Positions 1 through 64,000 of a DNA stretch of 64,000 bases are shown piece by piece (position 1 is the stretch's first letter; the number at the start of each line of letters is the position of its first letter). The position numbers were made by a program, and so were the translations under genes. Origin of the DNA: an uncultured Spartobacteria bacterium (GTDB lineage Bacteria > Verrucomicrobiota > Verrucomicrobiia > Chthoniobacterales > Chthoniobacteraceae). Where the stretch lies: NCBI GenBank assembly GCA_903882875.1, contig CAIRYQ010000015.1:124001-188000 (forward strand), given 5' to 3'. The notes below the pieces were generated by a model. That model did not search any database, was not told the DNA's origin, and was given only the letters and a program-made list of their open reading frames with translations.

Positions 1-2647
1 TCAGGCGCGTGACTTCCTTGCGCGAGGACACCTTCACATCCATCACGATGCCGTAGGTGCCGGAGGGCACGGTGAGCGAGGTGTCCTTCACGTCCGCGGC
101 CTTCTCGCCGAAGATGGCGCGCAGCAGGCGCTCCTCGGGGGCGAGTTCGGTCTCGGACTTGGGTGTGATTTTTCCGCAGAGGATGTCGCCGGGCTTTACC
201 TCGGCGCCGACGCGGATGACGCCGTCGGGCCCAAGATTCATGAGCGCCTCCTCGGAGACGTTCGGAATGTCGCGCGTGATTTCCTCGGGGCCGAGCTTCG
301 TGTCGCGCGCGCCGATCTCGAAGACATCAATGTGGATGGACGTGTAAACGTCCTCCTTCACGATGCGCTTCGAGATGACGATGGCGTCCTCGAAGTTGTA
401 GCCGTTCCAGGGCATGAACGCGACGAGCACGTTGCGGCCGAGGGCGAGTTCGCCCTGGTCGGTGTTTGGGCCGTCGGCGATGACCGCGCCTTTCTTCACA
501 TGCTGGCCTTTGTGGACGATCGGCTTCTGGTTGATGCAAGTGCTCGCATTCGAGCGCATGAATTTGCGCAGCTCGTACACCTGTACGCCGTTCTCGGGAT
601 CGTGCTTGAGCTTCTTGGTGTTCGGAATTTCGCCGTCCTCGGTGATGATGATTTGATCCGCGGTGACGCTGGCGACCTTGCCCGCGTGCTCGGCGAGGAC
701 GACCGCCTTCGAGTCGCGCGCCACTTTTCCCTCGATGCCGGTGCCGACGATCGGCGCATCGGAAATGAGGAGAGGCACGCCTTGGCGCTGCATGTTCGAG
801 CCCATGAGTGCGCGGTTCGCGTCGTCGTGCTCGAGGAAGGGGATGAGCCCTGCGGCGACGGAGACGAGTTGCTTCGGCGAGATGTCCATGTAGTCCACCT
901 TCTCCGGCTCGACTTCGATGAAGTCGCCACGGTGGCGGACGCTCACTTTCTCCTCGAGCAGCTTGCCGCTCTCGCTCATCTTGGCATTCGCCTGAGCGAC
1001 GATGTAGAGCTCCTCCTGGTCACCCGTGAGGAAGTCAATCTGGTCGGTCACCTTGCCATTGTTCACCTTGCGGTACGGCGTCTCGATGAAGCCGAAATCA
1101 TTGATCCGCGCATACGTGCTCATCGAGGCGATGAGGCCGATGTTCGGACCTTCCGGCGTCTCGATGGGGCAGATGCGGCCGTAGTGCGACGGATGAACGT
1201 CGCGGACTTCAAAACCTGCGCGGTCGCGCGAGAGACCGCCCGGCCCGAGGGCGGAGAGACGGCGCTTGTGCGTGAGTTCGCTCAGCGGGTTCGTCTGATC
1301 CATGAACTGCGAGAGCTGCGAACGGCCGAAGAAATCGCGGATGACCGCGCTCAGCGCCTTCGGGTTGATCAGCTTCTGCGGCGTCATGATTTCGAGGTTG
1401 GCGTCGAACAGGGTCATGCGTTCCTTCACCAAGCGCTCCGTGCGGGCGAGGCCCACGCGGCACTGGTTGGCGAGGAGTTCGCCCACGGTCCGCACGCGGC
1501 GGCTGCCGAGATGGTCAATGTCGTCCAGCATGCCTTCGCCGGAGCGCAGGCCGATGATGTAGCGGATTGCCGCGACGAAGTCTTCCTTCACCACTGTGCG
1601 CGTTTCCATCGGCACCGTGATGCCGAGCTTCACGTTGATCTTGTGACGGCCGACGCGCGAAAGGTCGTACTTTTTCGGATCGAAAAAGAGACGCTTCAGC
1701 AGCGCGCGGGCGTTCGGGATGGTTGGCGGGTCGCCAGGGCGGAGACGGCGATAGATGTCCTTCAGCGCCTCTTCCTCGTCGTGCGCAGGATCCTTTTTCA
1801 GGGATTTGATGACGCTGTCGTCCTTCGAGATGTCCACGACTTTCACGTTCTTGATGCCGAGCGCGATGACCTGGCGGATGGTCGCCTTCGTGAGCGGTTC
1901 AAATGCGCGGGCCAGCGTGATCTCGCCGTCCTTCACGTCGGCGGTGAGCACTTTCGTCGCGAGTGCCTCGTCCTCGAGGTCTTCGTTCAGCTTCAGATCT
2001 TCGATCTTGTAGAAAATCTTGAGGATGTCCTCGTCGCTGCCGTAGCCGAGCGCGCGGAGAAAAGTCGTCGCGAGAATTTTCCGGCGGCGCTTGCGTCGGT
2101 CGAGATACGCGTAGAGCAGATCGTTCGTGTCGTATTGGAACTCCACCCACGATCCGCGATCCGGGATGATGCGGAAGCTGAAAAGCACCTTGCCGTTCAA
2201 ATGGATCGAGCTCTCGAAGCAGATGCCCGGCGAGCGGTGCAACTGGCTGACCACGACGCGCTCCGCGCCATTCACGACGAACGTGCCCGCGGGCGTCATC
2301 AGCGGAATCTCACCCATGTACACCTTTTCCTCCTTCATGCCCTTTTCTTCCTTGAGGTGGAATGTGACGTAGAGCGGCGCGGAATACGTCTGGCTCTCGC
2401 GCATGCACTCGCGGATGGACATCTTCGGCTCAGCCAGTTCGTAGCTCGCGAAGTTCAGCGTGATTTTCTCGTCGTAGCTCGAGATGGGAAACACCTCGCG
2501 GAACACGGCCTGGAGGCCGGTGTCCTTGCGCTTCGAGGGCGAGACGCCCTCCTGCAAAAATTCCTTGTACGAGTTCGTCTGCAGCTCGATGAGGTTTGGC
2601 GGTTCGGCGCCTTCCTTGATGGTTCCGAAGTTGATGCGTTCAGACAT
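1..2647 (-). CDS. rpoB: DNA-directed RNA polymerase subunit beta (3' end outside window)
   Basis: This is the beta subunit of RNA polymerase, which forms one side of the active-site channel with beta prime. The reading frame runs from an ATG at 2647 down to the window edge and gives 882 residues, so roughly the last third of a typical 1200-1400 residue protein is missing. The N-terminal [12 protein letters not shown] segment, the rifampicin-binding cluster ([16 protein letters not shown] then [13 protein letters not shown]), and the following [12 protein letters not shown] stretch are all clearly readable. Asp516, His526 and Ser531 (E. coli numbering) are the wild-type, sensitive residues. 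Beta prime (rpoC) would be expected downstream beyond position 1. No rplJ or rplL lies upstream within the window, so rpoB seems to start its own transcript or follow a gene-free leader. Confidence 0.97.
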
Positions 2648-3398
2648 GATGTGTGGTGCGGTGTGTGGATGATTCATTTGGGGACGCCGATTCCCAAAAT
2701 CGGGTGTCGGCCTCCCTTTCGTGGGTTAGAAAATGGAGATCCGTTCGAGGGAACGGAGATGCCGGTCGAGTGAACGGCTGGTTTGCCCGGATTGGGCGGA
2801 CTGGACCCGGTTGCAACTCTGCCGTGGCGACACTCTCGCAATCGGCGAGAAACTTACGGAAGCCATGCTGGAAACGGGTGACAGTTGCAAAGAGAGTGCG
2901 CGGTTGGCGACGCCAGTCCTTCCAAAGGCATTTTCACAGGGGGTTCGAGCGGCTGAAAGAAGCGGCGTGGTGTGAACCCGGAGAGAAAATGTGGTCTTCA
3001 GCGCTGTGGAGTCGTGGTTAAATTGCGGGACGACAAACGCGAGGTCCTCTAGAAGAACCTCGCGAAGTCGAACCGTGACCACTAAGCGTTTGGGGGCAAA
3101 AGGCAAGAAATTTTCAAAAATATTTTCACCCGCCCGCACACGGCGTGCTCCGGGGCAGGAGTCGGCCGACTTCGGGAGCAGCCGAAAACGCCCGCAATGC
3201 AGATTTACTTGTGGCGGCCCGGAAGCTGCGTGCAGGGTGTGATGCCTGCACTTATTACGCAATGCAGGAAATCCGACTGTGACGACTGACGGATGATCTC
3301 GACGCGGCAATCAATGGACGAGGGATGGGTCTCCGTCCGCCATCGCAAGAAGAACACCGTAAACGCCGACACCAAGCAGCCGTACCGCTGATGCAAGC
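2648..3398. other. Gene-free stretch upstream of rpoB
   Basis: About 750 bases separate the rpoB start from the next gene. Short open frames exist on both strands, but none has a recognisable domain, a signal peptide or a convincing start. No tRNA cloverleaf was seen. The stretch probably contains the rpoB promoter and untranslated leader. A hairpin at 2683-2708 lies just before the rpoB start and a stronger one is at 3038-3064. A ribosomal protein gene would be the usual occupant here, and none is present. Confidence 0.5.
3032..3064 (-). terminator. Hairpin, possible terminator or attenuator upstream of rpoB
   Basis: CGCGAGGT at 3038-3045 pairs perfectly with ACCTCGCG at 3057-3064 across an 11-base loop. 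On the minus strand the stem is followed by TTTGTC, a poor U-tract. It could end a transcript arriving from the minus-strand genes above 3399, or act as an attenuator in the rpoB leader. The function is inferred from structure only. Confidence 0.3.
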
Positions 3399-4376
3399 CT
3401 ACTTCGTCACGATCCAGACATTTTGGTAGAAGACCGGATTGCCGTGGCCTTGCAGTTGGATTGCGCCGCCGGTCGGGTCTTCCTTTTTGCCGCCACCGGT
3501 CGGGCCGACGATCTCCACCTTGTCGTGGATGAGCACGCCGTTGTGCTTCACGGTGATCACGGCGTTCTTGGTCTTCTTGCCGTCGCCGTCATATTTCGCC
3601 GCGGTGAAATCAATGTCGTACGTCTGCCACGCGAGCGGCGGGAAGCACATGTTCACGTCCGGTTTCGTCTTCGAGTAGATGCCGCCGCACTCGTTGCTCT
3701 CGCCCTTGAGCCCGAAGCTGTCGAGCACCTGCACCTCGTAGCGATCCTGCATGTACACACCGCTGTTCGCGCGATCCTGTCCGCGGCCGAGCGGCTTGAA
3801 GGGCAGCAGGAATTCGACATGCAGCGTGTAGTCTTGGAAATCCGCGCGCTTCGTCTTGCTGCCGGACGCGAGAATCTTGCGGCCGAGTTCATCGAGGTGC
3901 CCGCCGGCCCATGCGTCGGCATTCGATCCGTCGAAAAGCACGATCGCGCCGGTCGGGGGCGTTGCTCCGAGCGTCGGGCTCTTGCGGTGTGTTTTCTTCA
4001 AAATGACGTTCGCTCCGATGCCCGTGAGCGTGTCCTTCGTCAGCACGGCCTTTGCGCCGTCCGGCAGGGTGAACTCCACTTTTTCCCCGTCGCGCTTGCC
4101 TTCGACTTCGATCTTTGCCGACTTGTCCCACCCGTCGCCCGGCAGTCCGCCGTGATGAACGACTGCGCGGAAGGTGTCGTTTCCAAGTGCGATCACCTGC
4201 ACGCCGACTTTTGCACCTTCGCCAGCGTACTCGCCTTGGAGATCGTAGTCCGGTCCGGCGGCGCGTGATTCCTCGACGGTGAGGTACGTGGCGGCCTTTG
4301 GTTTTGCGTCAGCCGCAAACAATGCGGGTGCGAGCGAGAGGGCGAGCAGAGCGGGGAGCAGGTGTCGTGTTTTCAT
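3399..4376 (-). CDS. Secreted DUF1080 (3-keto-disaccharide hydrolase-like) protein
   Basis: This 325-residue protein begins with a clear signal peptide (MKTRHLLPALLALSLAPALFA, cleavage expected after about residue 22) and ends with a jelly-roll DUF1080 domain, recognisable from GAIVLFDGSNADAW, the DYTLHVEFLLPF strand, NSGVYMQDRYEVQVLDSFG and the closing GGAIQLQGHGNPVFYQNVW. DUF1080 proteins are abundant in Verrucomicrobiota and Planctomycetota and bind or hydrolyse (keto)glycans at the cell surface. The ATG at 4376 is chosen because it starts the signal peptide, although the open frame continues upstream to 4850. It is the last gene of a minus-strand group with the serine hydrolase and FAD oxidoreductase above it. 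The exact substrate cannot be told from sequence. Confidence 0.88.
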   Translation of the reverse strand: MKTRHLLPALLALSLAPALFAADAKPKAATYLTVEESRAAGPDYDLQGEYAGEGAKVGVQVIALGNDTFRAVVHHGGLPGDGWDKSAKIEVEGKRDGEKVEFTLPDGAKAVLTKDTLTGIGANVILKKTHRKSPTLGATPPTGAIVLFDGSNADAWAGGHLDELGRKILASGSKTKRADFQDYTLHVEFLLPFKPLGRGQDRANSGVYMQDRYEVQVLDSFGLKGESNECGGIYSKTKPDVNMCFPPLAWQTYDIDFTAAKYDGDGKKTKNAVITVKHNGVLIHDKVEIVGPTGGGKKEDPTGGAIQLQGHGNPVFYQNVWIVTK

Positions 4377-4468
4377 GGGATGGAAGGCGAGTCTGAGCCG
4401 GGGATTTCGCCTAGGGCGAGGATGAAAGTTGCAGATGTGTGTGATCGCGGCTTGGACGTAGGCCCCGC

Positions 4469-5569
4469 CTACTTTGCCGCGATCACATCCGACACCGGAT
4501 GCAGCACGAGCGGGCCGGAAACACTCGACGGCAGCGAAGTGAGGATCACGCAAATCGTTTCCGATTCCGGAACGGCCCACGCGAGCATTCCGGTCGAGCC
4601 GCTGTGCCCGAAGGAATGCACGGAACAGCCTTTTCCAAAACCATCTGGCCCGAGCGCGAAGCCGATGCCACGCCGTGCGCCGAGGCCTTCGGTGTGATTG
4701 CGGATCATCAGCCGAGCCGTTTCCTCGCGGAGCGCCTTGCCATCCGGGTGCATGAAACTGCGCAGAAATGCGGCCACGTCCTCCGCGCTGCAATGCGCGC
4801 CGCCCCACGGTGCGCCGAGCCCGCGCCAGTACGGGCTGTTCCAGTCCCACTCCTTTGCATTCGCCGCGCCTGCGCCCGCCTCGGGCGCCGCGTGCTCGGT
4901 CTGCACGCGGACGAGTTCCTCGCGTTTGAATCCGTCGAGCCCGAGCGCGCTGCGCTTCATGCCGAGCGGTTTGAAAATTTGCGCCGCGAGGAAATCCGGC
5001 AACGGCGCCTTCGTGATGCGCTCGACGATTTCCGCTGAGAGCAGGATGCCCATGCTCTGATAGTGATACTTTGTCCCCGGCGCGAAAAGCAGCGGCGTGC
5101 GGACAGCGCCGCGGACAAAATCCGCGAGCGGCGCGTGGCGCGAGCGCAGCGCATTGTTTTCCTCCAGTTGATCCGGCAGGCCCGATGTATGCGTGAGCAA
5201 ATGCGCGATCGTCACGTCCTTCCGCGCGCCCTCGGAAAACTCGGGGATGAATTTCATCGCGGGATCGGACAGCCGCAGTTCACCGCGATCCGCGAGCACC
5301 ATCGCGGCGGCCGCGGTCATCGTCTTGGTGATCGAGCCGAGAAGGAACGGCGCGTCCGCCGCCCCGGCCTTGCCGAATGCGCGCTCAAATTTCTCCGTGC
5401 CGCGCCGGACGTGGAGCACGGCGGATTCGATCGTGCCTGCGTCCACATGTTTCTGGATGAGCTGCGCTGCGGCTTGCATGGTGTCACGATTGCTGGCGGC
5501 GAACGCGTCGCGAAACAAGCCCGCGCCGATCCCGGCGAACATGACGGTGAGGGAGTGGCGTCGGTTCAT
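4469..5569 (-). CDS. Serine hydrolase of the class C beta-lactamase family
   Basis: This 366-residue protein has the three motifs of class C beta-lactamases and related esterases and D-aminopeptidases: the nucleophile motif S79-I-T-K82, Y170-Q-S172 at the YxN position, and HSGSTG near residue 320 at the KTG position. An N-terminal hydrophobic segment (residues 5-24) indicates export. HSG in place of KTG is more usual in esterase or peptidase members than in true beta-lactamases, so antibiotic hydrolysis is not implied. The FAD oxidoreductase gene ends 18 bases upstream, so the two are probably co-transcribed. Confidence 0.88.
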   Translation of the reverse strand: MNRRHSLTVMFAGIGAGLFRDAFAASNRDTMQAAAQLIQKHVDAGTIESAVLHVRRGTEKFERAFGKAGAADAPFLLGSITKTMTAAAAMVLADRGELRLSDPAMKFIPEFSEGARKDVTIAHLLTHTSGLPDQLEENNALRSRHAPLADFVRGAVRTPLLFAPGTKYHYQSMGILLSAEIVERITKAPLPDFLAAQIFKPLGMKRSALGLDGFKREELVRVQTEHAAPEAGAGAANAKEWDWNSPYWRGLGAPWGGAHCSAEDVAAFLRSFMHPDGKALREETARLMIRNHTEGLGARRGIGFALGPDGFGKGCSVHSFGHSGSTGMLAWAVPESETICVILTSLPSSVSGPLVLHPVSDVIAAK

Positions 5570-5587
5570 GGGCGGGGAAAAAGTGCG

Positions 5588-7303
5588 TCACTTCGCGGGC
5601 TCGCCCCAGTCGAGTTTCTGATGATCTTCGAGCAGCCGCTTGCGCAGCTTTTCATACGGCACCGCCTGTACGGTGGTGCCCGCATCAATCGCAAGGCTCG
5701 CCGCCGTCGCCGCGCTCTGGCCGAGGATCATGAAGACCGGCTCCATGCGGATCGATCCGTACGCCATGTGCGAGCTGCTCACGCAGACCGACACGAGCAG
5801 GTTGTCGCATTCGGCGGCCCTCGGCACCATGCTGCGGTAGCTCACGGGATAAGGATGCGGGGTCTTGTGCTCCACGTTTCCCTCGCCGCGCACCGCGCCG
5901 TTCACGATCACGCGCTGTACGTGATGCGAGTCCATCGTGTAGCTCGCGAGTCCCACCGAATCGGCTGCGACCTCGGCACCGGTGCAATTCTTCTCCGTCA
6001 TCACGTAGTCGGATTTCAAGCGTCGTGCCTCGCGGACGTAGAGATCGTGCGGCCAGCCGCCGGTCTCGGTGAACTCATTTTTCGGCAGGCCGAACTGTTT
6101 CGCCTTTTCGCGGATGCGCTCGGGCAGCCGCTCGTCGTGCGCGAGGAACCACATGAGCCCCTGCTGATACGTGACGTGCGCCTGGAAAATTTTCTCCCGC
6201 GTCGCGTAGTCCGCCTCGGGCCAGTCGTAGCTGCCGCCGACGAAATCCGTCGAGACCGGGCCGGCGTTGTTGCAGTCGCCGATGTTCAATTTCACCGGGC
6301 CGAACTGATACGTCCAGTCCCACGGGAAACCGGCCTTCTGCGTGAGGTAGCGGAGCAGCAGCGCGTGCGTGTCGGCGTCATAGTTCGTGGGTTTCGGCCA
6401 CGGAAAACCGGCGTCCGCTTTCACGGCCCACATGCGGAAATTGTAGGCTTGGATTTTGTGATCGCCCGTCCCCGGCGCGACGGGCGGCTCGGCGGAAATT
6501 CCCGGCAGCAGCCCGCTCTTCGGATCGCCCGGTGTGCGATATGGATCCACGTCGAAACGGAACTGGTGCGTCTTCGCGATGTAGAAGCCGTTCACCGTCT
6601 CGCCATACACGTCGTTCGATTCGCGACCGACGTGGAATGACGCGCCGGCCTTTGCGAAGAGATCGCCTTCGTAAGTCGCATCAATGAACACCTTCGCCTC
6701 GATCGTGTCGCCATTTTCAAATTTCAACGCCGTGATGTGCGCGCCGGTTTTCACGACTTCGGACAGCCGGTGTTCGTACAGCACAGGCACGCCAGCCTCG
6801 GTGAGCATCTCGCGGAATTTCGTCTCTGCCTGCGACGGGCTGAAGGCCGACCATCGTTCGTTCTCCGTCGCCTTCGTGCCGGGCCGCTTGCCGGCCGTCT
6901 TCAGAAATTCCGCGGCGATCCCGCCGATGGATTCCGCCTTTCCAAAATCCACCGCCGTGAGCCCCGCCGAGGTGAGCCCGCCGACATGCCGCCGGAAGAC
7001 CGCGAGCGCCGCCGTCTTGCCCATGCGTTTCGCCTGCACTGCGGCGGCCACTCCGCCGGGCGTGCCGCCGTAGATGCACACATCCACCCTCAGCGTCTGC
7101 GGCGGATTTGCAGGCGGCACGGGGTAGTAATATTTCAGTCCGGGATTTGGCGTCGAAGGCCCGTCCGCGCGCGCGTGGGCGATGATGAAAGAGAACGAGA
7201 TCAATGCTGCGCGCACGATTTTGCGGGCGTACGTCGGCGCAAGATTTCGCGCGTGGAGTTTCTGCGGGGGGATTTGGGTGGGGGCATAAAGGGGATGCTT
7301 CAT
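5588..7303 (-). CDS. Secreted FAD-dependent oxidoreductase
   Basis: The predicted 571-residue product has a hydrophobic N-terminal export segment (around AALISFSFIIAHARA) followed at once by a dinucleotide-binding motif (VDVCIYGGTPGGVAAAVQA), then AGLTAVDFG and a C-terminal GQSAATAASLAIDAG nucleotide-contact segment. This is the arrangement of the FAD_oxidored family that is common in secreted carbohydrate-degrading gene sets of this phylum. The start at 7303 leaves the shortest leader before the signal-like segment. GTG at 7342 and ATG at 7339 are in-frame alternatives. It leads the operon that continues with the serine hydrolase. The substrate is unknown. Confidence 0.85.
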   Translation of the reverse strand: MKHPLYAPTQIPPQKLHARNLAPTYARKIVRAALISFSFIIAHARADGPSTPNPGLKYYYPVPPANPPQTLRVDVCIYGGTPGGVAAAVQAKRMGKTAALAVFRRHVGGLTSAGLTAVDFGKAESIGGIAAEFLKTAGKRPGTKATENERWSAFSPSQAETKFREMLTEAGVPVLYEHRLSEVVKTGAHITALKFENGDTIEAKVFIDATYEGDLFAKAGASFHVGRESNDVYGETVNGFYIAKTHQFRFDVDPYRTPGDPKSGLLPGISAEPPVAPGTGDHKIQAYNFRMWAVKADAGFPWPKPTNYDADTHALLLRYLTQKAGFPWDWTYQFGPVKLNIGDCNNAGPVSTDFVGGSYDWPEADYATREKIFQAHVTYQQGLMWFLAHDERLPERIREKAKQFGLPKNEFTETGGWPHDLYVREARRLKSDYVMTEKNCTGAEVAADSVGLASYTMDSHHVQRVIVNGAVRGEGNVEHKTPHPYPVSYRSMVPRAAECDNLLVSVCVSSSHMAYGSIRMEPVFMILGQSAATAASLAIDAGTTVQAVPYEKLRKRLLEDHQKLDWGEPAK

Positions 7304-7420
7304 GCGTGCGTTTTGATGCGTCGAATCGCGCGCGTCCATCACGATTCCGCGGATGTTTCGGTGAAAATGCGGTGCGCATCTTTCGCTGACATGCGCGCGG
7401 AAATCCGTTCATACACGGGC

Positions 7421-8299
7421 ATGACGAACCCACTTGTCTTTTCCATCGGCGGCGATCTGCCCGTGAGCCGCATCGGCTACGGCGCGATGCGCCTGTGCGG
7501 ACAGCCCGGAAATTTCGGCCCCTTTGCCGACTGGCTTGCGGGCGAAAAACTTCTGCGGCGTGCTTCCGAGATCGGCGTGAATTTTTTCGATACCGCGGAG
7601 GCATACGGGCCTGGCAACAACGAGGAGATCATCGCCGCTGCGCTGCATCCGTACCGCGATCGAAATGGCGGTCCGCTCTTGATCACGACGAAAGGCGGCG
7701 TCACGAAGACATCGCCGACGACCATCTTCCCCGACGGACGTCCGGAAAATCTCCGGCGCGCGTGCGAGGACAGCCTGCGCCGCCTGCGCATCGCGCGGCA
7801 CGATCTCTACCAGTTCCACCGGCCCGATCCGAAGGTGCCGTTTGCCGATTCCGTCGGGGCGCTCGCGGCGCTGCGTGACGAGGGAAAAATCCGCCATGTC
7901 GGACTCTCGAACGTCACCGTAGCGCAGATCGAGGAAGCGCGCGCAATCGTGCCGATCGTCTCCGTTCAAAATCGCTACAACCTCCGCGAGCGCGGCGCGG
8001 ACGATGTGCTCGCGCTGTGCGAAAGGCACGGCACCGCATTTTTCCCGTACGGCCCGCTCGGCGCGCAGCCATTCGATCGCAACGCTCCGCTCGGCTCCGT
8101 GGAAAGCCCGTGCGCTGCGGTCGCCGCGCGCCTCGGTGCCACGCCCGCGCAGGTCGCGCTTGCGTGGCTGCTGCGGAGATCGCCGAACATCATTGTGATC
8201 CCCGGCACCACGACGATCGCGCACCTTGAGGAGAACGTAGCAGCCGCGCGCATCGAGATCACCGATGCGGATTTCGCCGCGATGATAGCGCAGTCTTGA
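7421..8299 (+). CDS. Aldo/keto reductase
   Basis: This is a 292-residue NADPH-dependent aldo/keto reductase with the full catalytic tetrad: Asp57 and Tyr62 (FFDTAEAYG), Lys91 (ITTKGG) and His133 (YQFHRPD). The barrel pattern GKIRHVGLSNV and a C-terminal cofactor loop (IVIPGTT) are also present. It starts at the ATG at 7421. An in-frame ATG at 7391 is possible but would add residues not typical of the family. It is divergent from the FAD oxidoreductase, so 7304-7420 should contain both promoters. The physiological substrate cannot be predicted. Confidence 0.93.
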   Translation: MTNPLVFSIGGDLPVSRIGYGAMRLCGQPGNFGPFADWLAGEKLLRRASEIGVNFFDTAEAYGPGNNEEIIAAALHPYRDRNGGPLLITTKGGVTKTSPTTIFPDGRPENLRRACEDSLRRLRIARHDLYQFHRPDPKVPFADSVGALAALRDEGKIRHVGLSNVTVAQIEEARAIVPIVSVQNRYNLRERGADDVLALCERHGTAFFPYGPLGAQPFDRNAPLGSVESPCAAVAARLGATPAQVALAWLLRRSPNIIVIPGTTTIAHLEENVAAARIEITDADFAAMIAQS

Positions 8300-8362
8300 C
8301 CCGGCGGACGTGCGGGCGCAGGAAAGTTGCGTGCGAATCGAACGCCATCCATTGCCAGCGGC

Positions 8363-8686
8363 ATGACTCCGCGCGACCTGCTCAACAAATTTTCCGGCGG
8401 TCTTTTTGACGACCGGAAAAAGGCCGCGGGTGCCGACGCCGAACAGCAGCGCCGGTGGCGCGCGTACCTTTCCGCCGCAAAGAAACGATGCCTCGAATAC
8501 CGCGAGCTGCGCTACTGCGAGGCGTGCCATCACTCGATGCACGCGTTCGTGTCGTTTTGCGAAAAATGCGGCAACGCCACCGAGCCGCTGCCTGCGGCGT
8601 TTGCGGTCGAATACGCGAGCGCGGAATTTCCCGATCTCGTGAAGTCGCGCGAGGATTTCGACCAGCTGATCGCCTACGAGACGTGA
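8363..8686 (+). CDS. Small zinc-ribbon protein of unknown function
   Basis: This 107-residue protein contains two CxxC pairs, Cys52/Cys55 (CEAC) and Cys66/Cys69 (CEKC), spaced as in a zinc ribbon. They follow a basic helical N-terminal part and precede an acidic C-terminal tail. No signal peptide or membrane segment is seen, so it is probably cytoplasmic and might bind nucleic acid or protein. It follows the aldo/keto reductase by 63 bases on the same strand. Its last 13 bases overlap the end of the convergent aldehyde dehydrogenase gene. The function is not known. Confidence 0.75.
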   Translation: MTPRDLLNKFSGGLFDDRKKAAGADAEQQRRWRAYLSAAKKRCLEYRELRYCEACHHSMHAFVSFCEKCGNATEPLPAAFAVEYASAEFPDLVKSREDFDQLIAYET

Positions 8687-10170
8687 GCCTCCGCCGCGCT
8701 GCGGAACCAGCCGGGGCGCTGCGGCGCGAGTGAGATGTTGATCTGTTTTGTTTCGAGGTATTCGTCGAGGCCGTAGGTGCCGAGTTCGCGTCCCCAGCCG
8801 CTCTGCTTGTAGCCGCCCCACGGCGCTTCGTTGAACGTCGGATGGTAGCTGTTCAGCCAGGTGATTCCCGCGCGCAGTTGCTTCAGCACGCGCAGGCCCT
8901 TTGCACCGTCGCGCGTGAAGACGCCGCCCGCGAGGCCGTAGTCCGTGCCGTTCGCAAGCCGGATCGCCTCCTCCTCGGTGTCGAAAAGCTGCACGCACTG
9001 CACCGGACCGAAGATTTCCTCGCGCACGATGCGCATCTCGGGACGCGTCTCGGCGAAAATGGTCGGCGCGACAAAGTTCCCGCGTGCGTGCGGAGGGTCA
9101 ACCATCCGGTGTCCGCCGCAGAGGAGCTGCGCGCCCTCAGCCTTGCCGATCTCGATGTAGCCGAGCACGCGCTCCATGTGTTCGCGCGTGATGAGCGGGC
9201 CCATCTCGGTCTCGGGCAGCAGGCCGTCGCCGACGGCGATCTTGCGCGATGCTTCCGCGAGCGCCGGGAGAAATTTTTCCGCGACGCTGCGTTCGAGGAT
9301 CAGACGTGAGCCTGCGCTGCACACTTCACCCTGTCCGGCGAAGATTGCGAACATGGCGAACTCCAGCGCGACATCGAGATCGGCGTCGGCAAAGACGATG
9401 CAGGGTGATTTCCCGCCGAGTTCGAGCGTGACCTTTTTGATGTTGCCCGCGGCGGCGGCGATGATCTTGCGCCCGGTCGAGGTGCCTCCGGTGAACGCGA
9501 TCTTGTCCACGAGCGGTGACGCAGCGAGCGCGTGCCCCGCCATCGCGCCGGGGCCGGTGAGGAGCTGTGCGCAGCCTGGGGGGAAGCCCGCCTCGGCGAT
9601 CAGTTCAAAGAGCCGGATCGCCGTGAGCGGCGTGGCCTCGGCGGGCTTGAGGATGCAGCAGTTTCCCGCGGCGAGGCCCGGCGCGAGTTTCCACGCGGCC
9701 ATGAGCAGCGGATAATTCCACGGGATGATCTGCCCGCACACGCCGATCGGTTCGCGCACGACCATCGTCTGCATCGCCGCGTCCGGCGTCTCGAATGTCT
9801 GGCCGAGCGGCTTCGTGGCGAGGCCCGCGTAGTAGCGGAAGCAGTTCGCCGCGTCGCCCACATCGTATTTTGCCTCGCGCAGCGGCTTCCCGTTGTTGCG
9901 TGTTTCCGTCGTCGCGAGGGCGTCGGAATTTTTGTCAATGAGATCGGCGAGTTTGAAAAGAAACGCCGCGCGTTCCTGGGCGCGCATCTTTGGCCACGGG
10001 CCGGAATCGAATGCGAGCCGCGCGTGTGCGATGGCGATCTCCGCATCGGCAGCGGAGCCGTCGGTGACCTCCGCGATCGGTTCGTTGTCCGCGGGATTGA
10101 GGATTGCGCGAGTGCCGCCCTTGACCGCCTGCACCCACTCGCCGCCGAGAAACATGGGGAGAGTCTTCAT
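8674..10170 (-). CDS. NAD(P)-dependent aldehyde dehydrogenase, betaine-aldehyde dehydrogenase type
   Basis: This 498-residue aldehyde dehydrogenase carries the catalytic cysteine in GQGEVCSAGSRL, the general-base glutamate in LELGGKSP, the PWNYPLLMAAWKLAPGLAAG cofactor segment and the GFGPV-like EEIFGPVQC loop. Length and motifs fit the BetB/GbsA or gamma-aminobutyraldehyde group, but aldehyde specificity cannot be decided from sequence. The ATG at 10170 is used because family similarity begins there with MKTLPMFLGGEWV. It is divergent from the sulfatase, with a shared promoter region of about 100 bases, and convergent with the zinc-ribbon gene. Confidence 0.93.
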   Translation of the reverse strand: MKTLPMFLGGEWVQAVKGGTRAILNPADNEPIAEVTDGSAADAEIAIAHARLAFDSGPWPKMRAQERAAFLFKLADLIDKNSDALATTETRNNGKPLREAKYDVGDAANCFRYYAGLATKPLGQTFETPDAAMQTMVVREPIGVCGQIIPWNYPLLMAAWKLAPGLAAGNCCILKPAEATPLTAIRLFELIAEAGFPPGCAQLLTGPGAMAGHALAASPLVDKIAFTGGTSTGRKIIAAAAGNIKKVTLELGGKSPCIVFADADLDVALEFAMFAIFAGQGEVCSAGSRLILERSVAEKFLPALAEASRKIAVGDGLLPETEMGPLITREHMERVLGYIEIGKAEGAQLLCGGHRMVDPPHARGNFVAPTIFAETRPEMRIVREEIFGPVQCVQLFDTEEEAIRLANGTDYGLAGGVFTRDGAKGLRVLKQLRAGITWLNSYHPTFNEAPWGGYKQSGWGRELGTYGLDEYLETKQINISLAPQRPGWFRSAAEAHVS

Positions 10171-10271
10171 GGCCGGAGTATCCTCCCGCCGCCCACGAAT
10201 CGCAAGCCGCAGCTCAAACGGCCCGAGTTGACGCTTGCTCCGAGTGCCCGGTGCGGGTGCCATCGGCATGC

Positions 10272-12164
10272 ATGAAGCTCTTCCGTTTCCTCCTCTGCAT
10301 TTTCATTTTTACCGTCGCCGCGACCGCTGCGGAAAAGCCGAACATCGTCCTCGTTCTCGTGGATGATCTCGGGATCAACGACCTTCATTGTTACGGTCGC
10401 GCCGAGCACCGCACGCCAAATGTGGACCGGCTCGCGGAACAGGGGATGCGATTCACAAATGCGTACGCACAGGCGGTGTGCTCGCCTTCGCGTGCGGGTT
10501 TGCTCACGGGAAAAAATCCCGCGCGGCTGCACATCACGAATTTCCTGCCGGGCCGACCGGATGCTCCGTCGCAAAAATTGCTCCAGCCTGTGATCGAAGG
10601 TCAGCTTCCGCTCGAGGAAATCACGCTTGCGGAGGTGTTGCACGAGGCGGGCTACGTCTCGGCGTGCATCGGCAAATGGCATCTCGGCGGGCCGGGCTTC
10701 GGGCCGAAGGAACACGGCTTCGACGTCGCATTTGCCGGTCGCGCGAACACGCAGCCGAGCGCGACCGAGGGCGGCAAGGGCGAATACGAGCTGACGGAAC
10801 ACGCGGAGAAATTCATCGAGGATAACAAGGAGCGCCCATTTTTTCTCTACGTGCCGCACAACACGCCGCACATCCCGTTCAAGGCGAAGCCCGAGCTGAT
10901 CGAAAAGAACAAGGGCGCGTGGCATCCCGAATATGCGGGCGTGATCGAGAGCATGGACGACTGCGTGGGCCGGCTCATGGCGAAGGTGGACGCGCTCGGC
11001 CTCACGGAGCGCACGATTTTCATCTTCGCGAGCGACAACGGCGGGCTGCACGTCCTGGAATTCCCCGGCACGCCGCCGACGCACAACACGCCGTTCCGCG
11101 CGGGCAAGGGCTATCTGTACGAGGGCGGCATCCGCGATCCGCTCATCATCCGCTGGCCGGGAAAAGTGAAGCCCGGATCGGTGAATGACACGCCCGTGGT
11201 GTTCCTCGATCTCATGCCCACGCTCATCGAGGCCGCGGGCCTCACGACAGCGAAGACGACTGGCCCGCTCGACGGCACAAGCCTCATGCCTGTGCTCACC
11301 GGCGGAAAGCTCGCGCCGCGCACGCTCTTTTTCCACATGCCGAACTACACGAACCAGGGCGGGCGCCCGTCGAGTTCGCTGCGCGAGGGAAATTGGAAGC
11401 TCATCGAGCAGCTCGAGGACAAAAGCGTGGAGCTGTACGATCTCGCGAAGGATCCCGGTGAGAAAAATGATCTCGCCGCGAGCGATGCCGCACGCACCGC
11501 CGAGCTGCGCAAGAAACTCGACGACTGGCGCAAATCCGTCGGCGCGCAGGAATGCAGGCCGAATCCGAATTTCGACGCCGCGCTGCACCGCAAGCTGTAC
11601 GTGGATCCCGATCCATCGAAATTTCCCACGGCCAAAAATGCAATCGAAGCCGAGGCCGCGGAATCCGAGTGGCGCGCGGGCATGAATGCCGCCGTCCGCG
11701 ACGCGAAGGTCGCAGCGAAAAATGCAAACGCCGCCGGGCAAGTGAAAGCCCGCGTGACTCCTGCGAAAGGCGACATCCGGCTCATGGCGAAGGACGCGCG
11801 AGTCCACGCGGCGAACATGCGATACGAGCCGCAGTCGTACAAGAACACGCTCGGATTCTGGACGAAGCCGGAGGACTGGACCGATTGGGAATTCGACGTG
11901 TCCGCTGCGGGAAAATACGAGGTGGAAGTGACGCAAGGCTGCGGCAAGGGCAGCGGTGGCGCGGAGGTCGCGGTGGAAGTCGCGGGCGCGACGCTGAAGT
12001 TCACCGTGCAGGACACCGGGCACTTCCAGAATTTCATCCAGCGCACGATCGGCACGGTGCAGCTCCCCGCCGGAAAAACGACGCTCGCGGTGAAGCCGCA
12101 GACCAAGCCCGGCGGCGCGGTGATGGACCTCCGTCGCGTGGTGCTGCGGCCTGTCGCCGAGTAG
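10272..12164 (+). CDS. Secreted arylsulfatase with C-terminal carbohydrate-binding-like domain
   Basis: This 630-residue sulfatase hydrolyses sulfate esters, probably on a polysaccharide. It has a signal peptide (residues 1-20), the metal-binding Asp31-Asp32 pair in LVDDLG, and the sulfatase signature C70-S-P-S-R whose cysteine is converted to formylglycine by a maturase. The sequence IGKWHLG and the later FASDNGG complete the active site. Residues after about 500 form a separate beta-rich domain (WEFDVSAAGKYEVEV and following) of the kind appended to sulfatases for glycan binding. The stop codon lies inside a long inverted repeat. A formylglycine-generating enzyme is not encoded in the window. 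Confidence 0.94.
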   Translation: MKLFRFLLCIFIFTVAATAAEKPNIVLVLVDDLGINDLHCYGRAEHRTPNVDRLAEQGMRFTNAYAQAVCSPSRAGLLTGKNPARLHITNFLPGRPDAPSQKLLQPVIEGQLPLEEITLAEVLHEAGYVSACIGKWHLGGPGFGPKEHGFDVAFAGRANTQPSATEGGKGEYELTEHAEKFIEDNKERPFFLYVPHNTPHIPFKAKPELIEKNKGAWHPEYAGVIESMDDCVGRLMAKVDALGLTERTIFIFASDNGGLHVLEFPGTPPTHNTPFRAGKGYLYEGGIRDPLIIRWPGKVKPGSVNDTPVVFLDLMPTLIEAAGLTTAKTTGPLDGTSLMPVLTGGKLAPRTLFFHMPNYTNQGGRPSSSLREGNWKLIEQLEDKSVELYDLAKDPGEKNDLAASDAARTAELRKKLDDWRKSVGAQECRPNPNFDAALHRKLYVDPDPSKFPTAKNAIEAEAAESEWRAGMNAAVRDAKVAAKNANAAGQVKARVTPAKGDIRLMAKDARVHAANMRYEPQSYKNTLGFWTKPEDWTDWEFDVSAAGKYEVEVTQGCGKGSGGAEVAVEVAGATLKFTVQDTGHFQNFIQRTIGTVQLPAGKTTLAVKPQTKPGGAVMDLRRVVLRPVAE

Positions 12165-12303
12165 CTGCGACGCCCTCGTCGCAGGAGGGTGTCCGCGGTG
12201 CCCCTCCGCGAGCGATCGGCGGACGGGCACCCTGTTTTTGTTCGGCTCTTGGCTGGCGACGAGGCGTCGCCAGCACCCTCTGCGACGAGGGCGTCGCAGC
12301 TAC
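12161..12303. repeat. 143-bp palindromic repeat element with 24-bp perfect inverted ends
   Basis: Bases 12161-12184 are the exact reverse complement of 12280-12303, and the pairing extends inward with one bulged base (AGGGTG on both sides). A second hairpin, CTGGCGACG/CGTCGCCAG, sits inside at 12253-12273. The left arm includes the sulfatase stop codon. The structure suggests a REP or MITE-like element rather than a simple terminator, and it would fold strongly in RNA from either strand. Confidence 0.8.
12197..12239 (+). terminator. Rho-independent-like terminator after the sulfatase gene
   Basis: GGTGCCC at 12197-12203 pairs with GGGCACC at 12225-12231, followed by CTG and five T residues at 12235-12239. 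It is oriented to end sulfatase transcription and is carried inside the palindromic element. Confidence 0.5.
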
Positions 12304-12405
12304 TCTTTTCGTCGAATACGTCTTTTCTCCAGTTCCGCAATGCCTTGGGGAGGCCCTCCTGGAGACCCCGCAACAGGCTGTGTTTTTCACCGAGATTACT
12401 GTTGA

Positions 12406-15027
<2,622 letters not shown>

Positions 15028-15050
15028 GTCAATGTTGCGTCACCGAGCTT

Positions 15051-16148
15051 ATGCCAAAACCTAAGAAGCAACCTAAGGCAATAGCTGCCACGACAAAGCG
15101 CGCTTACGTCAGCCAAGCGGATGTTCCGAAGCATTCACTGGAGGAGGCATTGACTCTTGCTCGGGCGCTTCAAGAAAATTTCAATGGCGAGGCGGCTCCG
15201 CACGAACTCGCAAACGCGATGAGTATCTCGCCGACTAGTTCGGCATGGCAATCACTGACAGGCGCTGCGGTTGCATACGGCCTTACCGAAGGTGGCTACA
15301 ACGCAACGACAATAAAACTGGCACCGCTCGGTTCGCGCATCGTCGCATCCGAGGAGGAAGGTGATGACGCGAAGGCGATTCGTGAGGCGGCTCTGCTTCC
15401 GCGCGTTATGAAGCAGTTTTTTCAGAAATATGACCGCGGCAAGTTTCCCCAAGAAGCCATTGGGATTAATGTTCTGGTATCCATGGGCGCTCTCCGTGAG
15501 CGAGCGAAAGCTCTGTATGAGACGGCACGAGCGACTGGGCTTCTCGCAGGGTTTATCACAAACACAAAGACAGGTCTTTACGTTTCTCTAAATGCAAAGG
15601 GAACGGCACCTAATTTGCAGCTGCAGAAACTCGGAGAATCAGAGGAGATACCCCAAGATCCGCCTGACGCGCCTGACGCGCCTCCAGCGCAGCGGGCGAC
15701 ACCACAACCGCCGACAACTGAAAACGGCAACACCAAGGTTTTCATCACGCATGGTAAGAACCATGCGATCGTCGAGCAACTGAAGGAGATCCTGAAGTTC
15801 GGTAAGTTTGATCCGGTCGTTGCCATAGAGCACGAAACGCCCTCCAAGCCTGTGCCCGAAAAAGTTCTTGAGGATATGCGGTCGTGCTTCGCGTCCGTCA
15901 TTCACGTCGAGTCGGAACAAGAACTTCTCACGCCGGACGGTGGGAAGGTTCAACGAATCAACGAGAACGTCCTGATCGAAATCGGAGCGTCACTGGCTCT
16001 CTATGGTCGCAATTTCGTGTTGCTCGTGAAGAAGGGGATACACCTTCCATCGAACCTGCAGGGCCTCTACTGCTGCTTCTACGAAGGCGACAAGCTCGAT
16101 TACGATGCCACGATGAAACTGCTCAAGGCATTCAATGAATTCCGATAA
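15051..16148 (+). CDS. TIR-like nucleotide-hydrolase domain protein (PF10137/CAP12-type), putative defence effector
   Basis: This 365-residue protein has three parts. Residues 25-190 look like a winged-helix fold of the kind in DUF5343-type proteins. Residues 195-226 are a Pro/Ala-rich linker. Residues 229-365 match the TIR-like predicted nucleotide-binding domain: KVFITHGKNHAIVEQLKEIL, the NVLIEIGASLALYG helix containing the likely catalytic Glu310, and a closing LPSNLQGLYCCFYEG. Domains of this family are NAD-degrading effectors in several anti-phage systems (CBASS Cap12, Pycsar TIR), or occur alone. No cyclase gene is adjacent, so the activating signal is unknown. The gene starts 23 bases after gyrB, and its base composition is visibly lower in GC than gyrB or gyrA, suggesting transfer. 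Confidence 0.75.
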   Translation: MPKPKKQPKAIAATTKRAYVSQADVPKHSLEEALTLARALQENFNGEAAPHELANAMSISPTSSAWQSLTGAAVAYGLTEGGYNATTIKLAPLGSRIVASEEEGDDAKAIREAALLPRVMKQFFQKYDRGKFPQEAIGINVLVSMGALRERAKALYETARATGLLAGFITNTKTGLYVSLNAKGTAPNLQLQKLGESEEIPQDPPDAPDAPPAQRATPQPPTTENGNTKVFITHGKNHAIVEQLKEILKFGKFDPVVAIEHETPSKPVPEKVLEDMRSCFASVIHVESEQELLTPDGGKVQRINENVLIEIGASLALYGRNFVLLVKKGIHLPSNLQGLYCCFYEGDKLDYDATMKLLKAFNEFR

Positions 16149-16171
16149 CGAGCGCCTAGCAAAGTGATGAG

Positions 16172-16253
16172 ATGCCATCGCTCTACGTCATCGCAGGCCC
16201 GAACGGTGTGTGGAAAACACACCTTCATCAAACGCTTTGCGCCGTGGTGGAAC
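16172..16253 (+). pseudogene. Remnant of a zeta-toxin-like P-loop kinase gene
   Basis: Translation from the ATG at 16172 gives MPSLYVIAGPNG, a typical beginning of zeta-toxin or UDP-sugar-kinase-like P-loop proteins. The frame then breaks. One base later the sequence continues as CGKHTFIKRFAPWWN, the expected rest of the Walker A motif and first helix. A single inserted base near 16208 explains the break. Similarity ends at about 16253, so the gene is both frameshifted and truncated. It sits directly after the TIR-like gene and before the GxxExxY cassette. Confidence 0.65.
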
Positions 16254-16289
16254 GTCTATTTTCCTTCAACGAAACACCGGCGAATGGAG

Positions 16290-16328
16290 GACAGGATTGA
16301 CGGGATGAGCAGGATTTTACGGGATGAA
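16290..16328 (+). repeat. Short tandem repeat, ACAGGATT type, left of GxxExxY gene
   Basis: Units of the form (A)CAGGATT/CGGGATGA recur three to four times. The last unit supplies the ATG of the GxxExxY gene. Related copies occur at 16749-16786 in the same orientation and at 16869-16895 inverted. Confidence 0.7.
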
Positions 16329-16734
16329 TTCTACTTTGCCGGAAAAGGAATTGACGGAGCTGATCATCGGATTTGCGATGAAAGTCCACCGTGCGCTTGG
16401 GCCGGGGTTCGTGGAATTTGTGTATCGAAACGCATTGGTTCACGAATTGCGAAAGGCGGGATTGGAAATCGAAATCGAGAAGCCGATGAAGGTGCGCTAC
16501 GATGGCGTGGTCGTGGGCGAATTCTCCGCGGACTTGTTCATCAACAGATGGCTCATCGTGGAGTTGAAAGCAGTCGCGGCATTGGCACCAGAGCACGAGG
16601 TGCAAACGGTCAACTATCTCACCGCGCTCGAACAGGATTTCGGACTGCTCCTCAACTTCGGCGCACGCAGCCTCCAATTCAAACGCAAGTTCCGCAGTGC
16701 CAAGCCGGAACAGCCACCCGATCTGCAGTCGTGA
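16324..16734 (+). CDS. GxxExxY family protein (PDDEXK_3-type)
   Basis: The 136-residue product carries the family's defining motif as GFVEFVY within ALGPGFVEFVYRNAL, followed by KPMKVRYDGVVVGEFSADLFINRWLIVELKAV. That last part has the D...ExK arrangement of a PD-(D/E)XK nuclease-like core (Asp then Glu-Leu-Lys). Its cellular role is unknown in general; such genes are scattered through Verrucomicrobiota, Planctomycetota and Bacteroidota. It is flanked on both sides by ACAGGAT-type repeats, which suggests it moved in as a repeat-bounded cassette. The start codon lies within the left repeat. Confidence 0.85.
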   Translation: MNSTLPEKELTELIIGFAMKVHRALGPGFVEFVYRNALVHELRKAGLEIEIEKPMKVRYDGVVVGEFSADLFINRWLIVELKAVAALAPEHEVQTVNYLTALEQDFGLLLNFGARSLQFKRKFRSAKPEQPPDLQS

Positions 16735-16748
16735 GCGCAACGATGAAG

Positions 16749-16786
16749 GACAGGATTATCAAGATTTTCAGGATGAACAGGATTTT
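16749..16786 (+). repeat. ACAGGATT-type repeat, right of GxxExxY gene
   Basis: Three degenerate units (ACAGGATTATCAAG, TTTTCAGGATGA, ACAGGATTTT) match the array at 16290-16328. They begin 15 bases after the GxxExxY stop codon. Confidence 0.7.
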
Positions 16787-16868
16787 GCCTGCGCGTTTCT
16801 CCTCGCCCGCTGTCATTGTTGGCCCGAGTCGCGAAGGCCGCTCGAACATCGAGCCATCGAAATCCCTT

Positions 16869-16895
16869 AATCCTGAAAATCCTGTGAATCCTGTC
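16869..16895 (-). repeat. Inverted copy of the ACAGGATT repeat
   Basis: The sequence AATCCTGAAAATCCTGTGAA followed by TCCTGTC is the reverse complement of the units at 16749-16786. With that array it forms an imperfect inverted repeat around 80 bases, ending just before gyrA. Confidence 0.7.
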
Positions 16896-16922
16896 TAAAA
16901 AAGACCCCAACTTTCCCAACCG

Positions 16923-19490
16923 ATGTACCACCAAAACGAAAAAGTTCAGCCCGTCAACGTAGCCGAGGAGATGTCGAAGTCGTTCCTCGACTACTCGATG
17001 TCCGTCATCATTTCCCGCGCGCTGCCGGATGCGCGCGACGGGCTGAAGCCCTCGCAACGCCGCATTCTTTTCGCGATGTCCGAGCTTGGCATCACGCCGA
17101 CTCGCAAGCCGCTGAAGTGTGCGAAGATTGTCGGCGAGACGATGGGCAACTATCATCCGCACGGCGATCAGGCGATTTACCCGACGCTCGTCCACATGGC
17201 GCAGCCGTGGGCGATGCGCGAGATGCTCATCGAGGGGCAGGGAAATTTCGGCAGCGTCGAAGGCGATCCGCCGGCGTCCATGCGTTACACCGAGGCGCGC
17301 TTGCAGCACCTCGGCGCGGCGCTGATGGACGACATGGAGAAGGATACCGTGGATTTTGTCCCGAATTACGACGAGACGCGGCAGGAGCCGACGGTGCTGC
17401 CGGCGGCGTTTCCGAATCTGCTCGTGAACGGCGGCACCGGCATCGCGGTCGGCATGGCGACGAACATGCCGCCGCACAATCTCGCCGAGGTCATTGACGG
17501 CATCTGCGCGCAGATTGACGACCCGGACATCACGATTGACGGGCTGATGAAATACATCAAGGGCCCGGACTTCCCGACGGGCTGCGAGATTCTCGGTTCG
17601 GCGGGATTCAAAAGCTACTTCCACACGGGAAAAGGCGCGGTGCGCGTGCGTGGCAAGATCGGCGTGGCCGAGGTGAAGGGCGGGCGCGAGCAACTGATCA
17701 TCTCGGAAATTCCGTACAACGTGAACCGCGCCGTGCTCGTGGAGCGCATCGCGGATTTGGTGAACGACAAGATCATCACTGACATCAGCGCGATCCGCGA
17801 CGAGTCGGACGAGCAGACGCGAGTCGTGATCGATCTCAAGCGCGATGCGAATCCGAAGGTGGTCATCAACAATCTTTTCAAGCACACCGCGCTGGAGTCA
17901 TCGTTCTCGGCGTCCATGCTCGCGATCGATCACGGCAAGCCAAAGCTGCTCAATCTGAAGGATGCGATCACCTGCTACATTGAGCACCGGCGCGAGGTCG
18001 TGCTACGCCGCACGCGCTTCCTGCTGCGCGAGGCGGAGTCGCTGGCCGAACGTCTCGAAGCACTGCTCATCGCGCTCGCGAATCTCGATGACTTCATCAA
18101 GATCATCCGCGATTCAAACGACCGCGACGACGCGCGAGCGAAGCTGATGGCGCTCTCGTGGACGAAGCGTGCGGTCGAGCAACTCGGCATCATGATCCGC
18201 AGCGAGGCCGTGCTGACGGACGGACGCTACAAGTTCAACGAGCGGCAGACGAACGCCATCCTCGATCTGCGTCTCTATCAGTTGACCGGCCTTGAGCGCG
18301 AAGCGATCAAGAGCGAATACGACGCGCTGTTGGAAACGATCAAGGACCTGCTCGACATCCTTGCGAAGGAATCACGTGTGCTCACGATCATCAAAAAGGA
18401 GCTGCGCGTGATCCGTGAGAAATACGGCAACGAGCGCCGCACGCAGATTGTTCCCGACGAGGGCGAGATCAACATCGAGGATCTCATCGCAAACGAAGGC
18501 TGCATCATCACGATCACGCATGCGGGCTTCATCAAGCGCACCGCAGTCTCCGCGTATCGCGCGCAGCGGCGCGGAGGAAAAGGCGTGAAGGGCATGGTCA
18601 CGCGCGAGGGCGCAACCGAGCAGGACGACGATGATTTCGTCGAGCATCTCTTCACCGCGACCACGCACGATTACCTCGTATTTTTCACCAAGAGCGGACG
18701 CTGCTACGTCGAGCGGGTGTTCGAGATTCCCGAGATGTCGCGTGCTTCCAAGGGTCGCAGCATTGTGAACCTTCTTGAACTCCGCCCCGAGGAAAAAATC
18801 GCCGCAACCATTCGCGTGCAGGGACAGAAGACCGAGGAGGAAACGTGGACCGACACGCTGTTCATCGTCTTCGCGACGCAGAGCGGCATCGTGAAGAAGA
18901 CAAGCCTGCGAGATTTTAAGAACATACGGAAGGGTGGCATCATCGCGATCCAGATCGAGAAGGGCGACGAGCTGATTGATGGCAAGATGACCAACGGCAC
19001 GAACGAAATCGTGCTCGTGACAAAGGACGGGATGAGCATTCGTTTCAATGAGGAGGAAATGCGCGACCAAGGGCGCAACTCGATCGGCGTCTGGGGCATC
19101 CGGCCCGACAAGGGCGACATCGTCGTCGCCGCAGCTATCGTGAGTCCGGATTGCACACTGCTTGTCGCCGGTGAAAACGGCATCGGCAAGCGCACGCCGT
19201 TCGACGACTACCGCGTCCAATCGCGCGGCGGTAAGGGCATCATCACGATGAAGACCGGCGACAAGACCGGGAAAGTCGTTGGTGCGCTGACTGTGCGTGA
19301 TGCCGATGAACTGATGCTGATCACGAACAAAGGCCAGATGGTGCGGACGCGCGTGAAGGAAATCCGCGAGACCGGAAGAAACACTATGGGCGTGAAACTC
19401 ATGGACCTCAAAGGTGCTGAGAAACTGCAAGGCATCGCGCCGGTCGTCGCGAACGAGGACGATGAGGAAAGCGAAGCAGCAGCGGAATGA
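16923..19490 (+). CDS. gyrA: DNA gyrase subunit A
   Basis: GyrA carries the DNA-breaking tyrosine and the wrapping domain of gyrase. The 855-residue product shows the winged-helix core with Tyr122 in PASMRYTEA and the GyrA-box QRRGGKG in YRAQRRGGKGVKGM near residue 545. The six-bladed C-terminal wrapping domain follows. The presence of a GyrA-box favours gyrase over topoisomerase IV. The quinolone-determining loop reads HPHGDQAIYPTLV, so residues 83 and 87 are Gln and Pro rather than the common Ser and Asp or Glu. The ATG at 16923 is used; no Shine-Dalgarno sequence is evident. Confidence 0.97.
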   Translation: MYHQNEKVQPVNVAEEMSKSFLDYSMSVIISRALPDARDGLKPSQRRILFAMSELGITPTRKPLKCAKIVGETMGNYHPHGDQAIYPTLVHMAQPWAMREMLIEGQGNFGSVEGDPPASMRYTEARLQHLGAALMDDMEKDTVDFVPNYDETRQEPTVLPAAFPNLLVNGGTGIAVGMATNMPPHNLAEVIDGICAQIDDPDITIDGLMKYIKGPDFPTGCEILGSAGFKSYFHTGKGAVRVRGKIGVAEVKGGREQLIISEIPYNVNRAVLVERIADLVNDKIITDISAIRDESDEQTRVVIDLKRDANPKVVINNLFKHTALESSFSASMLAIDHGKPKLLNLKDAITCYIEHRREVVLRRTRFLLREAESLAERLEALLIALANLDDFIKIIRDSNDRDDARAKLMALSWTKRAVEQLGIMIRSEAVLTDGRYKFNERQTNAILDLRLYQLTGLEREAIKSEYDALLETIKDLLDILAKESRVLTIIKKELRVIREKYGNERRTQIVPDEGEINIEDLIANEGCIITITHAGFIKRTAVSAYRAQRRGGKGVKGMVTREGATEQDDDDFVEHLFTATTHDYLVFFTKSGRCYVERVFEIPEMSRASKGRSIVNLLELRPEEKIAATIRVQGQKTEEETWTDTLFIVFATQSGIVKKTSLRDFKNIRKGGIIAIQIEKGDELIDGKMTNGTNEIVLVTKDGMSIRFNEEEMRDQGRNSIGVWGIRPDKGDIVVAAAIVSPDCTLLVAGENGIGKRTPFDDYRVQSRGGKGIITMKTGDKTGKVVGALTVRDADELMLITNKGQMVRTRVKEIRETGRNTMGVKLMDLKGAEKLQGIAPVVANEDDEESEAAAE

Positions 19491-19502
19491 TTGCCGCGCA
19501 GT

Positions 19503-19526
19503 GCCCGCGCTCGTGAGAGCGCGGGC
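19503..19526. terminator. Strong hairpin between convergent gyrA and ROK kinase genes
   Basis: GCCCGCGCTC and GAGCGCGGGC form a perfect 10-bp stem with a GTGA tetraloop. There is no T-run on either side. The position between convergent genes suggests a bidirectional terminator or RNA-stabilising hairpin. Confidence 0.55.
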
Positions 19527-19560
19527 TGAAGATCCATGATGGGAGGTGGAGTCAAAGACT

Positions 19561-20472
19561 CTACAACGAGGCGAGGCACAGCGCGAGTGCGCCGACCGGC
19601 ACGGCGTCTTCGCCGAGGGCGGCGAGCGCGATGCGCGGGCCTGGCGCGAAGGCGTCCATCACCCATCGCGGGAGCGCGTGGGCAAGGCGGGCGCGGAGCG
19701 GCTCGCCGATGAGGCTGAGTCCGCCGCCGATTACGATCACTTCGGGATGCAGGAGCTGCACGGCGTGGCTGAGGGCAAATCCAAGCTCGTTCATCGCATC
19801 GGTGAGGATGCGATCCGCAATCGGGCAGCCCGCGGCGATCGCGGGCGGGAGGATGCGCGCGCCGGGCCCCGACTTTGCAGCAAGCTGCGCGAGTACGCTC
19901 TGAGGATCATTTTCCACCGCGGCACGAATGGCGCGGTCCACTGCCCACCCGGAGCAGCGATCCTCGACGATGGTGCCGTCGCGTTCGAGGCGGATGTGGC
20001 CGATTTCGATCTCGCCGGGCACCGCGCCGTGGTAGATGTGTCCGTCCACGACGAGGCCGCCGCCGACTCCGCTGCCGCTGTTCACCCAGAGGACGGGATT
20101 TGCGTCGCGGCCCGCGCCATGCACGGCCTCGCCGAGAGCGGCGACGTTGGCGTCGTTTTCCACGAAGACCGGGAGCGACGTGCCTTCACGCAGCCAGTCG
20201 CCGAGCGGGAAATTGTTCCAGCCTGCGATGTGGTGCGAACACTTGATGCGGCCCGTCCTCCAATCCACCGGGCCGCCGTAGCCGACGCCGATCGCGCGAG
20301 GGCTCCATTTTGCGATCAGATCCGGCAGCGCGCCGATGATCTGCGCACGGATGCCTTCGCCGCCCGCGGCGCGATCCACGGCGAAGCGTGCACGAGCGAC
20401 GATCGCGCCATCCGCAGTGCCAGCGCAGACTTGGATTTTGGTGCCGCCGATTTCGATTGCGAGGAAGTGCAT
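19561..20472 (-). CDS. ROK family sugar kinase (glucokinase-like)
   Basis: This 303-residue protein begins MHFLAIEIGGTKIQ, the phosphate-binding loop of ROK kinases. It continues with VENDANVAALGEAVHG, which has the catalytic Asp in ENDAN, and GSGVGGGLVVDGHIYHGAVPGEIGH-like motifs. The usual ROK zinc site (CxCGxxGCxE) is largely missing: the corresponding stretch is EDRCSGWAVD with only one Cys. Metal binding there is therefore unlikely. It probably phosphorylates glucose, N-acetylglucosamine or a related hexose. The ATG at 20472 is used; the open frame continues far upstream but without family similarity. It is divergent from yqgE. Confidence 0.88.
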   Translation of the reverse strand: MHFLAIEIGGTKIQVCAGTADGAIVARARFAVDRAAGGEGIRAQIIGALPDLIAKWSPRAIGVGYGGPVDWRTGRIKCSHHIAGWNNFPLGDWLREGTSLPVFVENDANVAALGEAVHGAGRDANPVLWVNSGSGVGGGLVVDGHIYHGAVPGEIEIGHIRLERDGTIVEDRCSGWAVDRAIRAAVENDPQSVLAQLAAKSGPGARILPPAIAAGCPIADRILTDAMNELGFALSHAVQLLHPEVIVIGGGLSLIGEPLRARLAHALPRWVMDAFAPGPRIALAALGEDAVPVGALALCLASL

Positions 20473-20593
20473 GGGCACGATCTGCCGCGCCGCGCTTCCT
20501 CGCGCAAGTGTTCCGAAGCGATGGCGGTTTGTCAGTGCCACATCGAATCCGCCACGCGCTCGACACGCGGCCCCGGCTGCGTATCGTTGCCTT

Positions 20594-21157
20594 GTGCGCG
20601 AACCGGAACACACGACTGCCACCCTCGCGGGAAGCTTCCTCATCTCGCATCCCGGCCTGCTCGATCCGAATTTTCGCCGCACCGTCATCATCCTGCCCGA
20701 CCACTCGGTGAAAGACGGCAGCTTCGGCTTCATTCTCAACAGGCCGACCGGGCGCGTCGTCGGTGATCTGCTGGGCAACAAGCCGCTCGGCCACCTTTCG
20801 CGCATTCCTGTGCTCAACGGCGGCCCAGTGGGCGCGGACCAGCTCGTGCTCGCGGCGTTCCGCTGGCATCCGCAGACGAAAAGGCTCGAGTGCCGACACC
20901 ACATCGCGCTCGAAGAGGCCGAGAGCCTCGCGGCCAAACAGCACCACACCGTGCGCGCATTTGCCGGATATGCGGGCTGGTCTGCGGGGCAGCTCGACGC
21001 GGAGCTTGCCCAGCGGTCATGGCTTGTGCGCCAGGCCGACGACGAGGATGTGCTCGAACTTTCCCGCGCGCCGCAAATGTGGCGGCAACTCACGAGCGGC
21101 TTCGGCCCGTGGTTCCGGATGGTCGCCGAAGCGCCGGATGATCCGTCACTGAACTGA
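20594..21157 (+). CDS. yqgE: YqgE/AlgH family protein
   Basis: The 187-residue product matches YqgE/AlgH across its length: GSFLISHPGLLDPNFRRTVI, FGFILNRPTGRVV, NGGPVGADQLVLA and a C-terminal AGYAGWSAGQLDAEL. The family is conserved and cytoplasmic; its biochemical role is not settled. GTG at 20594 (VREPEHTT) is chosen because it gives the usual family length, and no ATG is suitably placed. It stands alone between the divergent ROK kinase and the convergent squalene/phytoene synthase. Confidence 0.9.
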   Translation: MREPEHTTATLAGSFLISHPGLLDPNFRRTVIILPDHSVKDGSFGFILNRPTGRVVGDLLGNKPLGHLSRIPVLNGGPVGADQLVLAAFRWHPQTKRLECRHHIALEEAESLAAKQHHTVRAFAGYAGWSAGQLDAELAQRSWLVRQADDEDVLELSRAPQMWRQLTSGFGPWFRMVAEAPDDPSLN

Positions 21158-21291
21158 CCGCTTCGGAGATGTTGCGCGTTTTCGAGGTGCGTCGTGGCGA
21201 ATTTGCGAACCAGGCTTGTGAGGTGCCTGTGCCTGACTTGCGGCATCCGTCGAGGGATCTGGCAACAGGGAGCCTGCGGCTCAAAAATTTT

Positions 21292-22119
21292 TCAGCGCAG
21301 CAGCCCGAGCCATCCGCACAGCACGAGCCAGAGCTTCGTGAGTTTACCGAGCGAGTAGCGGCGGTCGAAGACCTGCCAGCGGTCGAGGCGCATCTTTTCC
21401 AGCAGGCGCGAATAGACGGCGCGCATGATTTCCGCGGCGACGAGCGCCTTGCGGTCGGATGAGGGGCGGGCGGCGAGCGCGGCGTGGTAGAATTCCTGCG
21501 CGCGCACGGACTCGAAATCCATCAGCGCGAGGAACGCCTCGCTGCGGCTGCCCGATGCGATGTCCTCGCGCGTGACGCCGAAGCGCATCATGTCCTCCTG
21601 CGGGAGATAAATGCGGACCTCGTTGGCGAAGTCCTGGCCGACGTCGCGCAGGATGTTCGTGAGCTGGAAGGCGAGGCCGAGCTTCAGCGCATACTCGCGC
21701 GCGCCGGGATCCTTCGCGCCGAAGATGCCGAGACTCACGAGCCCGACCACGCTGGCGACGCGGTGGCAGTACAGTTCGAGCTGCTCCCAAGTCGCGTAGC
21801 TCGCACCGTCGAGGTCCATCTCCATCCCGGCGATGATTTCGAGGAAGTGATCCGTGGAGAGCGAGTGCCGCGCGATGATCTCGCGCACGGGCGCGGCGAG
21901 CGCGCTCTCGCCCGGCGTCTCCGCACGCACGGCGCTGCGCCACTTTGCGAGCGCGGCCACCTTTTCCGCGCGCGGCGCGGGCTCGTCCACGATGTCATCC
22001 ACGAGCCGGCAGAATGCGTAGAATGTGCTCATGTCGCGCCGCCGTTCCTTCGGCAGCGCGGCAAATGCGAGGGCGAGGTTCGACTTGCTCGCGCGTGTGA
22101 TTTTCTCCGCCTCGGTCAC
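21292..22119 (-). CDS. Squalene/phytoene synthase family prenyltransferase
   Basis: This 275-residue enzyme condenses two prenyl diphosphates head to head. The first aspartate-rich motif is LVDDIVDE (about residues 38-45) and the second is NILRDVGQDF with the following ANEVRIYLP. The FAFC-type segment FYAFCRLVDD is also typical. Members of this size include phytoene synthase (CrtB) and the HpnC/HpnD proteins of squalene synthesis, and the window has no carotenoid or hopanoid partner genes to decide between them. The start is GTG at 22119. Confidence 0.9.
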   Translation of the reverse strand: MTEAEKITRASKSNLALAFAALPKERRRDMSTFYAFCRLVDDIVDEPAPRAEKVAALAKWRSAVRAETPGESALAAPVREIIARHSLSTDHFLEIIAGMEMDLDGASYATWEQLELYCHRVASVVGLVSLGIFGAKDPGAREYALKLGLAFQLTNILRDVGQDFANEVRIYLPQEDMMRFGVTREDIASGSRSEAFLALMDFESVRAQEFYHAALAARPSSDRKALVAAEIMRAVYSRLLEKMRLDRWQVFDRRYSLGKLTKLWLVLCGWLGLLR

Positions 22120-22308
22120 GGTGCGCTGCGGGCGTGGTGGTTTCTTTTCACGCTGTGATTAAGCGGTGCCTCGTGCGTGCGGCGCAAGCGGGTTTGTGCC
22201 GTGTTCCCGTTCTCGGTGCGCGGACGCTTGGCAGATTGTCAGCGCCGCCTCTGCGCCTCCCTTACAATGCCCGTGCAGCGGGATTGTCCCGGCACAGACA
22301 ATTTCCCC

Positions 22309-23868
22309 ATGAGCAAAAAATCCGCACCGATAGAAGCCGATGCCGCCGATCTCTCCCGGCGCAATTTTCTAAAATCCTCCGCCACCGCCGCGCTCGGGAC
22401 CACACTCGCGGCGGCGAAGGCGGATGCGGAAACTGAAAGGCCGCGCGCAGTTTCCATCCGCGAGGAAAACGCGAAGGAGGGCGCGCGCGACTGGCAGCTC
22501 ACGCGCGTGCGGCTCGACAAAAATGGCGGCTACCGCGCACCCGCCGTCGAGGGCTACTGCTCGCGGCAGTCCGTACTCGCGGGCGAATCGCTCGACATCA
22601 TGGTGAGCACAAATCCGCCCGCGAATTTCACCATCGAGATTTTCCGCACCGGCTACTACGGCGGACGCGGTGCGCGGCACATGACCACGCTCGGGCCATT
22701 CGCGGGAAAAAAGCAGCCCGATCCCGAAATCGGCGACAAGCGCCTGCGCGAATGCCAATGGGAGCCGAGCACTTCGCTGAAGATTCCCGCCGACTGGCCG
22801 AGCGGCGTCTATCTCGGACGGCTCACCACGGTGCCCGACGCGGCGGACAAGCCGTATTGGCAGAACTACGTCATCTTCATCGTGCGCGACACGCGCAAGG
22901 CCGACATCCTTTTCCAGTGCAGCGACAACACTTGGCAGGCCTACAACAAATGGCCCGACAACTTCTCGCTCTACACCGACCCCCGCGGCGCGCACGCACG
23001 CGGCGTCTCAGTGAGCTTTGATCGGCCCTACGCGAAATATGCGCAGATCTACGAAAACCCGCAGTCGCTCGGCAGCGGCGAATGGCTCTGCTTCGAATTC
23101 CCGCTCGCCTACTGGCTCGAGCAGCAGGGCTACGACGTGACGTATTGCTCGAACAGCGACTGCCTCGACTCGTCGCAAATCACGCGCTGCAAAACTTTCT
23201 TCAGCGTCGGCCACGATGAATACTGGGATCTGCGGCAATACGACGCGGTGAAAGGCGCGATTGATTCCGGCGTGAACGCGCTGTGGCTCTGCGGCAACTC
23301 CGTCTTCGCCGTCAGCAATTTTTACAAATCATCGAGCGGCGCGCCGAACCGCATCATCACGCGCGACGGCCATTTCGCCGGCATGAGCAACGACGAGGTC
23401 GCGATGGAAAAAGCGGTCTTCACGAACAACTACGAGCGCCTCGGCCCCGACGAGAGCCTCATCATCGGCGCGCGCAGCATCGTGCCGTTCAACGGCGGCG
23501 GCGACTGGACATGCACCAAGCCCGACCACTGGATCTACGAGGGCACCGGCATGAAACACGGCGACAGCATTCGCGGTCTCGTCGGCTGGGAGCACCACGG
23601 CGCGCCTGCAAGAATCCCCGGCCTCGAAGTCGTCGCCGAGGGCACGAGTTGGAAAAGCGGCACAATTCCCGCGCACTACACCGCGACAATTTTCCCCGGC
23701 CCGAAGAATAATTTCGTCTTCAACGCCGCGACGATTTTCTGGGCGCAGGGCCTCGGCAATCCGCCCGGCCACATGCTCCCGTGGTCGCACTGGTCGCGCC
23801 CGCAAGGGCCGGACGAGCGCGTGCAGCGCATCACAAAGAACCTCCTCGACCGCGCGATCCGCGCGTGA
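22309..23868 (+). CDS. Tat-exported protein with N,N-dimethylformamidase large-subunit-like domain
   Basis: The 519-residue product begins with a twin-arginine signal (SRRNFLKSSATAALG, residues 16-30). The body resembles the C-terminal part of the large subunit of N,N-dimethylformamidase: GYYGGRGARHM, DWPSGVYLGRL, ADILFQCSDNTWQAYNKWP and FFSVGHDEYWDLRQYDAV. Proteins of this type are common as single genes in soil bacteria and need not act on dimethylformamide. The ATG at 22309 starts the Tat signal, while the open frame extends to 22177. A signal-bearing protein follows 54 bases downstream. Confidence 0.8.
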   Translation: MSKKSAPIEADAADLSRRNFLKSSATAALGTTLAAAKADAETERPRAVSIREENAKEGARDWQLTRVRLDKNGGYRAPAVEGYCSRQSVLAGESLDIMVSTNPPANFTIEIFRTGYYGGRGARHMTTLGPFAGKKQPDPEIGDKRLRECQWEPSTSLKIPADWPSGVYLGRLTTVPDAADKPYWQNYVIFIVRDTRKADILFQCSDNTWQAYNKWPDNFSLYTDPRGAHARGVSVSFDRPYAKYAQIYENPQSLGSGEWLCFEFPLAYWLEQQGYDVTYCSNSDCLDSSQITRCKTFFSVGHDEYWDLRQYDAVKGAIDSGVNALWLCGNSVFAVSNFYKSSSGAPNRIITRDGHFAGMSNDEVAMEKAVFTNNYERLGPDESLIIGARSIVPFNGGGDWTCTKPDHWIYEGTGMKHGDSIRGLVGWEHHGAPARIPGLEVVAEGTSWKSGTIPAHYTATIFPGPKNNFVFNAATIFWAQGLGNPPGHMLPWSHWSRPQGPDERVQRITKNLLDRAIRA

Positions 23869-23922
23869 ACGGCGTCATGCGCCGGTTGAAATCGAAACCG
23901 AGTTCACCTACATGACACCCCC

Positions 23923-24660
23923 ATGAGAATTCTCCCGCTCCTGCTCGCATCCCTCGGCGTTCTCGGCGGCGACCTCCCCGTTTCCGCCGCCGAGGTGCCG
24001 CCACCGCTAGCCAAACGCGGCGCGCTGCTTTTCTCCGACGACTTCGAGCGCACTGAAATCGGGCCGCGATGGGAGACCAGTCAGCGGGCGTTTTCCATCG
24101 TGAATGGCGCGCTGAAAGGTGGGCAGGTGCGCAGCGAGCACGGCGCGATCGGTGCGGTCGAGGTTCCGTTCAAGGACGCCGTCATTGAGTTCAAGTTCCG
24201 CTTCGAGGGCGCGATGGGCATCAGCGCCGTATGCGACGACAAAGCATTCCAGGGATCGCACGCCGGCCACCTCTGCCGCGTCACCATCAACCCCCGGCTC
24301 ATCCGTCTCGGCGACGACAAGGAAGGCGGGATGCGCAAGGACATTCTGGAAATGCGCAAGGATCCGAAGCGCAAGGCCGAGGTTGACAAACTCATTGAAG
24401 GCCGCACCGCGACCTTCCCGATGAAAATCGAGACCAGCCAGTGGCATCACCTCGTGATGGAGATCGTCGGCGACGAAATGCGCGTGAGCCTAGACGACAA
24501 GCCGGCTGGCTGGCTGAAATCCCCCGGCATCGCGCACCCGACCAAGGGCCGCTTCCACTTCACCATCAGCGGCAAGGATGTGCTGCTCGACGACGTAAAA
24601 ATCTGGGCCGCCGAACCGGCTGGCCCGTCTCCATGCAAGGCTTCCAGTGATTCGAAGTAG
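23923..24660 (+). CDS. Secreted concanavalin-like (laminin-G/DUF1080-type) protein
   Basis: This 245-residue protein has a signal peptide (MRILPLLLASLGVLGGDLPVSAA). A beta-sandwich pattern follows: LLFSDDFERTEIGPRWE, DAVIEFKFRFEG, WHHLVMEIVGDEMRVSLDD and a final LLDDVKIWAAEP. The DDFER start and the closing strand are typical of concanavalin-like lectin/glucanase folds in this phylum. No catalytic residues of a glycoside hydrolase family are evident. It follows the DMFase-like gene on the same strand and converges with the Gfo/Idh/MocA gene. Confidence 0.75.
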   Translation: MRILPLLLASLGVLGGDLPVSAAEVPPPLAKRGALLFSDDFERTEIGPRWETSQRAFSIVNGALKGGQVRSEHGAIGAVEVPFKDAVIEFKFRFEGAMGISAVCDDKAFQGSHAGHLCRVTINPRLIRLGDDKEGGMRKDILEMRKDPKRKAEVDKLIEGRTATFPMKIETSQWHHLVMEIVGDEMRVSLDDKPAGWLKSPGIAHPTKGRFHFTISGKDVLLDDVKIWAAEPAGPSPCKASSDSK

Positions 24661-24681
24661 GAAGCAGCGGAGCTGGCACCT

Positions 24682-26046
24682 CTACCCCAGCGTCCATCCC
24701 TTGCGGTATTCGCGGCGGAGGAAGCGCTCGGCATCGGGCGCGTTTGGAATGCGCATCGCCGCCGTGTCCCACTGGAGTTTTTTTCCTGCGCGATACGCGA
24801 CGTTGCCGAGGTGGTTCGCCTCGGTGAGACGGCCGCTGTAGGCGAAGTTGCACAGCGTGGGCGAGCCGGTCTTGCACGCCTGAATCCATTCCATGTGATG
24901 ACCGAGCGACGGCGCGATCGTTTCCGATGGCGGCACGAATCCCTCGAATTGTTTTTCCGGCAGCAGCACGTATTTGCCGTAGTTCGAGAGGAGCATTCCT
25001 TTGTCGCCAACGAAGAGGACGCCGTCGGGCCACTGCGGTATCACTTTTTCCGTCCACTGCGGCGGCTTCATCTGGCCCTGATACCACGTGAGCTTCAGCG
25101 GCGGCATCGCGCCGCGCGCGCCGTAGGTGTAGGTCGCGCTCATCGTGGCGGGCGCGATCTCCGGGTGCGGCGGCGGGCCGCTGGCCTCGATGGTGAGCGG
25201 GGCGTCGAGATTCAGCGCCCAGAATGGAAGATCGTTCCAGTGCGAGCCGAGGTCGCTCATCGTGCCGTTTCCAAAATCCCACCAGCGATACCACTTCGGC
25301 CCTGGGAAATAGACACTGTTGTAAGGACGCATCGGCGCGGGACCGATCCACAAATCCCAGTCGAGTCCCGCGGGCACGGGCTCGGCTTCGGCGGGACGTT
25401 CGAGCACGCTCACGATGTCCTTGTAAGTCGCTGCGTCCTCGGCGGACTGGCGGCCCCACGTGCGGTTCACCCACACGTGGACTTCGCGCACGGGGCCGAT
25501 GGCATTTCCCTGAATGAGTTCGACGACGCGGCGGTAATTGTTCGTCGCGTGAATCTGCGTGCCCATCTGCGTGGCGACACCGGCGGCCTTCGCGGCCTCG
25601 GTGACGATGCGCGCCTCGTGCACGTCGCGCGTGAGCGGCTTCTCGCAATAGACGTGCTTTTTCCGCCGCAGCGCGGGCAGCGTGGCAAATGCGTGCGTGT
25701 GCTCGGTCGTGGCGACGACGACGGCGTCGAACTCGGAGTCCTTCAGCGTGTCATACATCTTGCGGAAGTCGGTGAACTTCTTCGCGACCGGCGCCTTCGC
25801 AGCGGCGGCATCGAGGTTCTTCCCGTTCACGTCGCAGAGCGCGACGATGTTCTCGCTCATCACGCCCGCCATGTCCGAAGCGCCGCGCCCGCCGCAACCG
25901 ATAATCGCGATGTTGAGTTGCCCGCCCGGTGAAGCGGAGCGGAGGATGGCCGGGAAGCCGAGCACGCCCGTGGCGGCGGCTGCGGTGTGGATAAAGCTGC
26001 GGCGCGTCATCGAAGAAGGGCGCGCGGGAGTGTGACGTTTGTTCAT
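24682..26046 (-). CDS. Tat-exported Gfo/Idh/MocA family oxidoreductase
   Basis: This 454-residue protein carries a Tat signal ([18 protein letters not shown]). It is followed by an NAD(P)-binding Rossmann motif ([16 protein letters not shown]) and the family signature [15 protein letters not shown], whose EKP lysine is catalytic. The C-terminal part is the alpha/beta substrate domain. Exported members with a bound cofactor are numerous in Verrucomicrobiota and act on sugars such as inositols and amino-sugar glycosides. The ATG at 26046 is used; ATG at 26010 (MTRRSF) is a plausible later start that would leave the Tat motif at the very N-terminus. It is the last gene of a minus-strand group with the aminotransferase and lyase. 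Confidence 0.9.
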
Positions 26047-26167
26047 GGGTTTCGAGTTCGGGGTTGAGGGTGAAAGTGCGCAGCGTGCCGGTGTTCGAGC
26101 GCATCGCTGCAAGGCGACTACATTAAAGCGCGGCGTTTCTTTGGCGATTCCAAAGGCGCGGCGAAAC

Positions 26168-27544
26168 TCATGCGAGCGCAGCGACGGCCTCGTCCGTCGC
26201 CTCGGCGAGAACGGTGAGGGATTCTTCGAGCGCGTCGCGCGGAATCGTCAGCGGCGGCGCGATCTTCACGGTCTGTCCCCAAGCGCCGACGGGCGAGAAG
26301 ATCAGCAGCCCCTTCCACATGCAGCGCTCGATGATCGCATGAGCGAGGTCGTGGTCGGGTTCCTTCGTGCCGCGCTTCACGGCCTGCATTCCCGCAACGA
26401 GTCCGCGTGCGGTGACGTGGCCGATGACCTGCGGGTGCTTCGCCTGAATTCTCTTCAAGCCCGCGAGCAGCACGGGCTCCAGCGATGCGGCATTCTCCGT
26501 GAGCTTTTCGCGGATGATCTTCCGCACGCTCGCGAGTGCGGCGGCGACGCACACCGGGTTGCCCGTGTGCGTGCTCGTCATCGAGCCGGGGCCGAACTGA
26601 TCCATGATGGATTCGCGCCCGATCACCGCGGAGAGCGGCAGCGAACTGCTGATGCCCTTGCCGCAGCAAATCACATCCGGCGACACGCCGTAGTGCTCGA
26701 ACGCCCAGAATTTCCCCGTGCGCCCGAAGCCCGCCTGCACTTCGTCGAACGTCAGCACGATGTTGTTCGCATCGCACCACGCGCGCAATTTTTGCACAAA
26801 CTCCACCGGCGCGAAATCCGGCCCGACGCCCTGATACGATTCCATGATCACACCCGCCGTTGTCTCCGGCGTGAGCCCACGCGCAGCGACTGCTTTCAAA
26901 AACGCGTCGAAGCTCGTATCCGTTTGCCAGTAGCCGTCGGGGAACGGCGCGGTGATGATCGCCGGGTCTTCGTTCACGATCCAATTTTTCTGCCCCGCCA
27001 TTCCGCCCGCCTGCTGCGAGCCGAGCGTGCGCCCGTGAAAGCCGCGCTCCCATCCGATGATGCCGATCTTTTTGTTCCCGCCGACCTTGATGCCGTGCGC
27101 GCGGCTCAATTTGATCGCACACTCCGTCGCCTCCGAACCCGTCGTGAGCAGGAACACTTTCCGCAATCCCTCCGGCGCAAGCCCGGCGAGAACCTCCGCG
27201 AGTTCCGCGCGCTCCTCGCTCGGGAAACAGTAATTGTGCAGCAGCCCGCTGTTCACCTGATCGAGGATCGCCTGCTTCACCTCCGGCGCGCAGTGGCCCG
27301 CGTTCGTCACGAGCACGCCGCTCGACCAGTCGAGCCAGCGGTTGCCGTGCTTGTCGTAAATGGAAATGTTCTCCGCGCGGTCCCACACGATCGGCGGCTG
27401 CCCGCGCATGGACTGCGGCTCGAACTTGCGCAGCTTTTCGAGCGTCGCGAGCGAATCCGGATGCGGAATCTGCGTGGCGATGCGGCGATACTTGGTCTCG
27501 ACGTGCGGGACGGTCTGCGGGGTGATGCTGAATTCTTTGCCCAT
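26168..27544 (-). CDS. Class III aminotransferase (4-aminobutyrate aminotransferase-like)
   Basis: The 458-residue product is a PLP-dependent omega-aminotransferase. It shows [16 protein letters not shown], the [15 protein letters not shown] loop, [23 protein letters not shown] and the PLP lysine in [16 protein letters not shown]. It could use 4-aminobutyrate, acetylornithine or another omega-amino compound. The neighbouring DapA-family lyase and Gfo/Idh/MocA enzyme suggest a catabolic rather than biosynthetic role. It lies 95 bases downstream of the lyase gene. Confidence 0.92.
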
Positions 27545-27639
27545 AATGTGTGCGTGGTTTGTGTGTCTGCATTCCTACGGCACCGCGCCGCGCGCCTCTA
27601 CGCGCTTTGTCACGGATTCTGATACTTCCGTGCGCTCAC

Positions 27640-28545
27640 TCAGCGCCGCGCCAGCTTCGGGCGGTTCTTGATTCCATCGCGGATGATCTTCAGCACCCGC
27701 TTGCGCTCGTCGCCGGTGATCGGGAGGCGCGGCGCGCGCACCCACTCGGTGCCGAGGCCCGTCTCCTGCGCGCAGAGCTTGATGTATTGCACGAAGTGCG
27801 GGTGCGTATCGAGCTTCATGAGCGGCTGGAACCAGCGGTAGAATTTCCGCGCCTCGTCCCAGCGGCCCTCGCGCGTGAGTTCCCACAGCCGCTGATTTTC
27901 CGCGGGAAATGCCACGCCCGTGCCCGCGACCCAGCCGTCAATGCCGACGATGCTCGCCTCCAGAATGAGATCGTCCACGCCGGTGAACACCGCATAGCGC
28001 CCGCCGATCGCGTTGTGAATCTCCGTGATGCGGCGCGGGTCGCCCGAGCTTTCCTTCAGCGCGATAAAGGCCGGCTCGTCCGCCAGCTCCGCGAACATCG
28101 CGGGCGTGATGTCATTCCCGTAGCTGATCGGGTTGTTGTAAATCATGATCGGCAGCCCGCCGCCGCGCGCCACGGCGCGGAAATACGCGAGCGTCTCGCG
28201 CACATCGCCCTTGTAGCTCATCGGCGGCATGAGCATCACGCCGCTCCCGCCGAATGCCGCCACATCGCGCACATAGCGGATCGCCGCCGCCGTCGAGGAC
28301 TCCGCGACACCGCTCAGCACCGGCACGCGACCGCGCGCCGTCTCCACGGCACAGCGCACCACGGCCAGCTTTTCATCCGGCGACAGCGTCTGGTTTTCCC
28401 CCAGCGAACCGCACACGATCAGCCCGCTCACGCCGCTCTTGATGAGCACTTCAAAGTGCCGTGCGGTCGCGGGGAGGTCGAGCGACTGATCGCGTTTGAG
28501 TTGCGTGAGACATGCGGGGAAGACGCCGGACCAGTGGGGTTTCAT
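27640..28545 (-). CDS. Dihydrodipicolinate synthase/N-acetylneuraminate lyase family protein
   Basis: This 301-residue barrel enzyme has the family pattern GVSGLIVCGSLGENQTLSPDEK, VPVLSGVAE, IMIYNNPISYGNDI with the catalytic Tyr, and the Schiff-base Lys in FIALKESSGD. Compared with true DapA, its context (next to an aminotransferase and a dehydrogenase, with no lysine genes) suggests cleavage of a keto acid in catabolism. The ATG at 28545 (MKPHWSG) is taken as the start. The open frame continues upstream only because the repeat-rich DNA there has few stops. Confidence 0.9.
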   Translation of the reverse strand: MKPHWSGVFPACLTQLKRDQSLDLPATARHFEVLIKSGVSGLIVCGSLGENQTLSPDEKLAVVRCAVETARGRVPVLSGVAESSTAAAIRYVRDVAAFGGSGVMLMPPMSYKGDVRETLAYFRAVARGGGLPIMIYNNPISYGNDITPAMFAELADEPAFIALKESSGDPRRITEIHNAIGGRYAVFTGVDDLILEASIVGIDGWVAGTGVAFPAENQRLWELTREGRWDEARKFYRWFQPLMKLDTHPHFVQYIKLCAQETGLGTEWVRAPRLPITGDERKRVLKIIRDGIKNRPKLARR

Positions 28546-28838
28546 CCCCTTAGCTAGACTGAGTCGCAGCCGCACCGCAATCCCGGCGTCGCCCGCCCGC
28601 GCATGAAAATGTCGGGTGGGGGCGCGGTACGGATGCCCGTTCCGGCCCGGACGCTGACGGCTCTCCGCAAAAGATCCCTGCCCGTCCGGTCGCTTGGCAA
28701 AAAGATAAATCAGGCTGGCAGGAAGGCAGGAATGGAGAGTTCCCGGCCCTCTTTTCCTGATTTCCTGCCTTCCTGATTCGATGCTCCCTCCGAACATCAT
28801 CCAACCGGACAGGCATGATACGGTCACTCCACTGGCTG
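28546..28838. other. Non-coding stretch with a long hairpin
   Basis: No gene was recognised between the lyase start and the tandem repeat. A perfect 14-bp inverted repeat (CAGGAAGGCAGGAA at 28719-28732 and its complement at 28762-28775) forms a hairpin with a 29-base loop, built from the CAGGA-type words also seen around the GxxExxY gene. The promoter of the lyase is presumably here. Confidence 0.5.
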
Positions 28839-29216
28839 TCCGCTCCCGCCGTGCGCTTGTCTGCTCCTGCCGTGCGCATGTCCGCTCCCGCCGTGCGCCC
28901 GTCCGCTCCTGCCGTGCGCATGTCCGCTCCCGCCGTGCGCCCGTCCGCTCCCGCCGTGCGCTTGTCTGCTCCTGCCGTGCGCATGTCTGCTCCCGCCGTG
29001 CGCCCGTCCGCTCCCGCCGTGCGCTTGTCTGCTCCTGCCGTGCGCATGTCTGCTCCTGCCGTGCGCATGTCTGCTCCTGCCGTGCGCATGTCTGCTCCTG
29101 CCGTGCGCATGTCTGCTCCTGCCGTGCGCATGTCCGCTCCCGCCGTGCGCATGTCCGCTCCCGCCGTGCGCTTGTCCGCTCTCGCCGTACGCTTGTCTGC
29201 TCTCGCCGTGCGTTTG
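28839..29216. repeat. Minisatellite: 18 tandem copies of a 21-bp unit
   Basis: The unit is TCCGCTCCCGCCGTGCGC followed by ATG, TTG or CCG. It recurs 18 times without interruption, with T/C changes at fixed places. Because 21 is a multiple of three and the unit lacks stops in most frames, heptapeptide-repeat open frames appear on both strands (SAPAVRM on plus; DMRTAGA on minus). None has a good start, domain or flanking coding sequence, so the tract is annotated as DNA repeat only. The last copies diverge (GCTCTC in place of GCTCCC), as expected at the old edge of an expanding array. Confidence 0.9.
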
Positions 29217-29324
29217 TCCGGCGAAACCGAGCACACGAAAAATGGTGAAAAACGCCTGTTTTCGCCATTTTCCTGAAAAACCGCTGCTTATCCGCCCGTC
29301 TGAGCACGAAAGGCCCCGGTAAAT

Positions 29325-29540
29325 CCCAGGAAATAGCCCACCACTTCAGTGCTGGGTGAACGGATGGGCAAAAGGCCAAAGTCCCGCAGGGACGACAGAA
29401 CCGGGCCGAGCAATGAAGCCCGCCGAAGCCAGCCCGAAGGCCATACGCGCCGGCGCATGGCAACCGCCCTTCCGTCCCTGCGGGACTTTGTTCCCCGACT
29501 CCCCGCCGTTCCCAATGCTGAATCACTGGGCTATTCCCAG
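29325..29540. repeat. 216-bp palindromic element with nested inverted repeats
   Basis: The outer arms (29325-29363 and 29506-29540) are imperfect inverted copies centred on AATAGCCCA...TTCAG...TGGG. The inner arms CAAAGTCCCGCAGGGACG at 29377-29394 and its exact complement at 29473-29490 are perfect over 18 bases. The inner arm is itself palindromic (GTCCCGCAGGGAC). There is no coding potential. The design is that of a non-autonomous palindromic repeat element (MITE-like) or a structured RNA. Confidence 0.75.
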
Positions 29541-29713
29541 CAAAGTTCCTCGACCGCTCCCCCGCCTCCCGCTATGCGACTGCCATGCAAGCCGCCAACC
29601 CTGCATCCACCCCGGGAAACCGAGGCAAAGCACTCATTTCCCGCAACCCAGCGATGCGACTGCCGGAAAGCTCCAATCGTAGACTCAAAAATTAGGCGTT
29701 TCCAAGCCGTCAC

Positions 29714-30241
29714 GTGAAAATCGAAGAGCTACAAAAGACGTTCCCCGAAGGAATCGCCATTCCTGACGCTCTTGCACAGCTCTGCGCTTGGGACGAGACG
29801 CAAGACGATTTCTTCAGCGGCTATTTCGAGCTTTATGCCGACGTTCATGAGGCCATTCGGCATTGGTTCGGCACGCCTGCTGTCGTTGACCGTTTTGGCG
29901 TTTTTGGCAATGGCGCGGACGGCTCTTTGTATGCCATCTGGCGTCAGGATGACGGACGGCAACCCATTGTCCATTTGGGCTCCGAGGGTATAAACAACTT
30001 CGTCCTCTCATCTGACTTTGTTTCGTTCCTGCGCCTTTTGGCAATCGGTTACAATGAGATTGGCTTCGATGACTTATCGCAGCCACCCCACGAACCCGAC
30101 GAACCACCCAATGAGTCATTTCAGCATTGGGTATCCCAGACATTCTCAGTATCTATTCCCGCAACGGGCGCAGAGATCACAGAGCCTGCAAGAGCCGCAC
30201 ACGACGATTTCGAGAAATGGATTCAGACCAAAGTCCAGTGA
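29714..30241 (+). CDS. Hypothetical protein, possibly SMI1/KNR4 (SUKH)-like immunity protein
   Basis: The 175-residue acidic protein starts at GTG 29714. The central pattern (FGNGADGSLYAIWRQDDG, PIVHLGSEGINNFVLSSDF, VSFLRLLAIGYNEI) resembles SUKH-superfamily proteins, which often neutralise polymorphic or contact-dependent toxins. The match is by eye and weak, so the function is uncertain. Its base composition is clearly lower in GC than the surrounding genes. No toxin gene is next to it; on the left is a palindromic element and on the right a duplicated gene fragment. Confidence 0.6.
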   Translation: MKIEELQKTFPEGIAIPDALAQLCAWDETQDDFFSGYFELYADVHEAIRHWFGTPAVVDRFGVFGNGADGSLYAIWRQDDGRQPIVHLGSEGINNFVLSSDFVSFLRLLAIGYNEIGFDDLSQPPHEPDEPPNESFQHWVSQTFSVSIPATGAEITEPARAAHDDFEKWIQTKVQ

Positions 30242-30329
30242 CCTCAGAAATGCCTAGCCCTGCGCAGCAACCAACCAGCGCAGAGTGCAGCGTTCTTTCG
30301 CATTCGCCTGAATCTTACCGGCTCGCACC

Positions 30330-30412
30330 CTACCCCGCCGTGATCGCCGCGCGTTCGTCGTCGAGCGCGCCGGTCTTTTCCAGGAAGTAGTCGTAGCCGC
30401 CGGGGCAGCCGG
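30330..30412 (-). pseudogene. Duplicated 3' end of the ABC-F gene
   Basis: Bases 30331-30412 match 31045-31126, the last 27 codons of the ABC-F gene, with a single mismatch at 30406. The copy keeps the frame (GYDYFLEKTGALDDERAAITAG) and has TAG where the intact gene has TAA. The two copies bracket about 630 bases of unrelated DNA. The arrangement points to a duplication produced on insertion or to a tandem duplication followed by deletion. Confidence 0.85.
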
Positions 30413-30452
30413 GCGCTTGCCTTGCAATGGAAGCGCGGATACCATTCCCGCC

Positions 30453-30668
30453 ATGAGCACGCTGACTGAGATTGAAAATGCCATCGAACAACTGCCGCCG
30501 GAGCAGTGGGTGGAAATCCGCCGGTGGCTGGACAGCCACGCGCCGAAGGCCGCGGCTTCCCCGCATGTGGACTGGACCGGGAGCCGGTCCGTGACACGGC
30601 AACGCCCGCCGGAGACGCGACTCGACGCCGCAGTCGTGGCCGGGGCGCTGGCAGCCGTGCGGGAATAG
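30453..30668 (+). CDS. Antitoxin-like small protein paired with a truncated PIN toxin
   Basis: The 71-residue product begins MSTLTEIENAIEQLPPEQWVEIRRWLDSHA cut here into its typical pattern: an initial helix (EIENAIEQLP) and a second helix ending RRWLD, as in small antitoxins encoded just before VapC-type PIN toxins. The C-terminal half is disordered-looking and Arg/Ala-rich. The partner toxin begins 12 bases after the stop codon but is truncated. The ATG at 30453 is used because the helix pattern begins there. Confidence 0.65.
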   Translation: MSTLTEIENAIEQLPPEQWVEIRRWLDSHAPKAAASPHVDWTGSRSVTRQRPPETRLDAAVVAGALAAVRE

Positions 30669-30680
30669 CGGAAGCTTCCC

Positions 30681-30782
30681 GTGACCTGCGCAGACACCAG
30701 CTTCCTGCTCTCGCTCGCGGGGAATGACTCGAACAGCCCGGCCTTGCGAGGCGCGGAAGTTCTGGCATCTTCGCGGGCATGA
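30681..30782 (+). pseudogene. Truncated PIN-domain (VapC-like) toxin
   Basis: Starting at GTG 30681, the first 20 residues (VTCADTSFLLSLAGNDSNSP) match the beginning of a PIN-domain ribonuclease, with the first catalytic aspartate at position 5. The frame stops after 33 residues, where a full toxin would have about 130-140, so the other acidic residues are missing. The stop codon overlaps the ATG of the next gene. The toxin cannot be active. Confidence 0.7.
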
Positions 30783-31006
30783 TTCAAAAACTCCGTGAGT
30801 TGCTGGAGGCGAATCCGTTTCGCGCGTTCACTGTCGCGCTTGCGGATGGAAGGCGTTTCGACGTTCCTTCGCCGGACATGGTCTGGATGCCCGCTGAGGG
30901 CCGGGGCGGGCTGCATTTCTTTCTCCCCGCCGAAGATCGCATCGTGAGCGTGAACCTGATGCTCGTGGTGTCTGTGGAATGGGCAGCCGGCGGCCAGCAC
31001 GCCTAA
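30779..31006 (+). CDS. Small conserved hypothetical protein
   Basis: This 75-residue protein begins MIQKLRELLEANPFRAFTVA and continues LADGRRFDVPSPDMVWMP and VSVNLMLVVSVEW. The pattern (short helix, ADGR..DVP, final LLVVSVE strand) is that of a small protein family of unknown function that is frequent in Verrucomicrobiota and Planctomycetota. Its start overlaps the stop of the truncated toxin. It lies inside the segment bracketed by the 82-bp duplication. Confidence 0.65.
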   Translation: MIQKLRELLEANPFRAFTVALADGRRFDVPSPDMVWMPAEGRGGLHFFLPAEDRIVSVNLMLVVSVEWAAGGQHA

Positions 31007-31043
31007 AACCGTGCGGCGTTCCGCGGAAGCGCGGACTATTACC

Positions 31044-32654
31044 TTACCCCGCCGTGATCGCCGCGCGTTCGTCGTCGAGCGCGCCGGTCTTTTCCAGGAA
31101 GTAGTCGTAGCCGCCGGGGTAGCCGGTGACTTTGCCGTCGTTCACGTGGAGGACTTTCGTCGCGAGCTTGCGGATGAAATGCACGTCGTGCGAAATGAAG
31201 ACGAGCGTGCCCTGGTAGTTTTCCAGCGCTAGGATGAGGGACTCGACGGTGTGGATGTCGAGGTGCGTGGTGGGCTCGTCCATGAGGAGGAGGTTCGGCG
31301 GGTCCACGAGGAACTTGATGAGGTTCAGCCGCGTCTTTTCGCCGCCGCTGAGGATGGCGGTCTTCTTGTAGATTTCGTCCTTGCGGAAAAGGAATGAGCC
31401 GAGGATTCCGCGCGCGTCGTTTTCGCTGAGGTCCTTGCCGCTCTCCATGACTTCCTGCAGCACGGTCTTCGCGGGGTCGAGTGTGGCGGAGCGGTGCTGG
31501 CTGAAGTAGCCGATCTTTGCATTCAGTCCCGGCGTGCGCGTGCCCTTTTGAAAATCGAGGACGCCGCCGAGGATTTTCAGCAGCGTGGATTTTCCCGCGC
31601 CGTTCGGGCCGACGAGCACGGTGCGCTCGTCGCGCTCGATGGTGAGGTCGAGGCCGGTGTACACTTTCACGTCGCCGTACGCCTGATGGATGCCTTCGAG
31701 GGCCACAGCGCGCTGGCCGATGCGCGGCGGCTGCGGGATCTGGAAGCGGAAGGGCTTCTTCGGCGGCAGCGGCTTCTCGAATTTTTCCATGCGCTCGATC
31801 TGCTTGAGCTTGCTCATGGCCTGCGAGGCCTTCGAGGTCACGGAACGGAAGCGGTCCACGAATTCCTGGAGCGACGCGATTTCCTTCTGCTGGTTTTTGT
31901 AGGCGGCGAGCGCCTGCTCGTAGTTCGCGTCCTTCTGATCGAGGAAGGCGGTGTAGTTGCCCGTGTAGGCGACGAGCTTGCGTTCGTTGATCTCGTACAC
32001 GCGCTCGACGATCTCATCCATGAACTGCCGGTCGTGCGAAATCAGCAGCACCGCGCCGGAGTAGTTCTTGAGGTAATTTTGCAGCCAGAGCAGCGAGAGC
32101 AGGTCGAGGTGGTTCGTGGGCTCGTCGAGCAAAAGCAGATCCGGCTCCATCACGAGCAGCCGCGCGAGGTGCGCACGCATCACCCAGCCGCCGCTCATCT
32201 CCTTTGCCGGACGCGAAAAATCCTTCTCGCGATAGCCGAGGCCGCTCAGCATCCGCTTCGCCTTCGCATCCACCTGCGGATTGCTGAGTGCCTCGTGCTT
32301 CGCGTGGGCCTCCATGTATTCAGGACTCTCCACGTCACCGGTCTTTTCGAGCGCATGCAATTTTTCCTCCAGCTTCGCGAGGTCGCCCGCGCGGCCGGTC
32401 GCGATGTCGAGCACGGTCTCGTTGCCGACGGACTCTGCCTCCTGCGGGAGATAGCCGACCATCGTCCACGCATCGCGCTCGACGGTGCCGGCGTCCGGCT
32501 CGTCCTTGCGGAGGATGAACGAGAAGAGCGTGGATTTTCCCGCGCCGTTCGGACCGACGAGTGCGACGCGCTCGCCGTAGTTCACCTGCATGGAAGCGCC
32601 CTCGAAAAGGACACGCCCGCCGAGGCTTTTTCGGATGTCACGAATGGTCAGCAT
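31044..32654 (-). CDS. ABC-F family ATPase
   Basis: The 536-residue protein has two ABC ATPase domains without membrane segments, the mark of ABC-F translation factors. Walker A motifs GPNGAGKST occur near residues 34 and 350, signatures MSGGWVMRAHLARLL and LSGGEKTRLNLIKFL are present, and Walker B motifs LLLLDEPTNHLD and LLLMDEPTTHLD follow. The charged linker between the domains (roughly 250-310) would reach into the ribosomal E site. Such proteins relieve stalled ribosomes or protect against antibiotics. The start is ATG 32654 (MLTIRDIRKS). Its last 82 bases are duplicated at 30331-30412. Confidence 0.93.
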   Translation of the reverse strand: MLTIRDIRKSLGGRVLFEGASMQVNYGERVALVGPNGAGKSTLFSFILRKDEPDAGTVERDAWTMVGYLPQEAESVGNETVLDIATGRAGDLAKLEEKLHALEKTGDVESPEYMEAHAKHEALSNPQVDAKAKRMLSGLGYREKDFSRPAKEMSGGWVMRAHLARLLVMEPDLLLLDEPTNHLDLLSLLWLQNYLKNYSGAVLLISHDRQFMDEIVERVYEINERKLVAYTGNYTAFLDQKDANYEQALAAYKNQQKEIASLQEFVDRFRSVTSKASQAMSKLKQIERMEKFEKPLPPKKPFRFQIPQPPRIGQRAVALEGIHQAYGDVKVYTGLDLTIERDERTVLVGPNGAGKSTLLKILGGVLDFQKGTRTPGLNAKIGYFSQHRSATLDPAKTVLQEVMESGKDLSENDARGILGSFLFRKDEIYKKTAILSGGEKTRLNLIKFLVDPPNLLLMDEPTTHLDIHTVESLILALENYQGTLVFISHDVHFIRKLATKVLHVNDGKVTGYPGGYDYFLEKTGALDDERAAITAG

Positions 32655-32776
32655 GGTTTGGAGATAGCGAAGATCGGGTGTTGAGCCGCGGGCACGGTCG
32701 CAGGAAGCGGGGCCGGAAGGAAGGCAGTTCCGCGCGATGCGCAAGACGCAAGAATGGAAACCGTCCGCGCAGCGCG

Positions 32777-33403
32777 TTACTCCGCAAACACGATCACACC
32801 GAATCGCTCCGGCGTGTGGAAGCTCGCGCGGAGCGGCGGCGACCATGCGGTGAGTTCGCGCGGCAGTGAGGCGTCGCGCGACGGGCGGTCTATGCGGCAG
32901 AAATTTGCGCGCCATCGCGAGCCGGTGCGCGGAGGGGAATTTGTGATGCTCGCAAACGGGATCGCGATCTCGGCGCTCCAGCCGCCGGCGTGCTTTCGCA
33001 CGAGTGTGCGCAACCCTTCGCACTGCCATGCGCGATCGCCCTTGTAGCCGCTGCGACTTTTGCGAAGGACGAGATCGAGCACGGTGCCGAGCGGGTTCAC
33101 CTCGATCTCGAAGTAGCTCTCCAGATCGCCGACGGGATCGAGGAACACTTCGACGGTCTCCTCTTCGTAAAGCGGCGCATCGCGCTGCGTCATCGTCGCC
33201 CACGGGTCGGTGTCGGCGGCGGTGGAAAGCAGCCGCCATTCGTCTTCACTCCACGCTGCGCGGACTTCCGTGCCCTGCTTCGGCATGGCTCCGGTGAGTG
33301 CATCGGAAAAACTGACAGGCACCAGATCGCGCCACGGCGATGCGCTCGCATCCGCGCTCAGTTCGCCGAGGGCGCGGCGCGCGCAGCGCAGGACGGGAAT
33401 CAT
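32777..33403 (-). CDS. CBM9-like carbohydrate-binding protein
   Basis: This 208-residue protein matches the family 9 carbohydrate-binding-like fold: TEVRAAWSEDEWRLLSTAAD, TVEVFLDPVGDLESYFEIEVNP, GGWSAEIAIPF and RWRANFCRIDRP. No signal peptide is seen from the ATG at 33403, so it may be cytoplasmic. That ATG overlaps the stop of nagA by four bases (ATGA), which indicates translational coupling and a shared role in amino-sugar or cell-wall sugar use. Confidence 0.8.
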   Translation of the reverse strand: MIPVLRCARRALGELSADASASPWRDLVPVSFSDALTGAMPKQGTEVRAAWSEDEWRLLSTAADTDPWATMTQRDAPLYEEETVEVFLDPVGDLESYFEIEVNPLGTVLDLVLRKSRSGYKGDRAWQCEGLRTLVRKHAGGWSAEIAIPFASITNSPPRTGSRWRANFCRIDRPSRDASLPRELTAWSPPLRASFHTPERFGVIVFAE

Positions 33404-34554
33404 TTCGCCCACAGCACGCGCTTTCCGTGCAGCGTCGCGAGCACGTCGAATTTTCCACCGCGCCAGCGCGCGAAGACCTTCGAGTCCGGCACGCGCTTCA
33501 CCGCGCCCGCGGTGCGCAGCAAATTCCACGCGCGCTCCGAAGCCGCGAGCCACGCCTCGGCGAGCGGGACGCCGCTCATCGCCACGTAACGTTCGACGGT
33601 TTCGCGCATCGTGATCGCCGCGCCCGCGAGATTTGGGCTGCCGGGCTGGCGCGGGATGCGGTCGCGACCGATTTCGATTACGAGATCGCCGATGGTGTAA
33701 CGCCCGCTCGGTGCGCCCGCGGCGGACATGGCATCAGTCACGAGCACGATGCGCTCCGTGCCTTTCACGCGATGCCAGAGCCGCACGATCTCCGGCGGAA
33801 GATGTGCGCCATCCGGGATGATGCTCGCCGCGAGACGGTCCTCGGCGAGCTGCGCGAGCACGGGATTCCTGTGCCGGTGCATGAGCTGCGGGCAGCCGTT
33901 GCCGAGGTGCGTGCTCATCAGCGCACCGGCGTCGCACGCACGCGCGATCGTCGCGGCATCCGCCATCGTGTGCGCGAGCGCAGGGAGGATTTTTTCCGCG
34001 CGCAACTGCCGGATGAACGGGATCGCGCCGCCGACTTCCGGCGCGACGGTGACGAGCCTGACCCTGCCGTCCGCCGCGCGCTGCCATCCGCGCCAGAGCC
34101 TGCGATCCACCTCGCGCACATGCTCGAACGGATGCGCGCCGCGCGCGCCTTCCTGCGGGCTGATGAACGGGCCTTCGAGATGAAACCCTGGCACGCTCGC
34201 AGCGACATCGCGATCCATTTTCAGCGCAGCGACCAGCCGCGAAAACAACAGCGACAGCCGCTCGGGCGAAGCAGTGATGAGCGTCGGCAGGACGTGCGCG
34301 CAGCCGTCGCGCCACATCGTGCGGATTGCCGCGGCCATCTGCTCCGCCGTCGTGTCCGGGTGGTTGAAATCAATTCCCGCGTAGCCGTTGCACTGGAGGT
34401 CGAGCAGGCCGGGGCCGAAGACGACATCCGTCTTCGCGCGCACGCTGCGACGCCCGATGACGCGCGCCCCGTCGAGCGTGAATTCCAAAACCGCGCCTGA
34501 GCGAAAATGCGCGGCGGTGATTTTTTTGGGGGGCTTCGATGCGGGGCGTTTCAT
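33400..34554 (-). CDS. nagA: N-acetylglucosamine-6-phosphate deacetylase
   Basis: NagA removes the acetyl group from N-acetylglucosamine 6-phosphate, feeding amino sugar into glycolysis or cell-wall recycling. The 384-residue product shows FGPGLLDLQCNGYAGIDFN, the metal-site VPGFHLEGPFISPQE, ALMSTHLGNGCPQLMHR, IIPDGAHLPPEI and the catalytic Asp in VLVTDAMSAAGAPSG. The order follows the family's amidohydrolase barrel. It overlaps the CBM9-like gene by four bases and follows the exonuclease gene by 57 bases. No nagB is in the window; the ROK kinase at 19.6-20.5 kb could supply the substrate. Confidence 0.92.
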   Translation of the reverse strand: MKRPASKPPKKITAAHFRSGAVLEFTLDGARVIGRRSVRAKTDVVFGPGLLDLQCNGYAGIDFNHPDTTAEQMAAAIRTMWRDGCAHVLPTLITASPERLSLLFSRLVAALKMDRDVAASVPGFHLEGPFISPQEGARGAHPFEHVREVDRRLWRGWQRAADGRVRLVTVAPEVGGAIPFIRQLRAEKILPALAHTMADAATIARACDAGALMSTHLGNGCPQLMHRHRNPVLAQLAEDRLAASIIPDGAHLPPEIVRLWHRVKGTERIVLVTDAMSAAGAPSGRYTIGDLVIEIGRDRIPRQPGSPNLAGAAITMRETVERYVAMSGVPLAEAWLAASERAWNLLRTAGAVKRVPDSKVFARWRGGKFDVLATLHGKRVLWAK

Positions 34555-34611
34555 CGCGCGAATGTTGCGCAGCGGAAAATCGGAACGCGAGTCCGAAGCC
34601 CCGGCTACCGA

Positions 34612-35571
34612 TCAGCCAAACAGCTCGCCCTGCGCGGGTGCTTGCTTCGGTGCCTGCGGCTGCGGTGGTGGTGCTTCGACTCTCACTCCGTTTGCGGCGG
34701 CGTCGGTTTTCACCTCGGCGAGCAGGCCCTTGAAGTCGCACTTTTCCAGCGCCGCGATCAGCTCCGGCCAGCGCGGTGTGATTGGCAAATCCGCGAGCGC
34801 GACGGGCAGCGGGAGATCGTCGTCGAGCCGCACCATCTCGCGGTTTTCGCGCACACGGGCCGCGCCGGTGCGGAGTTTTTCGCGTGTGCGCTCGCTTTTC
34901 ACGGCGTCGAGATTTGCGAGCAGCGCGTCGAGGCTGCCGTGCTCGTTGATCAATGTCGCAGCAGTCTTCGGGCCGAGGCCGTCAATGCCGGGGATGTTGT
35001 CCACGGTGTCGCCGATGATCGCGAGCACGTCGCCGATTCGTTGTGGGGGCACGCCCCATTTTTCGCGGACCTTGTCCTCGCCGAGCAGCGCGAAGCCGTC
35101 CTCGGGCGCGGCGAGGTCGGTCTTGTTCGTCGAATAGACGACGCACTTCGGGTTCACGAGCTGGTAGAGATCCTTGTCGTTCGTCGCGAGCACCACGTCG
35201 TCGCTGCGGGCGAGTGCGGCGGCGGCGTAGCTTGCCATGAGGTCATCCGCCTCCGTATCCGGCACGCCGATGCTCGCGATGCCCATGAGCGGCACGATGT
35301 CGCGGATGATCGGAAATTGCGGGCGCATCTCCTCCGGCGTCTCCGCGCGCGTCGCCTTGTATGCGGGCTGCAAGTCGGTGCGGCGCTGAGGCAGACCCTC
35401 GTCCCACAGCACGGCTGCGAGGTCGGGCTTCAAGTCCTTGAGCATTTTGCGGATCGTTTTCACGAAACCGTAGATCGCATTCACCGGCTCGCCGCGCGAG
35501 TTCGTGAGGTTCCGGATCGCGAAAAAGGAACGGTAAACATAGTAGGGGCCGTCAACGAGCAGCAGCTTCAT
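34612..35571 (-). CDS. Stand-alone 5'-3' exonuclease / flap nuclease (PolA N-domain-like)
   Basis: The 319-residue protein corresponds to the 5'-nuclease domain of DNA polymerase I without the polymerase. It has LLLVDGPYYVYRSFFA, VLWDEGLPQRRTDLQPAYKA, GVPDTEADDLMASYA, VVLATNDKDLYQLV and the helix-hairpin-helix IIGDTVDNIPGIDGLGPKTAATL. The metal-binding acidic residues appear intact. It should remove RNA primers or flaps. The C-terminus is a Pro/Ala/Gln-rich tail ending QGELFG, whose QxxLF pattern resembles a beta-clamp-binding motif. It is divergent from the nucleotidyltransferase. Confidence 0.92.
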   Translation of the reverse strand: MKLLLVDGPYYVYRSFFAIRNLTNSRGEPVNAIYGFVKTIRKMLKDLKPDLAAVLWDEGLPQRRTDLQPAYKATRAETPEEMRPQFPIIRDIVPLMGIASIGVPDTEADDLMASYAAAALARSDDVVLATNDKDLYQLVNPKCVVYSTNKTDLAAPEDGFALLGEDKVREKWGVPPQRIGDVLAIIGDTVDNIPGIDGLGPKTAATLINEHGSLDALLANLDAVKSERTREKLRTGAARVRENREMVRLDDDLPLPVALADLPITPRWPELIAALEKCDFKGLLAEVKTDAAANGVRVEAPPPQPQAPKQAPAQGELFG

Positions 35572-35676
35572 CGGCGCGGAACGAAGCGGGAAGCCGCGGG
35601 AATGTCGAATGACGAATGACGAACGGCTTTGCTGCGCTGGACAATCCCGCGCCCGGCTCCCTATCTTCCGCCGCGC

Positions 35677-36432
35677 ATGAACATCCTCATCCTCGCCGCG
35701 GGCTACGCGACGCGCCTTTATCCTCTCACGCTCACGAAGGCGAAGCCGCTGCTCACCGTCGCGGGCAAGCCGATGATGGAATGGGTCATTGACAACCTCG
35801 CACCGATCCCCGGCATCTCGAAAGTCTTCGTCGTCACAAACAACAAGTTTGCCGCCGACTTCCAGACGTGGGCCGACGGCTACAATGCCTCACACGCAAA
35901 GCTCCCTTTCACCATCGTGAACGACGGCTCCACGAGCGACGCCGACAAGCTCGGAGCGATCGGCGACTTGAATTTCGTCGTGCAAAAATTCGGGATCGAA
36001 AACGAGGATCTCCTCGTGGTCGCGGGAGACAATCTTTTCAGCGAAAGCCTCGAGGGCTACGGCGCGATCGCGCGCGAAAAAAACACGCCGGTGCTCGGCG
36101 TGTACGATGTGAAGTCACTCGATGAGGCGAAGAAATACGGAGTCGTCGCGGTGGATGGAAATGGCATGATCTCGCAGTTCGTCGAGAAGCCCGCGCAGCC
36201 GCCGAGCACGCTCATCGGCATCGCGCTTTACTACTACCCGAAGCACATCGTGCCGCTCATCCGGCAGTATCTCGCCGCGGGCAATAATCCCGATCAGCCC
36301 GGCCGCTTTGTGCAATGGCTCTACCCGCGCACGCCCGTCCACGCGTGGAGCGTCCCTGGGACGTGGTTCGATGTCGGCAGCAAGGAAAACCTCGCGGAGG
36401 CAAACCGCGTCTTCGCGAAGTTCGCGGAGTAA
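35677..36432 (+). CDS. Sugar-1-phosphate nucleotidyltransferase
   Basis: This 251-residue enzyme begins MNILILAAGYATRLYPLTL, the nucleotide-binding loop of glucose-1-phosphate thymidylyl/uridylyl-transferases. It continues KPLLTVAGKPMMEWVIDNL, VVAGDNLFSES with the metal-binding Asp, and SQFVEKPAQPPSTL. It makes an NDP-sugar for glycans or envelope polysaccharide; the sugar and base cannot be told. The ATG at 35677 is used because the motif begins there. It is single and divergent from the exonuclease gene. Confidence 0.9.
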   Translation: MNILILAAGYATRLYPLTLTKAKPLLTVAGKPMMEWVIDNLAPIPGISKVFVVTNNKFAADFQTWADGYNASHAKLPFTIVNDGSTSDADKLGAIGDLNFVVQKFGIENEDLLVVAGDNLFSESLEGYGAIAREKNTPVLGVYDVKSLDEAKKYGVVAVDGNGMISQFVEKPAQPPSTLIGIALYYYPKHIVPLIRQYLAAGNNPDQPGRFVQWLYPRTPVHAWSVPGTWFDVGSKENLAEANRVFAKFAE

Positions 36433-36520
36433 AGCAGGCTAGATTTGCAACCGCGCGCAGGTGAGTGCTGCGAGTCGGCGGATGAGACAGGCGAATCGGC
36501 TTCAAGCTTGGCGGGTTCCG

Positions 36521-36955
36521 TCACGCCGCGAGGCGCGCCTGAAGAATCATGTTCAGCGCCTTGAGACTCAGTTCGTTCAGGTAGTACGGTTTTGCGAGAT
36601 ACGAGTCGCGCACGGTGGCCATTTTCGTGATCTGCCGAGCGGCGCTGGAGAGGCCGGTGACGAAGAGCACCGGCGTCCGCTCGTGCCGCGGCATCCGGCG
36701 GATGGCGGCGTGGACGTCGAATCCGGTCTGCTCGCAGCCGAGCTTCACGTCGAGCAGGATGAGCCTGCTGTCGCGGCCGTCGAGTTCGCGGAGGGCGCTG
36801 TCTGGCCGCGTTGCATAGCAGGTGCGGAGACCGATTTTTTCGAGGGCCACGGCGACGCACTCGCAGTTGTCCACGTCGTCGTCGAGCGCATAGACTTCAA
36901 AGCCCTCCGTGTCCTCGTGGATGCGCGGGTCGGCGGTGACGGCGATTTTTTCCAT
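36521..36955 (-). CDS. Response-regulator receiver domain (probably the detached end of the upstream coiled-coil protein)
   Basis: Read from the ATG at 36955, this gives a 144-residue receiver domain. It has the acidic pocket in YALDDDVDN, the phospho-acceptor Asp in LILLDVKLG, a Thr-type switch in VLFVTGLSS and the Lys in YLAKPYYLNEL. The same frame stays open upstream of the ATG and has plausible protein sequence there (NDAPVLREAFSL). That fits a longer protein continued from the upstream coiled-coil gene, with a one-base frameshift between them. If translated alone, it is a single-domain regulator without output domain. Confidence 0.85.
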   Translation of the reverse strand: MEKIAVTADPRIHEDTEGFEVYALDDDVDNCECVAVALEKIGLRTCYATRPDSALRELDGRDSRLILLDVKLGCEQTGFDVHAAIRRMPRHERTPVLFVTGLSSAARQITKMATVRDSYLAKPYYLNELSLKALNMILQARLAA

Positions 36956-38196
36956 GAGAGAAAATGCCTCCCGGAGGACAGGGGCATCGTTCCGATCTTG
37001 ATCGGCTTTTTCACGAGCCAGCCCGCGATCTCGGCGCACGCGGCGGCGAGACGGCGGATCGAGAGCCAGCCGGCGCAGAGCGCGCGCTGGCCGAGGATGG
37101 GGAGCTGCTCGCCGAGTTCCACAAGCCGCCCGCCGGGCTCGGGCGATTCGACCGCGGCGGTGAGGAGCGATGCCATGCCTGCGACGGCCTGCCGTGTCGC
37201 GACGGCGTCGAGCGCGACGGAGGCCGGCCTGATGAAAGCCGTGCGCGACGGCGCATCCTCGGGCCGATCGGTCGCCGGACGGAGCGCCCAAGCGAGGCGG
37301 AGTTCCTCGCGTGTGGCGTCGAGCTGCGCGGTGAGGTCCGCAATTTCGCTGCGCTGCCTGCGGATCAGCTCCGCGGAATCCGCGTGCCTGGAAAATTCCG
37401 CGGCCTCGGCACGCAGCGCGGCGCTGCCGGCTTCCATGTCGGCGATCGTTTTTCGCATCGCATCGCGCTCTGTGAAAACGGTGGCCAGCTCGTTCTGGAG
37501 CGAGGCCACGGCGGCGACAGCGGCACCGCGCTCCTTTTCGCTGGCGATGAGCTGCTGGTTGATCTGGAAATTGCCCTCGCGCTGCTGTTCGCGGACGCGC
37601 TCGATGTGTGTGTCGAGCGCGGCGATCCGCCGCTCCGCGGACGCGAGCCCCGCTGCCAGCTCGGCTTTCGACAGGCACCGCGATTCGGCATCCACTTTTT
37701 CAGAATCGGCGTTCGCAGCCGGATTGGGAGCAGCGTCATCGGCGATAGGGGCCTCTCCGTATTTCTGAAGTTGCGCGCGCAACTTCTCGCAAGTGCGGTT
37801 CAGGGCATCGAGTTCGAGCTGTTTGGCGCTGAGTTTCGCGCGCGCATCGTCGAGGCATTCGGTGAGTTCGGCGATCTGGCCGGCGGCATCGTCGCGGTTG
37901 CGTGCGAGGCTGTGGACCTGCGTGAGCAGGCTGTCGCGCGCCATGCGGATGGCCTGGTGTGCGGCTTCCAGCTCGGAGATCTGCACAGCGGCGTCCTGGC
38001 GCACGCGCGGGATCATCTGCAGGCGCCTGCGGAGTTCGTCCCGCTCGGCGCGGAATTCTTCCAGCATCTCGATCCACATCTTGGAAGCGGCACCTCCGGC
38101 ACCCGGTGCGGGCGGCGCGATGTCGCACAGCACTGTGGGCGGGGTTCCGCTCTCGGCGATGTGGCGGTTTTCCGAGATGATGGGCTGGGGCGTCAT
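36745..38196 (-). CDS. Coiled-coil protein with Hpt-like helical domain, frameshifted before a receiver domain
   Basis: The 483-residue frame begins with a long coiled coil (residues about 40-300, heptad-rich in E, R, A, L). A helical region around 320-410 (AVATRQAVAGMASLL, ALCAGWLSIRRLAAACAEIAGWLV) resembles a phosphotransfer or regulatory helix bundle. After PIKIG the sequence becomes Ser/Thr/Arg-rich and overlaps the receiver gene by 211 bases in another frame, so residues beyond about 408 are probably not natural. Restoring one base near 36995-37000 would join it to the receiver domain as one protein of about 558 residues. The alternative is two overlapping genes. It has its own promoter region below the terminator at 38293. 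Confidence 0.7.
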   Translation of the reverse strand: MTPQPIISENRHIAESGTPPTVLCDIAPPAPGAGGAASKMWIEMLEEFRAERDELRRRLQMIPRVRQDAAVQISELEAAHQAIRMARDSLLTQVHSLARNRDDAAGQIAELTECLDDARAKLSAKQLELDALNRTCEKLRAQLQKYGEAPIADDAAPNPAANADSEKVDAESRCLSKAELAAGLASAERRIAALDTHIERVREQQREGNFQINQQLIASEKERGAAVAAVASLQNELATVFTERDAMRKTIADMEAGSAALRAEAAEFSRHADSAELIRRQRSEIADLTAQLDATREELRLAWALRPATDRPEDAPSRTAFIRPASVALDAVATRQAVAGMASLLTAAVESPEPGGRLVELGEQLPILGQRALCAGWLSIRRLAAACAEIAGWLVKKPIKIGTMPLSSGRHFLSWKKSPSPPTRASTRTRRALKSMRSTTTWTTASASPWPSKKSVSAPAMQRGQTAPSANSTAATAGSSCST

Positions 38197-38292
38197 GTAG
38201 GATTCTTAATCTAGCAATAGCAGCCTCGGTGCCATCGGCGCGCAGTGGATTGTTGCCGGGCGTGATTCAGGCGCTGCATTTTTTTCAGTGCC

Positions 38293-38324
38293 AAAAAAGG
38301 CCAGCCTTGTGGACGAGGCTGGCC
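38293..38324 (-). terminator. Rho-independent terminator after the GYF-domain gene
   Basis: GGCCAGCCT and AGGCTGGCC (38299-38307 with 38316-38324) form a 9-bp stem with an 8-base loop. On the minus strand the stem is followed by six T residues (38293-38298). It is correctly placed to end the LysM-GYF transcript. Confidence 0.85.
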
Positions 38325-38446
38325 CTTGTTGATTCTTGGGCGTCCTCAGACGACCGGGAGGCGGACTACTTCTCGCAAGCAGATTCCTTCCGCGGCCTTT
38401 GCCGTCGGCGGCAGGGGCATAAGCCCGGCACTTTTCCGACGTCCGC

Positions 38447-38983
38447 TCAGAGGCTCACGGCCTCGCCTGCACCGATGTACTGTTGGAGCCTGGCTTCGAG
38501 TTTCGCGACCATCAATTCCGCGGTCTCTCGGGCGCGGCGCTCTTCGAGCAGCGCGGTCTCCAGTTCGCGGACGCGCTGCTGGAGGTTCAGCCGGATGCTG
38601 CTCGGGCGTGCGGAAATCGCCACGTCGGGCGCGGGCGCGGGATGCAGCAGCGCGGGCGGCAGGATGTCGCGCACGCGCATCTGTGAAGCGTCCTTGCAGT
38701 TCGTCACACGCGTCTCGCCGGTGATCTCGCCTGCGCCGACAAATTCCGCGATGGCCCCGAGTGTGGTCGGGCCGTAGTATTGATCCTCTCCTACCTCGAC
38801 GATGTAGTCCATCTGGAGTTCGGGGAGCATCGGGGCCTTCATCCAGTTGGTTTGGTCACTCGATACGCGATCCATCGGCGACACTTGGGCATCTGCAGCC
38901 CACTGCTGGAGCTGCTGAAATGTGAGGGGCCCAAATACCGAGCCGTCGCTTGCCTTGCGGAGATACCAGACGCTGACATCCAT
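38447..38983 (-). CDS. Tandem GYF_2 (DUF4339) domain protein with coiled coil
   Basis: The 178-residue protein has two GYF_2-like modules. The first reads WYLRKASDGSVFGPLTFQQL...WAADAQVSPMDRVSSD and the second reads YIVEVGEDQYYGPTTLGAIAEFVGAGEI. A coiled coil follows at residues 133-172 (RVRELETALLEERRARETAE). GYF_2 modules are protein-interaction domains. The gene begins 12 bases after the LysM gene ends and is followed by a clear terminator, so the two form an operon. No membrane segment is seen. The function is unknown. Confidence 0.8.
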   Translation of the reverse strand: MDVSVWYLRKASDGSVFGPLTFQQLQQWAADAQVSPMDRVSSDQTNWMKAPMLPELQMDYIVEVGEDQYYGPTTLGAIAEFVGAGEITGETRVTNCKDASQMRVRDILPPALLHPAPAPDVAISARPSSIRLNLQQRVRELETALLEERRARETAELMVAKLEARLQQYIGAGEAVSL

Positions 38984-38995
38984 AATTCGGGGAGG

Positions 38996-39439
38996 TTATT
39001 TTTTGGTGGCTGACGGCGGAAGCATGAGCTGCTGTCCGATCTGAAGCTTCTTGGGATCCGTGATGCGGTTGAGCTTCTGAAGCTCGACGGCAGTCGTGCC
39101 GTGCGCCTTGGCGATCTTGTCGAGCGATTCGCCTTTCACGACGATATGCACATTTGCCGGAACAGCGGGCGTCACCACGCGCGCGGCGGGCACGGAAAAC
39201 TCGGAGCCGTCCGTCACGGGAGGAGCAACGGGCGCGGGAGAACCGCCTCCTTCCAGCTTTGCATTCAGGCGCGCGACCTGCGCGGTGAGCGTCTCGATCT
39301 GCTTCGCCTGCTGTTCGACGCGTTCGCGCAGCGCCTTCACTTCGGCGGCGGTGCCATCCTGCGCGCGGAGCGCGGGGGAGACGATTGCGGTCACGGCGAA
39401 AGTGGCTGCGGCACGCAGGAGTGGGACGTGAAAACTCAT
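38996..39439 (-). CDS. Secreted coiled-coil protein with C-terminal LysM domain
   Basis: This 147-residue protein has a signal peptide (residues 1-26, ending SPALRAQ) and a short coiled coil (about 32-62, VKALRERVEQQAKQIETLTA). A Pro/Val-rich linker leads to a LysM domain at the end (HIVVKGESLDKIAKAHGTTA and IGQQLMLPPS). LysM binds peptidoglycan, so the protein is probably periplasmic and wall-attached. The ATG at 39439 is used because it starts the signal peptide; the open frame upstream is not coding. It is divergent from ubact. Confidence 0.88.
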   Translation of the reverse strand: MSFHVPLLRAAATFAVTAIVSPALRAQDGTAAEVKALRERVEQQAKQIETLTAQVARLNAKLEGGGSPAPVAPPVTDGSEFSVPAARVVTPAVPANVHIVVKGESLDKIAKAHGTTAVELQKLNRITDPKKLQIGQQLMLPPSATKK

Positions 39440-39585
39440 CCAGCGACTGTCACATTTTCGTGCAATCTGGCAAGGGGCACTTGCGTGGAAAATTCGTAAG
39501 GTGCATGAGGGCGGGAGGCGAGACGACGCGGGGCATTGTGCAATGGCGGGCCGACAGCGGTGCGATCTTCGCTGCTGTGTCGGCC

Positions 39586-39614
39586 TTGCAAAGCGCGCTC
39601 TCTCGTCGTAGTCT
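39586..39614 (+). promoter_or_regulatory. Possible promoter of the ubact-proteasome operon
   Basis: TTGCAA at 39586-39591 and TAGTCT at 39609-39614 are separated by 17 bases, close to the sigma-70 consensus. They would place the transcription start at or next to the ubact ATG (39620), giving a leaderless message. This fits the absence of any Shine-Dalgarno sequence. It is a prediction from pattern only. Confidence 0.3.
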
Positions 39615-39619
39615 GCGAC

Positions 39620-39796
39620 ATGCCTGAGCGGACGCAAAAACCAACCGGCCCCGCGCCATGGGAGCGCAAACAGGGCGACGGCGACGGCCCGAAAGCCCCC
39701 GACGTGAAGAAGCCCGACACGAAGAGCATCCTCGAGCGCATGCGCCGCGTGGATCCCGATCAGGCGCGGCGCTACCGCCAGCGCACGGGGCAGTGA
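39620..39796 (+). CDS. ubact: UBact (Pup-like prokaryotic ubiquitin-like modifier)
   Basis: The 58-residue product is hydrophilic, lacks cysteine and hydrophobic core, and ends in Arg-Thr-Gly-Gln. The N-terminal half is Pro/Lys/Gly/Asp-rich and disordered-looking (PAPWERKQGDGDGPKAPDVK). The C-terminal half has the ILERMRRVDPDQARRYRQ segment followed by the terminal GQ. These features match UBact, the Pup-like modifier described in some Gram-negative phyla, which is attached to target lysines through its last residue. As in Pup, a terminal Gln would need deamidation to Glu before ligation. Proteasome subunit genes follow directly, which strongly supports the identification. Neither the ligase nor the deamidase is in the window. 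Confidence 0.9.
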   Translation: MPERTQKPTGPAPWERKQGDGDGPKAPDVKKPDTKSILERMRRVDPDQARRYRQRTGQ

Positions 39797-39802
39797 AATT
39801 TT

Positions 39803-39992
39803 GTGACTGGTGATTGGTGACTTGTGACTGGTAGCTGCACCGCACACCGATGAACTCCCCATTCTCCATGCACACACCCGCTGCTCTCTCCGGCAACGGG
39901 CCCACCGATTTCCCTGGCATCCTCCGTCATCACGGTCTCGCGCCGCAGCCGCCGGCTCACACGCCAGTCACCGGTCACCATTCACCAGTCAC
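39803..39992. repeat. 190-bp element with 29-bp imperfect inverted ends, between ubact and prcB
   Basis: The left end (39803-39831) is made of GTGACTGGTGATTGGTGAC-type words. The right end (39964-39992) is its reverse complement with three mismatches. The right end lies in frame inside prcB and encodes propeptide residues 39-47, ending 14 bases before the catalytic threonine codon. A related element is at 45847-45963. Confidence 0.75.
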
Positions 39993-40674
39993 GCCCACGC
40001 ACGCGACCACGATCCTCGCGTTCAAATTCGCCGACGGCGTGCTCGTCGCCGGTGATCGCCGCGCCACCGCGGGCAACGTGATCATGTATGACCGCGCGGA
40101 CAAGGTGCTGGAGATCGATCGCCACTCGCTCATGGCCATCGCCGGGGTTCCTGCGACCGCTTGGGAAATGGCTCGCGTGCTCGAGCACAGCTTCCATTTT
40201 TTCCGCCGCACGCAACTCGCCGAGATGAGCCTCGAGGGAAAAGTGCGCGCGCTCTCGAAGCTGCTGCGCGATAATCTCGGCCTCGTGCTTCAGGGCGTCG
40301 GCGTCGTCGTGCCGATCTTCGCGACGTTTGACACCGCCGCGGGAATCCCGCGCGTGTATTTCTACGATCCGATGGGCGCGCAATTCGAGGCCGCCGACTT
40401 CGCCGCGACCGGCAGCGGCAGCCCTGCTGTGCGCGCCGTGCTGCATCACGAAAACACCTACGCGCGCAAACCGCTCCGCAAACTCAAAGCCCCCGAAGCT
40501 GTCCTGCTCGCCCTGCGCGCGCTCGACACCGCCGCCGAAAGCGACTCCGCGACCGGCGGCGTGGATCGCCGTGCGCGCGTTTTCCCGATTGTGAAACTGA
40601 TCACGCGCAAAGGCATCGAGACCCTGCCCGAGTCAAAGCTCGCGCGGCTGTACAAGGCGAACCTCGCAGACTGA
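39850..40674 (+). CDS. prcB: 20S proteasome beta subunit
   Basis: PrcB is the proteolytic subunit of the bacterial proteasome. The mature enzyme should begin at Thr53 (THA/TTILAFKFADG), giving an Ntn-hydrolase active site. Counting from Thr1, Asp17 (AGDRRAT) and Lys33 (ADKVLEID) are both in place, so the subunit is predicted active. Residues 1-52 form a Pro/His-rich propeptide to be self-cleaved. Part of it is encoded by a dispersed repeat. ATG at 39850 is used; ATG at 39868 would shorten the propeptide by six residues. The gene follows ubact by 53 bases and precedes prcA by six. Confidence 0.93.
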   Translation: MNSPFSMHTPAALSGNGPTDFPGILRHHGLAPQPPAHTPVTGHHSPVTPTHATTILAFKFADGVLVAGDRRATAGNVIMYDRADKVLEIDRHSLMAIAGVPATAWEMARVLEHSFHFFRRTQLAEMSLEGKVRALSKLLRDNLGLVLQGVGVVVPIFATFDTAAGIPRVYFYDPMGAQFEAADFAATGSGSPAVRAVLHHENTYARKPLRKLKAPEAVLLALRALDTAAESDSATGGVDRRARVFPIVKLITRKGIETLPESKLARLYKANLAD

Positions 40675-40680
40675 CGCGCC

Positions 40681-41457
40681 ATGCACGAAGAACCATTCCG
40701 CTGGGTCGAGGCCATCGCGAACCGCCGCGAGTACATCGAGGATCAGCTCGCGCCGGGCAGCCCGATCGTCGCGCTTGGGTTTCGCGACGGCATCTTGCTT
40801 TTCACGCTCAGCCGCGAGCGGCAGAAGATTTTTGAAATCTACGATCGCATCGCGCTCGGCGGCATCGGGCATCCCGGTGACCTGGAGCGATTGCGCCTCA
40901 CTGCCATCGAACTGGCGAGCACGGAGGGCTTCGCGCGTTCGGCGGATGATGTCGCGCTGCGCCGCCTCGCGAACTACTCGCTCTCGCCCGCGCTGAAGGC
41001 CGCGTTCGAGCAAATCTACGGACCGCCGTTTCTCGCGCGATTGCTCTTCGCCGAACTCGGCCGCGGCGCTGCGCCGAATCTTTTCCTGCGGCTCGACTAC
41101 GACGGCTCCATCCGAACGAACGGCGGCAGCTTCGCCCGGACGTTCGAGGATTTTGGCGTCATCGCTGGAAAACAGAACGCGATCACGCAGATGGAAAGTT
41201 TCCTGCGCGCGCAGAAGCACTCCGGATTGAGCCTCGCAGACACGCTGCATCTCGCTGCGCGCACCTGGAGCGTCGGCCATCTCGCGCTTTCCGCAGAGCC
41301 GGATGCCGCCCTGCCTGATGCGGCGCGCGCAGAAGAGCACCTTCGCGAGCAGCTCGCACACGCGAGTGTCGAGGCTGCCGTCCTCGAAAAGGATGCGCCG
41401 CTCGCCGCGACCTATCGTGCGCTCGCCGATGATGAGGTGCGCGCGATCCTGCTGTGA
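40681..41457 (+). CDS. prcA: 20S proteasome alpha subunit
   Basis: The 258-residue protein has no catalytic threonine and corresponds to the outer-ring alpha subunit that gates the chamber. Recognisable segments are an N-terminal helix (WVEAIANRREYIEDQLAPG), the strand SPIVALGFRDGILLFTLS, IFEIYDRIALGGIGHPGDLERLR and RLLFAELG. It is closest in pattern to actinobacterial PrcA. It begins six bases after prcB, so the two are co-expressed for 1:1 assembly. The ATPase ring that would dock on its surface (Mpa/ARC) is not in the window. Confidence 0.9.
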   Translation: MHEEPFRWVEAIANRREYIEDQLAPGSPIVALGFRDGILLFTLSRERQKIFEIYDRIALGGIGHPGDLERLRLTAIELASTEGFARSADDVALRRLANYSLSPALKAAFEQIYGPPFLARLLFAELGRGAAPNLFLRLDYDGSIRTNGGSFARTFEDFGVIAGKQNAITQMESFLRAQKHSGLSLADTLHLAARTWSVGHLALSAEPDAALPDAARAEEHLREQLAHASVEAAVLEKDAPLAATYRALADDEVRAILL

Positions 41458-41521
41458 TGCACATGCTCCCCCATTTTCATCCGCCCCGTCCGCGGCGACG
41501 GAATCACGGATGGGTGGCCGG

Positions 41522-41830
41522 TTAGCTTTCTGCCGCCAGCGGTTCAGCCGGTGGCTTTGGCCGGTAGAACACCGCGACATTTCCCACCTGCATCACGAGC
41601 GTGCTCGCGGTCTTCTCCGCGATCTGCGGAACGAGGTCGTGCTTCTGATCCTTGAAATCGGTGAACTTCATTTTCACCAGTCCGTGCAGTGCGAGCGCGG
41701 CCTCCATGCTGCGCACGAATGCGTCGCTCATCCCCGCGTGCCCCAGCTTCACGATGGGTTCGAGCAATTGCGCGCGCGCCTTCAGTGCGCGTTTCTCGGC
41801 GTTGCTCAGTGCGGGTGCGGGTGTGCTCAT
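41522..41830 (-). CDS. yhbY: YhbY/CRM-domain RNA-binding protein
   Basis: This 102-residue protein matches the single CRM-domain YhbY family: LSNAEKRALKARAQLLEPIVKLGHAGMSDAFVRSM cut into its usual order, then the positively charged VKMKFTDFKDQK and the closing STLVMQVGNVAVFYRPKP. YhbY binds pre-50S ribosomal particles. The ATG at 41830 is the family start; an upstream extension to 41923 is open but unlike the family. It is convergent with prcA. Confidence 0.9.
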   Translation of the reverse strand: MSTPAPALSNAEKRALKARAQLLEPIVKLGHAGMSDAFVRSMEAALALHGLVKMKFTDFKDQKHDLVPQIAEKTASTLVMQVGNVAVFYRPKPPAEPLAAES

Positions 41831-41909
41831 CGCGCGGACGATGCGGCGGCGCCGCGCGGCGGGCGATGGAAATGTGATGCGTGGAATTTCACGTTTCGGT
41901 TCCCGGAGA

Positions 41910-42932
41910 TCACCGCGCGCCAAATATCAGTTTGCCGATTTGCGCGAGCGACGCCGTGCCTGTCGTCCCTAGCTGGTGGATCACCGTGTTCGCGGCGGCC
42001 ATCGCCATTTCCATCGCTTCGGAAATCGTCGCGCCGGCGGCGAGCGCCATCGTGAGATTTGCCGAGACCGAGTCGCCCGCGCCCACGATGTCAATCGGCC
42101 CTCGCACGGGAAACGCCGCGACGTGCCTCGTCTCGCCGCTCGCATCCGCGCCGAGGATTCCGTCGCCAGCCTGGCTCACAAAAACCGCGCGCCCATTGCT
42201 CCGGGCGCGGCGCGCGATCGCACCACGCATCGCGGCGGGATCATTTTCCGAAACGCCCTCGAGCAGCGACAGCTCGTGGGTGTTCATTTTCCAGATGCAC
42301 TGCGGCCAGCCGTGCAGTCCGCGGCGGCAGTCCGCGAGCACGGGCACCGACGGGTGCGCGCGCGAAATCTCGCCGACCGCCTCGCGGATGCGCGTGGTGA
42401 CGGTTCCCGTCTCCGCGATGTCCACCTGATCCATCACGATGATCGCATCGGCGTTCGTCGCGAGTTTCCGCAGCGCGGCGAGAAGACTGTCCTCCACAGT
42501 CGCGGGCGTCGCCGTCCAGTTTTTCAAATCGAGCCGGTTGAGTTCCTCAGGCACCTGCCCCGCGCGGTGCAGCATCGGCTTCGTGTAGGTGAAAGTGCGG
42601 CGCTCGGGTGTCTGCACAAATCCCGCGCAGTCCACGCGCGGGATTTTTTCCAGCGCACGCCGCAACTCATAGCCCTCGCCATCCTCGCCGCAGAAGCCGA
42701 TCGGAAAAACCGCGCCTGCGCCCAGCGCCGTGAGATTCGCGAGGATCGTCCCAGCCGCGCCGGGCTGCGAGCGGACGCCGGTGACGTTATGAACCGTCAG
42801 CCCGGTCTCGATGGATGTCTCGCTTTTCGCGGGATCGATGTCGAGGTAGCGGTCCAGGCAGAAATCCCCGAGCAGGACGACGCGGAGTTTCGCGTAGCGT
42901 TCGGAGAGCTGGGTGAATCGTTCCGGTGTCAT
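41910..42932 (-). CDS. PfkB family carbohydrate kinase (HldE/RfaE N-domain-like)
   Basis: The roughly 340-residue kinase has the ribokinase fold: LRVVLLGDFCLDRYLDID, GVRSQPGAAGTILANLTALGA with the GG-type substrate loop, and the catalytic Asp in VRGPIDIVGAGDSVSANL. Its overall layout resembles the heptose-7-phosphate kinase domain of HldE, so ADP-heptose synthesis for LPS is possible, but the nucleotidyltransferase half is absent. ATG at 42932 fits the family; ATG at 42959 has a weak GGTAAG Shine-Dalgarno and is an alternative start adding nine residues. Confidence 0.87.
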   Translation of the reverse strand: MTPERFTQLSERYAKLRVVLLGDFCLDRYLDIDPAKSETSIETGLTVHNVTGVRSQPGAAGTILANLTALGAGAVFPIGFCGEDGEGYELRRALEKIPRVDCAGFVQTPERRTFTYTKPMLHRAGQVPEELNRLDLKNWTATPATVEDSLLAALRKLATNADAIIVMDQVDIAETGTVTTRIREAVGEISRAHPSVPVLADCRRGLHGWPQCIWKMNTHELSLLEGVSENDPAAMRGAIARRARSNGRAVFVSQAGDGILGADASGETRHVAAFPVRGPIDIVGAGDSVSANLTMALAAGATISEAMEMAMAAANTVIHQLGTTGTASLAQIGKLIFGAR

Positions 42933-43005
42933 GAATGAGCCGCTGATGATGCGCGGCATTTCTTACCGTGCGTGCAATGCAGGTCAATCTGCGGCGCGCG
43001 TTCGC

Positions 43006-44292
43006 CTACTTTGCCGGCACCGCGCCTTTCGCGCCGATGCAGATGAGATGCTTCAATCCGCGCACGAACATCCGGCCTCCTGCGAATGCCGGGCTCGCGA
43101 AAGCCGGTTCGCCGAGCGAGGAACGCGAGACCTCCTTGAACTCCCGTGCAGCCGCAGCCACGACGACTGTGCCTTTCGCTGTGATCAGCACGAGCTTGTC
43201 GCCGACGAGGCTCGGCGACGCCTTGCACTCCTCGCCGAGTTCGTGCTCCCACTGCTTCTTTCCGTCCTTCGCGTCGTAGCACGTCACCATCCCTTGCGAA
43301 TCCACGATGAAGACCAGCTCGCCGTTGCTCACGGGGCTCGTGATGTCCGGGATGCCGTCCTCCGCCTTCCATCCGATGTGCGTCTGCGTCACGTCGCCGC
43401 TGCCGTCGGGCCGGATCGGTTGCAACGAGTGCGTGGGGCTGATCGTGAACAGCGTGCCGCCTGCAAAAATTGGCGACGGCGTGACCTCGCCATCGAGTGT
43501 TTCGGCACGCCACAGCTCCGCGCCGTCCTTCGGCGAATACGCGATGACCCACGGCAACGCGAGTGTGATGAGCTGCGTCTTGCCCGCGGCTTCGATCACG
43601 ATCGGTGTTGCCCACGACGCGCCGACATTTCGCTCCTTCTCCCACACGGCTGTGCCGCTCGCGCCATCGAATGCAAAGAGCCTGCTGAGCTTGTCGTCCG
43701 CCTCGCCCTGATCGATCTGAACGATCACGCGGTCCTGCCAAGTCGCGAGCGACGATGCGTGGCCGTACGCATTCTTTGGAATGGCAAGGTGCTTCGCCCA
43801 CGCGACGCTGCCGTCGAAATTGAACGCCGCGAGATCGCCGTTCGCGAAGATCGCGTACGCGCGGCGTCCGTCCGTCGCGACGGTCGGTGCGGCCATGCCG
43901 CTCTGGTCCGGTGCCTCCTGCTTTTCATCAGCGTCGCGTTCGAGCTTCGGCACCGCAGTCCGCCAGAGGAGTTTTCCGCTCTGCACATCGAAGCACATCA
44001 CCTCGCACTTCGTGTCATCACCGCCGGAGAGGAACACGCGATCTCCCCACACGACGGGTGAATTGAATCCCATCGCTGGCACGGCAGCGGACCACGCGAT
44101 GTTTGCGCCGCTCTTCACATCGAAGGTCAGCGGCACCTCGCCCTGTGCGACGCCCCCGCCGTCGGCTCCTCGGAAACGCGGCCAGTTTCCGCGGTATTCT
44201 TCCGGCGTCGGCAGGTCGGCGGCGGACACGATGGTCGCACCGGTGATTGCAATGAGTGACAGGATGAGCGTGCCGACGCGGCGGGTGTTCAT
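43006..44292 (-). CDS. Secreted PQQ-like beta-propeller repeat protein
   Basis: This 428-residue protein has a signal peptide (MNTRRVGTLILSLIAITGATIVSA) followed by NWPRFRGADGGGVAQGE. It then has repeated beta-propeller blades with the W/G-rich PQQ-like pattern (SPVVWGDRVFLSGGDDTKCEV, VMCFDVQSGKLLWRTAV, AFDGASGTAVWEKERN). The WPxFRGxDGxG opening is typical of a very abundant exported propeller family in Planctomycetota and Verrucomicrobiota. No dehydrogenase active site is visible, so PQQ binding is doubtful and a scaffold role is likelier. It is divergent from mnmE. Confidence 0.88.
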   Translation of the reverse strand: MNTRRVGTLILSLIAITGATIVSAADLPTPEEYRGNWPRFRGADGGGVAQGEVPLTFDVKSGANIAWSAAVPAMGFNSPVVWGDRVFLSGGDDTKCEVMCFDVQSGKLLWRTAVPKLERDADEKQEAPDQSGMAAPTVATDGRRAYAIFANGDLAAFNFDGSVAWAKHLAIPKNAYGHASSLATWQDRVIVQIDQGEADDKLSRLFAFDGASGTAVWEKERNVGASWATPIVIEAAGKTQLITLALPWVIAYSPKDGAELWRAETLDGEVTPSPIFAGGTLFTISPTHSLQPIRPDGSGDVTQTHIGWKAEDGIPDITSPVSNGELVFIVDSQGMVTCYDAKDGKKQWEHELGEECKASPSLVGDKLVLITAKGTVVVAAAAREFKEVSRSSLGEPAFASPAFAGGRMFVRGLKHLICIGAKGAVPAK

Positions 44293-44445
44293 GAGCGGAT
44301 CAGGTTTCCCCGAGTAATGCCGTGAATCGGCATCTTGAGCAGAAAAATCTTGTCTGCGCGGATGCTCTGTCTGCGAGGCACTCTCCGTCGGACGACGGCC
44401 AAGCGGGTCTTTTCAAATGCTTCGCAGGCCCGGTAGGGTGCGATC

Positions 44446-45795
44446 ATGAATGACACCATCGCAGCGATCAGCACCGCATTCGGCGAGGCGGCGATCGCCG
44501 TGCTGCGGCTGAGCGGGGCGCGCGCGGTGGAGATTGCGGATGCTGTCTTCCGATCCAAAATGCGCGCGAGTGAACTCCCCGCGCGCGTCGTGCAGTTCGG
44601 CAGCATTTTCGACGGGGACACGCGGCTCGATGATGTGCTGCTGACGGTCTTCCGCGCGCCCGCGAGCTACACGGGCGAGGATGTGGTGGAGATTTCCTGC
44701 CACGGCGGCGTGCTCGTGTCGCGGCGCATCCTGGAGGTTCTGTTGCGTGCGGGCGCACGCAGCGCGGAGCCGGGGGAGTTCACGCAGCGCGCATTTTTGA
44801 ACCGCAAGCTGGACCTCACGCAGGCGGAGGCGGTGATGGATGTCATAAGCGCGCAGACGGACCTCGCGCTCCGCGCGGCGAACGAACAACTCGAAGGCCG
44901 GCTCGGCGCGCGCATTCGTGAATTGCGCGCCGCCGTGCTCGACACGCTCGCGCAGGTCGAGGCGTACATTGATTTTCCCGACGAGGACATTTCACCCGAG
45001 ACGGGCGCTGCGCTGCGCGGGCGAATCGAGAACGCGATCGCGGATGTCGGCGCGCTGCTCGCGACGGCGGGGCAGGGGAAGGTCCTGCGCGAGGGATTGC
45101 GCACAGTGATTTTCGGCGCGCCGAATGTGGGGAAATCTTCGCTGCTGAACCGGCTGCTCGGCTACGAGCGCGCCATCGTGAGCCACCACCCCGGCACGAC
45201 GCGCGACGTGCTGGAGGAGACGATCAACGTCCGCGGCATCCCCGTGCGGCTGATGGACACGGCGGGCATCCGCGAGAGCGCGGATGAATTGGAGCAAGCG
45301 GGGATGGAGCGCACACGCCAGGCGATGGAGCGCGCGGATCTCGTGCTGCATTTGGCCGAAGTGCCGCGCGCGCCGCTGGAGCAATTCGGCGGGCTCGCGC
45401 TGGAGTCATTTGTCGGCGCGCCGCGCACGCTGTTCGTCCTGAACAAGTGCGACCTCGGCGAGCACGCGGGCTGGAGCGGCGTGGATGCCGTGCGCATCTC
45501 ATGCACGAGCGGCGAGGGGATGGACGCGCTCACCGCCGCGATTGAAACGAAGGCGCTCGGCGGCGCAGCGAAGGCGGGCTGGAGCGTGGCGATCAACGCG
45601 CGCCATCAGGCGTGTCTGGAAACGGCGCGTGATTTTCTCCAAGCCGCACTCGGGGCATTCGATCAGGCGCTGTCTCCGGAATTCATTGCTGAGGAATTGC
45701 GCGCCGCGATGGACGCCATCGGCGACATCGTGGGCCGCGCGGACACCGAAGAATTGCTCGGCGTGATCTTCGGGCAGTTCTGTATCGGGAAGTAG
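44446..45795 (+). CDS. mnmE: tRNA-5-carboxymethylaminomethyl-uridine GTPase MnmE
   Basis: MnmE with MnmG modifies the wobble uridine of several tRNAs. The 449-residue protein has the N-terminal folate-binding domain (TIAAISTAFGEAAIAVLRLS, FRAPASYTGEDVVEISCHGG, EPGEFTQRAFLNRKLDLTQAEAV) and a G domain with GAPNVGKSSLLN near residue 224, PGTTRD, DTAGIRE and NKCD. It ends in the catalytic C-terminal FCIGK with the conserved Cys. The start is ATG 44446. mnmG is not in the window. Confidence 0.97.
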   Translation: MNDTIAAISTAFGEAAIAVLRLSGARAVEIADAVFRSKMRASELPARVVQFGSIFDGDTRLDDVLLTVFRAPASYTGEDVVEISCHGGVLVSRRILEVLLRAGARSAEPGEFTQRAFLNRKLDLTQAEAVMDVISAQTDLALRAANEQLEGRLGARIRELRAAVLDTLAQVEAYIDFPDEDISPETGAALRGRIENAIADVGALLATAGQGKVLREGLRTVIFGAPNVGKSSLLNRLLGYERAIVSHHPGTTRDVLEETINVRGIPVRLMDTAGIRESADELEQAGMERTRQAMERADLVLHLAEVPRAPLEQFGGLALESFVGAPRTLFVLNKCDLGEHAGWSGVDAVRISCTSGEGMDALTAAIETKALGGAAKAGWSVAINARHQACLETARDFLQAALGAFDQALSPEFIAEELRAAMDAIGDIVGRADTEELLGVIFGQFCIGK

Positions 45796-45846
45796 CGTCG
45801 GGATGGAAGCGCGGCGGATGTGGCGAACGCGGCGTGCTTCGGGGCC

Positions 45847-45963
45847 GTGACTGGTAAATAGTGACTGCTTCTCTGTCCGCGCAAACATTGTGATTCCCAC
45901 GATGGCGGAGATGCGACGGCATGAGGGTACGCTGGAATAAGCAGCCCACCAATCACCAGTCAC
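45847..45963. repeat. 117-bp element with GTGACTGGT inverted ends
   Basis: GTGACTGGTAAATAGTGACT at the left end (45847-45866) and ACCAATCACCAGTCAC at the right end (45948-45963) are imperfect inverted copies, matching the ends of the 190-bp element at 39803-39992. It lies between mnmE and a convergent esterase gene and has no coding potential. Confidence 0.6.
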
Positions 45964-46006
45964 ACCTCGGCAGCACGATTGCGTGTGCCGTACCATACGC
46001 GTGCGC

Positions 46007-46873
46007 CTACTTCGCGTAGTCTCGCCACAGCCAGCGCAGTACGTCGGGCAGAATCGCCGTGCCCTGCTTTCCACTGTGTCCGCCGGTGCCGAGTTCGAAT
46101 TTGTGATCGTAGCCCGCGAATGACAGCGCGGCGTCCATATCCTTGTTTGAGAGCGGCCAGAGGCCGTGGAGATTGTCGAGGTCGGCGGCGCCGTCCTGCA
46201 GGAAGACGCGCAGCGGCTTCGGCTTGTCCTTCGTCTTGCGGATGAGCGCGGGGTAGTCGTAGCCGCCGCGGATGTTCGTGAAGCTTCCGATGTAGCTGAT
46301 GACCTTGTGAAACTGCTCCGGCCGCTCCCACGCGAGCGTGAATGCCGCGATGCCGCCGCTGCTCGTGCCGCACGTGCCCCAGCCTGCGGGATCGTCGGTG
46401 AGCTTCACGAGCTTGCGGACCTCGGGAAGAATTTCCTCAGCGACAAAGCGCGCATTCAGGTCGCCCATCGAATCGTATTCGTAGCTGCGGTTGCTGCGCG
46501 CGGCCTTGCCCGGTTCGCTCGCGGGCACGGTGCCGGGGCTGATGAAAATGCCGACAGTCACCGGCATGTCCTTCTTCGCGATCAGATTGTCGAACACAAC
46601 CGGCACTCGGAATCCGCTATCGGGTTTCGCAAAGCCTCCGCCGTCGAAGAACACCATCGCGCACGCGGGCTTCGCGGCGTCGTATTGCTTCGGCACGTAG
46701 AGCCACCAGTCGCGCGTCGTGCCGGGGAAGAGCTTGCTCGTGGTGAACGTGAACTTCGTCACGACACCCTGCGGCACGCCCTGCTGCGGCAGCGAATCGG
46801 GGCCGAGCGGGTATTCTTCGGCGGCAAATGAGCTGGCAGTGATGGCGAGTGCGAGGAGGAAAAGCGGGCGCAT
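46007..46873 (-). CDS. Secreted esterase of the enterochelin-esterase (Fes/XynZ-like) type
   Basis: The 288-residue protein has a signal peptide (MRPLFLLALAITASSFA) and an alpha/beta-hydrolase body: TTRDWWLYVPKQYDAAKP, CAMVFFDGGGFAKPDSGFRVP, the nucleophile elbow GTCGTSSGGIAAF with Ser in TSSGG, an Asp in VFLQDGAADL and a His in ELGTGGHSGKQG. The family de-esterifies plant polysaccharides, as feruloyl esterase does, or siderophores. ATG at 46873 is the signal-peptide start; the frame is open to 46909. It is likely followed by or co-transcribed after the TolB-like gene (143-base gap). Confidence 0.85.
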   Translation of the reverse strand: MRPLFLLALAITASSFAAEEYPLGPDSLPQQGVPQGVVTKFTFTTSKLFPGTTRDWWLYVPKQYDAAKPACAMVFFDGGGFAKPDSGFRVPVVFDNLIAKKDMPVTVGIFISPGTVPASEPGKAARSNRSYEYDSMGDLNARFVAEEILPEVRKLVKLTDDPAGWGTCGTSSGGIAAFTLAWERPEQFHKVISYIGSFTNIRGGYDYPALIRKTKDKPKPLRVFLQDGAADLDNLHGLWPLSNKDMDAALSFAGYDHKFELGTGGHSGKQGTAILPDVLRWLWRDYAK

Positions 46874-47016
46874 GGCCGTGTTTATGAGCGGTGTGCGCAG
46901 CTTCGGCAAATGATCTCGAACTGTTCATCCGCTGGCTGCCGGACGGGCGACTGAACGGGGCGATGGAAACCGCAGTTGCCGAAAACGGATCGGAGCCGTG
47001 CTGCGAGGGGCGGCGA

Positions 47017-47907
47017 TTAGCGCGACACGCTCGGTGAGTTCGCCTTTTTGATGAGCAGCTTGCGCTCTTTTCCGGGCAGGGCCATGCGTTGCAACGACGC
47101 TTCCTTTTCGCCGACCTCCTGGCCGGCGAAGAGGATATCCTCTGCGCTGAGCCAGCAGCCAGCCCATCCAAAGTATCCCTTCGGAGTCAAACGCGTGGCT
47201 TTCTGCGTCGTCAAATCAAACGTCCACAACGCGGGCGGCGGACCCTCCCAGTCCTTGCGTTTCACGATTTCATTCATCTCCACGTCCATGAGCAGCGTGC
47301 CGCCGTCCGGCGAGACGGCGAAGTGCGATGCGCTGCTGAAGGAGCCCTTGGGAATGAATGCATCAAGGGTCCAGCTTTTGAGTTCGGCACCGTCGGTCCC
47401 GACTTGTAAAATTTTGCTGAGATCCTGAATGTAGAGCGAGCGGCCGTCGGGAGCCCAGCAGGCCGACCAGAAGGAGTTGTTTTTTTCCGCGGCCTTTTTC
47501 AGGTAGCGGAAGCCGGTGCCGTCCGCTTTGACGAGGCCGAGGTGCCATTCGTTGTCGGTGTAGATGCTGAAAAGAAGCTGCGTGCCGTCCGGCGACCAGA
47601 CGGGGCGGAAGCAATTGTCGCTCGGGATTTGGTTTTTGAAGATGGTCACTTTTCCCGTCGCAACGTCGGCGACGGCGATGTTGCGGGCCGGGCCGTCCTT
47701 GCCGGCGGAGTGCGTGAACGCGATCCGGGTGCCGTCCGGCGAAATCTCCGAATCGGAGCCGGTGGCGATCTTCTTCGCGCCGGTGCCGTCCGACTTTGCC
47801 ACCCACACGGCGTCACCGCGCTCGAAGCCCAGCATCCGCGGTACATCCGCGGCGAAGCTCATGGAGATCAGGAAGACGAAAGCAGCGGAGATAAGCGAGC
47901 GCGTCAT
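47017..47907 (-). CDS. Secreted TolB/WD40-like beta-propeller protein
   Basis: The 296-residue protein has a signal peptide (MTRSLISAAFVFLISMSFAA) and propeller blades with the PD40-type repeat: SEISPDGTRIAFTHSAG, RPVWSPDGTQLLFSIY, ACWAPDGRSLYIQD and FAVSPDGGTLLMDV. Four or more SPDG/APDG motifs support a TolB-like periplasmic propeller, here without the TolB N-domain. It probably binds protein or cell-wall ligands. It is divergent from a small secreted protein. Confidence 0.82.
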   Translation of the reverse strand: MTRSLISAAFVFLISMSFAADVPRMLGFERGDAVWVAKSDGTGAKKIATGSDSEISPDGTRIAFTHSAGKDGPARNIAVADVATGKVTIFKNQIPSDNCFRPVWSPDGTQLLFSIYTDNEWHLGLVKADGTGFRYLKKAAEKNNSFWSACWAPDGRSLYIQDLSKILQVGTDGAELKSWTLDAFIPKGSFSSASHFAVSPDGGTLLMDVEMNEIVKRKDWEGPPPALWTFDLTTQKATRLTPKGYFGWAGCWLSAEDILFAGQEVGEKEASLQRMALPGKERKLLIKKANSPSVSR

Positions 47908-48019
47908 GCGTTGAATGATGTGGACTCTGGAGCGGTGTGGGCAAGCAGGATTGGGGCGAATCTGCTGGGCGTCGGCCGGTGTTTCCCGCTACAAAAAATT
48001 GCAGTTCATCCTCAATTCC

Positions 48020-48523
48020 ATGCGCGCCATTTCCGCTTTCGTCATCGGCCTGATTTTGTTTCTCGCCGACGTCCGCGCTGCCGGGCCGAAGTGGAAAAAA
48101 TACCCGAATGCGCGCTTCGGCTTTGTGCTCACGTATCCGGGCGAGTTGATCGCCGGCCCGCTGCCTGCGAATGGCGGTGGGCGTGAATTTCACACGGCGG
48201 ATGGAGAATTCAGTGTGCTGGCGAATGGACATTTCCTAATGGCGGACGATGGCGACTCACTCGAGAAACGATGGAAGGATGAACTGAAGGAATGCGGCGA
48301 CTCCGTGACTTACAAAAAGAAAGTGGCCACGTGGTATGTCGTCTCCGGCGTCGGGAAGAACGGTGTGGAATACTACGTGAAGTTTTTTGTGAAGGGATCG
48401 AACTGGGCGGAATTCCGGATCACCTACCCGCACGCGAAGAACAAAAAATACGATCTGTGGGTGGCGGAGATCGAAAAGACGTTCGTGCCGTTTCGCGAGG
48501 GGGATTTCGATCGGCTCAAGTGA
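48020..48523 (+). CDS. Secreted protein of unknown function
   Basis: This 167-residue protein starts at ATG 48020 with a signal peptide (MRAISAFVIGLILFLADVRA). The remainder (ARFGFVLTYPGELIAGPLPA, GKNGVEYYVKFFVKGSNW, FRITYPHAKNKKYDLWVAEI) is alpha/beta and resembles the small PsbP-like or DUF1795-type proteins by its YP...F.ITYP pattern. No catalytic residues are visible. It precedes the Ser/Thr kinase gene by 77 bases on the same strand. Confidence 0.7.
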   Translation: MRAISAFVIGLILFLADVRAAGPKWKKYPNARFGFVLTYPGELIAGPLPANGGGREFHTADGEFSVLANGHFLMADDGDSLEKRWKDELKECGDSVTYKKKVATWYVVSGVGKNGVEYYVKFFVKGSNWAEFRITYPHAKNKKYDLWVAEIEKTFVPFREGDFDRLK

Positions 48524-48600
48524 TCGCGAAGGCACGGGGCCGCCGATTGCCGGGATGTTCGCTTGAGCGGCAGCGGCCACTACGCGCATGATGCCGCATC

Positions 48601-51600
48601 ATGGCCGAACAGAACTTCACGCAGGACTTCTCGCCGGACAGGCCCGGGCCTGCTTCGGAGCCGAAGCAGGCGGAAAAGGCGGCGGAGAAATCGCGCGGGC
48701 TCATCGGCACCACGTTCAGCGGGCATGAGATCGAGGGCGAGTTGGGACGCGGCGGCATGGGTGTCGTGTACCGTGCGCGGCAGGTGAAACTGAACCGCAC
48801 GGTCGCGCTCAAGATGCTCACCGGTCATTACGGCGCGGACGAACTGAAGCGCTTTCTCGCCGAGGCCGAGACCGCGGCGCGGCTGCAGCACGCGAACATC
48901 GTCCACATTTACGAGGTCGGTGAAAACGAGGGCGTGCCGTTCTTCTCGATGGAGTTTGTCGAGGGCGGATCGCTCGCGGACAGGCTTCGCAAAAATGGCC
49001 CGCCGCCGGTGCGCGAGGCCGCGGCGCTGATGATGAGCGTGGCGCGCGCGCTGCACTTCGCGCATCAAAACGGCGTGGTGCACCGCGACATGAAGCCGGG
49101 CAACGTGCTGATGGATTCCAACGATGTGCCGAAGGTCGCCGACTTCGGCATCGCGAAGCGGCTGAGTGACGACAGCGCGCTGACACTTTCAGGCGCGGTC
49201 ATCGGCACGCCGGCCTACATGGCTCCCGAGCAGGCGAAGGGCACGAGCCGCCATGTCGGCCCCGCGGCGGATGTGTATGCGCTCGGTGCGATGCTTTACG
49301 AAATGCTCACGGGCCGGCCACCGTTCCTGCCGGACGACAGCGAGGAGGCGATCACCATCCGCGTGATGAGCGAGGTTCCCGTCTCACCCGCGTACCACTG
49401 CCCGCAGATCCCGCGCGATCTCGAAACGATCTGCATGAAGTGCATCGAGAAGGAGCCGCGCGACCGTTACATCAGCGCCGCCGCGCTCGCGGAGGATCTG
49501 CGCCGCTTCCTCGACGACGAGCCCATCCTCGCGCGCCCGCCGACGAAGCTGGTGACGACGATGCGCTGGGTGCGCCGGCATCCGTGGAGAATCGCCCTCG
49601 GTTTTGCAGTGCTGCTGCTCGCCGTCGGCGCACAGAAGCTGTGGTACTGGCAGTATTACGTCCGCACGCACGTGCAGTACGCGGATACGATTGACTACGT
49701 GCGCGGAGTCATCGAGCCGGTGAAGCTGGTGCCAAAGGAGGAGGCGGAGCGCCACCCGGTGAGTCTGCGCGTCACGCGGCGCGGGCGGCGCGGGCCGGTC
49801 ACGATGGTGGAGGTCATGAATGCGCGCGGCCATCCCGCAGTCATGAGGCTTGTGGGGCTCGCCGAGCCGATCCCGATTTACATCGAGGGGATCACCGGCT
49901 CGATGCCGTTCATGGAGCGCATGCCCGAGACGACGAAGGTGGAGATTTTCTACGTGGGCGACACGGTGCGCGAACTGAAGGGCCGCGATCACACGGGCAC
50001 CGTGAACTGGCGGCTGATTTACGACGAGGCCAGCGATGACGATTCCAGTTCGGAAGCAAAGGCCCGCTTCGTGCATGGGGAAGAGGATGCGGCGGCAAAG
50101 GGCGGCAAGGCTCCGGCGAAAACCGTGCATGCGCGGTTTGCCAATATCCGCGGTTCCGACCGATCGAGCATCGTGGGGAAGGCGGCGCACATCGAGTTTC
50201 AGCGGGACTCAGCCGGCCACGACACGCTGATCCGCTTTTTCGATTCGGCGGATGGCGCTGCGCCGAATGGCGAGAAGACCTACGGCTACCGCATCGAACG
50301 TGACGGCGCGGGACAGATCACACGCCTTTTCAACCTCGGGAAGGACGGCTCGCCAGCCGCGAATCGCGAGGGCCTCACCGCACTCGCACTCACACGGGCG
50401 TCGGACGGGCGGATCGTGCGGTTCGAGCCGCTCAATGCCGGGGGAATGCCTGCGGCCCTGCTCGGCGTTTCGTCCATGACGTGGGACTATGACTCCGTGG
50501 GAAATGCGATCCGCATCAGCCGCCTCGATGCGCAGGGCAAGCCGCTCGTGTCATCCGCCGGAGAGTGGAGCGTGCAGGAGCTGGGCCGCAACGAGCGGGG
50601 CGAAATCACCAGCCGGAAGCTTTTTCAGACCGGCGCGGACGGAGCGCGCACGCAGCTTTCGGAAAGCATCTTCGCGTATGACGATTTCGGCCACCCGTCG
50701 GACTTCCGCTTTTCCGGCGGGGGCACCCAATGGCGGAGCGCATACCGCAACGATGCCGATGGCGATGTCCTCGAGGAGACCTGCCTTGACGCCGACGGGC
50801 ACCCGGTCGCCGGGGAGCGGGGCTTTGCGATCCGGCGGCAGACTTACACGCGCAGCGCACAGGGGCTGCGGCGCGAGGAGACCTATTTCGACGCAAAGGG
50901 CGCGAAGACCTACAGCAAGAGCGGGCACCACAGGCTGATTGATGAATTCGATTCCGCCGGGATGCTCCACCGCCAGACGATGGAGGATCACGATCCCTCG
51001 CGGTTCAAATATTACCGCCTCGTGACCGAGCCCGAATACGACGAGCAGGGAACCATGAAGCGGAACGTGACGCGCTTTGAGCTGGAAAACGGAAAGCTCG
51101 CGGCGGACGCGGGCCTGGCCTTCACGATGAGCGAAACGCTCTATGACGAAAAGGGCCGCGAGAAGATGACTTGGGAAACCGGCTATTCCGTGGCCGACTC
51201 CGGTGCGCCCGTGTGGCGGCGCGACATCGAATGGTACGCCACCGGAGTCATGCAGCGCCGCGTGTGGCAGGCATACAATGAGGACCGCCAGCAACTCGAC
51301 ACGCTGCCCAACACCAGCTACGCGCGCTCGGAGGAGGAATTCGACGTGCAGGGCTCCCTGACGCGAAAACTGGAGACGGGATACGCGGAGTCGCGCGTCG
51401 GTTTCCACAGCCGCGAATTGCGGGTTGCCCTCGGGCAGTTGCAAGGCGTCGTGCTGCTCAAGGCGGATGGCAGCGAACTGAAGGACGTGCGGGTGCTCGT
51501 GCATGCCATCCTTCCCGATGCGCAGACGGCGACGGCGCAGTTGCACGTGGGCGATCAGTTCCTCACCGCGAACGGCGTGCCGGTGACCAACGCCTATGAA

Positions 51601-51735
51601 TGGATGATCAACGGGAATTTTGCCGGAGGCTGGATCGAAGTGCTGCGCGACGGGAAGCGGCTGCGGATCGAGGGTTTCACGAAGGGGCCAATAGGCGTCC
51701 TGCTCGAGGACCGCGGGCCCTTGGCAACGCAGTAA
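48601..51735 (+). CDS. Membrane Ser/Thr protein kinase with YD-like ectodomain and PDZ-like end
   Basis: The 1044-residue protein has a Hanks-type kinase at about residues 40-310: glycine loop LGRGGMGVVY, Lys71 in VALKML, catalytic loop HRDMKPGN (161-168), DFG (181-183) and APE (208-210). All key residues are present, so it should be active. One membrane segment follows (residues 330-350). The outside part contains some 20 degenerate D.xG-type repeats (YDSVGNAIRISRLDAQG, NERGEITSRKLFQTGADG) reminiscent of RHS/YD repeats. It closes with a PDZ-like segment (HVGDQFLTANGVPVTNAYEW). It could sense a surface or wall ligand and phosphorylate cytoplasmic targets. Confidence 0.9.
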   Translation: MAEQNFTQDFSPDRPGPASEPKQAEKAAEKSRGLIGTTFSGHEIEGELGRGGMGVVYRARQVKLNRTVALKMLTGHYGADELKRFLAEAETAARLQHANIVHIYEVGENEGVPFFSMEFVEGGSLADRLRKNGPPPVREAAALMMSVARALHFAHQNGVVHRDMKPGNVLMDSNDVPKVADFGIAKRLSDDSALTLSGAVIGTPAYMAPEQAKGTSRHVGPAADVYALGAMLYEMLTGRPPFLPDDSEEAITIRVMSEVPVSPAYHCPQIPRDLETICMKCIEKEPRDRYISAAALAEDLRRFLDDEPILARPPTKLVTTMRWVRRHPWRIALGFAVLLLAVGAQKLWYWQYYVRTHVQYADTIDYVRGVIEPVKLVPKEEAERHPVSLRVTRRGRRGPVTMVEVMNARGHPAVMRLVGLAEPIPIYIEGITGSMPFMERMPETTKVEIFYVGDTVRELKGRDHTGTVNWRLIYDEASDDDSSSEAKARFVHGEEDAAAKGGKAPAKTVHARFANIRGSDRSSIVGKAAHIEFQRDSAGHDTLIRFFDSADGAAPNGEKTYGYRIERDGAGQITRLFNLGKDGSPAANREGLTALALTRASDGRIVRFEPLNAGGMPAALLGVSSMTWDYDSVGNAIRISRLDAQGKPLVSSAGEWSVQELGRNERGEITSRKLFQTGADGARTQLSESIFAYDDFGHPSDFRFSGGGTQWRSAYRNDADGDVLEETCLDADGHPVAGERGFAIRRQTYTRSAQGLRREETYFDAKGAKTYSKSGHHRLIDEFDSAGMLHRQTMEDHDPSRFKYYRLVTEPEYDEQGTMKRNVTRFELENGKLAADAGLAFTMSETLYDEKGREKMTWETGYSVADSGAPVWRRDIEWYATGVMQRRVWQAYNEDRQQLDTLPNTSYARSEEEFDVQGSLTRKLETGYAESRVGFHSRELRVALGQLQGVVLLKADGSELKDVRVLVHAILPDAQTATAQLHVGDQFLTANGVPVTNAYEWMINGNFAGGWIEVLRDGKRLRIEGFTKGPIGVLLEDRGPLATQ

Positions 51736-51829
51736 TCACCCTCTGCATCGAGACTGGAGCGGACGCGCAGGCGTGCGTCCTTGACGCTTTGAGGGGCATT
51801 TGTCATTCAGACGCTGCAACACCCATCCT

Positions 51830-52459
51830 ATGCCTGACTCACCCATTTCATCGCCGGGCGGTTCAACGAAAGACGAAGTCGGATTACTGGAGATACTGAA
51901 GCTCCTGATCGAAACGAAGAAGGTGCGGACGACGGCGGACCTGCTGAAGTATGCGTCGCAGTACGGGGCGCCGGAGGCGGAGGAGCGGCTGCGGACGCTC
52001 GATGCGGAAGCGGTGCCGATGGAACTCGCGTATGACTCGATCAGCGTGCATCTGCGGATCCTCTCGCACAAGCGCAACGGCGCGCTGCTGGCCGGATGCC
52101 GAGGGCAAAAGGTGGGCATGATCCTGCCGATGCCGCCGCATCTCCCGCACCTTTTCCTCGGGGTCGCGGAGGTCACATTTTTCCAGCCGCAGGAAGGCCC
52201 GGCGCACGGCTCGATGCATGAGTTCACGGATCGCGCGGTGAAGGGTGCGCGCGCGTGCCGTGCGAAGGCGCAGGAGATGCAGGCGATTGTTTTCGAGGCG
52301 TTCCGGGAGGACGGCCAGTTGTTCGCGGATGTCGCGGTGGCCGAGGTGCTCGAGCCGAAGATGCTGCCCGCGGGAATCCGCCTCATCGCGCATTTGCGGC
52401 CGCACCGGAATCCGCAGGACGTGGCGCTCACATTCACCAGCGAAGTCGCATTCATATGA
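51830..52459 (+). CDS. Unknown protein coupled to an ion-transporter gene
   Basis: The 209-residue protein starts at ATG 51830. Residues 15-70 are helical and charged (LLEILKLLIETKKVRTTADL); the later part is alpha/beta (FREDGQLFADVAVAEVLEP, IRLIAHLRPHRNPQD). No signal peptide, membrane segment or known domain was recognised. Its stop codon overlaps the start of the transporter gene by four bases (ATGA), so the two are translationally coupled and probably function together. Confidence 0.65.
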   Translation: MPDSPISSPGGSTKDEVGLLEILKLLIETKKVRTTADLLKYASQYGAPEAEERLRTLDAEAVPMELAYDSISVHLRILSHKRNGALLAGCRGQKVGMILPMPPHLPHLFLGVAEVTFFQPQEGPAHGSMHEFTDRAVKGARACRAKAQEMQAIVFEAFREDGQLFADVAVAEVLEPKMLPAGIRLIAHLRPHRNPQDVALTFTSEVAFI

Positions 52460-53913
52460 AAACCATCACCCGATTTTCCATCGTGGGCACGTGGCTTGTC
52501 CTTGCGTTGCTCTTCCTCTTCGGCTGCGGCCATGCGCTGGCGGGCGAGCCGTCCGCTGCTGCGGTGCCGGACGGTTCGCAGCCGTGGCTCATGACATGGA
52601 GCGCGGGTGTGCTCATGCTCGGGCTGCTGTTCAGCGCGTTCTTCGCGATGACGCGCTACAACGTCCCGCTCCCGCTCGCGATGAGTCTCGTGAGCCTGAC
52701 GTTCCTCGTCATCCAGTGGAAGGGCGCGCCAAACATCCTGCGCTCGGGCTTTGAACACTACGCGGCGATCACCGTGCTCTTCACCGCGGTCGCGATCCCG
52801 GCGCACATGATCGAGCGCTCGCAGGGTTTCAAATGGGTCGCCGCATGGCTCGGTCATCAGCTCGGGAAAATCCGCCTGCGCAATCCGCGTCTCACGATAC
52901 CGCTGCTCGTCGCCGTGCTCCTCGGCGCGACCTACGTGACTGCGGGGCTGATGCACAATGTCACCTCGATCCTCATCATGACGCCGGTGATCATCCGGCT
53001 GTGCGCTTCGTACCAGGTGCCGTCGCGCTGGATTCTCAGCGCCGCGCTCATCGCGAGCAATCTCGGCGGCTTCTCCACGCGCTGGGGCGACACGCCGAAC
53101 ATCATCGAGTCCGGCACGTGGGGACTCGAGGCCGGCGATTTCATGCGCGAGGTGCTGCCCGCGAATCTCATCGTCGTCGGCGTGCTCATCGTCGTCGCGA
53201 CGATCCTCACGCAGCGCGGCATCAGCAAGCGGAGCCGCGCGGCGGGCGCGACGCAGGTGCCTTTCTACACGCTGCAGGTCGCGCAGACTGCGGCGGACTG
53301 GAAAAAGGCGAAGGCCGATCTCGCGATTGATCACCGGCTGCTCACCATCGGCCTCACGCTGCTCACGCTGTTCATCGTGCTGCATGTCGTCTTCCACGAA
53401 CTCGCGATCACCATCGGCGCCGCGACCATCGTGGCCGCTGTGCTGCTCGATCGGAAAACTGAGCGCTATCACACGCTGACATCGCTCGGCTTCGACGTGT
53501 ACCTCGCCTTCGCCGCGATCTTCATCCTCGCGGGCTGCGTTTCAAATTCATGGATCGGCGAGTCGCTCCACCAGCAGCTCATTTCCGCGAAGGCCGCGAC
53601 TTGGGTCATCTCGGTCACCGGCTACTTCGGCACGACTTTCACCGAAGCCGCGTCGTGGGCCACCGCCGTCTCCGGACAGATTCACGGGCTCGACGCTTCG
53701 CACGCCGCGGCGTGGGCGCTCGGCGGAGGAATTTGCGCGGGCAGCAGTTCGCTCGTCACCGCAGCCTCGGCGGGCATCATCCTCGCGGAGGAAAGCGGGC
53801 GCTTCAACGACCCCGAGCACGCCATCACCTTCAAGCGCTACCTCGCGTTTGGCCTGCCGTTCTCGCTGTTCACGCTCGTCTTCTACGCGGTGTATTTCAC
53901 CGTCTTCCGCTAA
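52456..53913 (+). CDS. Polytopic ion transporter, ArsB/NhaD-like superfamily
   Basis: This 485-residue membrane protein has a signal-like first segment and about ten further hydrophobic helices. They include GLMHNVTSILIMTPVIIRLC, SRWILSAALIASNLGGFSTR and WALGGGICAGSSSLVTAASAG. The broken-helix motifs (HNVTS, NLGG.S...GDTPN) are typical of the ion-transporter superfamily that includes ArsB, NhaD and CitM. The ion is probably Na+/H+ or an organic anion, which sequence alone cannot settle. It overlaps the unknown gene upstream and abuts the ABC exporter downstream with no gap. Confidence 0.8.
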   Translation: MKTITRFSIVGTWLVLALLFLFGCGHALAGEPSAAAVPDGSQPWLMTWSAGVLMLGLLFSAFFAMTRYNVPLPLAMSLVSLTFLVIQWKGAPNILRSGFEHYAAITVLFTAVAIPAHMIERSQGFKWVAAWLGHQLGKIRLRNPRLTIPLLVAVLLGATYVTAGLMHNVTSILIMTPVIIRLCASYQVPSRWILSAALIASNLGGFSTRWGDTPNIIESGTWGLEAGDFMREVLPANLIVVGVLIVVATILTQRGISKRSRAAGATQVPFYTLQVAQTAADWKKAKADLAIDHRLLTIGLTLLTLFIVLHVVFHELAITIGAATIVAAVLLDRKTERYHTLTSLGFDVYLAFAAIFILAGCVSNSWIGESLHQQLISAKAATWVISVTGYFGTTFTEAASWATAVSGQIHGLDASHAAAWALGGGICAGSSSLVTAASAGIILAEESGRFNDPEHAITFKRYLAFGLPFSLFTLVFYAVYFTVFR

Positions 53914-55719
53914 GTGGCAGAAAAAGATCGAAGCTTCTTCGGGGACATCGGCGGGGTCTGGTCCCGGCGCCAGCAAATCTGGCAGCTCGTGCCGCGCGGG
54001 GCCAAATTCATTTTTGCAACCGCGATCCTCATCACGGCCGGTGCCGCGGGCGTGGAGACCGGCATCGCCCTGCTGCTCGGGCGCTTTTTCGATCGCGTGC
54101 TGAAGCTCACCGGCCAGCCCGCGAACGAGATCCTGCGCTACGCCGGCTACTCGCTCGCGGTGCTGGCGGGCGCGTATGTCCTCAAGGAATCGCTCAATCT
54201 TCTGCGCCGGCGGATGATTAGCCGCAGCACGACCCGCATCGAGCGCGACATGACCGTGCGCGTCGTCGGGCACCTGCTGAAAGTGGATCTCGGCGTGCTC
54301 GCGAAGGAACGCGTGGGCTCGCTCCACGGCCGCATCTCCCGGAGCGTGGAGGGCTACGTGAAATTCCTGAAGGTCGCCTTCACGGACGCCATTCCCGCAG
54401 TGCTCACCGCGCTTTTCGCACTGGGCGCCGGGATTGCCACCGATTGGCGAATCGGGATCGTCATGCTCTGCGTGGTGCCGATCTCGATCGCCATCACGGT
54501 GTGGCAGGTCACTTCGCAAAAGGGCATTCGCCTCACCCTGCTTCAGGCGAAGGAAGGGCTCGACGGCACGATGGTCGAGCAACTCAGCGGACTCGAATAC
54601 ATCCGCGCCGCGAACACCCACCGGCAGGAAGTCCAGCGCGTGGAAAACGCCGCCGAAGCGCGCCGCGTGCGCGAACTGGGACACGTGATGGCGATGGCCC
54701 GCTTCGACTGGCTGAAGGCGGTGAATGAAAATCTTTTCCACGTTTTGATCATCGGCTTCGCCATCGTCCTCGCTGCGCGGGGCGGGGGAAACTACGGAAC
54801 GGTCTTCACGTTCTCGATGCTCTTCCTGAACATCATGCGTCCGCTGCGCGAAGTGCACCGCATCCTCGACGAGACTTACGAAACCAGCCTCCAGGTCAAC
54901 GTCATCCTCGGGATGCTCGGGCAGCCGGTGGATCAGAGCTTCGGCGTCGCGACACTGCGCCCGCCGAAACTCGACGGCTCCGTGCCGCTCCTCGAATGCC
55001 ACGACCTTGTCGTCGAATACGAAACACCGACCGGCCCGCGCCGCATCCTCGACGGCGTCACGCTCGCGATCACGCAGGGGCAGACCGTCGGCATCGCGGG
55101 CCCGTCGGGTTCGGGAAAAAGCACGTGGCTGCGCGCGATGCTGCGGCTGCTTCACCCGACCAGCGGCGAAGTGCTCGTCGGCGGCGTGCCCATCGGCGTC
55201 CTCTCCCGCGATGACATCGGCAAAAGCGTCGGCTACGTCTCGCAGACACCATTCGTCTTTTCCGGCACCGTGCGGGAAAACATCGCGTATGGCTGTGGCG
55301 AAGTGACTCTCGAACAGATCCAGGAGGCCGCGCGGCAAGCGCACGTCCATGAGGACATACTCGAAATGCCGCAGGGCTACGACAGCCCGCTCAACGAACG
55401 CGGCGCGAATCTCTCCGGCGGACAGCGCCAGCGCATCGCGCTCGCGCGCATGTTTCTCAAAAACCCGCCCGTGCTCATCCTCGACGAGGGCACCAGCGCG
55501 CTCGACAACCTTAGCGAGCGCCGCGTGCGCGCCGCGATCGATCACGCGCGGCAGTCGCACACCGTCATCATGGTCGCGCACCGGCTGAGCACGCTGCGCG
55601 ACACCGATCGCATCTTTGTCTTCGCCGAGGGCCGCGTGGCGGAGCAGGGGAGCTACGACGAACTCGTGGCGAAAAACGGCGTCTTCGCCGAACTCGTCCG
55701 CAGCGCCGAAGCCGGGTAG
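53914..55719 (+). CDS. ABC transporter, fused membrane and ATPase domains (exporter type)
   Basis: The 601-residue half-transporter has six membrane segments in residues 30-320 and an ATPase domain from about 360. It carries Walker A GPSGSGKST near 396, signature LSGGQRQR near 499, Walker B VLILDEG near 520 and the switch His in MVAHRL. The Glu of DEGTSALD is present, so it should hydrolyse ATP. Type I exporters of this form act as dimers on lipids, peptides or drugs. The GTG at 53914 directly follows the transporter stop codon with no Shine-Dalgarno of its own, so translation is coupled. Confidence 0.92.
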   Translation: MAEKDRSFFGDIGGVWSRRQQIWQLVPRGAKFIFATAILITAGAAGVETGIALLLGRFFDRVLKLTGQPANEILRYAGYSLAVLAGAYVLKESLNLLRRRMISRSTTRIERDMTVRVVGHLLKVDLGVLAKERVGSLHGRISRSVEGYVKFLKVAFTDAIPAVLTALFALGAGIATDWRIGIVMLCVVPISIAITVWQVTSQKGIRLTLLQAKEGLDGTMVEQLSGLEYIRAANTHRQEVQRVENAAEARRVRELGHVMAMARFDWLKAVNENLFHVLIIGFAIVLAARGGGNYGTVFTFSMLFLNIMRPLREVHRILDETYETSLQVNVILGMLGQPVDQSFGVATLRPPKLDGSVPLLECHDLVVEYETPTGPRRILDGVTLAITQGQTVGIAGPSGSGKSTWLRAMLRLLHPTSGEVLVGGVPIGVLSRDDIGKSVGYVSQTPFVFSGTVRENIAYGCGEVTLEQIQEAARQAHVHEDILEMPQGYDSPLNERGANLSGGQRQRIALARMFLKNPPVLILDEGTSALDNLSERRVRAAIDHARQSHTVIMVAHRLSTLRDTDRIFVFAEGRVAEQGSYDELVAKNGVFAELVRSAEAG

Positions 55720-55749
55720 TTTCTCGCCCTTATTCTCTCTCCTAAAATC

Positions 55750-56808
55750 ATGAGCACAACACCCGTAATCTTCGTCTGGCCCGGCGATCTCCATCTCGAA
55801 TTTCCCGACCGCCCCAATTACAAAACCGCGCTGTGGATGGCGGACGAGGTGAACGATTTGATCCGTCCCGATTTCGTGCAGTTTGCTGGCGACAACGTGC
55901 AGCACGCCAAGGACGGCGAGTGGGCGCTTTTCAAGAGCGTCCATGAAAAGCTGAAGGCGCCTTTCCATGCGCTCGTGGGCGATCACGACGCGCACCACGA
56001 TGTCGGCGCGCACGCCTACCAGTCGCATCTCGGCGCTACTTACAAGGCGTACACCGTGCGCGGCTGGCGGTTCATCTGCCTGAACACGATGCAAAGCCGC
56101 CCGCTCGGCATGAGCGAGGAGCAGTTGATCTGGTTCCGCTACGAAGTGGATTCGGCGCTCGCGCGCGGCGAGCGCATCGTGGTGTTCCAGCATCACTATC
56201 CATTTCAGGTATGGGAGGATTTTGGCACCGCACCCGGCATGGCGGCATGGCGCGAAATCATCCAGACAAAGCCGATCACTGCGATCTTCGCAGGCCACAC
56301 GCACTACGGGCAGATCGCGAATGACGGACGGCATCTCTATGTCGCCACGCGCTCGATCGGCGAACCCGAAGGCGGCCCTGCCGGCTATGCAATCGTGCAT
56401 CTCGACGGCGAAGATCTCGCACTCACCTATCGCAGCGTGGACGACCGCGGCCCCGTCGCGCTCATCACGCATCCGCGCCGGCTCATCCTCGCCACAAAAG
56501 CCGCGCACATCGTCACCGGCCCTGTGCAGGCCGCCGTGCGAGCCTGGTCGGCAGCACCGATCACTGCGGCGGAGGCTCGGATTGATGACGGCCCGTGGAT
56601 CGCGATGCAACCCGGCGGCGAACGTTCATGGAGTTTCCTCCTTCCGGGAGACACGCTCGCCAAGGGCGAGCACACTTTTGAAGTTCGGCTCACCGATGCG
56701 AACAAGGCGGAGGGCACGGATCGCATCACATTTCTTTGTGATCGCTCGGGACGCTACAATCCGTATCCGACGGTTGAGCCTGTCGTGCGGGCGACCAAGT
56801 TTTGCTGA
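55750..56808 (+). CDS. Metallophosphoesterase
   Basis: The 352-residue protein has the calcineurin-like motifs in order: GDLH, FVQFAGDNVQ, LVGDHDAHH, FQHHYPF and FAGHTHYGQI. They hold the two metal ions. A beta-rich C-terminal part (about 250-352) follows, ending TDANKAEGTDRI, resembling the fibronectin-like tail of purple-acid-phosphatase and exported phosphoesterases. No signal peptide is present. It lies 30 bases after the ABC exporter gene and may be in the same transcript. The substrate is unknown. Confidence 0.88.
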   Translation: MSTTPVIFVWPGDLHLEFPDRPNYKTALWMADEVNDLIRPDFVQFAGDNVQHAKDGEWALFKSVHEKLKAPFHALVGDHDAHHDVGAHAYQSHLGATYKAYTVRGWRFICLNTMQSRPLGMSEEQLIWFRYEVDSALARGERIVVFQHHYPFQVWEDFGTAPGMAAWREIIQTKPITAIFAGHTHYGQIANDGRHLYVATRSIGEPEGGPAGYAIVHLDGEDLALTYRSVDDRGPVALITHPRRLILATKAAHIVTGPVQAAVRAWSAAPITAAEARIDDGPWIAMQPGGERSWSFLLPGDTLAKGEHTFEVRLTDANKAEGTDRITFLCDRSGRYNPYPTVEPVVRATKFC

Positions 56809-57059
56809 TTTTCATCAGGATGCTCCCGGCGTGACATCGAGCCGACGCCGCCGGGCTGCATTGCGGAAGAGGCCGGGCGTATCGTAATGATACCGTCCGT
56901 TTTTTCGCATGTGGAGCAACACCACGGATGCGTGGAATGGCGAAGCATCGCGTAAAGGCCGGAATCATGTCTTTGGACTCGGATGATTTGTGGGCACCAA
57001 CTCGGATCGCGTCCGCATTGACCATGCGCTCCACTTCGGACGACAACGCAGTCTCACGC

Positions 57060-57911
57060 ATGATTCGCCCTGTCTTCATCTCGTTCATCCTCGCCTGCGC
57101 CAATCTCAGCACCGCAGTTCGCGCGGAGTCTCTCCCGGAGATCGTGAATGTCTCAGCCTTCGACCCGAAAGAGCGGCAGCGTTCGGGCAGGGGCTTTTCA
57201 GAAAACGATGTCTCCGCTCTCCGTGCAAACGGAGCGAGCGGGCTCATCGCCCGAGCCGGAAAAGGCGGCGTTCTCGACGACAAGTGCGCAAACTTCATCG
57301 CTGCGGCGGATCGTGAAAATCTGCTGCCGGGCGTTTACTATCGGCTGCAAACGCACGCCGATGCGGGGAAGCAGGCGGATCAGTTCATTTTCCGGGCGCA
57401 GTCACTGGTGCGCAGCCGGTCGTGGAACGCGCCCTCGTTGCTCCTATGCGGAGACTTTGATGCGTCATCGAAACTGACCGACATCCTCGGCTTCATGGAA
57501 CGGGTGGAGTCGCGCACCGGAGTCATTCCCGTCGCGTACTTGGAAAACAGCGCGCATCTCAAAATCCTCCTCGGCGGTGCGGATGATAACACAAAGGCGA
57601 AGCTGCGCCGCATGCCATACTGGCTCGCCCTTTATGCGCACGACAGCGGCGCGGGACCGCAGTTCCCAGCGCCCGGCAATCCACGGGGACTGCTGAAACA
57701 ATACAACGTGTGGCCGGACTGGACGCTCTGGCAATACGGTGGCGTGGATTGGGAGCGTGGTGCCGCGAGGGCGAAGGTCTACAACCACGGCCCGTATCGT
57801 TTCAGCCCTTACTTTGGAGACCTCGACCGCCCCGTCGAACGCAACGTATTCAATGGCTCCCGTGCATCGTTGCAGGCGTTTTGGAAACGCCACGGTCTGC
57901 AACTGCACTGA
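57060..57911 (+). CDS. Secreted glycoside hydrolase family 25 lysozyme-like protein
   Basis: This 283-residue protein has a signal peptide (MIRPVFISFILACANLSTAVRA). The GH25 pattern follows: NVSAFDPKERQRSGRGFSEND, LIARAGKGGVLDD, LLPGVYYRLQTHADAGKQAD, LLLCGDFDASSKL, PVAYLENSAHLK and the closing WTLWQYGGVDWERG. GH25 enzymes cleave muramic-acid bonds in peptidoglycan. The canonical DxE pair is visible only as DFDAS, so activity is likely but not certain. ATG at 57060 is chosen because it begins the signal peptide; upstream in-frame starts reach 56928. Confidence 0.82.
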   Translation: MIRPVFISFILACANLSTAVRAESLPEIVNVSAFDPKERQRSGRGFSENDVSALRANGASGLIARAGKGGVLDDKCANFIAAADRENLLPGVYYRLQTHADAGKQADQFIFRAQSLVRSRSWNAPSLLLCGDFDASSKLTDILGFMERVESRTGVIPVAYLENSAHLKILLGGADDNTKAKLRRMPYWLALYAHDSGAGPQFPAPGNPRGLLKQYNVWPDWTLWQYGGVDWERGAARAKVYNHGPYRFSPYFGDLDRPVERNVFNGSRASLQAFWKRHGLQLH

Positions 57912-57977
57912 GCGCTTTTGTGTTCGCGGGACGGGCCACGGACGCAGCCACTCGGCGATTCGTCATCAATCTCCCCG

Positions 57978-59936
57978 TCAAATCTCGAAGTCCGTGTCGA
58001 ACTTCAGCCGGTCGCGCAGGAAATCCAGGATGTGCGTGAGGCTCTCGGCGACGTTCAGCCTGCCGGTCTCGATGATGATCTCGGGGTTCGTCGGCGCCTC
58101 GTACGGCGCGTCAATGCCGGTGAACTGCTTCAGTTCGCCCAAGCGCGCCTTTTTGTAGAGGCCCTTCGTGTCGCGCTGTTCGCAGACTTCGAGCGGGGTG
58201 TTCACGAAGACTTCGTAAAACTCCACGCCGCTCTCCATCGCGATGGCGCGCGCGCGGCGGCGGTCGGCCTGATACGGCGAGATGAACGCGGTGATGACGA
58301 CCACGCCTGAATCAGCCATGAGCCGCGCAACCTCCGCGACGCGGCGGATATTCTCCACGCGATCCTCGGGCGAAAAGCCGAGGTTTGAATTCAGCCCGTG
58401 GCGGATATTGTCGCCGTCGAGGACGTAGGTCTGCATCCCGAGGTTGAAGAGTTCACGATCCAGCGCCTTCGAGAGCGTGCTTTTGCCACTGCCGCTCAGG
58501 CCGGTGAACCACACGATGGCACCCTTGTGCCCGTTGCGCGCGAAGCGCCGGACCTGCGTGACCGCGCCTTCGCTCCAGAAAATGTTCGCCGACTTCGGCT
58601 GCGAGCGGTCGGTGTAGATGCCGTCGAAGATGATGCCGCCGCCGGCGACATTGCGGTTGTCCACGATGACGAAGCGGCCGAGGAGCGCGTTGCGATCCGC
58701 GTTGTCAAAGGCGAGCGCGCCGCGCGTCTGGATGGTGATCTCCGCGACATCATTCCTCGCGATGTAGCCGCGGTCGCCGGGGAGAGTGTCGAGCGTGGAG
58801 GCATCAATGATGCGCTCGATGCTCACGACCTCCGCGTCGAGTTCCTGCGTGGTGAGCTTCAGCTTGTAGCGCTCGCCGACGGTGAGGTTGCGTTTGCCCA
58901 TCCAGAACAGCCGCGCCTTGAAACGATTCGATTCAATCGGCGCGTCCGTTTCCAGCGAAGCGACGTGTCCGCGCTCGACGAAAATCTGCTCGGTGAGCGT
59001 GATGCCGATGCTCTCGCCTGCCGTCGCAGACGTCTTCACCGGCGCGTTCCAGTTCTCGATGGTCTTCACCACGCCGGTTTTGTTGCCGGGTGAAAAAACG
59101 AGCGTGTCGCCGATCTTCAGCGACCCGGCCTCGATGCGCCCCGCGATGATACGTCGCTCATCGAAGCGATACACCGCCTGCACCGGAAAGCGCAGCGGGA
59201 GATCGTGGAGCGGCTTCGGCGGCTCGAAGGTGTCGAGCATGTCCGTGATCGTCGGGCCGGTGTACCACTTTGGATTTCGGATCTCGGACTTAGGATCCGT
59301 GCCCGCCGGTTCGCGTTGGGCGACATTGATGCCGTTGCGCGCGGAGATCGGAATGAACGCCCGCGCTTCGAGTCCGATGTCCTTGAGGAACGCCGTGTAG
59401 TCCGCGACCACCTTGTCGAACACGCCCTTGTCGAAACCGACGAGGTCCATCTTGTTCACCGCGACGACGACCTGTCGGATGCCGAGCAGCGAGAGCAGGT
59501 AGCCGTGCCGCTTGCTCTGCTCCTGAATGCCCTCGTTCGCCGCAATGAGGAGCACCGCTGCATCCGCGCTCGCTGCGCCGGTGATCATGTTTTTCAGGAA
59601 CTCCTTATGCCCCGGCGCATCAATGATCACGTAGGGCCGCTTGACCGTCTTGAACTGAATCTGCGTCGTATCAATCGTGATATTTTGCGCCTGCTCCTCG
59701 AGCAGCGCGTCGAGCAGGAACGCATACTCGAACTCCATGCCCTCCTCTTTGCACGCCGCCTGAATCTGCTCGACCTTGCCATCGGGCAGCGACTTCGTGT
59801 CGTAGAAAATGCGGCCGATGAGCGTGGATTTTCCGTGATCGACGTGGCCTACGAAGACGACGCGCAGGCGACGTTCGGAGGAAGATTTCGGATTTCGGAT
59901 ACCGGATACCGGAAAGGTTTCTGCTGCGGTGCTCAT
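57978..59936 (-). CDS. cysNC: Bifunctional sulfate adenylyltransferase subunit 1 / APS kinase
   Basis: CysN is the GTPase that drives sulfate activation with CysD, and the fused CysC phosphorylates APS to PAPS. The 652-residue protein has an EF-Tu-like G domain (GHVDHGKS near 30, DAPGHKEF, NKMD), barrel domains to about 455, and an APS kinase with P-loop GLSGSGKST near 478. It is complete. Two short peptides are foreign to the family: IRNPKSS near residue 15 and DPKSEIRNPK near 215 (nt 59269-59298). Both are encoded by the GGATTTCGGAT-type repeat DNA of this locus. The ATG at 59936 overlaps the stop of the four-helix-bundle gene by four bases. Confidence 0.95.
   Translation of the reverse strand: MSTAAETFPVSGIRNPKSSSERRLRVVFVGHVDHGKSTLIGRIFYDTKSLPDGKVEQIQAACKEEGMEFEYAFLLDALLEEQAQNITIDTTQIQFKTVKRPYVIIDAPGHKEFLKNMITGAASADAAVLLIAANEGIQEQSKRHGYLLSLLGIRQVVVAVNKMDLVGFDKGVFDKVVADYTAFLKDIGLEARAFIPISARNGINVAQREPAGTDPKSEIRNPKWYTGPTITDMLDTFEPPKPLHDLPLRFPVQAVYRFDERRIIAGRIEAGSLKIGDTLVFSPGNKTGVVKTIENWNAPVKTSATAGESIGITLTEQIFVERGHVASLETDAPIESNRFKARLFWMGKRNLTVGERYKLKLTTQELDAEVVSIERIIDASTLDTLPGDRGYIARNDVAEITIQTRGALAFDNADRNALLGRFVIVDNRNVAGGGIIFDGIYTDRSQPKSANIFWSEGAVTQVRRFARNGHKGAIVWFTGLSGSGKSTLSKALDRELFNLGMQTYVLDGDNIRHGLNSNLGFSPEDRVENIRRVAEVARLMADSGVVVITAFISPYQADRRRARAIAMESGVEFYEVFVNTPLEVCEQRDTKGLYKKARLGELKQFTGIDAPYEAPTNPEIIIETGRLNVAESLTHILDFLRDRLKFDTDFEI
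59885..59912. repeat. GGATTTCGGAT/CGGATACC repeat within the start of cysNC
   Basis: The tract ATTTCGGATTTCGGATACCG plus another CGGATACC unit lies in codons 9-18 of cysNC. It is inverted relative to the CCGGTATCC tract at 60319-60344, so the two flank the four-helix-bundle gene. Confidence 0.7.
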
Positions 59937-60304
59937 GTGGAAATTTGGGACTTGGTTCCCTTGCGGGCGGTTTTGATGGAAGAAACGACGATGGACAAAA
60001 TCTCGTTGGCCTCGCGTTGAAGTTCGGTGGTCCGTGCTGCCGGGACGAGTCCGAGTTCGATGATGATTTCGATCCAGTAGAGTGTCTCGTCACACTCCTC
60101 CTCGACGATTCCCATGCGGCTGATGAAGTCAGCACGCGAGCGCCCACGGATCGCAGCGCGGTAGTTCGCCCCGACTGAAGTCGCGCAACGGATGAGCTGC
60201 TTCGCCGCGACCTGCGACGTTGTCGTCTTCGGCAGCGACTCCGCGAGCCGGATGCAACGAATGCCGAACTGGAACGTGCGCTTTCGAAATTCCTCTCTTG
60301 TCAT
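59933..60304 (-). CDS. Four-helix bundle protein (23S rRNA intervening-sequence protein family)
   Basis: The 123-residue all-helical protein matches the S23/four-helix-bundle family: TREEFRKRTFQFGIRCIRLAE, TSQVAAKQLIRCATSVGANYRAA, RGRSRADFISRMGIVEEECDET and ETLYWIEIIIELGLV. Members assemble as pentamers and include proteins encoded within 23S rRNA insertions and the Avd protein of diversity-generating retroelements. No reverse transcriptase is in the window. It sits between cysD and cysNC, overlaps cysNC by four bases (ATGA) and is bounded by inverted CCGGTATCC repeats, which implies insertion into a once contiguous operon. Confidence 0.88.
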   Translation of the reverse strand: MTREEFRKRTFQFGIRCIRLAESLPKTTTSQVAAKQLIRCATSVGANYRAAIRGRSRADFISRMGIVEEECDETLYWIEIIIELGLVPAARTTELQREANEILSIVVSSIKTARKGTKSQIST

Positions 60305-60318
60305 CAGAGCAGTCACTT

Positions 60319-60344
60319 TCCGGTATCCGGTATCCGGTATCCGG
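60319..60344. repeat. Tandem 8-bp repeat GGTATCCG between cysD and the four-helix-bundle gene
   Basis: Three direct copies of the 8-bp word (CCGGTATCCGGTATCCGGTA then TCCGG) lie between the cysD stop and the next start. Inverted related units are at 59896-59912 inside cysNC. Confidence 0.8.
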
Positions 60345-60347
60345 TTT

Positions 60348-61289
60348 TCACATGAACCCCTTCGCGCGGAGCTTCTGCATCGCGTTGCGCTCGTGGTGAT
60401 CCTGCGCGCGGCCGGCGCGCTCGCTGGTCTTGGTGTGCGCGAGTTCGTCCACGATTTTGTCAATCGTGTCCGCGTCGCTCTCGACCGGGCCGGAGATCGG
60501 CCAGCAGCCGAGCGAGCGGAACCGGTAGCGGTGCCCGTCCTTCGCCTTGCGCGAGAAATACATCTTCGGAATCGGGATGCCCTCGCGCTGGATATACATC
60601 CAGATGTCGCGCTCGCTCCAGTCGAGCAGCGCCTGCACGCGCACGTGCTCGCCCGGCGCGCAACTCGTGGTGAACTGGTTCCAAAACTCCGGCGGCTGAT
60701 CCTTGTAGTCCCACTCAAAGTCCTTCGTGCGCGGCGAAAAATAGCGCTCCTTCGCGCGAGTCGGATCCTCGTCGCGGCGGATGCCCGTGATGAGCGCGTC
60801 CCACTTGTGCTCCGCCATCACCTGCTGGAGCGCGACGGTCTTGAGTTCATGCGTCACCGTCACCGGGTCCGTCGTGTCGTAGCCGATCACGCGGCCCACG
60901 TAGTCGCCGCGTCCCGCGCGCGCGTCCTCGTTGATTTTCACGATGAGATTCAGCCCGTGATACTTCACCGCCCAGTCGCGGTATTCGATCATCTCTGGGA
61001 ATTCGTAGGTCGTATCAATGTGCAGCAGCGGGTAGGGGATGTGCCCGCCGAACGCCTTTTTTGAGAGCCAGATGAGGACGTTCGAGTCCTTGCCCATGCT
61101 CCACGGCATGCAGATGTTTTTGAAATGGTGAAATGCCTCGCGGATGAGGAACACGCTCTGCGCTTCGAGCTGGTCGAGGTGCTCCTGGTCGCTGTGCGCG
61201 ATTTTCTCCGGGAAAAATGCAGCCGGTTCATCGGCCCCCGGCGCTGCGTAGAGCCGGGAGTAAGCGGGATGCTTGGAAAAGTCGGACAT
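60348..61289 (-). CDS. cysD: Sulfate adenylyltransferase subunit 2
   Basis: CysD forms APS from sulfate and ATP together with CysN. The 313-residue protein shows LEAQSVFLIREAFHHFKN, PWSMGKDSNVLIWLSKKAFGG (PP-loop SMGKDS), LHIDTTYEFPEMIEYRD, ITGIRRDEDPTRAKERYFSP and the ending FRSLGCWPISGPVESDA. ATG at 61289 (MSDFSKHPAYS) is chosen by family start; the frame is open to 61394. It heads a minus-strand operon with the four-helix-bundle gene and cysNC. The 228 bases upstream to the NUDIX gene presumably hold its promoter. Confidence 0.96.
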   Translation of the reverse strand: MSDFSKHPAYSRLYAAPGADEPAAFFPEKIAHSDQEHLDQLEAQSVFLIREAFHHFKNICMPWSMGKDSNVLIWLSKKAFGGHIPYPLLHIDTTYEFPEMIEYRDWAVKYHGLNLIVKINEDARAGRGDYVGRVIGYDTTDPVTVTHELKTVALQQVMAEHKWDALITGIRRDEDPTRAKERYFSPRTKDFEWDYKDQPPEFWNQFTTSCAPGEHVRVQALLDWSERDIWMYIQREGIPIPKMYFSRKAKDGHRYRFRSLGCWPISGPVESDADTIDKIVDELAHTKTSERAGRAQDHHERNAMQKLRAKGFM

Positions 61290-61517
61290 TGAATTTGGAC
61301 GGACGGTATTTTTTGAAAAGGGGCGGTGAGGAAAGCAGCCAAACCCCAAGTTGTCTATCGGGAGAAGCGGACTTTCTCTCGTCTGCGCGCTCATCCGGTG
61401 CTGCGCTATCGGAGGGCTTCTCCGACACTTTTGAAGGACTGGAAGCGGCTTAGGCAGTGTTCACGAATGATCTGATTCACAAGGAATCGTCCGGATTCCC
61501 AAAGCAATTCCGCCGCA

Positions 61518-62117
61518 TCAAACCGCCAGCAGCCCCATCGCGACCATGCGTGCAAATGCGCTGAGCGTGTTCGCATCGCGGATTTCGCCCGAGGCGATCA
61601 TCGTGCGGAATTCCTCGGTGGAAAATGCGCGGCATTCCGTGATGGATTCCGCCGCCTCCGGCTTCGCGCCTTCCGCAGTCGGAACAACGGGCCGCGCGAG
61701 CACGAGGTGGCTGTGTTCGTCGGTGAAGCCGCAGCTCGGAAAATAGTGGCCGAGCGAAATCAGCTCGCCGCCCGGCGCGAGTTCGTAGCCCGCTTCCTCC
61801 TCCAGCTCGCGCAGTCCAGTCGCGCGGATTGCATCGGGATCGGAAGTGTCGTCAATCTGCCCCGCAGGAAATTCCCAGATTGTCGAGCGGATCGGCACGC
61901 GTTCCTGACGCACGAGCAAAAACTTTCCATCCGCAGTCATCGGCGCGACGACCACCGCGCCTTTGCGATGCACGACTGTCCACGTGAACGGCTCGGGCCG
62001 CGTCGGCGAAGTCACCGTCGCGCGATGCACCTCGACGTACGGATTTGCAAACTGCTGCTCGCTGGAGATGACGTTCCAGCCGTCGCTGTTCTGAATGAAG
62101 CGGTGAAAACGATCCAT
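61518..62117 (-). CDS. NUDIX hydrolase, ADP-ribose pyrophosphatase-like
   Basis: The 199-residue protein has a NUDIX box in GQIDDTSDPDAIRATGLREL followed by EEEAGYEL, with the REL and EE metal ligands intact. It is slightly longer than the standard box between Gly and Arg. The surrounding pattern (FLLVRQERVPIRSTIWEFPAG and ISLGHYFPSCGFTDE) is that of ADP-ribose or nucleoside-diphosphate-sugar hydrolases. It follows argH by six bases on the same strand, so both are likely co-transcribed. Confidence 0.9.
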   Translation of the reverse strand: MDRFHRFIQNSDGWNVISSEQQFANPYVEVHRATVTSPTRPEPFTWTVVHRKGAVVVAPMTADGKFLLVRQERVPIRSTIWEFPAGQIDDTSDPDAIRATGLRELEEEAGYELAPGGELISLGHYFPSCGFTDEHSHLVLARPVVPTAEGAKPEAAESITECRAFSTEEFRTMIASGEIRDANTLSAFARMVAMGLLAV

Positions 62118-62123
62118 GCGAGT

Positions 62124-63488
62124 TTAGCTGAGTGATTTCTTCCACCGCGCGAGCTGAGCTGCGACGTTTTTCGGGGACGGCGCGCCGATGCCTTTGCGCG
62201 CGGCCATCGCGGTTGCGAGGTCGAAGCACCTGGCCACGTCCTTTTCAAAAGCGGGCGAAAGCGTGCGCCAGTCGGCGAGCGTGAGCTGCGGGAGATCGCA
62301 GCCGCGCTGCGTGCAGAGTGCGACGGCCTTGCCGACGACTTCATGCGCGCTGCGGAAGGGCACGCCGCGGTTCACGAGGTAGTCAGCCACATCGGTCGCG
62401 AGCAGCATCGGATCGGCGACGGCGGCGGCGCACGCGGCGGCATTTGCCTTCGTGCCGTCGAGCATTCCTGCGAAGACGGCGAGCGCGGCCTTCACGGTGT
62501 CCACGCTGTCGAAGACGGGCTCCTTGTCCTCCTGCATGTCGCGATTGTAGGTCATCGGCAGGCCCTTCAGCGTCGTGAGGAGTGAGACGAGATTGCCGAT
62601 GACGCGGCCTGTTTTTCCGCGCGTGAGTTCGGCGACGTCGGGATTTTTTTTCTGCGGCATGAGCGAGCTGCCAGTCGTGTAAGCGTCGCTGATGGTGATG
62701 AACTTGAACTCGCTCGACGCCCACAGGATCACATCCTCGCTGAGCCGCGAAAGGTGCGTCGCCACGAGTGCGAGCGCGGCGAGCAACTCGACGGCGAAGT
62801 CGCGATCGCTCACCGCGTCCATCGAGTTTTGCGTGATCGCGGGAAAGCCGAGCAGCTTCGCGACGAGCTTGCGATCCAGCACGATCGTCGAGCCCGCGAT
62901 GGCACCGCTGCCGAGCGGCAGCACATTGATCCGCTTGCGGCAATCCGCCACACGCCCGAGGTCACGCTCGATCATCTCGACGTACGCGAGCAAGTGATGC
63001 GCGAAATACACCGGCTGCGCGCGCTGGAGATGCGTGTAGCCGGGGATGATGATGTCGCGGTTCCGCTCCGCAAGTTCCACGAGCGCCCGCTGCAAGTCGC
63101 GCAGCAGTTCCGAAATCGCATCGCACTCGTCGCGCAAATAGAGCCGGATATCGAGTGCCACCTGATCGTTCCGCGAACGGGCCGTATGCAGCTTCGCACC
63201 GGCGTCGCCGATGCGCTTGGTCAGCTCTGCCTCGATGTTCATGTGGATGTCCTCCAGCTCCGTCTTGAAGCGGAACTTCCCCGCCGCGATCTCCTCGCCG
63301 ATTCCACGCAGCCCCGCGACGATCTGCGCGCGCTCCTTTTTCGAAATCAGCCCCGCCTTTTCCAGCGCGGCGCTGTGCGCGATGGAGCCCTCGATGTCAT
63401 GCCGCCACAGCCGCCAGTCGAAGCTGATGCTCTCGCTGAACGACTGGAGCAGTGCGGCGGTTTGTTCTTTAAATCGGCCTTTCCACAT
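62124..63488 (-). CDS. argH: Argininosuccinate lyase
   Basis: ArgH releases fumarate and arginine from argininosuccinate in arginine synthesis. The 454-residue product shows the family order: SFDWRLWRHDIEGSIAHSAAL, LEDIHMNIEAELTKRIGDAG, HTARSRNDQVALDIRLYLRD, IIPGYTHLQRAQPVYFAHHLLA and the fumarase-superfamily signature GSSLMPQKKNPD with the catalytic serine. ATG at 63488 (MWKGRFKEQTAALL) is used by family start; upstream residues in the open frame are not conserved. The NUDIX gene follows. argG was not found. Confidence 0.96.
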   Translation of the reverse strand: MWKGRFKEQTAALLQSFSESISFDWRLWRHDIEGSIAHSAALEKAGLISKKERAQIVAGLRGIGEEIAAGKFRFKTELEDIHMNIEAELTKRIGDAGAKLHTARSRNDQVALDIRLYLRDECDAISELLRDLQRALVELAERNRDIIIPGYTHLQRAQPVYFAHHLLAYVEMIERDLGRVADCRKRINVLPLGSGAIAGSTIVLDRKLVAKLLGFPAITQNSMDAVSDRDFAVELLAALALVATHLSRLSEDVILWASSEFKFITISDAYTTGSSLMPQKKNPDVAELTRGKTGRVIGNLVSLLTTLKGLPMTYNRDMQEDKEPVFDSVDTVKAALAVFAGMLDGTKANAAACAAAVADPMLLATDVADYLVNRGVPFRSAHEVVGKAVALCTQRGCDLPQLTLADWRTLSPAFEKDVARCFDLATAMAARKGIGAPSPKNVAAQLARWKKSLS

Positions 63489-63622
63489 AGGGCGCGGAGC
63501 ATTCCGCACGTGCCGCCGCGGTGCAAGAACGCGGTGTTGCTGTTGACCGCTGGACGGCTTTGCCAAACTTCAAAGCCGGGCACCGCTCCGCTGGCGCGCG
63601 CCGTGCTTGGAAATGGAAGCCC

Positions 63623-64000
63623 ATGCCCAATCGAAAGCGGACGTTGCTCGCCAGCCTTGTCCTCGTCGCCGCAGTGCTCCTCGCCTACGGTGCCGTGTGG
63701 CGTTTCGATTTTGTCCGCTACGACGACGCCAGCCACGTCTTCGACAATCCGCACATCGCCACGGGCCTCAGCGCCGAAAATATCCGCTGGGCATTCGCGC
63801 AATACAACGCCGGGCAGTGGCTCCCGCTCACATGGATTTCATTCATGCTCGATGTGTCGCTCTTCGGCCTCGCGCCCGGCGCGATGCACGGCATGAACGT
63901 CCTCCTCCATGCCGCGAACGCGCTGCTTCTCTTCACGCTGCTCCGCAGGATGACCGGCCAGTTCTGGCACAGCTTCGCCGTCGCCGTGCTCTTCGCGCTG
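63623..64000 (+). CDS. Polytopic membrane protein, TMTC/GT-C-like (truncated by window end)
   Basis: The 126 visible residues begin with a membrane helix (LLASLVLVAAVLLAYGAVW), then FVRYDDASHVFDNPHIATGLS, NAGQWLPLTWISFMLDVSLFGL and MHGMNVLLHAANALLLFTLL with more hydrophobic helices. The D-D near the start and the W-P-L-T-W pattern are those of the large membrane glycosyltransferase-like family that usually carries TPR repeats at its C-terminus. The rest of the protein lies beyond the window. It is divergent from argH. Confidence 0.85.
   Translation, partial: MPNRKRTLLASLVLVAAVLLAYGAVWRFDFVRYDDASHVFDNPHIATGLSAENIRWAFAQYNAGQWLPLTWISFMLDVSLFGLAPGAMHGMNVLLHAANALLLFTLLRRMTGQFWHSFAVAVLFAL

Follow-up and report, generated by a model that had tools for sequence, protein, structure and literature searches.

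A probably complete UBact (Pup-like) proteasome system with dispersed genes in an uncultured Spartobacteria bacterium

The window analyzed here, a stretch of 64,000 nucleotides (G000:C15:124001-188000) from the draft genome of an uncultured Spartobacteria bacterium, contains a short Pup-like reading frame followed directly by the genes for two proteasome subunits, with no ligase, deamidase or ATPase gene alongside. The question is whether these three genes belong to a complete tagging and degradation system and, if so, where the remaining components are encoded. The results presented below make us confident that the locus supplies the modifier and the core protease to a complete proteasome system of the UBact (Pup-like) type, whose genes are dispersed. 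The kind of system is already known: a verrucomicrobial (Methylacidiphilum) proteasome neighbourhood has been on record since 2008 (PMC2474590), and UBact in Gram-negative bacteria is cited in PMC12751074 as having been described in 2017 (Lehmann et al. 2017). It differs here in a new arrangement of the genes and in the distinct tail of its ATPase. A literature search on proteasomes in Spartobacteria found nothing relevant.

The modifier module and its enzymes

The 58-residue frame, with the C-terminus ...YRQRTGQ, scored 84.8 bits against the NCBIfam model NF033388 (cut-off 35, E 3.4e-24) and 82 bits against the Pfam UBact family PF20513 (cut-off 27.8), whereas a comparison of UBact with solved structures gave 0 matches even at E 10. 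The frame is kept in 43 of 97 relatives' genomes, which excludes a chance open reading frame. GTDB genomes were searched with an alignment of UBact sequences, giving 364 matching stretches, and 80 of these relatives were kept; nearly all of the GTDB relatives are titled Verrucomicrobia, Spartobacteria, Chthoniobacterales or kin.

By analogy with Pup ending in GGQ, conjugation of UBact would need prior deamidation of its C-terminal residue. In the readable ones of the named loci, this residue is Gln in 60 and Glu in 16; both types are present within genus g9, and genomes with the Glu type still carry Dop-family genes. Such alternation among close relatives suggests that the requirement for deamidation is easily gained or lost.

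The prcB gene begins 53 nt past the end of ubact, and its product scored 175 bits against TIGR03690 and 98 bits against the Pfam Proteasome family PF00227. A propeptide of 52 residues (encoded at 39850-40005) precedes the codon of the catalytic Thr1 (40006-40008); the mature protein would start with Thr1-Thr-Ile, and Asp17 and Lys33 are kept. From these conserved residues, PrcB is predicted to be an active-type beta subunit. A second prcB with its own propeptide was found in two genomes of genus g26 (G059:C519, locus L075; G081:C44, locus L068), with no ubact in the stretch read, and may encode an alternative beta subunit.

The prcA gene starts 6 nt after prcB and encodes a divergent protein, which scored 79.6 bits against TIGR03691 (E 2.3e-22), below the cut-off of 139, and matched the PrcA sequences of Rhodococcus and M. 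tuberculosis in the PDB. An AlphaFold2 model built from a 24-sequence alignment (mean pLDDT 78, pTM 0.82) has an N-terminal helix at residues 6-23, as in alpha subunits, and the best PDB matches of the model in Foldseek were M. tuberculosis proteasome structures (E 6.6e-15). Sequence and model both point to a 20S alpha-subunit fold. Lys49 is invariant in the 24 sequences and aligns with a Lys of the solved actinobacterial PrcA, which we take to sit in the activator-tail binding pocket. Profile scores, residues and the PrcA model thus agree with the sequence-only reading, which had described a UBact-proteasome operon with a Gly-Gln modifier, a predicted active beta subunit and an alpha subunit in consecutive genes.

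Locations of the six system genes (window positions for ubact, prcB and prcA; contig and position for the others)
Gene	Location	Strand	Predicted product	Support
ubact	39620..39796	+	58-aa Pup-like modifier, C-terminal Gly-Gln	NF033388, PF20513
prcB	39850..40674	+	20S proteasome beta subunit	TIGR03690, PF00227
prcA	40681..41457	+	divergent 20S proteasome alpha subunit	TIGR03691, PDB sequence matches, AlphaFold2/Foldseek
pafA	C114:12639-13940		PafA ligase	PF03136 (396 bits), TIGR03686
dop	C121:41416-42786		Dop deamidase	TIGR03688
arc	C42:143150-144649		ARC/Mpa ATPase	TIGR03689

The same reading had reported the partners as missing from the neighbourhood, and had suggested a system split over the genome or working with unusual partners. 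No ligase, deamidase or ATPase is encoded among the adjacent genes, but all three were found elsewhere in the genome (a 5.78-Mb, 129-contig draft, 96% complete, with 1.92% estimated contamination): two Pup_ligase-family (PF03136) genes, scoring 535 and 396 bits against a cut-off of 25, and one ARC gene, each on a contig of its own. Each of the four loci lies at least 12 kb from its contig ends, which in this draft sets a lower bound of 25 kb on the distance between any two of them.

The C114 protein scored 318.5 bits against the PafA model and 280.8 against the Dop model, below the equivalog cut-off; it aligns from its N-terminus with the solved PafA and has no Dop-loop. The profile models separate PafA from Dop, unlike a sequence comparison with the solved structures (217.5 versus 216.6 bits), and on this basis the protein was assigned as PafA. 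The C121 protein scored 471.8 bits against the Dop model (cut-off 492.3) and 365 against the PafA model, and the solved Dop aligns with it over the Dop-loop region. The motifs GhExE and NG[AG]RxYxD are kept in both proteins. ARC scored 444.5 bits against its model (cut-off 504.75), with residues 22-558 aligning to full-length Mpa; a weaker AAA match on C11 (133 bits) was rejected as ARC, as it covers only part of the AAA domain. A search for Bpa (PF10759) gave no match in this genome, and none in the control genomes either. PafA, Dop, ARC, PrcB and PrcA of this genome all score under the curated NCBIfam equivalog cut-offs, whereas UBact is above both of its own; a UBact above both curated cut-offs and homologues of the five other proteins are what the genome has in common with the UBact system of Gram-negative bacteria. 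The genes here are dispersed over four loci. As far as these comparisons tell, PafA, Dop and ARC are ordinary homologues, the C-terminal tail of ARC being the one unusual feature. The component set therefore appears ordinary, with its six genes in four unlinked loci: the proposed split holds, and the unusual partners find no support. Neither outcome that would have counted against the earlier reading was observed, as the 58-residue frame is kept in relatives and the genome has homologues of both PafA and Dop.

It is conceivable that the contigs with the enzyme genes came into the assembly by contamination or faulty binning, and that the organism has no such enzymes or uses other partners. The many contigs and the estimated contamination of the draft would allow this, but the assemblies of five same-genus relatives (G001, G002, G003, G006 and G008) likewise contain ARC and a pair of ligase-family genes at a distance from ubact, and across G000, G003 and G004 the PafA/Dop scores run in parallel with PrcA identity. 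We consider an artefact highly improbable.

The Pup gene has been reported to adjoin a PafA-family gene invariably (Iyer et al. 2008, PMC2588565). Here ubact has no such neighbour, as both ligase-family genes lie on separate contigs, 25 kb or more away, and the dispersed loci are an exception to this adjacency rule. The rule fails across an order of bacteria, and searches based on gene context would score such genomes as incomplete.

Gene order and joint loss among relatives

A comparison of gene order in relatives showed that all six genes, arc-dop-ubact-prcB-prcA-pafA, are clustered in one run at locus L235 and at four loci of closed genomes from another family of the class (L137-L140), which we infer to be Methylacidiphilum and kin. 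Locus L183 has the order dop-ubact-prcB-prcA-pafA, with arc elsewhere. The majority of the remaining loci consist of ubact-prcB-prcA with no enzyme genes alongside. In most genomes where ARC was located, arc and dop share a contig and lie within about 6 kb of each other, while pafA is close to ubact only in G024, G028, G042 and G066. In the genus of the window, arc and dop are separated in several species and still adjacent in G009; furthermore, prcA lies away from ubact-prcB in three same-genus genomes (G001:C52, G002:C3 and G006:C4), so that the alpha/beta pair itself is split. Dispersal has thus continued inside this genus.

In a PrcB+PrcA tree, the clustered loci branch outside a single clade of 83 rows that holds the dispersed loci (SH-aLRT 97), although the tree was built by a fast search and comes with a program warning about long branches where the clustered and dispersed loci join. 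This placement, together with the likeness to the actinobacterial order (PMC3511204), suggests that the genes were most likely clustered at first and dispersed later. The Methylacidiphilum neighbourhood (PMC2474590, PMC2588565), from the same phylum, has the same protein families in a cluster, whereas the genes are dispersed here. With the actinobacterial Pup-proteasome (M. tuberculosis; PMC8223512, PMC3511204) the present system shares (i) the component set, (ii) the position of pup/ubact directly upstream of prcB-prcA, (iii) a Dop-loop in Dop and not in PafA, and (iv) a C-terminal Gln needing deamidation; it differs in having arc, dop and pafA elsewhere and in the C-terminus of ARC, as described below.

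Co-occurrence of five components was examined in a sample of 97 relatives' genomes, where UBact was found in 43, PafA/Dop in 44, PrcB in 44, ARC in 39 and PrcA in 44. All five were present in 37 genomes and none in 52, leaving eight intermediate. PafA/Dop accompanied UBact in 42 of the 43 UBact-bearing genomes, as compared with two of the 54 genomes devoid of UBact; the Fisher p-values calculated for co-occurrence ignore relatedness and are descriptive only. UBact-negative genomes occur beside UBact-positive ones in genera g1, g3, g9 and g12, and every component is absent from G007 (g1, the same genus as the window, 96% complete), G020, G022, G026 and G086. Since unlinked genes are all absent from these UBact-negative neighbours, the pattern fits the joint loss of one pathway and argues that the scattered genes, kept or lost as a set, form one system. 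Repeated co-loss of unlinked genes constitutes independent evidence for a six-gene system in Gram-negative bacteria.

The scatter of the genes could also be taken as a sign of relaxed coupling to the proteasome, with UBact serving mainly for signalling or another non-proteasomal fate. The enzyme genes are not beside ubact, some actinobacteria retain pupylation without a proteasome (PMC8223512), and in one 96% complete genome (G011:C66, locus L141) UBact, PrcB and PrcA were found but PafA, Dop and ARC were not. The UBact frame of G011 has glycine-rich insertions, is intact and ends in GQ, and a decayed UBact was therefore discarded as an explanation; a core module without visible enzymes can thus occur, unless the assembly has a gap or a binning error. 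On the other hand, ubact and prcB are adjacent wherever both were located, the presence and absence of all components coincide, also in the window's genus, and the active-site residues of PrcB are conserved. We regard a mainly non-proteasomal role as unlikely, and prefer a UBact that feeds the proteasome encoded beside it.

Predicted pathway and the ATPase tail

In such a system, for which we base every biochemical step (conjugation, deamidation and degradation) on actinobacterial work, Dop would deamidate the C-terminal Gln of UBact to Glu, and PafA would phosphorylate that Glu and ligate UBact to lysines of target proteins. Hexameric ARC would catch the tagged protein via its N-terminal coiled coil, unfold it and thread it into the PrcA/PrcB 20S particle for degradation; Dop could also remove the tag. 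For docking on the 20S gate, ARC would use a C-terminal Val/Ile pair instead of GQYL.

Opening of the 20S gate by M. tuberculosis Mpa depends on a C-terminal GQYL, a motif that replaces the archaeal and eukaryotic HbYX (PMC8142254). We read the ARC tails of the own genome and of L006, L098-L127, L137-L140, L270 and L271, and the results showed that all 37 distinct C-termini, from both verrucomicrobial lineages, end in [VI][VI] and that none has GQYL. The endings are VI in 20, VV in 11, II in four and IV in two; Tyr is absent from the last four residues in all 37. The ARC of the present genome ends in SPIV and thus has no mycobacterial-type gate-opening motif, although this motif may not be defining beyond the actinobacteria, and the clustered L137-L140, the presumed Methylacidiphilum lineage, have a Val-Val tail. 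The stretch ahead of the Val/Ile end varies between 15 and 21 residues, and an ending so constant behind a linker of changing length suggests a role as docking anchor.

We tentatively propose, as a reading that may well prove wrong, that the verrucomicrobial UBact ATPase opens the 20S gate by this minimal hydrophobic Val/Ile pair, which would add a third docking signal to HbYX and GQYL, and that the six genes of the system have gone from an operon to a scattered arrangement but are still retained or lost together. The tail poses a simple, testable question as to how bacterial ATPases open proteasome gates.

Neighbouring genes and repeats

The genes flanking ubact-prcB-prcA were confirmed as those of YhbY and of LysM and GYF proteins. 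GYF domains bind proline-rich peptides, and the GYF and LysM neighbours could be functional parts of the system, for example with a GYF-domain reader of the proline-rich N-terminus of UBact; in many loci of the order, one or both genes are found immediately upstream of ubact in divergent orientation. However, many genomes devoid of any UBact component have a GYF gene (same-genus G007 and G005; genera g17, g24 and g33), several UBact-bearing genomes have it on a different contig, and it was not found at the clustered loci L137-L140. As the GYF gene occurs in UBact-less genomes, we rejected GYF and LysM as partners; a functional part for them is very doubtful, and the adjacency looks like synteny only.

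An inverted pair of GTGACTG-type heptamer arrays, with arms of about 29 nt, lies at 39803-39832 in the ubact-prcB gap and at 39964-39992 in the region coding for the PrcB propeptide. The arms are predicted to fold strongly into a hairpin (z -4.1), but in this species alone; the corresponding region of three same-genus loci (L157, L159 and L161) folds no better than shuffles. A regulatory hairpin between ubact and prcB was therefore dropped as a candidate, and the element is treated as a heptamer-array pair. Locus L159 has a weaker pair, different in sequence but in much the same two positions. Elsewhere in the window, 18 head-to-tail copies of a 21-bp unit, TGTCCGCTCCCGCCGTGCGCA, occupy positions 28837-29220.
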